Positions 1 through 64,000 of a stretch of 64,000 nucleotides of DNA are shown here, one piece after another; the first letter of the stretch is position 1; each line of letters opens with the position of its first letter. The translations under genes were made by a program, and so were the position numbers. The DNA is from Betaproteobacteria bacterium (lineage in GTDB: Bacteria; Pseudomonadota; Gammaproteobacteria; Burkholderiales; SHXO01), in the NCBI GenBank assembly GCA_025356655.1, contig JANXRW010000142.1, positions 1 to 64,000 of the forward strand, read 5' to 3'. Below the pieces are notes generated by a model that made no database searches, had not been told where the DNA came from, and worked only from the letters and a program-made list of their open reading frames with translations.

Positions 1-405
<405 letters not shown>

Positions 406-610
406 TCTCTGCTCCGCAATTACCTGTCGGTCTACGTCGGTGGATAAATCCACCAGCGCTTTCCAACTTGTTTTCGCGGGCACTTCCGATAATTCAAAAC
501 TCATGGCGCACCCACGTCTTTCGCACGTTCTCACAGAACTTTCGTCCCGAAATTCCGTAGCGAAATCAGTAAGGCTGCCCGGAAGCGCCCACACCTATCG
601 GCTGTTCAAA

Positions 611-624
611 TTTTTAAAGAGCTG
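611..624 (-). promoter_or_regulatory. boxA-like rRNA antitermination element in the 16S leader
   Basis: Minus strand reads CAGCTCTTTAAAAA, followed by AACAGCCGATAGGTGTGGGCGC, typical of rRNA leaders. Confidence 0.75.
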
Positions 625-671
625 TCCCGTCACGCGCTTGCTTTGCAGTCCGTGCGCCACGGGAGGAACGG

Positions 672-699
672 ATTATACGGATGCAAAAGCGGACGTCAA
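672..699 (-). promoter_or_regulatory. Sigma-70 rRNA promoter
   Basis: Minus strand TTGACG-N16-TATAAT about 270 nt upstream of the 16S 5' end. Confidence 0.85.
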
Positions 700-752
700 G
701 CATTCCGCAAAACTTTCGTCTTTTAGGCTCGACGGCACGGCATGGCACCAGC

Positions 753-1952
753 TCAGGCGAGCGCGACCCGGGCGAAACGGCGCTTACCCACCTGGAGAAT
801 CACGGTGGTGCCGCGCTGCAGCAGCAGGGCTTTGTCGGAGACCTTGGCCCCGTCCACGCGCACGCCCCCCGCATCGATGGCGCGCAGCGCCTCAGAGGTG
901 CTGGCGGTCAACCCAATCCGTCGCAGCACCTGGCTGAGCCGCAGGTCCTCCCCCTGAAGCTTCAAGTGGTGCTCCTGGATATCCTCTGGCAACTGGCCCT
1001 GCCGGAACCGTGCCTCGAACTGGGCGTTCGCGTGCTCGGCGGCCTGCGCTCCATGAAACCGCGCGACGATCTCGCGGGCGAGCAGAACCTTTATATCCCG
1101 TGGATTTCGCCCCTGCTGTGTTTCCTGGCGCCAGCCCTCGATGACGGAGCCGGACTCCAGCGATAGCAGCTCCAGATAACGCCACATCAAGGGATCCGAA
1201 ATGGACATCAGCTTGCCGAAGATCTCCCCTGCGGGCTCGTTTATACCCACGTAATTGCCCAGAGACTTGGACATCTTATTCACCCCGTCCAACCCTTCCA
1301 GCAGGGGCATGGTTAAGATGCACTGCGGCGGTTGCCCGAAGTGCTTCTGCAGTTCCCTGCCCACGAGCAGATTGAACTTCTGGTCCGTGCCCCCCAACTC
1401 CAGATCCGCCCGCAGGGCGACGGAGTCGTAACCCTGCACCAGCGGATACAGGAACTCATGGATGGCAATGGGTTGGTTCCCCCGGTAGCGCTTGCCGAAA
1501 TCATCCCGCTCGAGCATCCGGGCTACGGTATGAGTAGAGGCCAGTTTGATCAGGTCTCCGGCGCTCTGGCGCCCCATCCAAGTCGAGTTGAAAGCCACTT
1601 CGGTGCGATCAGGGTCCAGGAGCTTGAAAACCTGCTCTTTATAAGTGCGCGCGTTCGCCTCGACCTGGTCGGGTGACAGCGGGGGCCGTGTGGCGTTCTT
1701 CCCGGTCGGATCTCCAATGAGGCCGGTAAAATCCCCAATCAAGAAGATGATGTGGTGCCCCAGGTCCTGCAGTTGCCGGAGCTTGGTGATGAGCACCGTG
1801 TGCCCGAGATGTAGGTCCGGCGCCGTCGGGTCGAACCCAGCCTTGATGCGCAGGGGCCGGCCCAGGGCCAGCTTGGCGGCCATTTCTTGCTCGACGAGCA
1901 GTTCCTCGCAGCCCCGTTTGATGATGTCGAGGTTGCTCTCGACGGAACTCAT
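753..1952 (-). CDS. tyrS: Tyrosyl-tRNA synthetase
   Basis: Full-length ORF with HLGHT (HIGH-type), KMSKS and a C-terminal S4-like domain. Confidence 0.97.
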
Positions 1953-2067
1953 CAGCGCATCACCATAAAGAAGCGTGCGCCACCGCCGTTAACCCAGGTA
2001 AGAAGTGCCCGCAGGGGGCACGGGCATGAACTATGCGTTTTCATGAAATCCGTTAAATGCAGTTTTC

Positions 2068-3462
2068 TTGCAACCGTGTAAAATGTGCGCCTCGTGGAGT
2101 GGTCAGGAAACGGATCCCATTGAGGTGTCGCCACGATTAGCCGCCAAGAAGCCAAGGAAAACCAACATTCTAGCCGAAACAGACGAGCAACTCCGCCGCC
2201 GCCGCAGCCGTTTATGGCTCGTGGGACTTCTGAGCCTGCCCCTAATTGGTGCGGTCGCCGCCTTCGGAATCGCTCCCAACACCATAACGGAGCCCGTGAC
2301 CCTGCGCGAAGTGGTTGACGATCTGGCGCTGGAGGTGCCCGCTTCAGAGGTGTCCACCGACGAGCCGTTCTGGCGTGAGGAGCGAATTCAGCGCGGCGAT
2401 ACGGTGGCATCGCTCCTCTCCAGGCTTCAGGTCGACGATGCTGAAGCGCTGCGCTTCCTCCGGTCGTCCGAGCGCGTACGGCCGCTTTACCAACTGGTCC
2501 CCGGCCGCATCCTGCGAGCAGTCACCAAGGCCTCCGGTGAATTGGTGTCGCTTCGCTATGCCACCAGCGACGGGACAGAACTACGGGTCGAGCGCACGGA
2601 CATCGGATTCAAGGCCACGCAGCGTGTCCTGGAGATGGAACGGCGGCTGGTGATGAGTTCGGGGGAAATTCACAGTTCGCTTTTTGCAGCCATGGACAGC
2701 GCGGGCTTGGGCGACCACGTGGCCACGCAACTGGCAGACATATTCTCCGCGGAGATCGACTTCAACCGGGATCTGCGTCCAGGGGACCGGTTCTCGGTGG
2801 TGTTCGAGGCGTTTTACCACGAGGGGGAATTCGTTCGCACGGGCCGCATCGTAGGCAGCGAGTTCATCTCCCGCGGCACCCGGCACCGGGCCGTCTACTT
2901 CCCTGACGGCGCAGGTGGCGGCTACTTCACGCCCGAGGGGCGTAACCTCAAGCGGGCCTTTCTGCGCTCACCACTGGAGTTCTCCCGTATCAGTTCGGGC
3001 TTCAGTGAATCGAGGCTCCACCCGGTACTGAACGTCTGGCGCGCGCATCGCGGCGTGGACTATGCGGCCCCGACGGGAACTCGCGTACGTAGCACAGCCG
3101 ACGGTGAGATCATCTTCGCGGGTCATCAAAGCGGCTACGGCAATGTGGTCGTGGTGCGGCACCGCAGCGGCTATGCCACGGCCTACGGGCACCTTTCGGG
3201 CTTTTCCCGCGGGCTTCATACTGGCCAGCGCATTGGCCAAGGCGACGTGATCGGCTATGTGGGAATGACAGGGCTCGCCACCGGTCCTCACCTTCACTAC
3301 GAGTTTCGGGTCAACGGCGTGCATCAGAATCCCCTGCGCATGGCCACACCGGGGGGCGAGCCCATTACACCCGGACGTCGCCCGCAGTTCGAGGGCGCGG
3401 TCGCGCAGATGCTGGAGCGCCTGGACCTGATCCGAGGCATGAATCTGGCACTGGTCAACTGA
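2068..3462 (+). CDS. M23 family metallopeptidase (OapA/LysM-like N-terminal region, membrane anchored)
   Basis: HRGVDYAAPTGTRVRS...GHLSGFS...GPHLHYEF zinc peptidase motifs; exact start uncertain. Confidence 0.93.
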   Translation: MQPCKMCASWSGQETDPIEVSPRLAAKKPRKTNILAETDEQLRRRRSRLWLVGLLSLPLIGAVAAFGIAPNTITEPVTLREVVDDLALEVPASEVSTDEPFWREERIQRGDTVASLLSRLQVDDAEALRFLRSSERVRPLYQLVPGRILRAVTKASGELVSLRYATSDGTELRVERTDIGFKATQRVLEMERRLVMSSGEIHSSLFAAMDSAGLGDHVATQLADIFSAEIDFNRDLRPGDRFSVVFEAFYHEGEFVRTGRIVGSEFISRGTRHRAVYFPDGAGGGYFTPEGRNLKRAFLRSPLEFSRISSGFSESRLHPVLNVWRAHRGVDYAAPTGTRVRSTADGEIIFAGHQSGYGNVVVVRHRSGYATAYGHLSGFSRGLHTGQRIGQGDVIGYVGMTGLATGPHLHYEFRVNGVHQNPLRMATPGGEPITPGRRPQFEGAVAQMLERLDLIRGMNLALVN

Positions 3463-3506
3463 CCCTGCCCACCCAGCTACACCGCGGGCCCTACATCCTG
3501 GGGCTC

Positions 3507-4574
3507 ATGTCTGGCACCAGCCTCGACGGCGTGGATGCCGTCGCAGTGGATTTCGGTCGCGCCCCCTGGAGGCTCGCCGGCTCGATCTACCGCCCCTACC
3601 CGCCGGCGCTTCGCCAGCAGTTCGCTGACATCCAGCAGCCGGGCTTTGACGAATTCAACCGTGGGGGGCTATTGGCGGGCGACCTGTGCCGCGAGTACGC
3701 TCGGGCGGTGGCCGGCCTGCTCAGCGCGGCCGGAATCTCCCCTCTGCAGGTCGCGGCCATTGGCTGTCACGGACAGACCTTACGCCACCAGCCCGGCCTC
3801 GGGTACACGCTGCAACTAATGAATGGCGGACTGCTAGCGGAGCTGAGCGGGTGCCCGGTGATCTGCGATTTCCGCAGCAGAGATGTCGCTGCGGGCGGCC
3901 AGGGCGCACCACTCGTTCCAGCCTTCCACCAAGCGGCCTTCGCGCACCCGTCGCGGCATCGGGCGCTGGTCAACATCGGCGGCATTGCCAATATTACGGA
4001 CCTGGCTCCCGGGCGCGCCGTCAGCGGATTCGACTGCGGCCCCGGCAACGTGCTGCTCGACGGATGGGCGGAGCGGCATTTAGGCGCGCCCTATGACGGC
4101 GGCGGTCAATTCGCGCGGCGCGGGGTTGTTGATTCCGCTCTCCTGAAGCGCCTGCTGGCCGAGCCCTTCCTCCAAATGCCACCTCCCAAGAGCACGGGAC
4201 GCGAAACCTTCAATCTGGATTGGGTGGAACGGTCTTTGCGCAACGGGCTCAGGCCCCAGGACGTGCAGGCCACATTGCTTGAGGTCACGGTAGTGGCCAT
4301 CGGGCAAGCGTTGCGGCGCTATTGCGAAGGGACGGAGGAACTCTACGTCTGCGGTGGGGGTGCGCACAACTTGCGGTTGATGGAGCGACTGGCGGAGACC
4401 CTTCCCGGCGTGCGGCTCGCTCCGAGCGATGAACTAGGAATCGCCGCCGACTGGGTAGAGGCCTTCGCATTTGCTTGGCTGGCCAAGCAACACCTAGACG
4501 GAGCGGCGGGAAACGTCCCTTCGGTCACCGGGGCCGCTGGCCCCCGGGTGCTGGGTGCACTCTATCCGGCCTGA
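3507..4574 (+). CDS. anmK: Anhydro-N-acetylmuramic acid kinase (true start probably slightly upstream, possibly non-ATG)
   Basis: GLMSGTSLDGVDAVAVDF, IGCHGQT, NIGGIAN, FDCGPGN motifs. Confidence 0.95.
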   Translation: MSGTSLDGVDAVAVDFGRAPWRLAGSIYRPYPPALRQQFADIQQPGFDEFNRGGLLAGDLCREYARAVAGLLSAAGISPLQVAAIGCHGQTLRHQPGLGYTLQLMNGGLLAELSGCPVICDFRSRDVAAGGQGAPLVPAFHQAAFAHPSRHRALVNIGGIANITDLAPGRAVSGFDCGPGNVLLDGWAERHLGAPYDGGGQFARRGVVDSALLKRLLAEPFLQMPPPKSTGRETFNLDWVERSLRNGLRPQDVQATLLEVTVVAIGQALRRYCEGTEELYVCGGGAHNLRLMERLAETLPGVRLAPSDELGIAADWVEAFAFAWLAKQHLDGAAGNVPSVTGAAGPRVLGALYPA

Positions 4575-4601
4575 GGCCGTGTGATCCTTGGTCGGACGGC
4601 C

Positions 4602-4952
4602 TTAGGCGGAGAACGACGAGCCGCAACCGCAGGTGGAAGTCGCATTGGGGTTCTTGATGACGAACTGAGCCCCCTCGATACCGTCCGTGTAATCGATTTC
4701 TGCGCCGACTAAATACTGGTAGCTCATGGGATCGATCAGCAACGTCACGCCGTTCTTGACCATGGCCGTGTCGTCCTCGCTGACCGCCTCGTCAAACGTG
4801 AACCCGTATTGGAAGCCGGAGCAACCGCCGCCCGTAACGAACACGCGCAGTTTGAGTTCTTCGTTCCCTTCCTCGTCGATCAGTTCGCGAACCTTGTTAG
4901 CTGCACTGTCGGTGAAGATCAGCGGGCTGGGTATTTCCGACATGGCGTTCAT
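4602..4952 (-). CDS. erpA: Iron-sulfur cluster insertion protein ErpA
   Basis: A-type carrier with the three conserved cysteines (GGCSGFQY ... CGCGSSF). Confidence 0.95.
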
Positions 4953-5419
4953 TGTTCTGCTCCCGGTTTACCCGCTATTAGATCAGTATGCGCCCCATCC
5001 ATCGGGGGGTCAACGCCCTCAGGCGCTCTGGGCAACGCCAGCAGCGTGGCGGAATGGGTTCCGTCCTCGTGCACGAGCCGCCCTTGTACCACTGCGCCGA
5101 CCTGGATCTCAAGGCTGCGGTAGTGCACGTCGCCTTGGACCTTGGCGTGCACCTGCAATTCCAAGTACTCCGTTGCATGCACGGGCCCCAGGACTGCGCC
5201 ATTGATCAGCGCATGGGACACATGGATCTCGCCCTCGATCCGCGCCTTCTCACTGAGCACCAGCGTCGCCGGCTCGCCGCCAGTGGATCGCACGTTCCCC
5301 TTCACCCAGCCATCCACGCGCAGGCCGCCCGTGAAGGACAGGTCGCCGTCGACCACGGTGCCGTGCCCCACGAGGCTGTCAATGCGGGCCTTGGGCTTGT
5401 TCGATCCACCTCCGAACAT
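4949..5419 (-). CDS. Bactofilin family protein
   Basis: DUF583/bactofilin-like repeat core ([55 protein letters not shown]). Confidence 0.9.
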
Positions 5420-5433
5420 TGGAGCGCCTCCCT

Positions 5434-6132
5434 TTAGGATAGGTTAACGATTTGGGACGATACCGGTGTATCCCCACCGTTTTCAAACACGCGTACTTGT
5501 ACGCGCTTGACCACTGCAGCTCGCGGGACGTTGAAGGTCCCTTCGATGCGCTGGTAAAGCCGGAAGCTCAAGGTGTAGCCCGGGGACTCCCGCCGCGCCG
5601 GGAGGACCAGGACCTGAGTCCGCCCTTCCTGCTCCAAATCCACCACCAACTCGAGCCGCCCCTCAAAACCTGGCCCACGGCTTCGGGTGTGCACCAAGAG
5701 GAAGCGATAACGCAACTCCCCGGGCAAGGCCTGGGGCTCGACCCGCAAACGGTTGATCCGGACGGCGCCGGCGGCGTCCCGGCGGCCTAGCCCCAGGGTC
5801 TGAAAAAAAGCCAGATCTTCCTTGAGCAGTGCGTTTTCATCGGCCTGCGCCTTTAACTGAGCAGACAGATTGGCCTGGGTGGCATGTTCAATTTCCAGTT
5901 GGCGTTCCAGGGCCGCGGGGCGCAGCGGCGTCTCTGACTCAGCGGCCGCCAGCGGCTGCACGCCACCGGTAGGCTGTGCATGTCGCCCTAGCGCATAGCC
6001 TGCCCCGAGGGCTAATGTCAGGCAAAGGGCCAGGGCCAACCCAATCAGCGCCCAAGCGGCACCAGAGAGCTCCTGGCGGATGGCGACGGGGCCGGCTCTC
6101 AGACTGAAGCCAACTCTGCGCGAGCGAGCCAC
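5434..6132 (-). CDS. Membrane-anchored coiled-coil protein (DUF6776-like)
   Basis: N-terminal TM helix, coiled coil, beta-rich C-terminal domain; position between argC and a bactofilin. Confidence 0.7.
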   Translation of the reverse strand: MARSRRVGFSLRAGPVAIRQELSGAAWALIGLALALCLTLALGAGYALGRHAQPTGGVQPLAAAESETPLRPAALERQLEIEHATQANLSAQLKAQADENALLKEDLAFFQTLGLGRRDAAGAVRINRLRVEPQALPGELRYRFLLVHTRSRGPGFEGRLELVVDLEQEGRTQVLVLPARRESPGYTLSFRLYQRIEGTFNVPRAAVVKRVQVRVFENGGDTPVSSQIVNLS

Positions 6133-7161
6133 TCAGGGTAGCAGGGCAACCTGCTCGAGGCCGGAGGTCTCGGCCAGGTCAAACATGATGTTCATGTTCT
6201 GCACCGCCTGCCCGGCCGCCCCCTTGACCAGGTTATCGATCACCGAGAGCACGACCACCATGTCCGCCCCTTGTGGCCGATGCACCGCGAGCCTGCAGGT
6301 ATTGGCGCCGCGGACGCCACGGGTCTCGGGATGGCTCCCGACCGGCATCACGTCCACGAAGGGTTCACCCCGGTAGCGTTCCTCATAGAGGGCCTGGAGG
6401 TCGGTGACCTGAGTCTGGCGCGCGTAGAGGGTCGCATGAATACCCCGGATCGCCGGCGTCAGATGCGGCACGAAGGTAAGCCCGACGTCGCTTCCCCGCA
6501 GCATAGAAAGTCCCTGCCGGATCTCCGGCAGATGCCGGTGGCCAGGCACGCCGTAGGCCTTGAAGCTGTCCGCTGCCTCCGCGAAGAGGCTGTGGGTTTC
6601 CGCCTTTCGGCCAGCGCCGCTCACCCCGGACTTGGCGTCGGCAATGAGTTGGCCCGCATCGACCACACCCGCCTCGAGCAGGGGCAGGAACCCCAACTGA
6701 ACGGCCGTCGGGTAGCACCCCGGATTTGCAACTAGCCGTGCCGTACGGATCTGCTCGCGGTTCATCTCGGGCAAACCGTAGACCGCTTCACCGAGCAGTT
6801 CCGGGCAGGCGTGAGGCTCCCCATACCACTGCGTCCAGAGCGCAGCATCGCGCAGGCGGAAATCTGCCGCCAGGTCAATCACGCGCACACCGGACGCCAG
6901 CAGTTCGGGAACCTGCCGCATAGCCACCCCCGTGGGAGTCGCGAAAAAGACCAAATCGCAGGTCTGCAACTGTGCCGTGGCTGGATCAGAGAATGCCAGG
7001 TCCAGATGCCCGCGAAGGTTCTGAAACATCGTGGCGACGGGTATCCCCGCCTCCTTCCGCGAGGTGATGGCCACCAGTTCGACTGCGGGATGGCGAGACA
7101 GTAGCCGCAGCAACTCCACTCCCGTATAGCCGGTTCCGCCAACGATAGCCGCGCGAATCAT
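6133..7161 (-). CDS. argC: N-acetyl-gamma-glutamyl-phosphate reductase
   Basis: [29 protein letters not shown] motifs. Confidence 0.97.
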
Positions 7162-7264
7162 CTTCAGTCCCTTTTTGTTACCTGCCCCGACGGGCTCCTT
7201 CGCCGCGCTTGCGCCCGCAGTATAGTCCTCACGTCAACCGAAGGCCCTTCTTGGGGACGCACGA

Positions 7265-7294
7265 ACAAAAAAGCCGCCCTCGGGCGGCTTTTCT
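7265..7294 (-). terminator. Rho-independent terminator downstream of rpsI
   Basis: Perfect hairpin AAAAGCCGCC-CTC-GGGCGGCTTTT; minus-strand reading ends in a T-rich tract. Confidence 0.85.
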
Positions 7295-7307
7295 GCAGGC
7301 GCCAGGA

Positions 7308-7700
7308 TCAGCGCTTGGAGAACTGCTTGCGACGACGGGCCTTGTGGAAACCAACCTTCTTTCGCTCCACTTCCCGCGCATCGCGCGTCACCAGCCCTGC
7401 CTTCTTGAGAGAGGGCTTCAGGGTGGCATCGTAATTGATGAGCGCCCGAGTAATGCCGTGGCGGGCAGCACCCGCTTGGCCGGACTCGCCGCCACCCTTG
7501 ACGTTGATAGCGATATCGAAAGTCAACAGATGGTTTGCCAAAGCCAACGGCTGGCGCACGATCATGCGCCCGGTCTCCCGCGAAAAGAACTCGTCCACCG
7601 GACGCCCGTTGACTACGATTGCGCCCTTGCCGGGCCGCAAGAAGACACGCGCGACCGCGCTTTTGCGACGGCCCGTTCCGTAATAGTGCTGCATCGCCAT
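7308..7700 (-). CDS. rpsI: 30S ribosomal protein S9
   Basis: [14 protein letters not shown] ... C-terminal [17 protein letters not shown]. Confidence 0.98.
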
Positions 7701-7725
7701 GGTTATGTGTCGCCTCGCCCCTGAG

Positions 7726-8154
7726 CTAGAACGTCAGTTCCTGGGGCTGCTGTGCCGCATGCGGATGGCTGGCCCCGGAATAAATTTTCAGTTTGCGGAA
7801 CATCGCGTACCCAAGAGGCCCCTTGGGCAGCATGCCCTTGACGGCTTTTTCCAGGGGGCGCGAGGGAAACCGCGCGTGCATCTTGCCAAATGTGGTCTTG
7901 AAAATGCCGCCGACAAAGCCACTGTGCCGATAGTAGATCTTTTTATCGGCCTTATCGCCCGTGACGCGCATCTTGTCGACGTTCACCACGACGATGAAGT
8001 CCCCGGTGTCCACATGAGGCGTGAACTCAGGCTTGTGTTTGCCGCGCAGCCGCTTGGCTATTTCCACGGCGAGCCGGCCGAGAACACGGTCAGTCGCATC
8101 GATGAGGACCCAGGCGCGCTGGACTTCGGCGGGCTTGGCCGAGAAGGTTTTCAT
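7726..8154 (-). CDS. rplM: 50S ribosomal protein L13
   Basis: [44 protein letters not shown]. Confidence 0.98.
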
Positions 8155-8176
8155 GAAGCGGTTCCCTCAAAACAGA

Positions 8177-8210
8177 CTATCGCCTGCGGATAGAAAGCCG
8201 CAGATGATAG
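8177..8210 (-). promoter_or_regulatory. Candidate rplM leader hairpin
   Basis: Inverted repeat CTATCGCCTGCGG / CCGCAGATGATAG (11 of 13 pairs match, 8-nt loop) about 20 nt upstream of the rplM start. Confidence 0.55.
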
Positions 8211-8336
8211 GGTGTGGCCGGGGAGATGTCAACTCATACCTTGCGTGGGATCCCCGGAGGGCGGCGCAGTGCCTCTTTCGGCCCAGAGCCGCCTGAATTC
8301 GGCCATAATCCGCGCGTCTACTTATCCCACAAGCCC

Positions 8337-9518
8337 ATGCTGCAGAAACTCTGGCTGACCTTCGCGCAGGTAGCGACCCTTGGTTTGGGGCTGCTGCTCG
8401 TGGTCGAGACCTTGCGCCCGGATTTGCTTCCTCTTCGACCCGGTCCGGCGAGCGGGTCGCGCCCGGAAGTGCAGGCGCGGGCAAGCGCGCGCGAGGCGGT
8501 GGGCGGCGCGATCTCTTACAGTACGGCGGCACGCCGGGCGATGCCTGCGGTGGTCAACATCTTCACGAGCAAGGAAGTTAAGAAGCGGCGCCCGCCCTTC
8601 ATGGACGATCCGGTATTCCGGCGCTTTTTCGGTGACGCCGGCGAAGCCGACACGCAGCGCAGTTCCAGCCTCGGCTCGGGTGTGATCGTGCGCCCCGATG
8701 GTTACATTCTGACCAACAATCACGTGGTTCGAACCGCCGACGAGATCCAAGTCGCGCTCAACGACGGCCGCCAAGCGCGGGCGAAGATCGTCGGTCTGGA
8801 CCCCGAGAGCGACTTGGCTGTGCTGCGCGTGGATATGAACTCCCTGCCGGCCATTTCCTTCGGCCAATCAGAGCGACTCGCCGTCGGCGACGTGGTGCTG
8901 GCCATCGGAAACCCCTTCGGGGTAGGCCAGACGGTGACGATGGGGATCGTCAGCGCGCTGGGGCGCAGCCACTTGGGCATCAACACCTTTGAGGACTTCG
9001 TTCAGACCGATGCTGCCATCAACCCCGGCAACTCAGGCGGTGCGCTGGTGGACACAGCCGGGAATCTGATTGGTGTGAATACGGCGATCTTCTCGCAGAG
9101 CGGCGGCAATCTGGGAATCGGCTTCGCCATCCCGGCCCACCTTGCTCGGAAGGTCATGGACGAGATCATCCAAACGGGAGGGGTTACCCGCGGCTGGATC
9201 GGCGTGGAGGTTCAGGATCTCACCTCGGAGTTGGCGGAGTCGTTCAAGCTGCCGGCCTTGCACGGGGTGCTCATCGCCGGCGTGGTCAAGGGCGGGCCGG
9301 CGGATCGGGCGGGTGTGAGAGCGGGCGACATCCTGATCGGGATCGGCAGCAAGGCCGTAGGCGACTCTTCCGCCATGCTCAACCTGGTGGCCGGCTCGCC
9401 GCCCGGCAAGGCCACGACGTTGAAGCTCATGCGCAACAACGCTGAACTAATCGTAACCGTAGCCGTCGGCAAACGCCCCAAAGCCAAGCCGGGGGGGGAC
9501 GCGGACGAGGACAACTAG
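8337..9518 (+). CDS. Do-like serine endoprotease with one PDZ domain (DegS/AlgW-like)
   Basis: TM anchor, catalytic TNNHVV...DLAVL...NPGNSGGALV, C-terminal PDZ; ATG at 8337 fits the anchor better than the ORF-track start. Confidence 0.92.
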   Translation: MLQKLWLTFAQVATLGLGLLLVVETLRPDLLPLRPGPASGSRPEVQARASAREAVGGAISYSTAARRAMPAVVNIFTSKEVKKRRPPFMDDPVFRRFFGDAGEADTQRSSSLGSGVIVRPDGYILTNNHVVRTADEIQVALNDGRQARAKIVGLDPESDLAVLRVDMNSLPAISFGQSERLAVGDVVLAIGNPFGVGQTVTMGIVSALGRSHLGINTFEDFVQTDAAINPGNSGGALVDTAGNLIGVNTAIFSQSGGNLGIGFAIPAHLARKVMDEIIQTGGVTRGWIGVEVQDLTSELAESFKLPALHGVLIAGVVKGGPADRAGVRAGDILIGIGSKAVGDSSAMLNLVAGSPPGKATTLKLMRNNAELIVTVAVGKRPKAKPGGDADEDN

Positions 9519-9525
9519 CGTGTTC

Positions 9526-10281
9526 TCAGGCCTCGGTGGTGGCAGCCGCTTTGTGCTTGGCGCGGTTCATCATCGCAGCGACGATAATTCCGGCTTCGTA
9601 GAGGATCGCAAGTGGCACTGCCAGCAGGCACTGCGAGGTCACGTCGGGGGGGGTCACGACAGCAGCCACCACGAAAGCGCCCACGATGACGTACGGACGA
9701 ATCTCGCGCAACTTCTCCACCGTGACCACGCCGACCTTCACCAGCAGAACGACCGCGATCGGGACCTCGAAGGTGGCGCCGAAGGCAAGGAACATATTAG
9801 CCACAAACCCGAAGTAGGCCCCGATGTCTGGCATCCACGCCACTCCCTCGGGCTGGAACGTCCGGATGACCCCGAACACCACTGGGAAAACGAGGAAGTA
9901 CGCGAAGGCCATGCCGCAGAAGAAGAGAAGGGTGCTCGACACCACCAGCGGCGCCACCATCTTCTTCTCGTGGTTATAGAGGCCCGGGGCGACAAAGGCC
10001 CAGAGTTGGTAGAGCACGTAGGGCAGCGCCACCATCAGCGCGGCCAGTAGCGTCACCTTCAGTGGGATGAAGAAGGGCGAAGTGATCTCCGTGGCGATCA
10101 TGGACACGCCCGACGGCAGTTTGTCCAGCATCGGCTTGGCCAGGAAGTGATAGATCTCCTTGGACCAAGGCGTCAAACACAGAAATACGACCAGCACGGC
10201 GGCGATAGCGCGCACCAAGCGGTTTCGCAATTCCACGAGATGCGAGATGAAACTCTCGGTCGCGGGTTCCTCGTCACTCAC
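9526..10281 (-). CDS. tatC: Sec-independent protein translocase TatC
   Basis: SHLVELRNRLVRA, multi-TM, MPDIGAYFGF. Confidence 0.97.
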   Translation of the reverse strand: MSDEEPATESFISHLVELRNRLVRAIAAVLVVFLCLTPWSKEIYHFLAKPMLDKLPSGVSMIATEITSPFFIPLKVTLLAALMVALPYVLYQLWAFVAPGLYNHEKKMVAPLVVSSTLLFFCGMAFAYFLVFPVVFGVIRTFQPEGVAWMPDIGAYFGFVANMFLAFGATFEVPIAVVLLVKVGVVTVEKLREIRPYVIVGAFVVAAVVTPPDVTSQCLLAVPLAILYEAGIIVAAMMNRAKHKAAATTEA

Positions 10282-10347
10282 GATGGCAGGGGCTTCCTTG
10301 CAGCGGTTGTCAGATACGGGCGCACGGCCCGGGAAGGCGGAGGCGGA

Positions 10348-10917
10348 TTAGCCCTGATGGCGAGGTTCTTCGGCGCTGACCGGAGGCGCCGGCGCCGGGT
10401 CGAGCTTCGGGGGAACATGGGCTAAGGGCTCCGGGAGGGCAAGTTCAGCCTGCGCCGACAACTCAGGGTCGATATCGGCCTGAGGAGCGCCCACCACCGC
10501 GCCATGGAAGGGCCAACCCCCGCCCGTTGCCACCTCAACGGGCGCCGCGTCCACAGCGGCGGCCGCGGATTGCGTTCCCATGTGGAGCGAAGGCGGCGCC
10601 ACGGCAGCCTGCACGTCCTGGCCCAACTTGTTCATCTCACTTTCAGCGGCCTGCATGGAGCGCGCGGCGTCCTCGAAGCCAGAACGCACCGAGGTCTCGA
10701 TGGAACGGGCGGCGTCCTCGACACTGCCCTGGATCTTTTTCAGGTCGGCCAGTTCCATCTCGCGGTTGATGTCGGCCTTCACTTCCGTCACGTAGCGCTG
10801 GAACCTGCCCAGAAGATGGCCCGCGGTCCGCGCGACACGCGGCAGCCGCTCGGGGCCGATCACCACAAGGGCGACGGCACCGATAACCGCAAGCTCGGAG
10901 AAGGAGAAGTCGAACAT
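10348..10917 (-). CDS. tatB: Sec-independent protein translocase TatB
   Basis: [33 protein letters not shown]. Confidence 0.96.
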
Positions 10918-10948
10918 GGCCGTTGGGCGCTAGGCTGGCGTTGACCGC

Positions 10949-11182
10949 TCAGGACTTCGAGCGCTCCTTGATCTCGCCCTCGATCGGGTGTCCGGCCGCC
11001 GCATGTTCGAGCTTGGCGCCGGCTGCAGCCGGGTCCTTGTCTTCTTCGGTCTGCATGCCTTCCTTGAAGCCCTTAACCGCGCCGCCGAGGTCAGCGCCGA
11101 TGTTTTTCAGCTTCTTCGTGCCGAAGATCAGTACCACGACCACCAGCACGATGAGCCAGTGCCAGATGCTGAAGGATCCCAT
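10949..11182 (-). CDS. tatA: Sec-independent protein translocase TatA
   Basis: [43 protein letters not shown]. Confidence 0.97.
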
Positions 11183-11216
11183 TCAGAAACTCCTCAAAAA
11201 AATGCTCGTTTGCCCC

Positions 11217-11573
11217 CTAGCTTCGGGGCATCATCGCGCCCAACGCACGCGAGCCACCTAGCACGTGCACATGCAAGTGCATGACGTCTTGGCAGCCGAC
11301 GCGTCCGGTATTCACGATCAGGCGGAAGCCGTCGTCGGAGCCCTGCTCCCTTGCTAACCGCGGCGCCAGACACATCATCCTGCCTAGCACACCCTCATGC
11401 CCTGCCTGTACCTGCGCCAGAGTGGGAATATGTTCCTTGGGAATCAGCAGAAAATGGACTTCGGCTTGCGGGCTTATGTCATGGAAAGCTAGGACCTCGT
11501 CGTCCTCGTAGACCTTCCGGCTCGGGATCTCCCCTCGTGCCAACCGACAAAAAATACACGCCACCGCCGTCAT
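11217..11573 (-). CDS. HIT family nucleotide-binding protein (HinT-like)
   Basis: CIFCRLARGEIPSRKVYEDDEVLAFHDI; HLHVHVLGG histidine triad. Confidence 0.95.
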   Translation of the reverse strand: MTAVACIFCRLARGEIPSRKVYEDDEVLAFHDISPQAEVHFLLIPKEHIPTLAQVQAGHEGVLGRMMCLAPRLAREQGSDDGFRLIVNTGRVGCQDVMHLHVHVLGGSRALGAMMPRS

Positions 11574-11628
11574 CCTTATCGCCTCTCCCCGGCTCGCAGG
11601 TGGCCCGTGCCAAGCAATCCGTCCCCGC

Positions 11629-11970
11629 TCACGAGGGTGGACGCATGGCCTTTTCCTGGAGCCCCGACAGTCCTTCGCGCCGTTCCAGCTCTCCCAACAC
11701 GTCCGCCGCAGACAGTCCGTAATGGCTGAGCATGACCAGACAGTGAAACCAGAGGTCCGCTGTTTCCCGGACTATCGGCAGTTTATCACCGTCCTTAGCG
11801 GCGAGTAGCGTTTCGGCCGCCTCCTCGCCGATCTTCTTCAGGATGGCGTCCTCGCCCTTGGCGAAGAGCTTCGCCACGTAGGACGAGGCGGGGTCCGCCC
11901 CCTTGCGGGCCTCGATGGCCGCCCCCAGGCGAACCAGGATGTCCGGCACGGCCGCCTCAGTTGCTGCCAT
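11629..11970 (-). CDS. hisE: Phosphoribosyl-ATP pyrophosphatase
   Basis: [33 protein letters not shown]. Confidence 0.95.
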
Positions 11971-12349
11971 ACACCGTTGACGGATCCTTCAAGACCGGGT
12001 CCGTCACCTCCCAATGATCCTGGTCCAGGCGCCTGTAAAAGCAGCGGGCCCGGCCGGTGTGGCAGGCGACGCCTTCGACCTGTTCGACAACCAGCAGCAA
12101 GGCATCGCCGTCGCAGTCAAGGCGGAGTTCCCGAACCTTCTGCACGTGGCCCGACTCCTCTCCCTTGCGCCACAGCTTACGCCGGGAACGTGACCAGTAA
12201 TGGGCTTCACCCGTGGATACCGTGCGCTCGAGCGCCTCGCGGCTCATCCATGCCAGCATCAGTACCTCGCCCGACGCCCCGTCCTGAGCGATAGCCGGCA
12301 CGAGACCGTCATCAGACCAGCGCAGTTCCTTAATCCAGTCCGGGGTCAC
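11957..12349 (-). CDS. hisI: Phosphoribosyl-AMP cyclohydrolase
   Basis: [43 protein letters not shown]. Confidence 0.97.
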
Positions 12350-13110
12350 CGTCTCACCTCGATTCCGCGGATCGCCATGTGGTCCTTGGCTTCCCGAACG
12401 GTTGATTCAGCATAATGAAAGATCGACGCCGCGAGCACCGCATCCGCGTGGCCCTCCAAGACCCCTGCACTCAGGTGCTCCAGGCAGCCCACGCCGCCGC
12501 TGGCGATGATAGGTATCTCGAGCGTATCGGCAAATGCTCGCGTGAGGGCCAAGTCAAACCCATTGCGCGTCCCGTCTCGATCCATGCTGGTGAGCAAAAT
12601 CTCGCCGGCGCCCAAGGCCTGTGCCCGGACGCCCCATTCCAATGCATCCAGCCCGGTGGCGCGTCGGCCACCATGAGTATAAACCTCCCAACGCGCTTCC
12701 CCTGCGACCTGCTTGGCGTCGATGGCGACTACAATGCATTGCGAGCCCACCTTTTCCGACGCGTCGGCCACGACCTCCGGGTTCTGCACGGCAGCGGAGT
12801 TAATGCTAACTTTATCTGCACCCGCGTTGAGCAAGCGCCGGACATCCGCTACCGAGCGCACGCCGCCGCCCACGGTGAGCGGGATGAAGACTTGGCTCGC
12901 CACCGACTCGATCATCGTGAGGATGAGGTCGCGGTTGTCGGACGTCGCGGTTATGTCCAGGAAGCATAGTTCATCGGCCCCTTGTTCATCGTAGCGCCGG
13001 GCCACCTCGACGGGGTCACCCGCGTCGCGCAGGCCAACGAAATTGATTCCCTTGACGACCCTTCCGCCGCTCACATCCAGGCAGGGGATCACTCGCTTGG
13101 CAAGACCCAT
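12346..13110 (-). CDS. hisF: Imidazole glycerol phosphate synthase subunit HisF
   Basis: [36 protein letters not shown]. Confidence 0.98.
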
Positions 13111-13158
13111 GGTGTTAAACCTGCAGATTTAAGGGGCAGGCGCCAGTGTGCGCCGGCC

Positions 13159-13917
13159 TCAAGCTTCAAGTGCGGGGGGTGGCGACAACTCGTCGGCGAG
13201 GCGCTGGGCGGCCGCAAAATCCATGGTGCCCTGGTAAATCGCGCGCCCGGTGATGGCCCCCATGATCCCCTCGCCCTGCACGGCGCATAGGGCCCGGACG
13301 TCGTCCAGGGTGCCCACGCCCCCGCTCGCGATGACCGGCACCGTGAGTGCCTTCGCCAGTTCCACAGTGGCCTCCGTATTCACGCCCGTGAGCATGCCGT
13401 CACGGCCGATGTCCGTGTAGATGATGGCCTCCACGCCGTAGTCCTGGAACTTTTTGGCGAGGTCAATGACATCATGACCGGTCATCTTCGACCAGCCTTC
13501 CACGGCGACCTTGCCGTCTCGAGCATCCAAGGCCACGAGGACGTGGCCAGGGAACGCGTAACAGGCGTCGTGGAGGAACCCAGGCGTCTTCACCGCGGCC
13601 GTGCCGATGATGACATAGCTGACGCCGTCATCCAGATAGCGCTCGATGGTATCGAGGTCACGTATGCCACCGCCGAGTTGCACTGGAATGCTATCGCCAA
13701 CGGCCTTGATCACCGCCTTGATAGCCTCCTCGTTGCGGGGCTTGCCGGCGAAGGCGCCGTCGAGGTCAACGAGGTGCAAGCGGCGCGCACCGCTCTCGAC
13801 CCATAGCCGGGCCATGGCCGCAGGGTCATCGGAAAACACGGTGGCCCCCTCCATTTCACCCTGCTTGAGTCGCACACAGTGCCCATCCTTGAGGTCAATG
13901 GCGGGAATGATCAGCAT
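13159..13917 (-). CDS. hisA: Phosphoribosylformimino-5-aminoimidazole carboxamide ribotide isomerase
   Basis: [37 protein letters not shown]. Confidence 0.98.
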
Positions 13918-14006
13918 AGAAGTTCACCAGCGAAGGACAGCGTCAGGTGGAGATGCGCGGAAGCCCAGCGGGTCCGACGCGAGGTTGTAACCCAGGAAAT
14001 CATACA

Positions 14007-14663
14007 TCAAGTCCCCGGCCGCGAAGGCTGAAGCAAGCCGTCCCATGCAAGGAAATTGGCCAGAAGGCGCAAACCGGCCGCCTGACTCTTTTCAGGATGG
14101 AACTGAACGGCGAACACGTTATCCCGAGCCACCGCGCAGACGAAGGGCTCGGGGTACCGGGTCCGGGCGGCGACGATCCCCGGTTCCAGCGGAACCGGGT
14201 AGTAGCTATGGACAAAATAGAATCGCTCGCCGGCAGAGATGCCCACCCACAGCGGGTGCGGCTGTGTGGGGTTCACCTCATTCCAACCCATATGCGGAAC
14301 CTTGAGGCGTTCCTGGTCGGCCACGGGATGCGGGAACCGCACCACCTCGCCCCGAAACAGCCCAAGCCCTGGCACGTTACCCTCGTGGCTTACCTCGAAA
14401 AGCATCTGGAGGCCGATGCAGATTCCGAGGAAAGGCTTGCTGGCTGCCGCATCCAGCACCGCTTGACGCAAGCCCCGAGCATCGAGTTCGCGCATACAAT
14501 CGGGCATGGCGCCCTGGCCGGGGAATACGACGTGACGCGCGGCGCGGACTTCTGCCGGATCGCTGGTGACCAGGATCTGACAATCCGGTGCGACGTGCTG
14601 CAAGGCCTTCTGCACCGAGCGTAGGTTGCCCATGCCGTAGTCGATGATTGCCAAGTCGCTCAT
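14007..14663 (-). CDS. hisH: Imidazole glycerol phosphate synthase subunit HisH
   Basis: IDYGMGNLRSVQKAL; PFLGICIGLQMLF glutaminase nucleophile. Confidence 0.98.
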   Translation of the reverse strand: MSDLAIIDYGMGNLRSVQKALQHVAPDCQILVTSDPAEVRAARHVVFPGQGAMPDCMRELDARGLRQAVLDAAASKPFLGICIGLQMLFEVSHEGNVPGLGLFRGEVVRFPHPVADQERLKVPHMGWNEVNPTQPHPLWVGISAGERFYFVHSYYPVPLEPGIVAARTRYPEPFVCAVARDNVFAVQFHPEKSQAAGLRLLANFLAWDGLLQPSRPGT

Positions 14664-14683
14664 AAATTCACCCGGTGGCGCGC

Positions 14684-15277
14684 CTAGAGGCTGCCCTTGG
14701 TGGAAGGAACGATGCCCTGCATGCGCGCGTCGGGTTCGACAGCCTGGCGAAGCGCACGGCCGAAGGCCTTGAAAACGGTCTCCGCTTGATGGTGGGCGTT
14801 TCGCCCCTTAAGATTATCCACATGCAGAGTGAGTAGCGCGTGGTTGGCGAACCCCTGGAAGAATTCCCGCAACAGATCCACGTCGAAGGCCCCGATCAAG
14901 GGGCGGACATACTCCACCTCGTAGAACAATCCCGGTCGACCAGACAGGTCCACTGCCACCCGGGACAGCGCCTCGTCCAGTGGTACGTAGGCGTGCCCGT
15001 AACGGCGCAACCCCGCCTTGTCGCCCAGGGCTTTTGCGAACACTTGGCCTAGCGTGATACCCACATCTTCCACCGTGTGGTGAGCATCGATGTGCAGATC
15101 GCCCTTGGCCGTGACTTCCAGGTCCATCATCCCGTGACGTGCGAGTTGGTCCAGCATGTGATCGAAGAAACCCACGCCGGTCGCGATGGTGGAACGGCCG
15201 ACGCCATCCAGATCCAGCTTGATCGTGATCTGGGTTTCCAACGTTTGACGCAATCCTTGTGCCTGACGTGCGGACAT
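14684..15277 (-). CDS. hisB: Imidazoleglycerol-phosphate dehydratase
   Basis: [49 protein letters not shown]. Confidence 0.98.
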
Positions 15278-15380
15278 GGGGGAACCTGTGAGGGGAAAAG
15301 TTTAGGGCAACCGGGCCTGAGGGCTGGGCGTCGCGCCCGCCGAATCGCGCGCGCACGAGCCGACGCGCTGAGCGTGACGA

Positions 15381-16682
15381 CTAATCATGGACACGGTACT
15401 GGGCCGACTGCGCATGGGCATCGAGCCCCTCTCCGCGCGCAAGCTCCGCCGCTATGGGCCCGAGCGCGCGGGCGCCGGCCTTCGACATCTGAATCAGACT
15501 GGTGCGCTTCTGAAAATCGTACACGCCCAGCGGCGAGGAAAAGCGTGCAGTTCGCGCGGTAGGCAGCACGTGGTTCGGCCCAGCGCAATAGTCCCCCAGG
15601 GCCTCCGAGGAGTAGTGTCCGAGGAAGATGGCGCCCGCATGGCGGATTCGGGGCAGCAGGGACTCCGGGTCCGTCACCGAGAGTTCTAGATGCTCGGGTG
15701 CGATCTGGTTGGCGATCTCGCAGGCTTCGTCAAGATCGCGCACCTGAATCAGTGCGCCGCGCGCTTCCAGGGACGCCCTGATCACCTCCCGGCGGGGCAT
15801 GTTGGGCAGTTGCCGGGCAATGCTCTGCTCGACCCGGTCGATGGTCGCAGCGTCGGGGCACAGCAATAGGGCCTGCGCCATCTCGTCGTGCTCGGCCTGG
15901 GAGAACAGATCCATCGCCACCCAGTCCGGGTTAGCACTGGCGTCGCACAGGACGAGGATCTCCGAGGGGCCCGCCACCATGTCGATGCCTACGCGCCCGA
16001 AAACCCGCCGCTTGGCGGCAGCCACATAGGCGTTGCCGGGGCCGACGATCTTGTCCACGGGCGGGATGCTCTCGGTGCCGAAGGCAAGCGCCCCTATTGC
16101 CTGCGCGCCGCCGATGGTGAAAACTCGCTCGATGCCGCACAGCGCAGCCGCGGCTAGCACCAGAGCGTTGCGCTCGCCGTCCGGGGTGGGTACGACCATG
16201 ACCACCTCGCGCACGCCGGCAACCGCAGCGGGCAAGGCGTTCATGAGTACACTGGAGGGGTACGCTGCCTTGCCGCCCGGGACGTAGACACCCACGCGGT
16301 CGAGCGGTGTGACCCTCTGGCCCAAGCGGGTTCCATCGGCCTCCTGGTAGCTCCAGGACTCCGCGGCCTGCCGACGATGGAACTCACCGATACGCGCAGC
16401 CGCCTTCTCCAATGCCTGACGCTGGCTGCCGGGCAAGCTGGCCAGTGCCGCCTCCAGCACCGGACGCTCGAGCGTGAGGTCCGCCATGCTCGACGCGCTC
16501 AAGCGGTCGAACCGCCCGGTATACTCCAGCACCGCTGCGTCGCCGCGGGCGCGGACATCCTCGAGGATCCGCGCCACCACCTGGTCGATCGCTTGGTCCT
16601 GCGAACCCTCGAAGCGCAGCAGCGCCGCCAGTGTTTCCTGAAACGCAGCGCTGCGAGTGTCCAGGCGCCTAGGCAGCGGCAT
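15381..16682 (-). CDS. hisD: Histidinol dehydrogenase
   Basis: [26 protein letters not shown]-terminus [10 protein letters not shown] at 16682 preferred over the ORF-track start. Confidence 0.97.
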
Positions 16683-17334
16683 GTCCCGCCTCCCTCGCGC
16701 TGGCTCCCCCGATGGCGCTGAGCAGGGGTTCAATGAGGGCTCGCTTGAGCTTCAGCGAGGCCTGGTTCACCACCAGTCTCGCGCTCACCTTCATGATCTC
16801 CTCCACCTCCGTGAGATGGTTCGCCCGCAGCGTGTTGCCCGTGCTGACGAGATCGACAATGGCGTCAGCCAAGCCCACCAGGGGTGCAAGTTCCATTGAG
16901 CCGTAGAGCTTGATGAGGTCCACATGGACGCCTTTGGCAGCGAAATGCTCGCGCGCCGTGTTCAGGTACTTGGTCGCCACGCGCAGGCGCCCCCCCCGGC
17001 TAACCGCGCGCAGGTAGTCGAAGTCCTCGCGCACGGCCACCATCATGCGACAGCGGGCGATGCCGAGGTCGAGCGGCTGATAGAGGCCATCGCTGCCCTG
17101 TTCGCGCAAGACGTCAAGCCCGGCAATACCAAGGTCGGCCGCGCCATAGCGAACGTAGGTGGGGACATCCGACGCGCGGACCACGACCAAGTCCACCTCG
17201 GGCCGGCTGGTGGCCAACACCAGCTTGCGCGAGCGTTCCGGGTCTTCGGTTGCGCGAATGCCCGCGGCCTCCAGTAACGGCGCCGTTTCCGTGAAGATGC
17301 GGCCCTTCGAGAGGGCGATGGTGATGCGGCTCAC
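16669..17334 (-). CDS. hisG: ATP phosphoribosyltransferase (short, HisZ-dependent type by length)
   Basis: [36 protein letters not shown]; 221 aa. Confidence 0.96.
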
Positions 17335-17395
17335 TGCCTCACTGCCTTACACGGGGAAACCGCCGATTGTAGCGCAGCCGCCGCCCGCGGGCGCG

Positions 17396-18973
<1,578 letters not shown>

Positions 18974-19729
18974 TCAGCCGCGCAACTTGTATCCGGATTG
19001 GAACAGGCGCAGCGTCACCGTCGTGAGCACTAGCGTAGCCGTGCCCACCACGGCGAAGGCGAGCCCTGGCGGGACGTCGCTGGCGCCGAAGAAGCCGTAG
19101 CGGAAACCGTCAATTAGATAGAAGAATGGGTTTAGGTGAGACACCTGCTGCCAAAAGGGCGGCAGCGAATGGATGGAGTAAAAGACGCCGGCCAGGAAGG
19201 TTAGCGGGACGATCAGAAAGTTCTGGAACGCGGCGAGTTGGTCGAACTTGTCCGCCCAGATTCCAGCCAACACGCCGAGGCTCGCCAACAGCACGCCGCC
19301 GAGGACGGCAAAAAGCAGGATCCAGCCCGGGTTGGCGACCGGCAAGGTGGTGAACACGGGTGCCGTCGCGAGCACGCCGGCCCCCACCACGAGCCCGCGC
19401 ACCAGGGCCGCCAAGACGTAAGCGAGGTAGGTCTGCAGCGGCGAGAGTGGTGTGAGCAGAACAAACACGAGGTTACCGGTGATCTTCGACTGGATAAGGC
19501 TCGACGAACTGTTGGCGAACGCATTCTGCAACAGAGACATCATGGCCAAGCCCGGCAAAAGGAACGCCGTGTAGGAGACCCCGGGGTAGACCTGCAATTT
19601 TGACTCTAGCACGTGCGAGAAAATCAGCAGGTAGAGCAGCGCGGTGAGCACGGGGGCAGCGACGGTCTGAAAGCTCACCTTCCAGAAGCGCAGCAGTTCC
19701 TTCTGCAGTAGCGTCAAAAAGCCGTTCAT
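18974..19729 (-). CDS. ABC-2 type transporter permease
   Basis: Six hydrophobic segments, ABC2_membrane-like; pairs with the ATPase at 19729-20628. Confidence 0.9.
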   Translation of the reverse strand: MNGFLTLLQKELLRFWKVSFQTVAAPVLTALLYLLIFSHVLESKLQVYPGVSYTAFLLPGLAMMSLLQNAFANSSSSLIQSKITGNLVFVLLTPLSPLQTYLAYVLAALVRGLVVGAGVLATAPVFTTLPVANPGWILLFAVLGGVLLASLGVLAGIWADKFDQLAAFQNFLIVPLTFLAGVFYSIHSLPPFWQQVSHLNPFFYLIDGFRYGFFGASDVPPGLAFAVVGTATLVLTTVTLRLFQSGYKLRG

Positions 19730-20628
19730 CAGTGGCTGCTCATGATGCTCACGAATGCCTCCTCGAGATCTGCCTGCAGCACCTCGATCTCTTCGACTCG
19801 CGCCCCGTTCTCACGCAGGCGGGCAAGCAAGGGCTCGAGGTCGGCGCAGGTAGGCAGCGTCAGGATCACTCGCCCGCCGGGGGCCACTGAACTACCTTCG
19901 GGTAGGCACTGGGGAGAATAGCCGGGCGCAAGGCGTAGCCGCAGGCGCAACCCGGGTATCCCGCCGAGCAAGTTGCGCGTGGAGTCGAGCGCCACCACCC
20001 GTCCTTGCTTGAGCATGGCGATGCGCCCGCATAGGCTCTCCGCTTCCTCCAAATAGTGGGTGGTGAGCACGATGGTGTGGCCGGCGCGATTGAGCTCCGA
20101 GACGAAGGACCACAGGCCCTGGCGCAGTTCCACGTCAACGCCGGCGGTGGGCTCATCCAGAATGATCACCGGCGGCTTGTGCACCAGCGCCTGGGCCACC
20201 AGCACACGGCGCTTCATGCCGCCAGAGAGCGACCGCATATTCGCATCCGCTTTGTCGGTGAGTTCGAGGCGATCGATGATTGAGTCGATCCAGACATCGT
20301 TTCGGCGCAGCCCAAAGTAGCCGGACTGAATACGCAGCGTTTCGCGCACGGAGAAAAAGGGATCGAAGACGAGTTCCTGGGGAACAACGCCCAGACTGCG
20401 ACGCGCGCTCTGGTAGGCCCCCACCACGTCGTGCCCCATGACCTTGAGCGACCCCTGGTCGAGCCGGGTCAGGCCGGCCAGCGCACTGATGAGCGTTGTC
20501 TTTCCAGCGCCATTGGGACCGAGCAACCCGAAGAACTCGCCCTCGGCAATTTCCAGGGAAACGTCCGAGAGCGCGCGCACGCTGCCGAAGCGCTTGTGCG
20601 CACCTCGAACCTCAATTGCGGGTGGCAT
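19729..20628 (-). CDS. ABC transporter ATP-binding protein
   Basis: [38 protein letters not shown]; start MPPAIEVRGAHKRFG. Confidence 0.95.
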   Translation of the reverse strand: MPPAIEVRGAHKRFGSVRALSDVSLEIAEGEFFGLLGPNGAGKTTLISALAGLTRLDQGSLKVMGHDVVGAYQSARRSLGVVPQELVFDPFFSVRETLRIQSGYFGLRRNDVWIDSIIDRLELTDKADANMRSLSGGMKRRVLVAQALVHKPPVIILDEPTAGVDVELRQGLWSFVSELNRAGHTIVLTTHYLEEAESLCGRIAMLKQGRVVALDSTRNLLGGIPGLRLRLRLAPGYSPQCLPEGSSVAPGGRVILTLPTCADLEPLLARLRENGARVEEIEVLQADLEEAFVSIMSSH

Positions 20629-20653
20629 GGGAATCGATCCAGAAATGGGGAAC

Positions 20654-20941
20654 TTAGGCCTCGCGGACGAGATCGCCCAGCCCGTAGAGGCCCACGAGCT
20701 TGCGTAGCCCCTCGGGAATGCCACGCAGGACCAAGCTACCCCCGGCGCGCGCCGCCTGACGTTGCCATTCCAGCAGCAGGCTGAGCGCGGCGGAGTCCGC
20801 GGTCTCCACCGCCGAGAGGTCCACCTCGACAGCCTCAGCAGCGGCACCCATTAGCAAATTACCCTGGGCGAGCAGCGTGCTCACCGAGGCAAAGGTCACG
20901 GCGCCTTGTAGGCGAACTCCGCGCTCGGTCCTCTCCAGCAT
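20654..20941 (-). CDS. mlaB: STAS domain protein, MlaB-like
   Basis: VDLSAVETADSAALSLLLEW STAS core; within mla operon. Confidence 0.85.
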   Translation of the reverse strand: MLERTERGVRLQGAVTFASVSTLLAQGNLLMGAAAEAVEVDLSAVETADSAALSLLLEWQRQAARAGGSLVLRGIPEGLRKLVGLYGLGDLVREA

Positions 20942-21600
20942 CAGTTCGCCTTGGCAGGGCTGCTGGCCCCGGATTTAGCGCTCAGCGAGTGAACGAGCCC
21001 ATCGATACCGCCGCGGCCGATCTCGTCGTTGAAGCTGCTGCGATAGGTCGTCACGAGGCTAACGCCATTGACCACAACGTCGTAAACCTTCCAACTCGGC
21101 GTGGCCTGGTACATGCTGTAGTCCACGGCAATCGGCTCGGAACTGCCGGGTAGCCGGATCAGCGTGCGCACAAGCACGTCATCTTCCCCCGGTTTCATCT
21201 TCAGTGGCTTCACCTCCACCGAAACGTCCTTGTAGGTGCTGTAGGCCGCCGTATAGGAAGTGAGCAACAACTCGCGGAAAGAGTGCACCAGGGCCTGCCG
21301 CTGCTCAGCGCTTGCCTGCCGCCAATTTTTCCCCAGCGCGAGCTTCGTCATGCGATCGAAGTCGAAGTAGGGCAGCAGCCGCTGTTCCACGAGCGCGACC
21401 AACTTCGACTGGGCGGCGCCGCGCTCGCGATCTTGTTTGGCGAGCTTCAGGACGTCGTCCGCGACACTTCGCACGAGTTGGTCCGGGGTGTCCTCGGCAA
21501 ACGCCGCAAGGGGCGTGACGGCCATGCCCAGGAAGCCCAGCAGCAGGCCTGCGGCAACACGTTGCCAAGCGCGGCGGGTCGAGTACTGCAGATATTTCAT
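20941..21600 (-). CDS. mlaC: Phospholipid-binding protein MlaC
   Basis: Signal peptide; LLPYFDFDRMTKLALGKNWRQASAEQRQALVHSFRELL. Confidence 0.95.
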   Translation of the reverse strand: MKYLQYSTRRAWQRVAAGLLLGFLGMAVTPLAAFAEDTPDQLVRSVADDVLKLAKQDRERGAAQSKLVALVEQRLLPYFDFDRMTKLALGKNWRQASAEQRQALVHSFRELLLTSYTAAYSTYKDVSVEVKPLKMKPGEDDVLVRTLIRLPGSSEPIAVDYSMYQATPSWKVYDVVVNGVSLVTTYRSSFNDEIGRGGIDGLVHSLSAKSGASSPAKAN

Positions 21601-21643
21601 CGGATTTTCGCTCCATTATTTAGTGGATACGGACCGCCAGCGT

Positions 21644-22144
21644 CTATTTTCCCGCAGGGGGCTTGCCCCCATTGCTGGCCTCGGAAGCCTTGTTACCCAT
21701 GAAGGCCTGGACGAGTTGGCCAATGAGCTTTTCCAGGACGATCGCCGACTGGGTGATCTTGAGCCGGCCACCGTCTTTGATCAATTCGGTGTCACCGCCT
21801 CCCTCCAAGCCGACGTACTGTTCACCGAGCAAACCCGCGGTCAGGATCGCCGCCGTCGTATCGGTGGGAAACCGATAGCTCTTACTCACGCGCAGGCTGA
21901 CCCGGGCGAGAAACTTGTCGTTGTCGAACTGAATCTCCTCAACCCGTCCGACGACCACGCCGGCACTCTTCACCGGAGCGCGTACCTTCAGGCCGCCGAT
22001 ATTCTCAAATTCGGCGATCACATGATACGCCTCGGAGGTGCTGACGTTGCTGGCGTTGCCCACCTTGAGTGCCAGCACGAGGATCGCGGCCAGACCCGCC
22101 GTCACGAACACTCCCACCCACAGGTCTATGGTCGTGCGTTTCAT
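21644..22144 (-). CDS. mlaD: Outer membrane lipid asymmetry protein MlaD (MCE domain)
   Basis: TIDLWVGVFVTAGLAAILVLALKVG; MCE fold residues. Confidence 0.95.
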   Translation of the reverse strand: MKRTTIDLWVGVFVTAGLAAILVLALKVGNASNVSTSEAYHVIAEFENIGGLKVRAPVKSAGVVVGRVEEIQFDNDKFLARVSLRVSKSYRFPTDTTAAILTAGLLGEQYVGLEGGGDTELIKDGGRLKITQSAIVLEKLIGQLVQAFMGNKASEASNGGKPPAGK

Positions 22145-22145
22145 C

Positions 22146-22940
22146 TCAGACTCCCGAAAACATGAAGGAGGTCAACACGAAATCCAGGGCGAGCACGCTC
22201 AGCGCCGAGGTCACCACGGTGCGCGTTACCGCGTAGGACACACCCTCCGCCGTGGGCGGGGCGTCGTAGCCCTCGAACAACGCGATGAGGGTAATAGCCA
22301 CCCCGAAAACCGCACTCTTTATCAGGCCATTGCCGATGTCTTCCCGAAGGTCCACGTTGGCCTGCATTTGCGACCAGAACGCCCCCGAGTCGACGCCGAT
22401 GAGCACCACACCGATTAAATAGCCGCCAAAGACACCCATCGCAGAAAAAATTGCCGCCAGCAAGGGCATGGAAAAGGCCCCGCCCCAGAACACGGGGCTC
22501 AACACCCGGGCAAAGGGGTCTACGGCCATCATCTCCATAGCCGAGAGTTGCTCCGTCGACTTCATGATGCCGACGCGCGCCGTAATCGCGGAACCCGCGC
22601 GGCTCGCGAAGAGAAGCGCGGCGACCACCGGGCCGAGTTCACGCACCAGCGCTAGTGCCACCAAGGTTCCCAGCGCCTCGGCGGAACCGTAGCGTTTGAG
22701 CGTTTCATAGCCCTGCAGCCCGAGCACGAGTCCGACGAAGAGTCCGGAAACGACGATGATGATCAAGGACAGCGTGCCGGCGAAGTAAATCTGATCCAGC
22801 GTGAGCTGAAAGCGACGGAAACTCGGTCCCGAGCGCGAAATCACCAGCCAGGAGAACCGGCTCGCCACACCAAGCTTCCAGATGCCGGAGACGACCCGGG
22901 CACCGATCAGACGCAGGCCGTGCAGTAGGGCGGCGATCAC
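22146..22940 (-). CDS. mlaE: Lipid asymmetry ABC permease MlaE
   Basis: ELGPVVAALLFASRAGSAITARVGIMKSTEQLSAMEMMAVDP. Confidence 0.96.
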   Translation of the reverse strand: MIAALLHGLRLIGARVVSGIWKLGVASRFSWLVISRSGPSFRRFQLTLDQIYFAGTLSLIIIVVSGLFVGLVLGLQGYETLKRYGSAEALGTLVALALVRELGPVVAALLFASRAGSAITARVGIMKSTEQLSAMEMMAVDPFARVLSPVFWGGAFSMPLLAAIFSAMGVFGGYLIGVVLIGVDSGAFWSQMQANVDLREDIGNGLIKSAVFGVAITLIALFEGYDAPPTAEGVSYAVTRTVVTSALSVLALDFVLTSFMFSGV

Positions 22941-23749
22941 GCGCGGCCTCCCAACCCGACATCGGCGGCGTAGTCGACCGCCGGGAAATGAAAGGGAACG
23001 GGCCCGTCGACTTCGCCGCGCACGAACTGCTGCACGTAGGGGTCCGTCGAGGCACGAATCTCATCCGGCGTGCCCTGGGCGATGATCCGGCCCGCCGACA
23101 GGAGATAGACGAAATCGACGATGCGAAAGGATACCTCGACGTCATGGGTAACCACGATGGAGGTAGCGCCCAGAGCGTCGTTGAGGCTGCGAATCAAGTT
23201 CCCGATGACCCCCACGGAGATGGGATCGAGCCCGGTAAAGGGCTCATCATAGAGGATCAGCATGGGGTCGAGGGCAATGGCCCGAGCCAGAGCCACTCTG
23301 CGCGCCATGCCGCCCGAGAGTTCGGATGGTTGCATTGTGGCCGCGCCGCGCAGGCCGACCGCCTGCAACTTCATGAGCACAAGATCCCGGACCATGGATT
23401 CGGGAAGCTCCGTATGCTCCCGCAGTGGGAAGGCGACGTTGTCAAAAACACTCATGTCTGTAAAAAGCGCGCCGAATTGGAAGAGCATTCCCATACGCCG
23501 TCGCAACGCGAAGAGTTCCCGGTAGGACATCCGCTCGACTTGCGCCCCTTCCACCGTGACGGTGCCGGTCTGTGGGCGCACCTGCCCACCCAGCAGCCGC
23601 AGTATGGTGGTCTTGCCCGATCCGCTGCTGCCCATGATGGCGACCAGCTTGCCCCGGGGCACCACCATGGAGACATCCTGCAAGATCACTCGCGAGTCAT
23701 AGCCGAACCGGACCCCGGAGAGTTTGGCCAGGGGTTCTCCGGTCAGCAT
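22937..23749 (-). CDS. mlaF: Lipid asymmetry ABC ATPase MlaF
   Basis: GSSGSGKTTILRLLGG; LSGGMARRVALARAIALDPMLILYDEPFTGLDP; start MLTGEPLAKLSG. Confidence 0.95.
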   Translation of the reverse strand: MLTGEPLAKLSGVRFGYDSRVILQDVSMVVPRGKLVAIMGSSGSGKTTILRLLGGQVRPQTGTVTVEGAQVERMSYRELFALRRRMGMLFQFGALFTDMSVFDNVAFPLREHTELPESMVRDLVLMKLQAVGLRGAATMQPSELSGGMARRVALARAIALDPMLILYDEPFTGLDPISVGVIGNLIRSLNDALGATSIVVTHDVEVSFRIVDFVYLLSAGRIIAQGTPDEIRASTDPYVQQFVRGEVDGPVPFHFPAVDYAADVGLGGRA

Positions 23750-24011
23750 GGGACGCGCGGGTGAGAGAGGAGGACGGTGGCGGATGGCATCGTTGGCTCG
23801 GGTTTTTGTCGCAAGTGCCAGGAACTGCCCTTGCCGAGCGGGCAGCGCCAGGACGCCGGGGCGACCGGGCTCGACGAGAATATACCGCACTTAAGGTCGG
23901 CAGAACAATTTGGGCGGCAGCGCCCGACCGCCGGCGCCGGGTTCGATCCCGGTGCACAATCCGCAGCAGCACGCTCAGTTGGGCGTTCCGAGCCCCTAAC
24001 CCGAAGAACCC

Positions 24012-24754
24012 ATGCTAGCTCCGTTGATGCGTCCGCCGCCGCCGATGCCCCCCGCCCTGCTCTTCCAGGCGGTCGGCAAAACGCTCCGCGGGCGCGCGGT
24101 ATTAGAGGATGTGTGCCTGGAGGTCGCATCGGGGGAGACCTTCGCACTCGCGGGCGTCAATGGGGCAGGCAAGACCACCTTGCTGCGCTGTGCGCTGGAC
24201 TTCATCCGGCCGAGTCACGGCCGGCTCGAGATTTATGGCCGCAGCCACCTCCTGCCCAGTGCGCGCCAGCCCCTGGCGTATCTTCCGGAGCGATTCCTTC
24301 CGCCGCACTACTCGACCGGAGGAGATTTCCTGCGCTTCGTCCTCAACCTCGACGGCCGGCCCTTCGACGAGCAGGAAGCGCGCGCCATGCTGCAGGCACT
24401 GGAATTGGATCCGTCCGCGTTGCGCCAGCCCACGCGCGCCCTGTCCAAGGGCATGACCCAGAAACTTGGGCTGGCCGGCTGCTTTCTGCGACGCAAACCC
24501 CTGCTGATACTGGATGAACCCACCAGCGGCCTGGATCCCCAGGCTCGTGCCCTCTTCAAACAACAGGTCCGGGCGCAGCAGGCTCGTGGTGGAACCGTCC
24601 TGTTTACGTCCCACGCGCTGGCGGACGTGGAGGAGTTAGCCGACCGGATGGCGATCTTGCACAATGGCTCGGTGCGCTTCCTGGGTCGCCCCGCCGAACT
24701 GCGCGCCCGCGTGCCGGGAGCGACCTTGGAGCAGGCTTTCCTGGAGCAGATTGC

Positions 24755-24758
<4 letters not shown>
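24012..24758 (+). CDS. ABC transporter ATP-binding protein (first gene of the pilus-associated cluster; PilH-like by context)
   Basis: GVNGAGKTTLLRCAL, LSKGMTQKLGLAGCF, LLILDEPTSGLDP; overlaps the response regulator by 4 nt. Confidence 0.92.
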
Positions 24759-26194
<1,436 letters not shown>

Positions 26195-26306
26195 GGCCCG
26201 TCCTCGCGTCTGATAGTATGCCCGGACCGCATAGGGTCAGCAGTCGCCTGCTGCACGCGGAGTCGCTCCTGTCCGGTTCGCCGTACTCCCTCACCCGGTC
26301 CTAGGC

Positions 26307-27278
26307 ATGTACTACGAGTTCTTCGGGCTATCTCATCCGCCGTTTCGCATAACGCCTGACACGGAGGTGTTTTTCGAGGGGGGCAACCGCGGGCCAACGC
26401 TGGAAGCCTTGCTCTACGCCATCTCGCAGGGCGAGGGCATCGTCAAGGTGACGGGCGAGGTCGGCAGTGGCAAAACGATGCTCTGTAGCGTGTTGCAGAC
26501 CCGACTCCCTGACCACATGGATACGGTCTACCTCGGTAATCCGAGCGTCGGGCCGCAAGAGATCCTGCACGCCATCGCCTTCGAGCTGCAGCTCCCGGTA
26601 GCGCCCAACGCTGGCCGCCTCCCCGTACTCCATGCACTGAACGCCTTCCTGCTCGGCCGCCACGCCGAGGGGCGGCAGGTCGTTCTGTTCGTAGAGGAGG
26701 CGCAGGGCATGCCCATCGAAACCTTGGAAGAGATCCGCCTGCTCTCCAACCTAGAGACCCGCCACCACAAGCTGTTGCAGATTGTCCTTTTCGGACAACC
26801 GGAGTTGGACCTGCACCTCCAGGGCCTGGAAATCCGCCAACTGCGTGAGCGCATCACGCACAGCTTCCGGCTCGAGCCGCTGGGCGACGCGGAGGTCGCC
26901 CGCTACTTGGCCTTTCGCCTGCAGGCCGCCGGCTACCGCGGGCCGGATCTGTTCGGCCGGAGACTGGTCCGGTCCCTGGTCAAAGCCACCGGAGGCATCA
27001 CCCGGCGCATCAACCTCGTCGCTGACAAGACGCTTCTGGCCGCCTTCGCCGATGGCACGCACACCCTCAACGCGCGGCACCTGCGCGCCGCATTGGCTGA
27101 CAGTGCCTTCCGGGAAGCCCGCCAGAGCGCCTCGGGCAGTTGGCTGCTGCTGGCCGCGGCGACACTCGTCGCCTTGGGGCTCGCGGCCGCACTGTACGGC
27201 GCCCTCAAGGCGACCCATCTCGTAGGAGAATCGGGACCGGAGCATCGTCTCGCGGCAGGGCGGTCCGTTAAAAGCTGA
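26307..27278 (+). CDS. ExeA/MshM-like AAA ATPase
   Basis: MYYEFFGLSHPPFRITPDTEVFF; TGEVGSGKTMLCSVL; C-terminal TM helix. Confidence 0.92.
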   Translation: MYYEFFGLSHPPFRITPDTEVFFEGGNRGPTLEALLYAISQGEGIVKVTGEVGSGKTMLCSVLQTRLPDHMDTVYLGNPSVGPQEILHAIAFELQLPVAPNAGRLPVLHALNAFLLGRHAEGRQVVLFVEEAQGMPIETLEEIRLLSNLETRHHKLLQIVLFGQPELDLHLQGLEIRQLRERITHSFRLEPLGDAEVARYLAFRLQAAGYRGPDLFGRRLVRSLVKATGGITRRINLVADKTLLAAFADGTHTLNARHLRAALADSAFREARQSASGSWLLLAAATLVALGLAAALYGALKATHLVGESGPEHRLAAGRSVKS

Positions 27279-27295
27279 GAACCCATCTTGAGAAC

Positions 27296-27347
27296 TGTCG
27301 GCATAACATTGAAATAGATACGATTTTTGTGTAATGTTCAGCCGACA
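27296..27347. repeat. Imperfect inverted repeat upstream of the mshL-like gene
   Basis: TGTCGGCATAACATT ... AATGTTCAGCCGACA, 13 of 15 positions complementary, 22-nt AT-rich spacer. Confidence 0.8.
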
Positions 27348-27453
27348 ACGCGGATCATCGGCGGGCGGGCGCGTGCGACGCCTGACGGAACAAGAGCATG
27401 GGCAGGCAGAGGCCGGGGTCGGGCCGGGGCAGGGAATCATCGAGAAACGCGTA

Positions 27454-29190
27454 ATGAGAACCGCGCAAGCCCCAAGCGTCCGGCGAGCCGCGACCTTTGG
27501 CGCGCTGCTGTTCGCGCTGGGCCTGCCCGGTTGCGGGGTGCACCCGGTGGTTCCCCAATCGCAGGGACACATCACCCGGGACGATGCAACCCCAGCGGGC
27601 GCCGACCAGATTCCACCGGCGGTCAGTGGCACGCCCTACGTGCCGCCACCACGCCAACGTCCGAAGGTCCCCACCTACAGCGTGGTCGTGTACGAGGTCC
27701 CTGTGAAGGAACTGTTGCTCTCCCTGGCGCGCGACACCAAGGAGAACATCGATGTCCATCCTGGGCTCACCGGACTGGTGAGCGTTAACGCCGTCGACGA
27801 GACGCTGCCGGCGATCCTGGAACGGATCTCCCGGCAGGTGAACCTGCGCTACCGCATCGAGGGCCATACCATCGTAGTGGCTCCCGACCTGCCTTTCGTC
27901 AAGGTCTATCCGGTCAACTACGTGAACATGGTGCGCGACACCACCTCGAGCATCGCGGTGAGCGGCCAGATCAGTTCGGGCACCACGGGCGGCGGTGGCG
28001 CCTCCACCACGACGGTCAACAGCACCTCGCGCAACGCGTTCTGGGAGACGCTCAAGGAGAACATCCAGGGCATGCTCACGGCGACCCGGCAGCAGACGCA
28101 GAGTGCGGAGGACCGGGCGCGTAAAGACGAGGCCGCGCGGGCCGCCCGCGAGGAGCGCTTGGCCCAGGCCGAAGCGGTGTCGAAGGCAGGCGCCAACGCA
28201 CCCAGCCTCTACAGCACCGTGTTCGGTAATGGCGCCGCGGCCTCCCCCTCCAACGCCACCCAGGACGTCGTGGTCAACGCCTCCGCCGGCAACATCATGG
28301 TGCTGGCGACCGACAAGCAGCACGCGCTGGTTCAGCAATATCTCGACCAAGTAATCGCGTCCAGCCAGAGGCAGGTGTTGATCGAAGCAACGATCGTGGA
28401 GGTGACACTCAACCGCACCTACCAGGGTGGGGTGGACTGGAACGTCCTCTCGAGCAGGAGTGCCCTGCAGATCAGCCAGCAGATGCTCGCCGGCGCAGTC
28501 GGCGCGGCGCCGAATTTCGTACTGGGCACCACCCCGGGGTCGCGCTTGGGGGACGTCTCGGCGACACTGAAACTCCTGGAGACATTCGGCTCCACCCGAG
28601 TGCTTTCCAGCCCCAAGATGATGGCACTGAACAATCAAACGGCACTGCTGAAGGTCGTCGACAACCTCGTCTACTTCCAGGTGCAGTCTTCGATCAGTCA
28701 AGGAACGAACAACGCGGGCAATCTGCAGAGCATCACCACGACACCCACCACGGTAGCGGTTGGCGTGGTCCTCAGCATGACCCCTCAGATTAACGATAGT
28801 GGCGTGGTGACGCTGACGGTGCGACCCACGGTCACGCGCCAGAACGGCGTCGCGCGCGATCCCAATCCGAACCTCAGTATCCCGAACGACGTGCCCCTGA
28901 TCCAGGTGCGCGAAATGGAATCCGTCCTCCAGCTGATCAGTGGGCAAACGGCCGTCCTGGGCGGACTCATGCAAGACGACGTGGAGCGCAAAAGCAACCA
29001 GATCCCGGGGCTGGGTAGCCTTGCGCGCATTGGCGAGCTCTTCAAATTCCGCGACGAGTCGGCCAAAAAGACCGAATTGATTATCTTCATCCGGCCCGTC
29101 GTGGTGACGAACCCCTCGCTCGATAGCCCGGATCTCCGGCATCTGCGCCGCTTCCTTCCGGCGGCGGAGCACGCGGGAGACAAGCCGTGA
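27454..29190 (+). CDS. mshL: MSHA-type pilus secretin, MshL-like
   Basis: Lipoprotein-like start MRTAQAPSV...LGLPGCG; secretin core VLSSPKMMALNNQTALLKV, VPLIQVREMESVLQLISGQTAVLGGLMQD. Confidence 0.92.
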   Translation: MRTAQAPSVRRAATFGALLFALGLPGCGVHPVVPQSQGHITRDDATPAGADQIPPAVSGTPYVPPPRQRPKVPTYSVVVYEVPVKELLLSLARDTKENIDVHPGLTGLVSVNAVDETLPAILERISRQVNLRYRIEGHTIVVAPDLPFVKVYPVNYVNMVRDTTSSIAVSGQISSGTTGGGGASTTTVNSTSRNAFWETLKENIQGMLTATRQQTQSAEDRARKDEAARAAREERLAQAEAVSKAGANAPSLYSTVFGNGAAASPSNATQDVVVNASAGNIMVLATDKQHALVQQYLDQVIASSQRQVLIEATIVEVTLNRTYQGGVDWNVLSSRSALQISQQMLAGAVGAAPNFVLGTTPGSRLGDVSATLKLLETFGSTRVLSSPKMMALNNQTALLKVVDNLVYFQVQSSISQGTNNAGNLQSITTTPTTVAVGVVLSMTPQINDSGVVTLTVRPTVTRQNGVARDPNPNLSIPNDVPLIQVREMESVLQLISGQTAVLGGLMQDDVERKSNQIPGLGSLARIGELFKFRDESAKKTELIIFIRPVVVTNPSLDSPDLRHLRRFLPAAEHAGDKP

Positions 29191-30518
29191 GCTTGCTGCT
29201 GCAGGCACTGCAGAAGGCGGCGCGCAGCCGCGAGGGCGCAGAGACGACAGCGGAGTCGGCGGCGTCTGCAGAGGACACGTCGCTCACCCGCCTGACGGCT
29301 GAGGACCTGAGCCTGGAGGAGGATGACTTCGCCCCGCCCGTCCGCGGGCTGGGCAGGGACCGCTCGCGCGCCCCGGCCGTCACCGCGCAGGCCGAGGCCG
29401 CCACCGTGTTAGCTGCCTCCACGGCCGCACCGGGCTTCACGGACTTCGTCCGTGAGCGGCCGATACCGGTCTTCATGGCGGCCGCGTTCTTGCTGGCGCT
29501 GCTCTACGGCACCTACGTCTGGGTGCAGATTTCTCACCCCGCCTGGATGCGTGGTGAATTCTCCTCGCCCGCCCCGCTTCGCGTCATGAGTAGACCACCG
29601 GCGCCCCGGCCCGTGAGCATCGCACCCAAGGCTGCACCACCCCCGGCGCCGCTGGCTAGCTTGGCTGCCGGGGCACCGGCATCCGCCACAGTTGCCCCGG
29701 CGGTGCTGGCCACAAGCCCCCCGACGACCCGCCTCGGACCACCCCCTCCGCCGCCCGTGGCGCACACGGACTCTACCACCGAGCCCCCCATCAATGGGAC
29801 GCCGGCACGGCCGCCGCCCCGGCTTCGTGGAACGCTGCCTTCGCCGCGCGCGGCCGCCCGGCCGGGGGTGCCTGCAGGGAAGCAGGGGCGGAACGCAGAG
29901 GCAAGAGCGGACGTCAACGCGCGCGGGGGCAATCTCGCCGCACCCTCGTCGGAACTTCAGCACGCCTGGGAACTGCTTCAGGCGGGTGGAACCGAGGAGG
30001 CCCAGAGCATCTACCAGCGCGCTGCCGCGGCTGACCCGGGCAACGTCGATGCACTGCTCGGTCTCGCCGCGACCGCTGCGCAGAAGGGGGATGCGGAGGA
30101 GGCTATCCGGCATTACGAACGCGCCCTGGAACGTGAGCCCCGTAACGCAGCGGCGCAGGCCGGCCTCATCGCGTTGATTGGCCAGGCAGACCCCCAGGCG
30201 AGCGAGACGCGCCTGCGCCAACTAATAACCCAGGACACCTCTGCGGCATTTCTCCACGCCAGCCTGGGCGGGCTTCTCGCCCGTCAAGGAAAGTGGTCCC
30301 CCGCAGAGCAAGCCTTCTTCCAGGCGTTCCAGTTGCAGCCCGACAATGCGGACTACGCCTACAATCTCGCCGTCAGCCTCGAGCACCTGAGCCAGCCGGG
30401 GCTGGCCCTAAACTATTATCGGAAGGCACTGGACCTGGCTGGGCTAAAGGGGCGCGCCACCTTTGACCGGGAGCGTGCCCGGTCTCGGGTGAGTGCTCTG
30501 ACGGCGGGCGCGGGCTGA
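29187..30518 (+). CDS. TPR protein with N-terminal cytoplasmic segment and single TM helix (MshN-like)
   Basis: GTG start overlapping the mshL stop; TM FMAAAFLLALLYGTYVWV; C-terminal TPR repeats. Confidence 0.85.
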   Translation: MSLLLQALQKAARSREGAETTAESAASAEDTSLTRLTAEDLSLEEDDFAPPVRGLGRDRSRAPAVTAQAEAATVLAASTAAPGFTDFVRERPIPVFMAAAFLLALLYGTYVWVQISHPAWMRGEFSSPAPLRVMSRPPAPRPVSIAPKAAPPPAPLASLAAGAPASATVAPAVLATSPPTTRLGPPPPPPVAHTDSTTEPPINGTPARPPPRLRGTLPSPRAAARPGVPAGKQGRNAEARADVNARGGNLAAPSSELQHAWELLQAGGTEEAQSIYQRAAAADPGNVDALLGLAATAAQKGDAEEAIRHYERALEREPRNAAAQAGLIALIGQADPQASETRLRQLITQDTSAAFLHASLGGLLARQGKWSPAEQAFFQAFQLQPDNADYAYNLAVSLEHLSQPGLALNYYRKALDLAGLKGRATFDRERARSRVSALTAGAG

Positions 30519-30584
30519 ACCCGCAGCCCCGCGTGGGCGACTGCGCACGCACATGGTCAACCCCCGTGGTCTTGGACGAGAGAC

Positions 30585-32291
30585 ATGGCTGAAGCCCGCA
30601 ACAAGAAGCTGCGCCTGGGCGAACTGCTCATCGCGCAAGGCCTCATCACACCCGACCAACTGCGCATCGCGCTCACCGAGCAGAAGCAACAGTCGATGCC
30701 GCTCGGGCGCCTGCTGGTGCGGTTGGGCTTCGTCACCGAGGCCGTGGTGCGCGACATCATGGCGCGCGCCATCGGCCAGGAGACCCTGGACCTCACCCAA
30801 GTGGTGGTGGATGCAGACGCGCTGAAGCTCATCCCCCAGGAATACGCGCGCCGGCACCGGGTGTTGCCCGTGGCCGTGGATGCCCAGGCTCAACAGTTGC
30901 TCGTGGCCATTACCGAAGTCTTCAACGTCGCCGCGCTCGATCAACTGCGCGCCACGCTGGGCGCGGGTATCAAGATCAAGACCGTGCTCGCCGGCGAGGC
31001 TCAACTCGAAGACGCGATCGATCACTTCTACGGGCATGAACTGTCCGTCGACGGCATTTTGAAGGAGATCGAGACCGGTGAGATCGACTACCAGAGCCTT
31101 GAGTCCGACGGGGAGGAGTACACGCAGCCATTGGTCCGCCTCGTGGGCGCGCTGCTCGTCGACGCGGTCAAGCGCTCGGCCTCGGACATCCACTTCGAAC
31201 CCGAGGCGGCCTTCCTACGCATCCGTTACCGGATCGACGGCGTGCTCGAGCAGGTACGCAGCCTGCACAAAAACTACTGGCCAGGCATTGTTGTCCGCCT
31301 GAAGGTCATCGGCGGGATGAACATCGCCGAGACCCGGGCGCCCCAGGACGGGCGCATATCGCTCACCCTCAACGGCCGGCCCGTAGACTTCCGGGTCTCC
31401 ACCCAGCCCACGATCTGGGGCGAGAACATCGTGTTGCGAGTGCTCGACCGCGAGAAATCCATCATCAGCCTGGCACAACTGAAGCTCCCAGCGCACGTGC
31501 TCACCACCATCAATCTGATGCTGGCGCGCCCGGAGGGCATCATCATCCTCACCGGCCCCACGGGTAGCGGAAAGACCACCACGCTCTACTCGCTGCTCTC
31601 GAGGCTCAATGCCGAGGGGGTCAATATCATGACCCTGGAGGACCCGGTGGAGTACCCGGTGCCGATGATGCGCCAGACCTCGGTGAACGAAATGGCGAAG
31701 GTGGACTTCGTCACCGGCATCCGCTCCATCATGCGCCAGGATCCCGACATCATCCTCATCGGCGAGGTTCGCGACCGCGATACGGCGGACATGGCTTTCC
31801 GGGCGGCCATGACCGGGCACCAAGTGTTTACCACACTGCATACGAACTCCGCGCTGGGCGCCTTCCCGCGTCTCGTCGACATCGGCATCCTCCCCGAGAT
31901 CATCGCCGGCAACGTCATCGGGGTGGTCGCACAGCGCCTGGTGCGCGTGCTGTGCCCCAACTGCCGGGAAGCCTACCAGCCATCGCCCGAGGAGGCACGG
32001 CTATTGGGCGTCGAACGCGGCAGCCCGGGCACGATCTACCGGCCCGCAGGCTGCAAGCAGTGCAATATGCGCGGTTACCGCGGGCGTATCGCCTTGATGG
32101 AGATCCTGCGCCTGGATGCGGAACTCGACGAAATGGTGGCCAGCCGATCCAGCGCGAGTCATTTGCGCGACGCCGCGCTGCGCAAGGGGTTCCGCCCCCT
32201 CGCCGAAGAGGGCGTGGCCCGCGTGCTCGACGGCACCACGTCGCTGAGCGAGATCGCGCGCGCGGTGGATCTCACCGCACGCTTCGGCTAG
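30585..32291 (+). CDS. mshE: GspE/PilB-type assembly ATPase, MshE-like
   Basis: MshEN-type N-terminus; GPTGSGKTTTLYSLLSRL; TLEDPVEYPVPMMRQTSVN. Confidence 0.95.
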   Translation: MAEARNKKLRLGELLIAQGLITPDQLRIALTEQKQQSMPLGRLLVRLGFVTEAVVRDIMARAIGQETLDLTQVVVDADALKLIPQEYARRHRVLPVAVDAQAQQLLVAITEVFNVAALDQLRATLGAGIKIKTVLAGEAQLEDAIDHFYGHELSVDGILKEIETGEIDYQSLESDGEEYTQPLVRLVGALLVDAVKRSASDIHFEPEAAFLRIRYRIDGVLEQVRSLHKNYWPGIVVRLKVIGGMNIAETRAPQDGRISLTLNGRPVDFRVSTQPTIWGENIVLRVLDREKSIISLAQLKLPAHVLTTINLMLARPEGIIILTGPTGSGKTTTLYSLLSRLNAEGVNIMTLEDPVEYPVPMMRQTSVNEMAKVDFVTGIRSIMRQDPDIILIGEVRDRDTADMAFRAAMTGHQVFTTLHTNSALGAFPRLVDIGILPEIIAGNVIGVVAQRLVRVLCPNCREAYQPSPEEARLLGVERGSPGTIYRPAGCKQCNMRGYRGRIALMEILRLDAELDEMVASRSSASHLRDAALRKGFRPLAEEGVARVLDGTTSLSEIARAVDLTARFG

Positions 32292-32314
32292 GACGCGCTG
32301 CGGCGCCCGCCCCC

Positions 32315-33520
32315 TTGCCCGCCTTTAATTACAAGGCCATCGACCGGGGCGGGCGCCAAGCTCGCGGTCGCCTGGACGCAGCTAACGAGGTGGATCTCGA
32401 ATTGCGCCTCAAGCGCATGGGGCTGGACCTGATCACCTTCCGCGTGCTCTCAGATCGGCGGCGTGCGCTGGGCCGCAGTACCGTCACCCGACTGGACCTG
32501 ATCGCATTTTGCTTCGACGTGGAGCAAATCTCGCGCGCCGGCATACCCCTGGTCGAAGGCATACGGGACCTGCGCTCGAGCGTGGAGAACCCGCGGTTCC
32601 GGGAAATTCTCTCCTCGGTCGTGGAGGACATCGAGGGCGGGAAGAGCCTGTCCCAGGCGCTCGGCAGCTTCCCGCTGGTGTTCTCGCCCGTGTTCGTGAG
32701 CCTGGTGCGCGCCGGGGAGCAGGCAGGACGATTGGCCGAGGTGTTCACCAGCCTCGGCGCGACGCTAAAGTGGCAGGATGAAATGGTGTCGCGTGCCCGG
32801 CAACTTATGGTGTATCCCCTGCTGCTGCTCGCGGTCGTGGTCGCCGTGGCGCTTTTTCTTCTGCTGTTCCTCGTCCCGCAGGTAGTTACACTGCTGAAGA
32901 ACCTCGGGCTGCAGTTGCCGCTGCAAACGCGCATCCTGCTGGCCATCTCCGAATTCCTGCGCGAGGACTGGTTCCTCGTGCTACCCGTCCCGGTAGCCCT
33001 CGCGGGGGCTACTTCCTGGTTCGTGTCCGCGACCCCCCGGGGCGGCTACCTGTTCGACTACTGGAAGCTGCGCCTGCCGCTGGTAGGGCCCGTCCTGCAC
33101 AAAATCATCGTCGCCCGCTTCGCAAACTTTTTTGCGCTCATGTACGAATCGGGAATCACGATCCTCGATGCACTTAAGACCAGCGAGGGGATTGCGGGCA
33201 ACCGCGTGGTGGCCGAGGCACTCCAGCGTGCGGGACAGCAGATCAGCGCGGGGGAGAGCTTCAGCGATGCACTTCAGAACACCGGCCTCTTTCCGCCGCT
33301 GGTAGTGCGCATGGTGCGCGTTGGCGAGACCACAGGAGCCCTCGACCGGGCACTGCTCAACGTCACTTACTTCTACAACCGCGATGTACGCGAATCCGTG
33401 GACAAGGCTCTGCAATTGCTTGGCCCTGCCATGACGCTTATCCTCGGCGGCATGCTCGCGCTCATCATGTTCGCTATCCTGGCCCCCATCTACGAGGTCA
33501 TCGGCAAGATCCGGTTCTAA
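32315..33520 (+). CDS. mshG: GspF/PilC-type inner membrane platform protein, MshG-like (putative TTG start)
   Basis: FNYKAIDRGGRQARGRLDAANEVDLELRLKRMG; GspF domains; ORF-track start lies inside mshE. Confidence 0.92.
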   Translation: MPAFNYKAIDRGGRQARGRLDAANEVDLELRLKRMGLDLITFRVLSDRRRALGRSTVTRLDLIAFCFDVEQISRAGIPLVEGIRDLRSSVENPRFREILSSVVEDIEGGKSLSQALGSFPLVFSPVFVSLVRAGEQAGRLAEVFTSLGATLKWQDEMVSRARQLMVYPLLLLAVVVAVALFLLLFLVPQVVTLLKNLGLQLPLQTRILLAISEFLREDWFLVLPVPVALAGATSWFVSATPRGGYLFDYWKLRLPLVGPVLHKIIVARFANFFALMYESGITILDALKTSEGIAGNRVVAEALQRAGQQISAGESFSDALQNTGLFPPLVVRMVRVGETTGALDRALLNVTYFYNRDVRESVDKALQLLGPAMTLILGGMLALIMFAILAPIYEVIGKIRF

Positions 33521-33525
33521 TCCCC

Positions 33526-35064
33526 ATGGCACGAAAGCTCCTGCTCTGTCTGTCCACCTTCAACGTCACCGCGGCCTTGGCCCGCGGACGGCGCGTGGGG
33601 CCGTGCACGGAGTTCGAGGATGATGAGGAAGGACACACGGCCTTCCACGCCTACCTGCGGCGCCTGTCCGGAGTCCCGGTCTACCTCATGGTCGACACGG
33701 TGGACGAGGATTACCGCCTGGAGACGCTCCCCCATGCCTCCGGCCGTGACCGGCGTGACCTCCTCGAGCGCAAGCTGCGGCAGATCTACCGCAACAGTTC
33801 TTTCGTCGGCGCCGCTCTGCAGTCACGCGAAACTGAGCGCAGGCGGGATGACCGGTACCTGCTGGCGGCAGTGACCAACGCCGAAATCTTCGACCCCTGG
33901 TTACGCCACATCAACAGCCAGCGGCTTCCGGTGGCCGGGGTGTTCCCGCTGCCGCTGGTGAGCCTGGGCTTGATCAAGTTACTGGATCTGCGCGAGCGCA
34001 ACGTGCTGTTGGTATCAAGCCACTCCGCGGGCGTGCGGCAGACCTTTATCCGTGACCAACGGTTCCGCATCAGCCGTCTCACGCCGGTACGACTCGGGGA
34101 TGCCGCGTCGAGCGGGGAGTCCTACGCCGAGGAGGTTAAAAACACGCGGATGTACCTGGACGCCCTGAACATCACCCATGTGGATGACCAGATCCAGGTC
34201 CTGGTGCTCGATCAGGATGGGTCCTTAGGAGGACTCGCCGAAGCGATCGAGACCAGTCGGCGCAATCTCACCTGTCGTTACCTGGGCCCGTCGCAACTGG
34301 TTGCATTGGCGGGACTCACCAGCAACGCTCTGCAGCAGAGCAGGGACGCGCTGCACTTGCTCCTGCTGGCACGCCGAGCGCCGAGCTTTAACATCGCGCC
34401 CGCTAACCTTTTGGTGGGCTTCGAGCACTACCGCGCACGCGGCCTCATCCATGCCGCGTGCGCCCTCGCACTGCTGTTGACTTCGGCCTGGACCGGCGTG
34501 CAGGTCTGGCGGGCAGCGGCACTGACCGAGGAGGCGGGCGAAGTGGCGGGTAACACGGCGCACCAGCAGGCTTTGTATCAGGAAATCACACGCAGCTTTC
34601 CCCCGGCCCCAACCAGCGCAGAGCCATTGCGGCAGACCGTGGAGGTCGCCGAGCGCATAGAATCCCTGGCCCGCACGCCGGAACAGGTCTTCCAGATCGT
34701 GAGCCAAGCGCTGGAGCGCAGCCCGGCCATCGCACTGCAGGGGCTTCTGTGGCGCCGCGCCGCACCGGCGGCGGCGGGCAGCGAGGGCGCACCGGACCCG
34801 ACTGGGCCGTTTCCGGGGCAATGGGCCACGCTTCAGCTGGAACTCCGGGGCTATACCGGGGGTTACCGCGGCGCGCTGGGCAGCATCGATCAGTTCGTCG
34901 CGGAATTGGCCCGAAGCGAAGCGGTGGCCGAAGCCAAAGCATCGCGGTTGCCGCTCAACCTGAACCCGTCCGGGACGCTGTCCGGCAGCACGGCAAGCGC
35001 CCGCCAGGAGCAGCCCAAGACGGCACAATTCGAAGTGCAGTTGCTGCTAAAACCAGGAGTCTGA
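33526..35064 (+). CDS. Pilus biogenesis protein with PilM-like N-terminal and PilN-like membrane C-terminal part (MshI-like)
   Basis: Soluble ~300 aa domain then TM GLIHAACALALLLTSAWTGVQVW and a periplasmic tail; position after mshG. Confidence 0.65.
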   Translation: MARKLLLCLSTFNVTAALARGRRVGPCTEFEDDEEGHTAFHAYLRRLSGVPVYLMVDTVDEDYRLETLPHASGRDRRDLLERKLRQIYRNSSFVGAALQSRETERRRDDRYLLAAVTNAEIFDPWLRHINSQRLPVAGVFPLPLVSLGLIKLLDLRERNVLLVSSHSAGVRQTFIRDQRFRISRLTPVRLGDAASSGESYAEEVKNTRMYLDALNITHVDDQIQVLVLDQDGSLGGLAEAIETSRRNLTCRYLGPSQLVALAGLTSNALQQSRDALHLLLLARRAPSFNIAPANLLVGFEHYRARGLIHAACALALLLTSAWTGVQVWRAAALTEEAGEVAGNTAHQQALYQEITRSFPPAPTSAEPLRQTVEVAERIESLARTPEQVFQIVSQALERSPAIALQGLLWRRAAPAAAGSEGAPDPTGPFPGQWATLQLELRGYTGGYRGALGSIDQFVAELARSEAVAEAKASRLPLNLNPSGTLSGSTASARQEQPKTAQFEVQLLLKPGV

Positions 35065-35069
35065 CGCGC

Positions 35070-35690
35070 GTGCGCCTTCGCTTGACCGACCTGAGCGCCC
35101 TGTCCCGGCCCCTTTTCCTACTCCTCGGGGTGCTGGTGCTTTGCTCGGTGTTGGTGCGCTACGGCAACGCACGTGTCGAGCACGCCCGAGCGGACCTGGC
35201 TGCGCAGGAGACCGCCCTCGGCAACGCGCGGCAGCGCGTGCAGCGCTCGGATGAGGAAAAACAGACGATCCTCCACTCGGTGGACGCTTATCGCACGCTG
35301 GAGCGCCGCGGCCTGGTGGGCACTGAACAGCGCATCAGCTGGCTCGACGCGCTACGCGCGGCGAATCAGGAAGCCGAACTCTTCGGCGTGGATTACGAAC
35401 TCGCCGCCCAGCAACCCTATGCCTATGCGGCGCGCGTTCAGGCCGGCTCGCTCAAAGTCGACCAGTCGGTGATGCGGCTGCGTTTCGGGTTGCTGCACGA
35501 GGAGGACCTTCTGCGATTCTTCAAGGCCCTGGGCGCGGAGCAGGCTGGCGCTTTTTCGTTAAGCGAATGCGCGTTGCAGCGTCTGATCAGTGACGTATCC
35601 AAACCCGCCAACCAGCCCACTTTGCGGGCGGAATGCAGCCTCGCCTGGATCACCATTCGGACCCCGCCTGGCCCGGAGAAGCGGCCATGA
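35070..35690 (+). CDS. PilO/MshJ-like membrane protein (GTG start)
   Basis: TM LFLLLGVLVLCSVLVRY plus coiled coil and small C-terminal domain; position. Confidence 0.65.
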   Translation: MRLRLTDLSALSRPLFLLLGVLVLCSVLVRYGNARVEHARADLAAQETALGNARQRVQRSDEEKQTILHSVDAYRTLERRGLVGTEQRISWLDALRAANQEAELFGVDYELAAQQPYAYAARVQAGSLKVDQSVMRLRFGLLHEEDLLRFFKALGAEQAGAFSLSECALQRLISDVSKPANQPTLRAECSLAWITIRTPPGPEKRP

Positions 35691-36199
35691 GGGCGGCTTG
35701 CCTCGCCCTCCTTCTGCTCGTCTGGGTCGCCCTGGCCGGTGCGCAGGAACTCAAAGGACGCCTGTTCTTCACGCCCACGGAACGAGCGGCACTGGAGAAC
35801 GCCCGGCGCAACAAGATCAAAGCCGAGGAATTGGCCGCCGCAGCGGCGAGTAAGCCCCGGGTAGCGCCGGCGCGTGATGTCACCATCAACGGCATGGTTC
35901 GCCGGTCCGATGGCGAGAGCGTCGTTTGGGTCAACGGCAAGCCGCTGCAGGGACGCTCAGAGGACGGACTGAGCGTCGTGCCCGCCCGGACCCACCCCGG
36001 GAGCGTCATCGTGCACCTGCCCCAAGGCGGCCCCCCGGTGGAGTTGAAGGTGGGCCAGAACGTGGACGTGAGCAGCGGCACCATCAGCGACAGCTTCGGC
36101 CGTGCGCGCTCGGCGCGGGGCCCAACACCGCCGCTCCAGGCGACACCAACTCTGCCACCGGGCGCAACCTCCGAAGTGACTCCGGTGGCAAAGCCGTGA
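35687..36199 (+). CDS. Small periplasmic pilus protein, MshK/PilP-like
   Basis: Signal peptide MRAACLALLLLVWVALAGA; INGMVRRSDGESVVWVNGKPL; ATGA coupling to the preceding gene. Confidence 0.7.
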   Translation: MRAACLALLLLVWVALAGAQELKGRLFFTPTERAALENARRNKIKAEELAAAAASKPRVAPARDVTINGMVRRSDGESVVWVNGKPLQGRSEDGLSVVPARTHPGSVIVHLPQGGPPVELKVGQNVDVSSGTISDSFGRARSARGPTPPLQATPTLPPGATSEVTPVAKP

Positions 36200-37617
36200 T
36201 CGGCCGACCGGACCGGTGCGGGGGCTACATCACCGCAGCGCTGCTGTCCGTTCTCGCAACGGTCGTGGTGGCCGGACTGCTCACCACCGCCCGATTGCGC
36301 GACGGGGATCTGGAGCGCCGCAGCGCCACCAGAGAAGCTCTGGCGCAGGCCAAGCGAGCGCTGCTTGCCTACGCCGCCTCGGGTCCGCACCCGCCCGGCG
36401 TGCTGTTGGGTAGCCTGCCCTGCCCGGACCTCCGCAACGACGGCTACGCGCCCGGGGTCTGCGCGGAAGCCGTGCGCCGCCTCGGGCGACTGCCCTGGCG
36501 CACCTTGGGGCTTCCGGACCTACGTGACGCGGACGGCGAGCGACTCTGGTATGCCGTTTCGGGCCGCTTTGTGGAAACGCTGGCCCAATCGCCGTGCCCG
36601 CTGCCGGGCAGCGCCGCCTGTCTCAACAGCGACACGCCGGGCGCCATCACCGTCCGCGAAAGCCAGGCAGCGGGTCTCGCCACCGGCAGCAATGCCGCCA
36701 TTGCGGTGGTGCTTTCGCCGGGTGCGGCGCTCACGCGCCAGGGCGCCGCCAGCCCGCAAGACCGTGGCTGCAGAAGAGGGCTGGCGGCGGACGCGCAGTG
36801 CCTGGGCTCCGGCATCTGCTCCGGCGCCAACCTCTTGGTCGCGGGCCGGCCCGACTATCAGCAAACGGCGCGGTGCGATCCCGCCAACTATCTGGACGTT
36901 GTGGGTCCGCCGGTGCTTAACGTTGCCGGCAATCCTGGTGCACAAGAGGACAATGTCGGTTTCCAGGACTTCTCGGCGACCGACGGCCTTTTGCTGGGCC
37001 CCGTTTTGGACGCCAACCGCGTTCCCGTGCTCAACGACACCGGGCTGCTGGTGGAGCGCGGCGATCTCTTTCCGCCGCTCGAACGCCGAGTCGGCGCAGA
37101 CGTGCTGCGCTGCCTAGTACGCTATGGGGCTGCCAACGGCGGCCATTACCCCTGGACAGCGGCACCCGACAGCTATGATCCGACGGTCGGCCCCACCCCC
37201 ATGGTCCCCGGCAACAGCTTTGGGCGCGTGCCGGACGAATCCACCCTCGCGGGACTGGCTGCCCAGGGCATGAGCAGCACTTGGCCGGGCGGATGCCCGC
37301 TTGCCGGTTCACCGGTTTGGTGGACCCACTGGCGCGAATTGGTTTTCTTCGCCACCGCACCCGCCTTTGCTCCGGGCGGACCTGCCGTCGACTGCAGCGC
37401 CGGCTGCTTCCGCGTGGGCTGGCCCACGGCGCCAGCCAGCTCCCGTCTGGTCGTTTTGGTGGCGGGTGGCGCGCTACCGGGCACGCCAACCCCACAGCTG
37501 CATCGGTCGAACGCCACGCCAACGAACTACCTGGAGGGCAGCGACCTGAGCGGCGCCCCCTACTTCATCACCGCACGAGCCTCGAGCACTTTCAACGATG
37601 TGGTCCTGGCGCACTAG
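36196..37617 (+). CDS. Prepilin/minor pseudopilin-like protein lacking Glu5 (GTG start overlapping the previous stop)
   Basis: VIGRPDRCGGYITAALLSVLATVVVAGLLTTARL N-terminus; PCPDLRNDGYAPG...GRLPWRTLGLPDLRDADGERLWYAVSG. Confidence 0.75.
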   Translation: MIGRPDRCGGYITAALLSVLATVVVAGLLTTARLRDGDLERRSATREALAQAKRALLAYAASGPHPPGVLLGSLPCPDLRNDGYAPGVCAEAVRRLGRLPWRTLGLPDLRDADGERLWYAVSGRFVETLAQSPCPLPGSAACLNSDTPGAITVRESQAAGLATGSNAAIAVVLSPGAALTRQGAASPQDRGCRRGLAADAQCLGSGICSGANLLVAGRPDYQQTARCDPANYLDVVGPPVLNVAGNPGAQEDNVGFQDFSATDGLLLGPVLDANRVPVLNDTGLLVERGDLFPPLERRVGADVLRCLVRYGAANGGHYPWTAAPDSYDPTVGPTPMVPGNSFGRVPDESTLAGLAAQGMSSTWPGGCPLAGSPVWWTHWRELVFFATAPAFAPGGPAVDCSAGCFRVGWPTAPASSRLVVLVAGGALPGTPTPQLHRSNATPTNYLEGSDLSGAPYFITARASSTFNDVVLAH

Positions 37618-38437
37618 CGGCAGGGGCGGCCCGCAGGGCTTCACCCTGATCGAACTGGCTGTCGTCCTGCTCGTCATCACGCTACTGCTGGGCACCCTCC
37701 TCGTGCCGCTGTCCAAGCAGGTCGAGCAGCGCAGCATTCGCCTGACGGCGCAGCGGCTTCAGGACGCCCAGGAGGCACTGCTCGGGTTCGCCATGGCTAA
37801 CGGGCGTTTCCCCTGTCCGGCGGCGGCGGGCGGCACCGGCACGGAGGCCTTCGCGGCGCTTACCGGCAACGCTACAAACGGCAAATGCGCGGCCTTCAGT
37901 GGGTTCCTGCCGGGGGTAACCCTGGGACTGGCGAACGTCGACGGCCAGGGTTACGCACTCGACGGGTGGGAAACCAGCACCAACCGGCTTCGCTACGCGG
38001 TGTCGGGTGCCACCGTGAATGGCGTGGCAAACGTCTTCACCAGTTTCCCCGCGGGGGGGCCAGGGATGCGTGTAGCAGGTATTAGCGCGCTCTCCAGCGC
38101 CGTGCAGGCCTTCCTGTCGGTCTGCGCCAGCGGCGTCGGCATCATCCCCGGCGCTCCTCCGACCTGCGGCGCCCTGGGAAGTGCCAACGCGCTGGCGGAC
38201 GGCACTGCCGTGGTGGTCATCTACTCCCTGGGCGCCAACGGCTTTCTCACCGCTGGCAAGGTCGCGCCCCTCAACGCCGACGAGCAGGTGAACTTCGCCG
38301 CAGCCGGCGCCTTCGTCAGCCGGACCGCTTCGGGCCAGGTCCAGGGCAACGCAGCGGCGGAGTTCGATGACCTGGTGGCTTGGATCGCACTCCCCACCGT
38401 GGTGAGCCGCTTGGTGGCTGCAGGTCAGTTGCCGTGA
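37598..38437 (+). CDS. Prepilin-type N-terminal cleavage/methylation domain protein
   Basis: GPQGFTLIELAVVLLVITLLLGTLL; PCPAAAGGTG...NRLRYAVSG shared with the upstream gene. Confidence 0.9.
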   Translation: MWSWRTSGRGGPQGFTLIELAVVLLVITLLLGTLLVPLSKQVEQRSIRLTAQRLQDAQEALLGFAMANGRFPCPAAAGGTGTEAFAALTGNATNGKCAAFSGFLPGVTLGLANVDGQGYALDGWETSTNRLRYAVSGATVNGVANVFTSFPAGGPGMRVAGISALSSAVQAFLSVCASGVGIIPGAPPTCGALGSANALADGTAVVVIYSLGANGFLTAGKVAPLNADEQVNFAAAGAFVSRTASGQVQGNAAAEFDDLVAWIALPTVVSRLVAAGQLP

Positions 38438-40116
38438 GAAGGGTCCGGGGCGAGCCGGAAGCACACAGCCCCTTGCCGATTCTGCGCAAGGCTCAGCCGG
38501 TAGCGCTGTCGGGCCGCCTGTCGGGCAGACTGGTAGAGGCCCACGCCCAATCCTGTCACCGAAGCCACCGGCGTGTTGAAGAGCCTGGCCGCCAACGTCC
38601 CGGCCAGCTGCTCGCCGCTATCTTCCACCTCCAGGGCCGCGGCGCCGTCCCAGTTCAGGCGTACGGTTACCCGCAAGTCAGCACTGACGTGGCGCTTGGC
38701 GAGTGCGTTCTGGATGAGGTTTCCGCCCACCGAATCGAAGAGTTCGCCGGGAAGTACAGCCCCCTCGGGCAAGGGGCTGAGCAGAAAGCTCACCGGATCA
38801 TGGGCATGGCGTACCCGCAATTCCTGCCACCATTCGATGGCCGGCCGCGGGTCGAGCCGTGCCGGGTCGCGCAACTCCAACTTGTCCAAGGTGATCTGCA
38901 ACCGGGCGGCAATCTGCGGCAGGTGACGGCGCACCAAACGCTGCCCAGCCGCAAGATCTTCCTCGCCGGCAGCCTCGACGGCCGCACAGAGCGAACGCAA
39001 GGACTGCAGCAGATTCTTTACGTCGTGCGTCAGTCGCGAGCCGGTCTCCGCGACCGCCCGCAGGTAGGCACCGTGGCGTTCCTCCACTTCCCGCCGCTTG
39101 GCGTCGTGGAATTCCGCCAGCAGCCGCGCCAGCAGGCGCAGGTGAACCAACAGCGCTGGGCCGGGAGCCCAGCGCGTGTGCAAGGTCAACGTGAGTTCGG
39201 GGTGATCGAAGGTCGTCGCATGAGCCGATTGTTGACCGGCCCTTCCGGGACCCGCCGGGGTGCGCCACTGCACGCCGCTTACGAAGGGGAGTTGTGCCAT
39301 CTCGCGGACCGCCTCGGCAAGGAAGGTCTCCGGTTCGCGCTCTTGATCAGCCAGGGTGGCCAGGCGGTGCATCCAGCGCTCGAAAGGGATGCCGATGCTG
39401 AGCACATAGCCGGTGAGGACCTGGCCCAGCCCAGCGAACCCGCCGCGCGGATCCCACAGCCAGCTAAAGCCCACGAGCAAGGCCGCTACCACCACGAGTG
39501 TCTGTGCCAAGGCCAGCGCGTAATCGCCATGGCTGACCTGGCGTATGGTGAAGGCACCGAGCATGAGCAACACCACCAGCAGGAACAGGGTGAGGCTCAG
39601 GAACAGATCCACCGACTCGCCCGGGGCGCGCAATCCACGCTCCTCTCGCACCAAAAAAATCCCCAACACCGGGAAGAGCATCCCGTAGCGCATGGCGCCC
39701 AGGAACAGGCCAGTAAACCCGCCGGGAACGTCGAAGAGCCGCGGCACGACCCAAAGCAGCAGGACCGTCAGCAGGTAAAGCGCGGCCAGCAGGGAGATGC
39801 GGCGGTGTCGCGGTCGGCTTATAGCGGTGACTTCTCCCCCGATGAGCGCGAAGAGGATGCAGATCCACAGCGCGAGCAGCCAGAGGCTGTCCCAGGCAAC
39901 CAGCAGCAGCGCCATGCCCAGCACCAGGACCACCTGACCAGGGTAGAGGCGCCGCTCGCCTCTCCACACCGGCTGCCACAGCAGGAAGCAGCCAAAGTGG
40001 AACAGCAGCGCGGCCTGCCCCAGGCGAGTCTGGGGCCCGACCGCAAGAGCGGCGTGGAGGCCGAGCAGGTTGAGCGCCAGCCAATCCTGCTGTCTCAGCG
40101 GCGGGGAGATCCTCAC
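38425..40116 (-). CDS. Membrane sensor histidine kinase
   Basis: N-terminal multi-TM region; GSRLTHDVKNLLQSLRSL phosphoacceptor; NLIQNAL; GLGVGLYQSARQ ATP-binding motifs. Confidence 0.9.
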   Translation of the reverse strand: MRISPPLRQQDWLALNLLGLHAALAVGPQTRLGQAALLFHFGCFLLWQPVWRGERRLYPGQVVLVLGMALLLVAWDSLWLLALWICILFALIGGEVTAISRPRHRRISLLAALYLLTVLLLWVVPRLFDVPGGFTGLFLGAMRYGMLFPVLGIFLVREERGLRAPGESVDLFLSLTLFLLVVLLMLGAFTIRQVSHGDYALALAQTLVVVAALLVGFSWLWDPRGGFAGLGQVLTGYVLSIGIPFERWMHRLATLADQEREPETFLAEAVREMAQLPFVSGVQWRTPAGPGRAGQQSAHATTFDHPELTLTLHTRWAPGPALLVHLRLLARLLAEFHDAKRREVEERHGAYLRAVAETGSRLTHDVKNLLQSLRSLCAAVEAAGEEDLAAGQRLVRRHLPQIAARLQITLDKLELRDPARLDPRPAIEWWQELRVRHAHDPVSFLLSPLPEGAVLPGELFDSVGGNLIQNALAKRHVSADLRVTVRLNWDGAAALEVEDSGEQLAGTLAARLFNTPVASVTGLGVGLYQSARQAARQRYRLSLAQNRQGAVCFRLAPDPSHGN

Positions 40117-40142
40117 CTCGGGGCGCGTCCGTGTGAGCCCCG

Positions 40143-40907
40143 ATGAACCGCGCCCTGGTGATCGCGCGATTCACCGCACTGGAATCCTGGCGCACCCGGC
40201 TCTACGTGGTACAAGCCTGTTTCCTCGGGGGGCTGCTGCTGGCTGCGGCGTTCCTCCGCGAGCTTGCCCTGATCGACGCACAGGCGATCGGGGCGGGGTT
40301 CCTTGCGGTCACCGTGCGCCTGGGCACCGTGTTTTTGCTCAGCCTGCACGTGGCGAGCGCGCTCGCGCGCGAGTTCAACGACCGCGGCACGGAATTTTTG
40401 TTGTCGCTGGATTCTCCGCGGGGCGGCTATTTCGCCGGCAAGCTCGGGGGCTTTCTGGTGGTGGCCGCGGGCATGGCGGCACTGGCCACCGCGGCACTCG
40501 CCACGGCGACGACGGGCCCGGGCCTTGCACCCTGGGGCTTGTCCCTTGCTCTGGAGCTTGCCCTGGTGGCAGCCGTGACGCTCTTTTGTGCGATTAGTTT
40601 TACCCAACTCGTTGCCACCTTGAGCTTCGTGTTCGGATTCTACCTGCTGGCCCGTGGCATCCGGGTAATGCAACTCATCAGCGCCGCGCCGCTCGCCGGC
40701 GGCGAACTACCGCAGCGCGCCGTCTCCCGCCTGGTGGAGTTTCTGGCGCTCCTGCTACCGGATCTCTCGGCGTTCTGCCGCACCAGTTGGCTTCTGGATG
40801 CCTCGCCTGCCTGGGGTGAACTGCCAACGCTGGCTACCCAAACCGCGGCTTACCTGGCCCTGCTCTGCGGCGCCGCGCTAGTGGACCTGTACCGGCGGGA
40901 GGTCTGA
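40143..40907 (+). CDS. ABC transporter permease (ABC-2 like; presumed partner of the ATPase at 24012)
   Basis: Six hydrophobic segments; MNRALVIARFTALESWRTRLYVVQACFL. Confidence 0.8.
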   Translation: MNRALVIARFTALESWRTRLYVVQACFLGGLLLAAAFLRELALIDAQAIGAGFLAVTVRLGTVFLLSLHVASALAREFNDRGTEFLLSLDSPRGGYFAGKLGGFLVVAAGMAALATAALATATTGPGLAPWGLSLALELALVAAVTLFCAISFTQLVATLSFVFGFYLLARGIRVMQLISAAPLAGGELPQRAVSRLVEFLALLLPDLSAFCRTSWLLDASPAWGELPTLATQTAAYLALLCGAALVDLYRREV

Positions 40908-41710
40908 TGGTCGAACCCCGAACGCGAGCCCGCGTCCCCTGGATCGTCTGGACGCTGCTCGGCCTAGCAGTGCTGGTACAGGTCGGCTTGCGCGCCAGCC
41001 AGCCCGCGCCGGTGGCCCGGGCGAGTGCACTGGCGGCACCACCACGGCTCGCCTTCGCCCGGGCGGCAAGCCTTGGGGAGGAGCGCGTTCTCGGCCAATG
41101 GCTCGCCCTTTACCTTCAGGCCTTTGACAACCAGCCGGGTATCAGCGTGCCCTTCATGAGTCTGGATTACGCGCGCGTGGAGCTTTGGCTGGATCTTTTG
41201 CTTGCACTCGACCCGGCGGGGTCCTACCCGCTCCTCATGGCTGCCCACCTGTATGGACAAGTTCCCGATGCGACCCGCACCCGGCGCATGCTGGAGTTCA
41301 TTCACCGGCATTACCTAGTCGATCCGCCTGGGCGTTGGCGCTGGCTCGCCCACGCCGTGGTCATTGCCCGGCACCGGTTGCAGGACCCTCGGTTGGCGCT
41401 GCACTACGCGCAAAGCCTCGCCGAAGCCCCCGACGGGGCTCGGACGCCCGGCTGGGCGCGGCAAATGCACATTTTTTTGCATGAGGACCTGGGAGAGGCG
41501 GACACCGCCAAACTCCTGCTCGGAGGACTTCTCGCCAGCGGGACCTTGTCCGACCCAAAGGAAATCCACTTTCTCATGAGCCGCTTGCAGGCGCTTCAGG
41601 CTGTTGAGAATGGCGTCAAAAATCCGTCATCCCTGTCGACGGTCAGACGCTCACCGGGAGCGCCTGGGGCCCTTCAAGCGCCTATAGCCCCCCAAGCGCC
41701 GCTAAATTGA
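40907..41710 (+). CDS. Membrane-anchored alpha-helical repeat protein of unknown function
   Basis: Overlaps the permease stop; N-terminal TM IVWTLLGLAVLVQVGL; helical repeat-like body. Confidence 0.7.
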   Translation: MVEPRTRARVPWIVWTLLGLAVLVQVGLRASQPAPVARASALAAPPRLAFARAASLGEERVLGQWLALYLQAFDNQPGISVPFMSLDYARVELWLDLLLALDPAGSYPLLMAAHLYGQVPDATRTRRMLEFIHRHYLVDPPGRWRWLAHAVVIARHRLQDPRLALHYAQSLAEAPDGARTPGWARQMHIFLHEDLGEADTAKLLLGGLLASGTLSDPKEIHFLMSRLQALQAVENGVKNPSSLSTVRRSPGAPGALQAPIAPQAPLN

Positions 41711-41764
41711 CAAGTTTGTTTGACAGTTGATCGCAAGATCATTATTTTTCGGCATAAACGCATT

Positions 41765-41780
41765 TGGCACAATTCTGGCT
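41765..41780 (+). promoter_or_regulatory. Sigma-54 (-24/-12) promoter upstream of the pilin genes
   Basis: TGGCAC-AATTC-TGGCT versus consensus TGGCAC-N5-TTGCW; GG-N10-GC spacing exact; 79 nt before the pilin ATG. Confidence 0.8.
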
Positions 41781-41858
41781 TGAACCACCCCATCGGGCCG
41801 TCAGCGAAACCCGCGAAGGGTTATTCGACTGGGCGGACATCAAGGAGCAGGAAACACC

Positions 41859-42569
41859 ATGAACAAATCGAAGGGTTTTACGCTCATCGAGATCGCCATC
41901 GTGCTGGTGATCATCGGATTGCTGCTGGGCGGGCTATTAAAGGGCCAGGAGCTGATCACGGGCGCCCGCGTGCGCAACCTCATTTCTCAGCAGGACGGTA
42001 TAAAGACTGCCTTCTTCGGCTTCCAGGACCGCTTCCGTGCGCTGCCCGGGGACTATGCCGCGGCGGACACGAACATCAACTGTGGCGCGGCGGTCTGCCC
42101 TAACGGCGACGGCAATGGACGCATTGAAGGACCCAACGGCGCGGGCACCCAAGAGGGGATTCTGGCCTGGACGCACTTGTCGGCCGCAGGCTTCCTCAAC
42201 GGAAGTTACACCACGGTCGCGAAGCCGGCTACGTTGTTCACGCTAACTAGTTCGCCCGTGAACCCCTATGGCGTCTACCTCGAACTGCTCTGGGACAACA
42301 ATTACGGAAACGCTGCAGTGCCAACGCCGCCCAAGCATAACCTAAAAACCGGAAATCAGATCCCCGTGGACATTCTGGCGGAGATCGACCGCAAGGTCGA
42401 CGACGGGTTCCCCTACTCCGGCGCCTTCCAACTGACCACCTGGGGCCCGCAGAAAGACAACCCAGCCGACACCAAGCAGACCGACGCCACCTGCGTGACG
42501 GGAGCGGGCGCTGGCACCTGGAACGTCACTGGAGGAAGCACCAACTGCGGCGCTGCCAGTCTGTTCTAA
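41859..42569 (+). CDS. Type IV pilin-like protein (prepilin)
   Basis: MNKSKGFTLIEIAIVLVIIGLLLGGLLKGQELI; FQDRFRALPGDYAAAD. Confidence 0.95.
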   Translation: MNKSKGFTLIEIAIVLVIIGLLLGGLLKGQELITGARVRNLISQQDGIKTAFFGFQDRFRALPGDYAAADTNINCGAAVCPNGDGNGRIEGPNGAGTQEGILAWTHLSAAGFLNGSYTTVAKPATLFTLTSSPVNPYGVYLELLWDNNYGNAAVPTPPKHNLKTGNQIPVDILAEIDRKVDDGFPYSGAFQLTTWGPQKDNPADTKQTDATCVTGAGAGTWNVTGGSTNCGAASLF

Positions 42570-42577
42570 ACGGCCGC

Positions 42578-43309
42578 CTGGGCCGGACACGGCCCGGCGC
42601 TGCGCGGGCGACGGCGTCCCGCCAGCGCGGCTTCAGCCTAGTGGAGATCGCCCTCGTCCTCGTCGTAGGCGGCTTGCTCATGGGCGGCGTACTCGTGGGC
42701 CAGGAGGTGATTCAGGGCGGCCGCGTGCGCCGGATCATCTCCCAGCAGCAGGACCTGACGCTGGCCGTTCTGGCCTTCCAGGACCGCTATCGCGCGATGC
42801 CCGGCGATTATGCGCTGGCGTCCACGCACCTGCCCTGCCCGGGTGGATGCGTGAACGGCGACGGTGACGGAAAGGTCGACACCATAGGTGCCCCCGCGGA
42901 ATCACTGGTGGCCTGGAGCCACCTCTCTGCGGCCGGCCTGCTCACCAGCGGATTTACCGTCGATGCGCAGACCCGGACGACCAGCGGGAACAATACGCCG
43001 CGCAATGCGTACGGCGGCTACATGCACTTGGCGTTCGATTCCACCTGGGGAGAGCCTCTGGCCAGCAACGACACCCGGCCAAGACATAATCTGAAGACCG
43101 GCCCCGGCATACCGCCCAGCGTGCTTGCTGAGATCGACCGGAAGATCGATGATGGGCTCCCCACTGTCGGGCGCCTGCAGTTCTCCGGCTACCTCTCCTC
43201 AGACGCGGCCGTTTTGGCCACCGGCGGAACTTGTCTCGCGGGCGCCGTAGGGCAGCGACAGTGGGGCCACGGGCGCGACGGCGATTGTGGCGCCGCCACG
43301 CTCTTCTGA
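42578..43309 (+). CDS. Type IV pilin-like protein, paralogue of 41859-42569; start unresolved
   Basis: In-frame upstream sequence gives ...SRQRGFSLVEIALVLVVGGLLMGG; the ORF-track GTG at 42641 lies inside the mature N-terminus; no in-frame ATG/GTG/TTG start found between the previous stop and this point. Confidence 0.8.
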   Translation: MGRTRPGAARATASRQRGFSLVEIALVLVVGGLLMGGVLVGQEVIQGGRVRRIISQQQDLTLAVLAFQDRYRAMPGDYALASTHLPCPGGCVNGDGDGKVDTIGAPAESLVAWSHLSAAGLLTSGFTVDAQTRTTSGNNTPRNAYGGYMHLAFDSTWGEPLASNDTRPRHNLKTGPGIPPSVLAEIDRKIDDGLPTVGRLQFSGYLSSDAAVLATGGTCLAGAVGQRQWGHGRDGDCGAATLF

Positions 43310-43325
43310 GGCCTCGGGCGCGGGC

Positions 43326-45296
43326 TCAGCCGTCGACGATTCTCGACTCGGCCGCACCCAGGTCGGACTCAAGGCCGCGCAGCACGAGGACGTCGCCCAC
43401 CGCCAGCTGCATGGAAGGATCCGGCTCGCGTTCCCGCACCGTGCGCCGGCGCACCGCGGTGACCTCGACCCTGAGTTGCGCTAGCGCCATCTCCTCTAGC
43501 GTCCGGCCCACCGCGTTGGCGCCCGACTCGAGCGTTACCGAGTGCAGGCGCAGTTGAAGTCCGTCCCGGATATCGCCCGCGTCGTCCGTCGCCCCGCGGA
43601 AGAACCCGCGGAACTGGCTGTAGCGGCTCTCGCGAGTTTCCCGGATACGCCGCAGAACGCGGTTAAAGGGCACGCCAGTGAGCATGAGCACGTGCGAGGC
43701 CAGCATTAAGCTGCCCTCGACGATCTCGGGGACTACTTCAGAGGCGCCGGCCTCGCGCAGTTGATCGATATCGGTCTCGTCGCGCGTGCGCACCACCACG
43801 GGCAGGCCGGGGCGCAGTTCGTGGGCCAGTTCCAGGATGCGCAAAGCGGAGCGCGTATCGGCGTGGCAGACCACCAGGGCCGCAGCCCGCTTCACGCCCG
43901 CCGCCGCCAGGACCTCCCTGCGCCCGGCATCACCGAAGACCACGCTCTCCCCAGCCGCTGCCGCTTCCTTTACCCGCTGCGGGTCCAGATCCAGGGCGAT
44001 GAAAGGTACCTGCTCCTGTTCAAGGAGGCGGGCCAAGCTTTGCCCGCTTCGCCCATACCCGCAGAGGACCACGTGGCGGTCAACCGTCAATGTCCTGGCT
44101 GCGATGTTGTGCAGCGCCATGGCGCGCGCCATCCATTCCGAGCGGCTAAATCGCCGCACCAGCGGTTCGCTATGCTCCAGTATGAAGGGCGCGGCCAACA
44201 TGGACAGGATCATGGCCGCCAGCACCACCTGTTCCAGGTGGGGGCCAATGAGTTGCTTGGCTGCGGGCTGGGATAGCAGCACGAGGCCGAACTCCCCCGC
44301 AGCACAAAGTGCCAGCCCAACGCGTAGCGCCGTGCCCGGCTCGGCGCCGAACAGGCGCGCGAGTCCTGCGGTGAGACCGGTCTTCAGCAACACCAGCCCG
44401 AGGAGAGCAAGCGCCACCGCCACCGCGTGGCCTGCCACCTCGGCGGGGTTCAGTTGCATACCGACGGTGACGAAGAAGAGCCCGAGAAGAACGTCCTGGA
44501 ATGGACGGATGTCGTTCTCCACCTGATACCGATAGGGCGTCTCCGAGATCAGCATACCGGCCAGGAAGGCGCCCAGGGCGTAGGACAGCCCCAGCTGGCC
44601 ACTGAGCCACGCCAAACCGAGGGTGAACAGCAACAGGTTGAGCATGAAAAGTTCTGGGGACTTCTGGCGGGCCACCAGATGGAACCAGGGCTTGAGGATG
44701 CGCTGGCCCAGATTGAGCACCAGGACCAGCAATACCGCCGCCTTCACCGACGCCGACGTCAGGTCTTGCGCCAACTGCTGGGCGCTTCCCGAGAGGGCCG
44801 GCACGAGCAGGAGCAGAGGAACGACGGCAAGGTCCTGGAGGAGCAGCACGCCCATCACCTGGCGACCATGCTGCGAGTTAAGTTCCAAGCGCTCGGAGAG
44901 CATCTTGCCAAGGATGGCGGTGGAAGACATGGCCAACGTGCCGCCGAGCACGATTCCAACCCGCCAGGACAGCCCGCCAGCGAGACAGAGCAGTTCCACG
45001 ACGGCGATCACCGAGAGGACCTGAGCGCTGCCCAGCCCGAACACGATCCGACGCATGCTGAGCAGCCGTGGCAGGCTGAAGTCCAGGCCAATGGCAAACA
45101 TCAGGAAGACCACCCCGAACTGGGCGAGGCTTCGCGTATCGGGCTCGTCGGGGATCCAGGCCAGCGCGTGCGGTCCGATCACGATGCCCACGCACAGATA
45201 CCCGATCAACGCAGGCAGGCGCAGGAGGCGGAATACAACCACCACCACGACGGCCACCGCCAGCAGGATCAGGGAGAGTTCGAGCGTGTCATGCAT
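43326..45296 (-). CDS. CPA2 family monovalent cation:proton antiporter with TrkA-N and TrkA-C domains (KefB/YbaL-like)
   Basis: 12-TM N-terminal half; HVVLCGYGRSGQSLARLLEQEQVPFIALDLD; TrkA-C tail. Confidence 0.93.
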   Translation of the reverse strand: MHDTLELSLILLAVAVVVVVVFRLLRLPALIGYLCVGIVIGPHALAWIPDEPDTRSLAQFGVVFLMFAIGLDFSLPRLLSMRRIVFGLGSAQVLSVIAVVELLCLAGGLSWRVGIVLGGTLAMSSTAILGKMLSERLELNSQHGRQVMGVLLLQDLAVVPLLLLVPALSGSAQQLAQDLTSASVKAAVLLVLVLNLGQRILKPWFHLVARQKSPELFMLNLLLFTLGLAWLSGQLGLSYALGAFLAGMLISETPYRYQVENDIRPFQDVLLGLFFVTVGMQLNPAEVAGHAVAVALALLGLVLLKTGLTAGLARLFGAEPGTALRVGLALCAAGEFGLVLLSQPAAKQLIGPHLEQVVLAAMILSMLAAPFILEHSEPLVRRFSRSEWMARAMALHNIAARTLTVDRHVVLCGYGRSGQSLARLLEQEQVPFIALDLDPQRVKEAAAAGESVVFGDAGRREVLAAAGVKRAAALVVCHADTRSALRILELAHELRPGLPVVVRTRDETDIDQLREAGASEVVPEIVEGSLMLASHVLMLTGVPFNRVLRRIRETRESRYSQFRGFFRGATDDAGDIRDGLQLRLHSVTLESGANAVGRTLEEMALAQLRVEVTAVRRRTVREREPDPSMQLAVGDVLVLRGLESDLGAAESRIVDG

Positions 45297-45426
45297 GCGT
45301 GGGACCCGATGAGAAATTGCCCTCGGTGCGGCACCTCGGTGCGCACGCAGACCACTTTACACCGGCTAGCGTCCAGAGCCGTGGCCCCGAGCCAACCGGC
45401 TGCGCCCATTAGGCTATACTTTTGCC

Positions 45427-46419
45427 ATGGAAACGCCGGTCGTGCACGCCCCAGCTTCCGGCGCCCTGGCTAGCGCGCGCCGTACCCTCGCCATCGAGTC
45501 CCGTGCGGTGGGTGCACTGGCCGAGCGCCTCGATCAGGGCTTCGAGAGCGCCGTAGCGCTCATCCTCGCCTGCCGTGGCCGCGTCGTGGTCAGTGGCATC
45601 GGCAAATCCGGCCACGTGGCGCGCAAAATCGCCTCCACGCTGGCAAGCACCGGCACCCCGTCGTTTTTTGTGCATCCCGCCGAGGCCAGCCATGGTGACT
45701 TGGGCATGATTACGGGGGAAGACGTCGTCGTCGCACTTTCCAATTCCGGTGAAAGCGCCGAGGTGCTCGCGGTCATCCCGCTGATCAAACGGCGCGGCGC
45801 CCGACTGATCGCCATCTCAGGAAACCCACGCTCTACCCTCGCGCTGCAGGCGGACCTGCACCTCGACAGCGCCGTGGCCGAGGAAGCCTGCCCGCTCGGC
45901 CTCGCGCCGACGGCGAGCACCACGGCCGCGCTAGCCCTGGGTGACGCCCTGGCGGTGGCGTTGCTCGAGGCCCGCGGCTTCGGTGCGGAGGATTTCGCGC
46001 GGTCCCACCCTGGAGGGGAACTGGGACGGCGACTGCTCACACGGGTGAGTGACGTGATGCGCTCGGGCGAGGCGCTGCCTGTAGTAGCCCCCGGGGTCGC
46101 ACTGATCGAAGCGGTGCGCGAGATCTCGCGAAAGGGCATGGGAATGGCGGCGGTTCTCCAGGATGACGGCCGCTTGGCCGGCGTGCTGACCGACGGCGAT
46201 TTGCGTCGGGCCCTCGAGCGCGGGGTCGACCCCGGTCGAGCCTTGGTTGAGACGGCCATGACGGCGTCTCCGCAGACGGTCGGCCCCGGGGAATTGGCGC
46301 AGGCGGCGGTGAAACTGATGGAAGACCGTCATATCACCCAGGTACTTGTCGTGGATGAAGACAGGCGGCTCGTCGGCGCCTTGAATCTGCATGACCTGTT
46401 CCGGGCGCGGGTCGTCTAA
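45427..46419 (+). CDS. kdsD: Arabinose-5-phosphate isomerase (SIS + CBS domains)
   Basis: VVVSGIGKSGHVARKIASTLASTGTPSFFVHPAEASHGDLGMI; tandem CBS. Confidence 0.96.
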   Translation: METPVVHAPASGALASARRTLAIESRAVGALAERLDQGFESAVALILACRGRVVVSGIGKSGHVARKIASTLASTGTPSFFVHPAEASHGDLGMITGEDVVVALSNSGESAEVLAVIPLIKRRGARLIAISGNPRSTLALQADLHLDSAVAEEACPLGLAPTASTTAALALGDALAVALLEARGFGAEDFARSHPGGELGRRLLTRVSDVMRSGEALPVVAPGVALIEAVREISRKGMGMAAVLQDDGRLAGVLTDGDLRRALERGVDPGRALVETAMTASPQTVGPGELAQAAVKLMEDRHITQVLVVDEDRRLVGALNLHDLFRARVV

Positions 46420-46427
46420 GGCGCGCG

Positions 46428-46976
46428 GTGAGCCCTGCTACGGAACTGGGTCGACAGTTGCCAGATCGAGCAGCGGCCGTGCGCCTGCTGGTGCTAGACG
46501 TCGACGGCGTCCTGACCGATGGCCGCCTGAGCTATGGCGCGCGTGAGGGGGAAGAATTTAAGTCCTTCCACGTACGCGACGGACTGGGGATGAAGCTCCT
46601 CCAGGAGAGCGGCGTACGGCTGGCCATCCTCTCCGGGCGGCGTTCCGCGGCGGTGGAGCGCCGTGCCCATGAGTTGGGCATCACGAGGTGCTTCCAGGCG
46701 GTGCAGAACAAGGCTTGCCGCTTGACCGCCCTCCTCGAGGAGGAGGGCTTGGGGGCGCAGCAGGTCGCGTGTATCGGTGACGACCTTCCGGACCTACCCC
46801 TCATGTTACGGTGCGGCCTTGCCGTTACAGTGCCTGAGGCTCCTGAGGAACTGCGGCACCGGGCGCATTATGTCACCCGTCTGCCCGGCGGCGGCGGAGC
46901 GGTGCGAGAACTTTGCGAACTGGTGATGCGCTCCCAAGGCACCTGGGAAGACATGCTGGCCCGTTATCTGACATGA
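46428..46976 (+). CDS. kdsC: 3-deoxy-D-manno-octulosonate 8-phosphate phosphatase
   Basis: LLVLDVDGVLTDGRLSYGAREGEEFKSFHVRDGLGMKLL. Confidence 0.97.
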   Translation: MSPATELGRQLPDRAAAVRLLVLDVDGVLTDGRLSYGAREGEEFKSFHVRDGLGMKLLQESGVRLAILSGRRSAAVERRAHELGITRCFQAVQNKACRLTALLEEEGLGAQQVACIGDDLPDLPLMLRCGLAVTVPEAPEELRHRAHYVTRLPGGGGAVRELCELVMRSQGTWEDMLARYLT

Positions 46977-47620
46977 GGGGAAGCCGCTGGGTCGCCTGGG
47001 TCCCGGTCGCGCTGGTCTCGGCGCTCGCGCTGTTGACTTGGTGGCTGGACCAGACCGTCAGTGCGCTCAATCCCAGTCACCGGGGTGGCGCGGCTCATGA
47101 GCCAGATTTTGTGATCGAGCAGTTCAGCGCGCGGCGGATGAATGAGGGCGGAACAGAACACTATGTCATGCGAGCCAAGAAGTTGGTGCACTATCGCGAT
47201 GACAACAGCGCGACGGTTGAAGAGCCGCGAATGACCAGCTACGAGCCCGGCAAGGCCCCCTTGACCATCCAGGCCCACCGTGGCCGCCTCTCGGCGGACG
47301 CTAAGGATGCGTTTTTCCAGGACGAGGTGGAGGTCCGCCGCAGCGGCGACGCCGAGCACGAGGCCTTGGGGCTGTTCACGAGCTTCTTGCATGTGCTCCC
47401 CGATCAGGAACTGGCCACCACAGACGTGGCGGTGACGCTGACTAATGGCAATAGCGTGATCCGGTCAGTTGGCCTAGAATTCAACAACCGTGCGCACACG
47501 CTTAAGCTGTTGGGCAAGGTCCGCGGCCAGTTTGCGACCCCAAGAAAACTGGCGCTCTCCGGACCTCGCGCACCTGCGCGGAAGCGCCCGGCAGTCCGAC
47601 CCCGAAAAAAGTCGAGGTAA
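46973..47620 (+). CDS. lptC: LPS export protein LptC
   Basis: Single TM, LptC-like periplasmic domain (EPDFVIEQFSARRMNEGGTEHYVMRAKKLVHY); position. Confidence 0.92.
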   Translation: MRGSRWVAWVPVALVSALALLTWWLDQTVSALNPSHRGGAAHEPDFVIEQFSARRMNEGGTEHYVMRAKKLVHYRDDNSATVEEPRMTSYEPGKAPLTIQAHRGRLSADAKDAFFQDEVEVRRSGDAEHEALGLFTSFLHVLPDQELATTDVAVTLTNGNSVIRSVGLEFNNRAHTLKLLGKVRGQFATPRKLALSGPRAPARKRPAVRPRKKSR

Positions 47621-47624
47621 GCCA

Positions 47625-48206
47625 TTGAGCCGCATTCTCTTCCGAGCATGCACCCTTGCGCTGTTGCTGGCGAACAGTGCTCATGCTGAACGCGCCGACC
47701 GCGAGCGCCCGGTGAACATTGAATCCGACCGACTGGCCATCGATGACGCACGCAAGGAGAGTGTTTTCGAGGGCAACGTCACGCTGAGCCAGGGGACGAT
47801 GGTCCTGAAGGCGGACAAGGTGATCGTGCGCCAGGACACGGGCGGCTTCAACTACGGCATCGCCTACGGCAAGCCCGCTTATTTCCGGCAAAAACGCGAG
47901 GGCTCCGAGGAGTTCATCGAAGGTTATGGGCAGCGCCTGGAGTACGATGGGAAGGCGGACAAACTGCAGATGTTCACCGACGCGCAGATCCGCAAGGGGG
48001 GTGACGAGGTACACGGGGACTACATCTCCTACGACGCGGTCACTGAGTTCTACCAGGTCGTCGGCGGGGGGCGCGCGGCCGCCACGACGACCAACCCGAA
48101 GGGCCGCGTAACCGTGACGATCCAGCCCAAGCGAAAGCCCGGAGCCCCTTCCGCGCCGCTTACGCTGAAGCCTTCGACGAACCTGAAGGATCCGCTGGAG
48201 CAGTGA
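47625..48206 (+). CDS. lptA: LPS transport protein LptA (probable TTG start)
   Basis: Signal peptide; [39 protein letters not shown]. Confidence 0.93.
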
Positions 48207-48973
48207 TGCCCGACATCGCAGAGCCTCTCCCCGTGACCAATCCAACGCGTATCGCCCGCAGCGAACTGCGTGCCTCGCATCTGAAGAAGCGCTTCCAGGC
48301 GCGCTCCGTGGTCAAGGACGTGTCCCTGGAAGTGCAAAGCGGTGAGGTTGTGGGACTGCTTGGTCCGAATGGCGCCGGCAAGACCACCTGTTTCTACATG
48401 ATCGTCGGGCTGGTGGCGAGCGACGGGGGCTCCATCATGCTCGATGGGCGCAACCTCAATCGCATGCCGATCCACCGGCGCTCGCGCATGGGGCTGGCGT
48501 ACCTGCCGCAGGAGGCCTCCATCTTCCGCAAGCTGTCCGTGGCGGAGAACATCCAGGCCGTGCTGGAGTTGCGTCAGGTGGCGGATCCTGAGGAGCGGCT
48601 GGGGTCCTTGCTCAACGACCTGCACATCAGCCACCTGCGCAACAGTCCGGCAATGTCGCTTTCGGGCGGGGAGCGGCGGCGCGTGGAAATCGCCCGCGCA
48701 CTGGCGAGCGAACCGCGATTCATCCTGCTCGACGAACCCTTCGCCGGCGTGGATCCCATCGCCGTCCTGGATATCCAGAAAATCATCCGATTCCTCAAGG
48801 AACGCGGCATCGGCGTGCTGATCACCGACCACAACGTACGCGAGACTCTGGGCATCTGCGACCGAGCCTACATTATCAATGATGGCGCCGTGCTTGCTTG
48901 CGGGGCGCCAGAGGAAATCGTCTACAATGAAAGTGTTAGGAAGGTCTATCTGGGTGAACACTTCCGGCTCTAA
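48203..48973 (+). CDS. lptB: LPS export ABC ATPase LptB
   Basis: [47 protein letters not shown]. Confidence 0.97.
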
Positions 48974-49020
48974 CGACCAGTGAGAAGCCCGGTATCCACA
49001 GCGGGCGGCGCGAACATCCC

Positions 49021-50466
49021 ATGAAGCAGTCGCTCCAGCTAAAGCTTTCCCAGCATCTGACGCTCACGCCGCAGTTGCAGCAGTCCATCAAGCTGCTGCA
49101 ACTATCTACGCTCGAGCTTAACCAGGAGATCGAGCGGTTCCTCCAGGACAATCCCCTGTTGGAGCGTGACGACAGCAGCGACGAAGATATCCCTGTCCCG
49201 CAGCCCGGCGCCATGCCGGGATCGGAACTGACGCCCCCCTCCACCCAGGCCACCACCAGCACGGACTCGGAAGACCGCCCAGAGGGTAGTGAACCCGAGA
49301 TGGAATGGGGCAGCGACGAAGGCGGAGGCGGCGGCGGGGGAGATGACGGCGAGGACGGCGACTACCCCCAAGTCGCCGCCAACGAGCCCTCGCTGCGCGA
49401 GCACCTCATTTGGCAGATGAACCTCCTGAAGCTGTCGGAGCGGGACCGTCTGCTACTCTCGCTCTTGGTGGACTGCCTGGACGACGACGGATACCTCACC
49501 GCAGACCTGGAGGAACTCGTCGCACTCCTCCCACCGGAGCGCGGCGTGGATGCTTCCGACCTGCAGGTGGCGCTTAAGCACCTGCAAAACATGGAACCCG
49601 CGGGGATCGGCTCGCGCAGCCTAGGCGAGTGCCTTGCGCTGCAACTCGAGGCCCTGCCGCCCCAGACGCCCTACCGGGCAGAAGCGCTGCACACGGTTCG
49701 CAACCATTTGGACCTCCTCGCCGCACGCGACTATGCGCGGCTGAAAAAGCTACTTCACTGCACGGACGACTCGCTGCGCGAGATCCAGGCGCTAGTGGTC
49801 GGACTGGACCCTAGACCAGCGTCGCGGTTTTCTAACGACGCGGCGCGCTATATCATCCCAGACGTCATCGTAAAGAAAGTCCGTGGCGCCTGGCGCTCGG
49901 CGCTCAATCCCGACGCGATGCCCAAGCTGCGAGTCAACCGTCTGTACGCGGATATCCTGCAGCGCAACCGGGATTCCAGCATGCAACAGCTGTCGGGGCA
50001 GCTCCAAGAAGCCAAATGGTTGATCAAGAACGTCCAGCAGCGCTTTGATACGATCCTTCGCGTGTCCCAGGCCATTGTCGAGCGGCAACGGCATTTCTTC
50101 GAGCACGGCGAGGTCGCCATGCGGCCCCTGGTCCTGCGCGAGATCGCCGACACCTTGGGGCTGCACGAATCCACCGTCTCTCGCGTTACAACCCAGAAGT
50201 TCATGCTAACCCCGCGGGGTATCTTCGAGCTGAAGTACTTCTTCGGCAGCCACGTAACCACCGAAACCGGGGGTGCCTGCTCCGCCACCGCTATCCGTGC
50301 ACTGATCAAACAACTCGTGGGCGAAGAAGACCGGCGCAAACCGTTGTCGGACAGCCAGATCTCAGAGATCCTGGGCAAGCAGGGCATCGTCGTCGCGCGG
50401 CGGACCATCGCCAAATACCGGGAGTCGCTGCAGATACTCCCCGTGAATCTCAGAAAGGCATTGTGA
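49021..50466 (+). CDS. rpoN: RNA polymerase sigma-54 factor
   Basis: MKQSLQLKLSQHLTLTPQLQQSIKLLQLSTLEL; RpoN box ARRTIAKYRESL. Confidence 0.98.
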   Translation: MKQSLQLKLSQHLTLTPQLQQSIKLLQLSTLELNQEIERFLQDNPLLERDDSSDEDIPVPQPGAMPGSELTPPSTQATTSTDSEDRPEGSEPEMEWGSDEGGGGGGGDDGEDGDYPQVAANEPSLREHLIWQMNLLKLSERDRLLLSLLVDCLDDDGYLTADLEELVALLPPERGVDASDLQVALKHLQNMEPAGIGSRSLGECLALQLEALPPQTPYRAEALHTVRNHLDLLAARDYARLKKLLHCTDDSLREIQALVVGLDPRPASRFSNDAARYIIPDVIVKKVRGAWRSALNPDAMPKLRVNRLYADILQRNRDSSMQQLSGQLQEAKWLIKNVQQRFDTILRVSQAIVERQRHFFEHGEVAMRPLVLREIADTLGLHESTVSRVTTQKFMLTPRGIFELKYFFGSHVTTETGGACSATAIRALIKQLVGEEDRRKPLSDSQISEILGKQGIVVARRTIAKYRESLQILPVNLRKAL

Positions 50467-50497
50467 ACTTCCCCCACCATGAGCCTAGGAGGCCAGG

Positions 50498-50821
50498 ATG
50501 AATCTCCAACTGACCGGACACCATCTCGAAATCACCGATGCCATGCGCAGCTATGTCACCGCCAAGCTTGAACGGGTGACCCGGCATTTCGACCACGTCA
50601 TGGATGTGAGCGTTATCCTCTCCGTGGACAAGCTGGTGCAAAAGATCGAGGCCAACGTGCACGTGCGTGGCCGAGACATCTTCTGCGAGAGCACTGACCC
50701 GGATATGTATGCGGCTATCGACGCGCTAGTGGACAAGTTGGACCGCCAAGTCATCAAGCACAAGGAAAAGTCGGCCGATTTCCGCAGCAGCGCCCCGTTG
50801 CGGCACCTGCCCGCCGAATAG
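50498..50821 (+). CDS. hpf: Ribosome hibernation promoting factor
   Basis: MNLQLTGHHLEITDAMRSYVTAKLERVTRHFDHV. Confidence 0.95.
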   Translation: MNLQLTGHHLEITDAMRSYVTAKLERVTRHFDHVMDVSVILSVDKLVQKIEANVHVRGRDIFCESTDPDMYAAIDALVDKLDRQVIKHKEKSADFRSSAPLRHLPAE

Positions 50822-50864
50822 GCCAACCCCGACGCTCTCCCCCGGTGCGACCGCAGAGGTGGCA

Positions 50865-51335
50865 ATGGTAAGTCTGCTGGCCGGTTTGGTGCCCGCCGGC
50901 AACGTGTTGCTGGACGTAGCAGCCCGGGACAAACGGACCCTCTTCGAGGAGGTGGCGCGCCTGCTGGAGCCAGCCGGCGCGCCCGGCAAGAGTCCGGTCC
51001 TCGGCAGCCTTTTGGAACGCGAAACGCTGGGCTCCACCGGACTGGGCCACGGCATCGCCATTCCGCACGGCCGCGTACGTGGCCTGCGCGAGGCAGTAGG
51101 CGCTTTCGTGCGGGCGACGCCACCGCTTGCTTTCGAGGCACCGGACGGTGAACCCGTGGGACTTATCTTCTTTCTGCTCGTGCCGGAACGAGCAACCGAA
51201 TTGCACCTGCAGATCCTGAGTGAACTAGTGCAAATGTTCAGCGACCCCGTCATGCGGGAGGAACTCTCAGTGATCTCAGACCCGGCGGCAGCCCGCGCGC
51301 TCATCTGCGGTTGGTCCGCTCCCGGTGGTACCTAA
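50865..51335 (+). CDS. ptsN: PTS IIA-like nitrogen regulatory protein
   Basis: EIIA-Ntr fold; STGLGHGIAIPHGRV active-site histidine. Confidence 0.96.
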   Translation: MVSLLAGLVPAGNVLLDVAARDKRTLFEEVARLLEPAGAPGKSPVLGSLLERETLGSTGLGHGIAIPHGRVRGLREAVGAFVRATPPLAFEAPDGEPVGLIFFLLVPERATELHLQILSELVQMFSDPVMREELSVISDPAAARALICGWSAPGGT

Positions 51336-51351
51336 GGGAGTCCCCGCGACC

Positions 51352-52296
51352 ATGCCTTTGCTCAGCATCGCCAAACTCTTCGCCGACAACCGCGAGGCCC
51401 TGCAGTTGTCGTGGCTTGCCGGCGAGTTTCACGCGGACATGACGCTCGATGGCCGTGCCATCCAGAATTCCGCGCAAGGTCTTATCGGCCATCTCAACTT
51501 CTATCACCCGAACTGGATTCAGATCTTCAGCCGGACCGAGGCAAGCTACTTCGCCAACCTCCCCACGGCGGCCCAGGAAGAGGCGCTCGCGCGGCTCGAC
51601 GCCGGCGGTCTGGCTCTACTCGTGGTGAGCGACGACGAGCAGCCGCCGCCAACGCTGCAGGCACTCGCGGCAAGGCGAGGCATCGCCGTGGTGAGTTCCC
51701 CGCTGCCCAGCCTCCAGATCATCTGGGTCATCCGCACTTACCTGGGCAGGGCCCTCGCGGAATCCACCACGCGCCATGGTGTGCTGCTCGATGTCCTGGG
51801 AATGGGCGTCATGCTCACTGGCGATAGCGGTGTGGGCAAGAGCGAACTGGCGCTGGAATTGGTCACGCGGGGCTCAGGTCTCGTGGCGGACGACGTGGTC
51901 GAGCTTTATCACATTGCCCCGGACACCCTGGAAGGGCGTTGTCCAGAACTGCTGAAGGACTTCCTCGAGGTCCGTGGTCTGGGCATGCTCAACATCCGTA
52001 CGATCTTTGGGGAAACCTCCGTTCGCGTGCGCAAGAACCTGAAACTCATCGTAAAGCTCGAGCGGCCTTTCGCCGGTGTCATCTCAGGGCTGGACCGGCT
52101 GCCGCTCAACGCCACCACCGAGGACGTCCTCGGCGTGCGTGTACGCCAAGTGATGCTGCCCGTCGCAGCGGGACGCAACTTGGCCGTGCTGGTGGAGGCG
52201 GCGGTGCGCAACTACGTGCTGCAATTGCGGGGCATCGACAGCACGCAGGAGTTCGTGCAGCGGCAGGAGCGCGCTTTCTCGGTGGACCAGCCGTGA
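51352..52296 (+). CDS. hprK: HPr kinase/phosphorylase
   Basis: [51 protein letters not shown]. Confidence 0.97.
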
Positions 52297-53183
52297 GCGA
52301 CGCCAGGCCCACCGCCCCTCCCGCCGGCGGCTGGCCTCCCGGCCTGCAACTGGTACTGATTACCGGCATGTCCGGCTCAGGGAAGAGCGTGGCGCTGAAA
52401 GCTCTGGAGGACGGGGGCTACTACTGCGTGGACAACCTCCCCGCGGATTTGGTGGGAGGACTCGCCGAATTTTTGAAGCACACCGACATGCACGGCGTAG
52501 CGGTCAGCGTGGACGTACGCTCACACCAGACGCTTCGCGCACTACCGGACTGGATCAAGCGGCTGCGCGAGGGACTGCTGGATCTGCGCGTGCTCTACCT
52601 GGACGCCAAGGACGAAACGCTGGTCAAACGCTTCTCGGAGACGCGCCGCCGCCACCCCTTGAGCGGAGATACCAGCACGCTACCCGAGTCCATCGCGCGT
52701 GAGCGCGAATTGCTCTCGGAGGTCAGCGCGTTGGCCCACCATGTGGACACGAGTGACCTGAGCACCCATGCCCTGCGGCAGTGGATCCGGGATTTCGTTG
52801 GGACGCACGCGCAGGGCCTGACGGTGCTGTTCCAGTCCTTCGGCTTCAAGCATGGCATTCCCCTCGACGCCGACATCGTGTTCGATGTGCGCTGCTTGGC
52901 GAACCCTCACTACGAGCCCCTGCTGCGTCCCCTCACAGGCAAGGACGCCCCGGTGGTGGAGTTCCTCCGGGGCACCGCGGAGGCCCAGCGCATGCTCTCC
53001 GACATCGGGACCTTCGTCCACAACTGGTTACCCTGCTTCAGCCGCGATCTGCGCAGCTACCTTACCGTGGCGATCGGCTGCACGGGGGGCCGGCACCGTT
53101 CGGTCTACATCGCCGAGCAATTGGCGGCACGCTTCGCCGTCGCCGTTCCCGTTCTGGTGCGCCACCGGGAACTCTCCACATGA
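52293..53183 (+). CDS. rapZ: RNase adapter protein / nucleotide-binding protein RapZ (GTG start)
   Basis: [51 protein letters not shown]. Confidence 0.97.
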
Positions 53184-53767
53184 TCCGGGCTAGCCTCTGC
53201 ACCCTGCTGCTGCTCAGCTGCGCCAACGGGTGGGCCGACTGGAGCAAGGTCTCCACGCCGGACTCAAATCTGCATTTCTACGATGAGAGCAGGGTCTACG
53301 TTAATAGCAATGAGGTCACCTACTGGCGCCGGGTCGAGTACCACATCCCGCGGGGGAAAAAGCCCCCGGCCGCGCGAAGCGCCATGTTCCGCGAACGGCT
53401 CAACTGCGCCCAGAACACGCTAGTGGCGTTGGGCTACCTTAGCTTCTCGGCCGATGGGAAACTGCTGGAGAACCGCTATACTCCGGAGGCGGAGCCTCAG
53501 CTGGTCCTCCCCGGGACCGTGGCCGAGCAGTTCCAACGACTGCTGTGCAAACCCCTCGAGGCAGTTCCACCGCGCAAGAGCGGATCTGAACGGTCGGCCG
53601 GTGAAGCGCTCCAAGGGGCCTACGATGCACTCGCGCAGCGGGTGAAGGTTCTGGAGGAACGGCTCGTGCATCTGGAGCAGGCTGCCATGCCCGCGGGGAC
53701 TCCACCCCCGCCCTCGCCCCTGCCGGCGGCGCCCCGCTCCGGACCGGCGGACGACCCACCCCAGTAG
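53180..53767 (+). CDS. Secreted/periplasmic protein, surface-adhesin E-like
   Basis: Signal peptide; [36 protein letters not shown]. Confidence 0.7.
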
Positions 53768-53773
53768 GCTCGC

Positions 53774-54439
53774 TTGGTCTCCTCATCCGCATCGGCGCCC
53801 GGCGCCTGCCCCAATACCGTAGCTCTGGCACTCACGGGTGCATCGGGCATGGCCTATGGACTCAGGTTGATGCAGTGCCTCCTGCAGGCCGACGTCCAAG
53901 TGCAGTTGCTGTACTCAGGCGTGGCGCAGATTGTCGCCCGCCAGGAACTCGACGTGGCGCTGCCGGGGCGCGCGGAGGAAGCCGAAGCCTTCTTCACCCG
54001 ACGCTATGGGGCAAAGGCCGGCCAGCTCAAGGCTTACGGCCGCCAGGACTGGTTCTCACCGGCGGCCTCCGGCAGCGGGGGTCCGCAGGCCATGGTGGTC
54101 TGCCCGTGCAGCATGGGCAGTTTGGCCGCCATCGCGCACGGCCTGTCGGACAACCTGATCGAGCGCGCGGCCGACGTGATGCTCAAAGAGCGCCGTCCGC
54201 TGATCCTGGTGCCCCGCGAGACCCCCTTTTCCTCGATCCACCTGGAAAACATGCTCAAGCTGTCGCAGGCAGGCGCCGTGATCCTTCCGGCAAACCCTGG
54301 CTTCTACCACCGCCCCACCAGCGTGGAGCAGGTGGTGGACTTCGTCGTTGCCAGGATCCTCGACCATCTCGGCGTCGCCCAGGTGCTTCTGCCGCCCTGG
54401 GGGGAGGAGCAAGGCTCGCAAACGGAGCAGCCCCAGTGA
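53774..54439 (+). CDS. ubiX: Flavin prenyltransferase UbiX
   Basis: [67 protein letters not shown]. Confidence 0.95.
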
Positions 54440-55020
54440 GCGAGCCGCTGCGCGAACTTCCCATCTTCCCGCTCAGCACCGTGCTTTTTCCGGGGGGGCT
54501 TTTGCCTCTGCGTATCTTCGAGCAGCGCTATCTGGAGATGATCAAGGTGTGCCTGCGCGACAACGTGGAGTTCGGCGTGTGCCTGATCGACCGGGGAACC
54601 GAAGTGGGCTCGGCGCTCCCGTTCAATGTGGGTTGTACCGCCGCCGTGGTGAGTTGGGACATGCCACACCTGGGTATGTTTCAGCTGATGACCCAGGGCA
54701 GGGCCGCTTTTCGCATCGTCGAGCAATGGACGCAACCCGACGGCCTGTTGCGCGCGCGAGTGGCCTCCGAGCCCGAACCTCTCCCGCCCACCCTGCCGAG
54801 CGAATTCCAGCCGCTGTGCGGCCTGCTCGAGACGCTGATGGAGCGGCTGGGTCCGGAACACTTCCCCACGCCCCATCGCCTGACCGATGCCAGTTGGGTC
54901 AGCTACCGGCTATCCGAGGTAGTGGCCGTGAACAACCTGGAAAAGCAGGCCCTGCTGGAGTTACGCGACCCGATCGTGCGCCTGGAACGCCTCCAAGCCT
55001 TGCTCGCCCTGGAGGAGTAG
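54436..55020 (+). CDS. LON N-terminal (substrate-binding) domain protein
   Basis: [34 protein letters not shown]. Confidence 0.93.
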
Positions 55021-55045
55021 CCCCGCCGAGGGAGCGCCCGAGGGT

Positions 55046-56539
55046 CTAGGAACCCAGGTAGCGTCGCTCGAGGTGGGCCTTGAGGTGGTTAGCGTTCAGC
55101 GTCTCCCCGCTCGCGCGACGCACGAGTTCGGGCGTTTCCCAGCGGCTGGCCTGCGACCAGATGTGGGCGTCCATCCATAGAAACACCGGAGCCAGGTCAC
55201 CAGCGGCGACCCGCTGATCCAGATCCGGAAGCTCCCGGCGCAGGGTTGCAAACCATTGCGCGGCGTAAAGCGCGCCCAGCGTGTAGCTCGGAAAGTAGCC
55301 GAAGGACCCGTCGGTCCAGTGCACGTCCTGGAGGCAGCCGTCGCGGTAGTTGCCGCGCGTGTCGAGTCCCAATAGCGTCCCCATGCGCTCATCCCACCAG
55401 CCGGGGATATCCTCCACCTCGATCATCCCTTCTATTAGGGCGCGCTCGATCTCGAAACGCAGCACCACGTGGGCGGGATAAGTCACCTCGTCGGCCTCGA
55501 CGCGGATGAAGCCACGACGCACCCGCGTGAGCAGGCGAAACAGATTGTCGGGGGCGAAGGCGGCCTGGTTTCCGAATTGCTCGCAAAGCAGAGGGGAGAG
55601 CAACCCGGCGAAGCCGCGGCTGCGCGCGAGCTGCATCTCGAAGGAGAGGCTTTGGCTCTCGTGGATGCCGAAAGAACGGGCCTGCCCCAGCGGCTGCCCT
55701 AACCAGGGGCGCGGCAGGTTTTGTTCATAGCGTGCGTGCCCCGTTTCGTGGATGGTTCCCATCAAACTCTGCAGGAAATCCTCCTCGCGATAGCGGGTGG
55801 TCATCCGCACGTCCTCCGGAACCCCGCCGGTAAAGGGATGCGCGCTCTCGTCGAGACGCCCCGCTTCGAAATCGAACCCCAGAAGCCGCATGAGCGCGTG
55901 CCCAACCGCGCGCTGCCCCGCCACGGGGAACGGCCCCTCGGGCATTAGCGGTGCCGGGCCCGCTTGGGTTGCCTCCACGCGGGAAGCTAAGTCAGGAAGC
56001 CACTCCCGCATCCCGCTGAAAATGGCCTCGATGTCCGCACTGCGCATGCCGGGTTCGAAGCGGTCCATGAGCGCGTCGTAGCGCCCGAGGCCTGTGTCAG
56101 CGGAGCGCAGTCGCGCCTCCTCGCGGGAGAGCCGCACCACCTCGCGGAAGTTGTCTAGGAAGCCGGCCCAGTCATTGGCCTTGCGCTGGCCCCGCCATGC
56201 GTGCTCGCAGCGTGCCCCGGCGAGCGACTTGGCCTGCACCAGGGCAGCTGGCAGGGCATTGGCGTCACGCCAGTCGCGCCACATCTCACGCAGGTTTGCC
56301 CGTTCGTCGTCGTCGAGCGACTCCTCGGCAGCAGCGCGAAGCCCGGGCTCGAGCCCGGCATCAGTGCGCAGGGCGTGGACGTGGGCGCTCAGTTCGGCTT
56401 CCGCCGCCGCCCTCGCCTCGTGCCCCTTGGGGGGCATCATGGCGTTGCGGTCCCAGCCCGTAATGGAACCCAGGTGCTGGAAGCGGTAGATCCGCAGGTG
56501 GGCTGCACAGATTTGGGTGTAGGCCGGTTTGGATTTCAT
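55046..56539 (-). CDS. M32 family carboxypeptidase
   Basis: MGTIHETGHARYEQNLP (HExxH-type region as HETGH); RVEADEVTYPAHVVLRFEIERALI; start MKSKPAYTQ. Confidence 0.95.
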   Translation of the reverse strand: MKSKPAYTQICAAHLRIYRFQHLGSITGWDRNAMMPPKGHEARAAAEAELSAHVHALRTDAGLEPGLRAAAEESLDDDERANLREMWRDWRDANALPAALVQAKSLAGARCEHAWRGQRKANDWAGFLDNFREVVRLSREEARLRSADTGLGRYDALMDRFEPGMRSADIEAIFSGMREWLPDLASRVEATQAGPAPLMPEGPFPVAGQRAVGHALMRLLGFDFEAGRLDESAHPFTGGVPEDVRMTTRYREEDFLQSLMGTIHETGHARYEQNLPRPWLGQPLGQARSFGIHESQSLSFEMQLARSRGFAGLLSPLLCEQFGNQAAFAPDNLFRLLTRVRRGFIRVEADEVTYPAHVVLRFEIERALIEGMIEVEDIPGWWDERMGTLLGLDTRGNYRDGCLQDVHWTDGSFGYFPSYTLGALYAAQWFATLRRELPDLDQRVAAGDLAPVFLWMDAHIWSQASRWETPELVRRASGETLNANHLKAHLERRYLGS

Positions 56540-56582
56540 GGCGGGGTTCCACGGGTTGGTGGCGGGATCAGCCAACTTCGCC

Positions 56583-57638
56583 TCAATCGATGCGGGCAAC
56601 CACCCGCCCTAGGATCGTGCCGGCCTTCAACTGGTCCAGGGTGGCACTGACCTCGGATAAGGGCCTCTGCTCGATGGGGATCGGCTTGAGCTTGCCCGTC
56701 CGCGCCAGGGCGACGACGTCCTTCAATTCGGCGACGGTGCCCACGTTGGAGCCGACGATGGTGAGCGCGCGCTGCACCACGGCTACTAGCGACAGGGGAA
56801 TCTCGCCGCCGTAGAGACCGACCAAAATCAGCTTGCCGCCCTTGCGCAGCACGTTGAAGGCCAAGCTCGCGGTAGCGGTGTTGTTTACCAGGTCGATGGC
56901 GCCATAGAGCGGTCCACCGGCCAGAGCGAGGACTTGCGCGGCGGCGTCCTCGGCCCGTCCATCCACCGTGGCCGCGGCTCCCGCCGCCCGCGCGGCGTCG
57001 AGCTTCTGCGGGTCGACGTCCAGCGCAAGGATGCGCTCGTGGCCAAAGGCGCGCAGCATGCCGATGGCCATCAGGCCGAGGCCGCCCGCCCCCAGGACCG
57101 CCACCCACTCCTCTCGGGGGATGGGCTTGAGGCGCGCCGCAGCGGAGTACGTGGTGAGCCCGGAGCAGGCCAGCGTGGCAGCCCAGGCCTGGTCAATGCC
57201 ACTGGCATCGACCAGGTAACGCGGATGCGGGATGAGGAGATAATCGGCGTAACCGCCCGCGCGCTGGATCCCGACCCAGCGCGGCGCCATGCAGTGGTTG
57301 TCCTGGCCCTCGATACAGCGGGCGCACTCACCGCAGCCTATCCACGGGCACACTAAACGGTCCTGGCCCAGCGGCACGTCCTCGGCCTCGGGGCCTGCCG
57401 CGATCACTGTGCCCACGGGCTCATGGCCGAGGGTCACCGGGGGTTTCATGCCGCGGTCAGACATATGGAAACGCTTGCCGCCACCTAGGTCGAAGTAACC
57501 GTCGCGGATGTGCACATCGCTGTGGCACACACCGCAATACTTGAGCTTGAGTAGTACCTCGGTACCTTGTGGTACCGGGGTATCCCGGTGATTCAGTTGT
57601 AACGGCTCTCCCCACTCGACCACGTCGTAACTCAGCAT
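56583..57638 (-). CDS. Zinc-dependent alcohol dehydrogenase
   Basis: CGVCHSDVHIRDG; GHEPVGTV; CGECARCIEGQDNHC; VLGAGGLGLMAI; start MLSYDVVEWG. Confidence 0.93.
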   Translation of the reverse strand: MLSYDVVEWGEPLQLNHRDTPVPQGTEVLLKLKYCGVCHSDVHIRDGYFDLGGGKRFHMSDRGMKPPVTLGHEPVGTVIAAGPEAEDVPLGQDRLVCPWIGCGECARCIEGQDNHCMAPRWVGIQRAGGYADYLLIPHPRYLVDASGIDQAWAATLACSGLTTYSAAARLKPIPREEWVAVLGAGGLGLMAIGMLRAFGHERILALDVDPQKLDAARAAGAAATVDGRAEDAAAQVLALAGGPLYGAIDLVNNTATASLAFNVLRKGGKLILVGLYGGEIPLSLVAVVQRALTIVGSNVGTVAELKDVVALARTGKLKPIPIEQRPLSEVSATLDQLKAGTILGRVVARID

Positions 57639-57719
57639 GACGCTTCTCCGGTTGCAATCGCACTGCCGCAATCTAGCACGGGGCCAAGGCCCATTCGGCC
57701 CGCGCCGCAGAACGGGGGC

Positions 57720-58391
57720 TCAGAGTTCCTGCCACTGGCCGCTGGCGGACCCCACCAGCGTCCGGCCCGGCCCCAGCACTAGGCCATCGCCCGGGTGGTC
57801 CCGGCGGCCGATGCGAAAGTGACGCGCCACCTGCGGGGTGAGATCAAGTTGGAAACCCACGAACCAACTGAGCTGCTCGCCCCGGGGCTGGGCACGACTG
57901 AGGCTCATGGGGTCGGGTTGCTCCTGGCCAGGCGGCAGAAGCGCGTGGGGCTGGCCTGGATCGAACACCGCGCATAACCCCGGACACAGGGGCAGGCGCA
58001 AGCCCAGACGAGGCAGCAGCAGGTCTCTGGGCGGGGAAGCCAGGCACCACACCCCGAGCATGACTTCGGCGAAAGCGTGCACGTCGTCGTGGTACGCCAC
58101 GGGGGCGCACACCAGCCAGTCGAAGGAGGTACGCAACGAGCGCTCGAGGCCCTGCTCGCGCAGCGCACGGCGCAGTGGCCGTTCACACAGGGCGGCGGGC
58201 GCCTCCCCGCGCAGGGTCGCGACCTCCCCGGAGGTGATTTCCAATTCTCCCCGCGCCTGCCGGGACTGCACGGCCTCTAGGGCCAGAAGAAGTTCCTCCG
58301 GCGGCCTCAAGCGCCAGTGGGACGCGTGTGCCGACAGGGTGCGGAATCCACCCAGTTCCTGCACAATCAAGACCTCCCGATCGGCGCTCAC
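57720..58391 (-). CDS. Uncharacterised protein coupled to mutY
   Basis: Intact 223 aa ORF overlapping the mutY stop by 4 nt; no family recognised. Confidence 0.65.
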   Translation of the reverse strand: MSADREVLIVQELGGFRTLSAHASHWRLRPPEELLLALEAVQSRQARGELEITSGEVATLRGEAPAALCERPLRRALREQGLERSLRTSFDWLVCAPVAYHDDVHAFAEVMLGVWCLASPPRDLLLPRLGLRLPLCPGLCAVFDPGQPHALLPPGQEQPDPMSLSRAQPRGEQLSWFVGFQLDLTPQVARHFRIGRRDHPGDGLVLGPGRTLVGSASGQWQEL

Positions 58392-59464
58392 TGCGCCCCC
58401 TGCGTGCGCTCCAGCCGAGCCAACAGGCGGCGTACCGGGGTCGGAACAGCGGCTCCGCCTGCTTGCGCCAGTTCCAACCAGAGTTGGCCCGGCTCGGCCA
58501 CGCGCTTCCCCGGCGCCGCCGCCACCACCACCACCACCGGGTGCAGTGTCAGGCGGAAGTGAGTGAATGCGTGTTCAATAGGCTCGAGGTCGCGGCGGGA
58601 ACTGAGCTCAAGCGCGTAGCGGCCAACTGCCGCCGGCTCCCAGTCTTCCATGGGCAGTTCCGGAAAGCACCACAGGCCTCCCCAAATGCCGGTGGAGGGA
58701 CGGCGCTCGAGCAGAACTTCATCGCCCCTCAGGGCGACCAGGAAGCGGGCCTCCCGCCGTGGGACAGTCCGCGGCGGGCGGGTGCCGGGATACCGATGCA
58801 CTTCGCCCTGGGCCAGGGCCAGACAGACGTCGGCCAGCGGGCAGCGGCTGCACTGGGGCCGGGTCCTGGTGCAAAGGGTCGACCCCAGGTCCATCAAGCC
58901 TTGAGTGTAAGTGCTCACATGTTCCAGAGGCAGATGTTGCTGTGCCAAATCCCACAGTTGGGTCTGCACGGCGGCCTTACCGGGGAATCCCGGCACCGCA
59001 AAGGCGCGTGCCAGCACGCGCTTGACGTTGCCGTCCAAGATTGCAGCCCGCGCGCCGAAGGCAAATACCGCGATGGCGGCGGCGGTGGATCGGCCGATTC
59101 CGGGAAGCGCAGCGATGGCTTCCGGCCGCGACGGAAATTTCCCGCCATGGCGGTCCATCACCCATCTCGCCGCGAGGCGCAAGTTGCGTCCTCGGGCGTA
59201 GTATCCCAGTCCAGCCCAGAGTTCCAGGACCTGGGTTTCCGAGGCCGCCGCCAGGGAAGCCAGATCCGGGAAGCGCTGAAGGAACCGTTCGTAGTAAGGA
59301 ATGACCGTCGCCACTTGCGTCTGCTGGAGCATGATCTCCGAGAGCCAGACCCGATAGGCGTCGCGGGTGCCTTGCCAGGGGAGACCGTGCCGACCCTCCG
59401 CCCGCTGCCAGCGGATGATCCGATCAGCGAAGGCGGGATCGGGACAACCTGCATCAGGCCGCAT
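58388..59464 (-). CDS. mutY: A/G-specific adenine glycosylase
   Basis: WLSEIMLQQTQVATVIPYYERF; LPGIGRSTAAAIAVFAFG; Fe-S cysteines CTRTRPQCSRCPLADVC; NUDIX-like C-terminus. Confidence 0.97.
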   Translation of the reverse strand: MRPDAGCPDPAFADRIIRWQRAEGRHGLPWQGTRDAYRVWLSEIMLQQTQVATVIPYYERFLQRFPDLASLAAASETQVLELWAGLGYYARGRNLRLAARWVMDRHGGKFPSRPEAIAALPGIGRSTAAAIAVFAFGARAAILDGNVKRVLARAFAVPGFPGKAAVQTQLWDLAQQHLPLEHVSTYTQGLMDLGSTLCTRTRPQCSRCPLADVCLALAQGEVHRYPGTRPPRTVPRREARFLVALRGDEVLLERRPSTGIWGGLWCFPELPMEDWEPAAVGRYALELSSRRDLEPIEHAFTHFRLTLHPVVVVVAAAPGKRVAEPGQLWLELAQAGGAAVPTPVRRLLARLERTQGAQ

Positions 59465-59475
59465 CGTCGGGCGCC

Positions 59476-60105
59476 TCAGAGCAGCCCCAAGGCGAGCAGG
59501 TCGGTGCGCAGTTGCTGCGCGCCGCGGAAATGGAGGCTGCGGAATCCTTGGACGCTGCCCGCCTCGACGTTGGAAAGGTTGTCGTCGATATAAACCGTGC
59601 GCGCAGGATCCAGCTGCAGGCGCTCGACGGTGAGCCGGAAGATCTGCGGATCCGGCTTGGCCAGCCCGACTTGGCCCGACACCACGATGTCCTCGAACCA
59701 ATCCAGAAACTCGTAGCGGGCCAGGGCTAGGGGGAATTTCTCGGCGGACCAGTTCGTCAGCGCCCCGAGGCGATGTCCGCGCTCACGCAGTTCGCGGAGC
59801 ACCTCAACTGTCTCGGCGATGGGACCGCCAAGCATCCACTCCCAGCCTTGGTCCCAGAGGGCGATGAGGCGCGCATGCTGCGGGAACTCGCGCTGCCGCT
59901 CCGCAACGGCCTGCGCAAAGGGCTTGCCGGCGTCCATTTCGTGGTTCCAGGACGTGGCACACACGTCGGTTAGGAACCGCTCCATGGCCGCCTCGTCCCC
60001 CCCGAAAAGCTTGCAGTAAAGGTAGCGGGGGTTCCAGTCGATGAGAACTCCACCGAGATCAAAGAGCAGTGTGTCGGGGGGGGGCACGCGCGAGGCGGGA
60101 AGCAT
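59476..60105 (-). CDS. HAD family hydrolase
   Basis: LLFDLGGVLIDWNPRYLY; GLAKPDPQIFRL; VYIDDNLSNVEAG. Confidence 0.94.
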   Translation of the reverse strand: MLPASRVPPPDTLLFDLGGVLIDWNPRYLYCKLFGGDEAAMERFLTDVCATSWNHEMDAGKPFAQAVAERQREFPQHARLIALWDQGWEWMLGGPIAETVEVLRELRERGHRLGALTNWSAEKFPLALARYEFLDWFEDIVVSGQVGLAKPDPQIFRLTVERLQLDPARTVYIDDNLSNVEAGSVQGFRSLHFRGAQQLRTDLLALGLL

Positions 60106-60246
60106 GGATGATGGCCGAGTCGAGAGATGGCCGCGATTCTACCCCTGAGCGCCTCGGCTGACTTCCCGCCCGACATCTCTATAAGATGTCGCCCTTCCAC
60201 TGCGTTAGCCGCTAACGGCCCGCTGCCACCACCGAATGAGAGATCC

Positions 60247-60618
60247 ATGAGCGCCACGACATTCTTGATGATCCTCACCGGAGTTCTACTCAATGCGGCT
60301 GCTCAATTGCTGCTCAAGGCCGGGACCAACAGCCTGGGCGTGCTCAGCCTCAACGGCCAGGCACTCATTCACACGGCGCTTCGTATTGGCCTAGAGCCCC
60401 ACATCATTGCCGGCCTGGGCTGCTATGTGATCAGCGTAGGCGTGTGGATCTTCGCACTCTCGCGCGTGGAGGTCAGCATGGCCTATCCGATGCTCTCCAT
60501 CGGATATGTGGTCAACGCGCTAGCGGCCTGGTACCTATTTGGGGAAGTCCTGTCCACACCGCGACTGCTTGGCATCGGCACCATCATCCTGGGGGTGTTT
60601 CTGGTTTCCCGCAGTTGA
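60247..60618 (+). CDS. EamA/SMR-like small membrane transporter
   Basis: Four TM segments; LLNAAAQLLLKAG; VSMAYPMLSIGYVVNALAAWYLFGE. Confidence 0.88.
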   Translation: MSATTFLMILTGVLLNAAAQLLLKAGTNSLGVLSLNGQALIHTALRIGLEPHIIAGLGCYVISVGVWIFALSRVEVSMAYPMLSIGYVVNALAAWYLFGEVLSTPRLLGIGTIILGVFLVSRS

Positions 60619-60938
60619 CCCCACCCCTGTGACGCAGGCTGCGCCCCACGGGATGCACCAGCGGTTACGCGCAGAAGGAAGTACGCCGAACCCTCCAGGG
60701 ATGCGCCTTGAGCTTGACCCGCTAGCCGCCCGATCCTCGATCCGGCAACCGCCTCCCCCCAGGCGTACGGTGGAAGCCATCTATGTCGCGCCGCTCGCTG
60801 CACCGCGAGCGCAGGCAGATCCACTTTGTCCCCCCGTGGCCGTGGATCGAGTGTGGTGTGCCGGTTGGCTAGCCTCGCCTCACCCCGCCCCCCCCAGGCA
60901 TCCCCCGCTGCTTTCGCCGCCATCCGAGGGAACGGCCA

Positions 60939-61339
60939 CTAATTTGCGCTCTTGGGATTTTCCTTGCTCCCGACGCCCGGGTTTGAGGCACTGCCGGACC
61001 CAGAGCTTGTCTGTGTTGGCGCACTCGAAGCACACATTTCGACAAGTAGCTTCTGCGGGTAATCGAAGCCAGCACCGGTATTAGCGTCTATAAGAAAACC
61101 AATGCCCCCACCAGCGATGATATTCCCCCAAACACCGCCGTTGGAACTCGACTTGAAAACGGCGACTGCAGGCCAGTACCCATCCCGTTCGCATCGAACG
61201 GTCAGGTCAGAGAATGCTTTTTGGATGACGGTCCAGCGCCCAGGCAGACAGCAGGTGGTAGAAATTGATGTCGGCCTGCGTAACACCACAGCCGTCCTCG
61301 CTCCACGCGCGTGGACATGGCTATGGTTCTTTGATCCTT
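60939..61339 (-). pseudogene. Remnant or fragment of a lipoprotein-like C-terminal domain
   Basis: TTCCLPGRWTVIQKAFSDLTVRCERDGYWPAVAVFKSSSNGGVWGNIIAGGGIGFLIDANTGAGFDYPQKLLVEM; open back to a stop near 61340 without ATG, signal peptide or N-terminal domain. Confidence 0.4.
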
Positions 61340-61363
61340 AGTCGGAAAGGCTCAGAGCTTCGG

Positions 61364-62368
61364 CTACGGCTGCGGCGCAGACTCCAGCAGGTGGGCGATA
61401 CGCTCGTCGGTTGGCGGGTGCGAACTCAGGTAAGACGCCGAACTACGCTCACGCGCTTGCATCGCACGTAGCACCCGCGCAAGACCGGCGGTGGACAGCC
61501 CGTTCGCGTGCAGGGTGGCGATGGCGTAGTCGTCGGCCTCTCGCTCGAAGTCCCGGGAATACTTCAGATCCAGCACCAGCGCCGGGAAACCCATGAGTAC
61601 CGTCGAGGTATCCCCCAGGAGCAGCCCCACCACCGCACCGACGGCCGTTGCCTGAATGAACGAGCGCAGCGCGTGGCGGCCCCTCAGGTGCCCCAACTCA
61701 TGGGCGAGCACTCCGAGCACGGCATCATCGGCGGGCGCGAGGGAAACGATCTCATCCGTGAGGATGATGTAACCCGACGGCAAGGTGAACGCGTTTGGCC
61801 CGTAACGGCTATGCCGGAACAGGAGCCGGTACGCCGGCCGCCCCCCGGGTGGCAGACGCAAGGCCGCGAGCGCGTTGGTGATGGCATCCTGCCGTTGCTG
61901 TGTGAGCGTACTGGCGGTGAACACGTGGCGGTCGAGCATCTCCAGCGTACCGGCTCCCAAACTGCGCTCGGCGCCCTGCGGCACCAGGCCCGCGGCCAAC
62001 CGGGCTGCGGCCGGGAGGCCGAAGAGATACCCAAGCGCCAGCCCAGCCACGAACAGCAGCCCAAAAAACAACGACCAGCTAGGCCTCCCCAGCACGCGCA
62101 GCCACGGGGCGTCGCGCGCACCTGCCCGGGCCAGGAGGCCAGCGAGCTCGGGCCCCTCCTCCACCTCCAACATGCCGCCGCCGGGCAGGCCGAGTCTGCG
62201 TGGCGCCGAGGGCGTGGGCTCGGGGATCTCCACGACGGACAGAGGAATGCGCAGTTCGGTCTCGCCCAAGATGCGCAGTGTGTCGCCCCGGCACTCCCAG
62301 CGCACGGCGTGGGCGCGCGAGGTGCGACCGTCGAAGAATCGCCCCTCGGCGCCCTGGGCATCGGTCAA
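61364..62368 (-). CDS. M48 family metalloprotease (probable TTG start overlapping the DUF898 stop)
   Basis: VLGVLAHELGHLRGRHALRSFIQATAVG; DFEREADDYAIATLHANGLS; SSHPPTDERIAHL. Confidence 0.93.
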   Translation of the reverse strand: MTDAQGAEGRFFDGRTSRAHAVRWECRGDTLRILGETELRIPLSVVEIPEPTPSAPRRLGLPGGGMLEVEEGPELAGLLARAGARDAPWLRVLGRPSWSLFFGLLFVAGLALGYLFGLPAAARLAAGLVPQGAERSLGAGTLEMLDRHVFTASTLTQQRQDAITNALAALRLPPGGRPAYRLLFRHSRYGPNAFTLPSGYIILTDEIVSLAPADDAVLGVLAHELGHLRGRHALRSFIQATAVGAVVGLLLGDTSTVLMGFPALVLDLKYSRDFEREADDYAIATLHANGLSTAGLARVLRAMQARERSSASYLSSHPPTDERIAHLLESAPQP

Positions 62369-63426
62369 AGCGAGAAATCCACGTCCAGCAGGTCCACCAC
62401 CTCGGATCCTAGGGCGTCGGCCTCCTGCTGCGCGCCGGCCAGGAAATCGTCCATGCCGCGCGCCATTTCCACCGTCACGCAGCCGAGCCGGTAGCGAAGG
62501 GAGCGAACCTTCGCGAAAGGCGTGAACAACCCCAGCGTGACGATGGTGAGCAGCGCATTGACCAGCATCAACCGGGTCATGGGCCAGGCCCGCACCTCGC
62601 TCTGGAAACGCGCCTCCTCGAGTAGGGTGCCGTTCCAGACCAAATTCTGTAGGCGGGATACCAGTAATGCACTGATGAACCAATAGCCGATAAGCGCAAC
62701 GGGGACTCCCAGCGCAAGGACCCCTGGCGCAGCGCTACCGAGTTGCCCCTGCGAGGCCACCACGAGGGCTGGCATTGCCAGTACGGCCAGCGACGCGCCA
62801 ATGACCAGCAAATAGGTCACATAGAACCCGCCCACGCTGGCCTCGAAGCGAAAGCGCGCCGCGCCGTAGCGCGCGTTTGCGTGCTGGTAGCGCTTGATCC
62901 GCTGGTGCACAAACGGCCCCAGGAGTAGAAGCGTCAGCGGCAGCAACAGGGGTAATCCCAGGAAGGTCCTGTAGGCCCCACCAAGGCTTCCGGCAAAGCC
63001 CAGGCGCAAGCCCCGGAAACGCGTGTTGTAGAGCTTGAACTGGAAGCTCTTCCAGATAAGCCAAGGTGCGGCCAGGGCAAAGGCCAGCATGGCGAGGACG
63101 GCGCCCGACGCCCCCAGATAGGCGCCCACCGCTTGATAGCCCGCCAGGAGCACCACGGCGATCACGCGCCCCTTTAGAATGGCCATGGGGCGACCGGTGT
63201 ATTCAAAACCGCTGTCCGCTAGACGTGTATTGGCATAAAGGTAGCGCAGGCGACGCACTTTGGCCCAGGGTGAGTAGATTCCCAGCGTGACGGCGATGAG
63301 TAGTAGGTTAGAGATCCAGATCGCGAAGTACTCGTGGCCGCTGCCCACGAAACTCAGCCTCAGCACACCGACGGACGTCACCCCCTGCGGATCACGCGGG
63401 AGTAGTTCTTCGGCAGATTCGGTCAT
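62365..63426 (-). CDS. DUF898 family membrane protein
   Basis: FVGSGHEYFAIWISNLLLIAVTLGIYSPWAKVRRLRYLYANTRL, repeated in the second half (GLFTPFAKVRSLRYRLG). Confidence 0.9.
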   Translation of the reverse strand: MTESAEELLPRDPQGVTSVGVLRLSFVGSGHEYFAIWISNLLLIAVTLGIYSPWAKVRRLRYLYANTRLADSGFEYTGRPMAILKGRVIAVVLLAGYQAVGAYLGASGAVLAMLAFALAAPWLIWKSFQFKLYNTRFRGLRLGFAGSLGGAYRTFLGLPLLLPLTLLLLGPFVHQRIKRYQHANARYGAARFRFEASVGGFYVTYLLVIGASLAVLAMPALVVASQGQLGSAAPGVLALGVPVALIGYWFISALLVSRLQNLVWNGTLLEEARFQSEVRAWPMTRLMLVNALLTIVTLGLFTPFAKVRSLRYRLGCVTVEMARGMDDFLAGAQQEADALGSEVVDLLDVDFSL

Positions 63427-63745
63427 GGTTTTAGCCCAGCTGGGACAGGTGGAAGGGACTCGACCGGCATGCTATCACCGCCCGTGCGAACGGCGCCACT
63501 TGCCGCTCGGTCGGGGCCTTGCCACCCCGGTTGGGTGCAGGGCAGCGGCGAGGCGCCCTGAGAAAATCGCGCAATCGGCTGGCAGGCAAATCACCCCTAC
63601 TCTAAGCAATTGTCAGCGACGATCTGCCAAACCACCTTCCCGACGAACCACCGGTACCGTCAAAGCGGATCAACCGAACCAGGGTTCGGACTCCGCGGAT
63701 TTACCTGGCCGGACATCTTCTGGGTATGCGTGTAGCTACGACTGG

Positions 63746-64000
63746 CTACGCAAGGGTCAATCCGAAGTAGCAGGCCGTCGCGCCTTCGGCGGTGAGATCC
63801 GCCGAGTGCAGTTCCTCCGGCACAGCAACCCCGCGCATCCATCCGCTCTGGACTTCTGCCAGCGCCATCGACCGCTGGGTGTCCTTGTCCCACTTGGGTT
63901 CGCGAAAACCCGGATTCCATCAACGCCGTCGGGAGGTCGCGGCCTCGATAGAGCACGCCGTAGCCCCGAGCCAGACATGGTGGGTGCCCTCACGGCCGAA
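63746..64000 (-). pseudogene. 3' part of an unidentified gene with apparent frameshift(s); truncated by the window edge
   Basis: VLYRGRDLPTALMESGF continues in another frame as REPKWDKDTQRSMALAEVQSGWMRGVAVPEELHSADLTAEGATACYFGLTLA*, joined at an AAAA tract at 63905-63908. Confidence 0.45.

Follow-up and report, generated by a model that had tools for sequence, protein, structure and literature searches.

In Pseudomonas aeruginosa, the NtrC-type regulator PilR acts together with sigma-54 at the promoter of the major pilin gene pilA, with PilS as the PilR kinase, and the PilR sites are NifA-like TGTN11AGA sequences with nearby GTCT elements (PMC6058289). Commensal Neisseria use RpoN and the NtrC-type regulator Npa, whose gene shares an operon with nps, to control pilE only, the other pilus operons being of the RpoD type; in pathogenic Neisseria, pilE itself is under RpoD control (PMC6528607). 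For mshA of Vibrio, our literature search found no sigma-54 control.

Here we analyzed a stretch of 64,000 nucleotides (the window) from a betaproteobacterial genome, which carries an MSHA-like type IV pilus locus. The pilin control that we propose for it is of the same kind as PilSR/pilA and Npa/pilE: as in P. aeruginosa, an NtrC-type regulator and sigma-54 would meet at the promoter of a major pilin, and as in commensal Neisseria, the control would concern the pilin alone. It differs from the PilR sites by its operator, which consists of CGA-N4-TCG dyads in tandem with 20-bp spacing, from PilSR by its MSHA-like locus, and from both systems in that no kinase adjoins the regulator. With the Vibrio MSHA pilus the locus shares MshL-, MshE-, PilC/GspF- and ExeA-like assembly genes; we call it MSHA-like because the score with the MshL model (225.5 bits) lies below the curated cut-off of 250.2. 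The genes concerned are the following:

24755..26194, forward strand: NtrC-type response regulator, proposed activator (PF00072, PF00158, PF02954)
26307..33520, forward strand: assembly genes for an ExeA/MshM-like ATPase (start 26307), an MshL-like secretin (27334), a TPR protein (29187), an MshE-like assembly ATPase (30585) and a PilC/GspF-like protein (31952)
41859..42569, forward strand: pilin 1, proposed target (236 aa, prepilin motif GFTLIEIAIVLV, PF07963, TIGR02532)
42620..43309, forward strand: pilin 2, 49% identical to pilin 1
49021..50466, forward strand: rpoN, sigma-54 (PF00309, PF04963, PF04552; TIGR02395 above cut-off)

The assembly ATPase contains an MshEN domain with the MshE-type c-di-GMP motif, and minor-pilin-like and uncharacterized ORFs lie between the PilC/GspF-like gene and the pilins. 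Homologs of pilin 1 were found in 58 of 100 related genomes. Pilin 2 is probably cotranscribed with pilin 1. Its open frame overlaps the end of pilin 1 and offers no ATG, GTG or TTG before the prepilin motif ARATASRQRGFSLVE (42344-42641), so that translation may start at a rare codon (ACG or CTG) or by translational coupling, or the sequence may contain an error. The genome thus encodes its own sigma-54: RpoN has the activator-interacting, core-binding and DNA-binding domains, and its gene is located in an lpt/ptsN/hprK neighborhood.

A first-pass annotation of this DNA had pointed to a near-consensus sigma-54 element before the pilin pair and to a GAFTGA-bearing sigma-54 activator encoded in the same locus. 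Both were found as described. Two elements in front of pilin 1 have to be considered as promoters, the second of which that annotation had not taken into account:

41765..41780, forward strand: -24/-12 (sigma-54) promoter element TGGCACAATTCTGGCT, 10/11 consensus positions, GG-N10-GC
41720..41748, forward strand: sigma-70-like TTGACA-17-TATTTT, possible second promoter, 10/12 positions with a perfect -35 box

Scored against the 11 positions of TGGCAC-N5-TTGCW, the -24/-12 element departs from consensus only in the -12 box, which reads TGGC instead of TTGC. Exactly 10 nt separate its GG (41766-41767) from its GC (41778-41779), the pilin ATG follows 79 nt 3' of its last base, and transcription would be expected to start near 41791. 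A weight matrix derived from relatives, with the element's own site left out, gave it 14.8 bits, which is the best -24/-12 score of the 64 kb and is shared by a site at 3435 on the forward strand. This second site (3435-3450, AGGCATGAATCTGGCA) lies inside the end of an M23 peptidase ORF; 57 nt after it, at 3507, an anhydro-N-acetylmuramic acid kinase gene begins. No tandem dyads of the kind described below ranked there in the 64-kb scan. Under a first-order Markov model, about 0.55 equal matches are expected per strand in 64 kb and about 0.0013 per 150-nt upstream region. With one equal match elsewhere in the window and this expectation, the site taken alone is unremarkable; it is suggestive and does not settle the question. 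These same numbers would fit an AT-rich intergenic sequence that matches by chance and is functionless in this genome. We regard this as very improbable, given the position-specific conservation of the element, the tandem dyads upstream of it and the linked distribution of both with the regulator.

The conservation emerged from the motif search upstream of homologous pilins that the first-pass annotation had suggested. We compared 49 nonredundant upstream regions, taken from betaproteobacterial or Burkholderiales MAGs, and sought matches within 130 nt of the pilin start. A GG-N10-GC element with at least 9/11 consensus positions was present in 38 of them, compared with a mean of 0.75 and a maximum of 4 in shuffled sequences. 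The enrichment was also seen at thresholds of at least 8/11 (43/49; shuffles: mean 3.7, maximum 10) and at least 10/11 (18/49; mean 0.07, maximum 1). Control windows farther 5' contained matches of at least 9/11 in only 2 (-400..-270) and 1 (-270..-140) of 47 cases. Among held-out loci, which were fetched afterwards and not used in training, a promoter of at least 9/11 was found in 13 of 16 with the regulator vs. 2 of 17 without it (Fisher P = 9e-5, a value that, like the other Fisher values given here, overstates independence because the relatives share ancestry). The association has exceptions in both directions: a clear promoter is absent from the regulator-bearing loci L037, L051 and L074, and 9/11 matches are present in the regulator-lacking loci L093 and L095.

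The sigma-70-like sequence could mean that the pilin is mainly driven from there and that the sigma-54 element plays a secondary role or is vestigial, a situation like that of pilE in pathogenic Neisseria with its RpoD control (PMC6528607). While the match itself is good, sites of this type are not clearly enriched before the homologous pilins (3 at 10/12 or better vs. 0.7 expected, shuffle maximum 4), in contrast to the strong enrichment of -24/-12 elements, and this genome has retained rpoN, the regulator and the best dyad. We therefore consider a mainly sigma-70-driven pilin unlikely. The spacer of the sigma-70-like promoter also holds a short perfect palindrome, TGATC-GCAA-GATCA (41729-41742).

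Transcription from a sigma-54 promoter of its own would set the pilin apart from the assembly genes, as had been proposed for this locus. Upstream of the assembly genes, the window has no -24/-12 site of similar quality, and to this extent the proposal is supported. Full uncoupling is not established, because the preceding ORF is on the same strand with a gap of 148 nt to pilin 1 and no forward-strand terminator was seen between them, which makes read-through possible.

Further support for the sigma-54 promoter comes from putative activator-binding sites, which the first-pass annotation did not mention. A palindromic motif search covering 280 nt before the -24 element in the relatives yielded a pair of 16-bp dyads (tGtCGAaattTCGaCa), exactly 20 bp apart and located 68-245 nt 5' of the -24 element. 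The log-likelihood of the motif was 224, vs. 56.5 for the best of 164 shuffled sets, and of the 42 loci that contain a strong site, 36 have its best partner at exactly 20 bp. In the window, a model trained without this genome detected the following pair:

41614..41629, no strand assigned: putative enhancer dyad 1 CGTCAAAAATCCGTCA, 14.1 bits, rank 1 of all positions in the 64 kb
41634..41649, no strand assigned: putative enhancer dyad 2 TGTCGACGGTCAGACG, 4.7 bits, exactly 20 bp after dyad 1

Dyad 2 is weak when scored alone (rank 55); at a single specified position, a score this high is expected with a probability of 0.0009. As a tandem, the two dyads rank first in the 64 kb with 18.8 bits, the next pair, which shares dyad 1, reaching 8.7. 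Both are located within the 3' end of the ORF preceding pilin 1. No good IHF consensus match was found between the dyads and the promoter.

Among the held-out loci, a significant 20-bp pair was present in 9 of 16 with the regulator and in 0 of 18 without it (Fisher P = 2e-4). For two of the pairless regulator-bearing loci, L070 and L067, a pair was found farther upstream or at 19-bp spacing, and dyads were absent within the fetched stretch of L068, L069 and L077. The dispersed pilin paralogs checked in the regulator-bearing genomes G083 and G033 have no dyads. We rejected a definition of the regulon by counts of the dyad-pair pattern in 24 genomes, as these counts barely exceeded those of a reversed-pattern control; the pilin dyads are among the best matches listed for G015, G062, G106 and G107.

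The candidate activator combines a receiver domain, an AAA+ domain with the GAFTGA motif and a Fis-type HTH (Pfam, alignment), the architecture of an NtrC-type regulator. In an alignment of 10 orthologs, the phospho-acceptor Asp, the acidic residues and the Lys of the receiver are conserved, which makes phosphorylation plausible, and the RTTLYSR segment of the HTH (recognition helix) is invariant. Orthologs were 51-61% identical, and paralogs at most 50%, mostly 35-46%. An ortholog was found in 26/27 and 16/29 pilin-bearing genomes vs. 1/41 genomes lacking the pilin (pooled 42/56 vs. 1/41, Fisher P = 6e-14, ignoring shared ancestry). About half of the ortholog-bearing genomes have regulator and pilin on one contig, roughly 16-24 kb apart, and the gene order ABC-type ATPase - regulator - ExeA-like gene is kept in most relatives examined.

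The ABC-type ATPase gene (24012-24758) shares 4 nt with the start of the regulator gene, its adjacency being kept in most relatives examined, and no permease gene was recognized between the two. In one relative (G074, L105:1437-3626), its place upstream of the regulator is taken by a gene for a GAF-PAS-GGDEF-EAL protein, a possible link to c-di-GMP.

Among NCBIfam models, the regulator matches TIGR02915 best, the PrsR family of the PrsK-PrsR system (PEP-CTERM/exosortase; TIGR02915, TIGR02916), with 324.5 bits vs. a cut-off of 502.6; the only match of the adjacent ATPase is a PEP-CTERM-associated ATPase (206.6 vs. 324.5). Since these scores are below the cut-offs, we do not count either protein as a member of the PEP-CTERM families, and a PrsR identity was rejected. 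No TIGR02916 (PrsK) kinase over the cut-off was found in the assembly. Two exosortases (PF09721) are encoded elsewhere in the genome, on contigs C124 and C71.

Neither the window nor the relatives examined showed a kinase gene next to the regulator, which sets it apart from a gene pair of the PilS-PilR type. A kinase-like match lies close to each of the other three full-length sigma-54 activators of the assembly, which leaves this one as apparently an orphan response regulator.

The dedicated circuit of promoter and locus activator that had been thought plausible gains support from this co-occurrence of promoter, dyads and regulator, which extends to the held-out loci. The linkage could partly arise because the regulator is itself a pilus-locus gene. 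The promoter might then be sigma-54-dependent with its dyads bound by another activator, NifA-like or PilR-like, and the regulator merely traveling with the locus. The dyad ends, TGT-N10-ACA, resemble the NifA enhancer consensus, and locus linkage alone could yield the co-occurrence. Against this, none of the 18 regulator-lacking pilin upstream regions had a significant dyad pair. The alignments of the four full-length sigma-54 activators found in the assembly all include a receiver domain, so that no NifA-like protein is seen among them. With a completeness of only 68.6%, the assembly may lack a further activator. Overall, we judge binding by another activator slightly less likely still than a mainly sigma-70-driven pilin.

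We thus consider it very probable that the pilin has a functional sigma-54 promoter activated by the locus regulator via the tandem dyads. What the computations show is the promoter motif, the tandem dyads and the linked distribution of both with the regulator; the regulator as dyad binder, a phosphorylation switch, DNA looping and the transcription start are inferred. The regulator would be phosphorylated, probably by a kinase encoded elsewhere, dimerize on each of the two palindromic sites and form an AAA+ hexamer. Its GAFTGA loop would then contact E-sigma-54 at the -24/-12 element, with the DNA in between looped out, and remodeling of E-sigma-54 would allow transcription to begin.

Because the promoter and the paired sites recur almost only alongside the regulator, the pilus subunit is probably turned on by a switch of its own. 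It is quite possible, if still doubtful, that this represents a previously undescribed, betaproteobacteria-wide control of pilins, in which an orphan NtrC-type regulator of MSHA-like loci has one main target, the locus-linked pilin, uses a stereotyped tandem dyad at 20 bp, is fed by an unlinked kinase or another signal, and may be tied to the c-di-GMP-motif ATPase of the locus. A literature search, with subscription journals mostly outside its reach, found no earlier description of the regulator/dyad/pilin circuit. The proposal provides a specific, testable set of regulator, operator and promoter for a widespread and little-studied type IV pilus, and the fixed 20-bp tandem operator would make the regulon searchable in other genomes. 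It would further extend to MSHA-like loci the theme that major pilins, and not the assembly genes, are under sigma-54 control.
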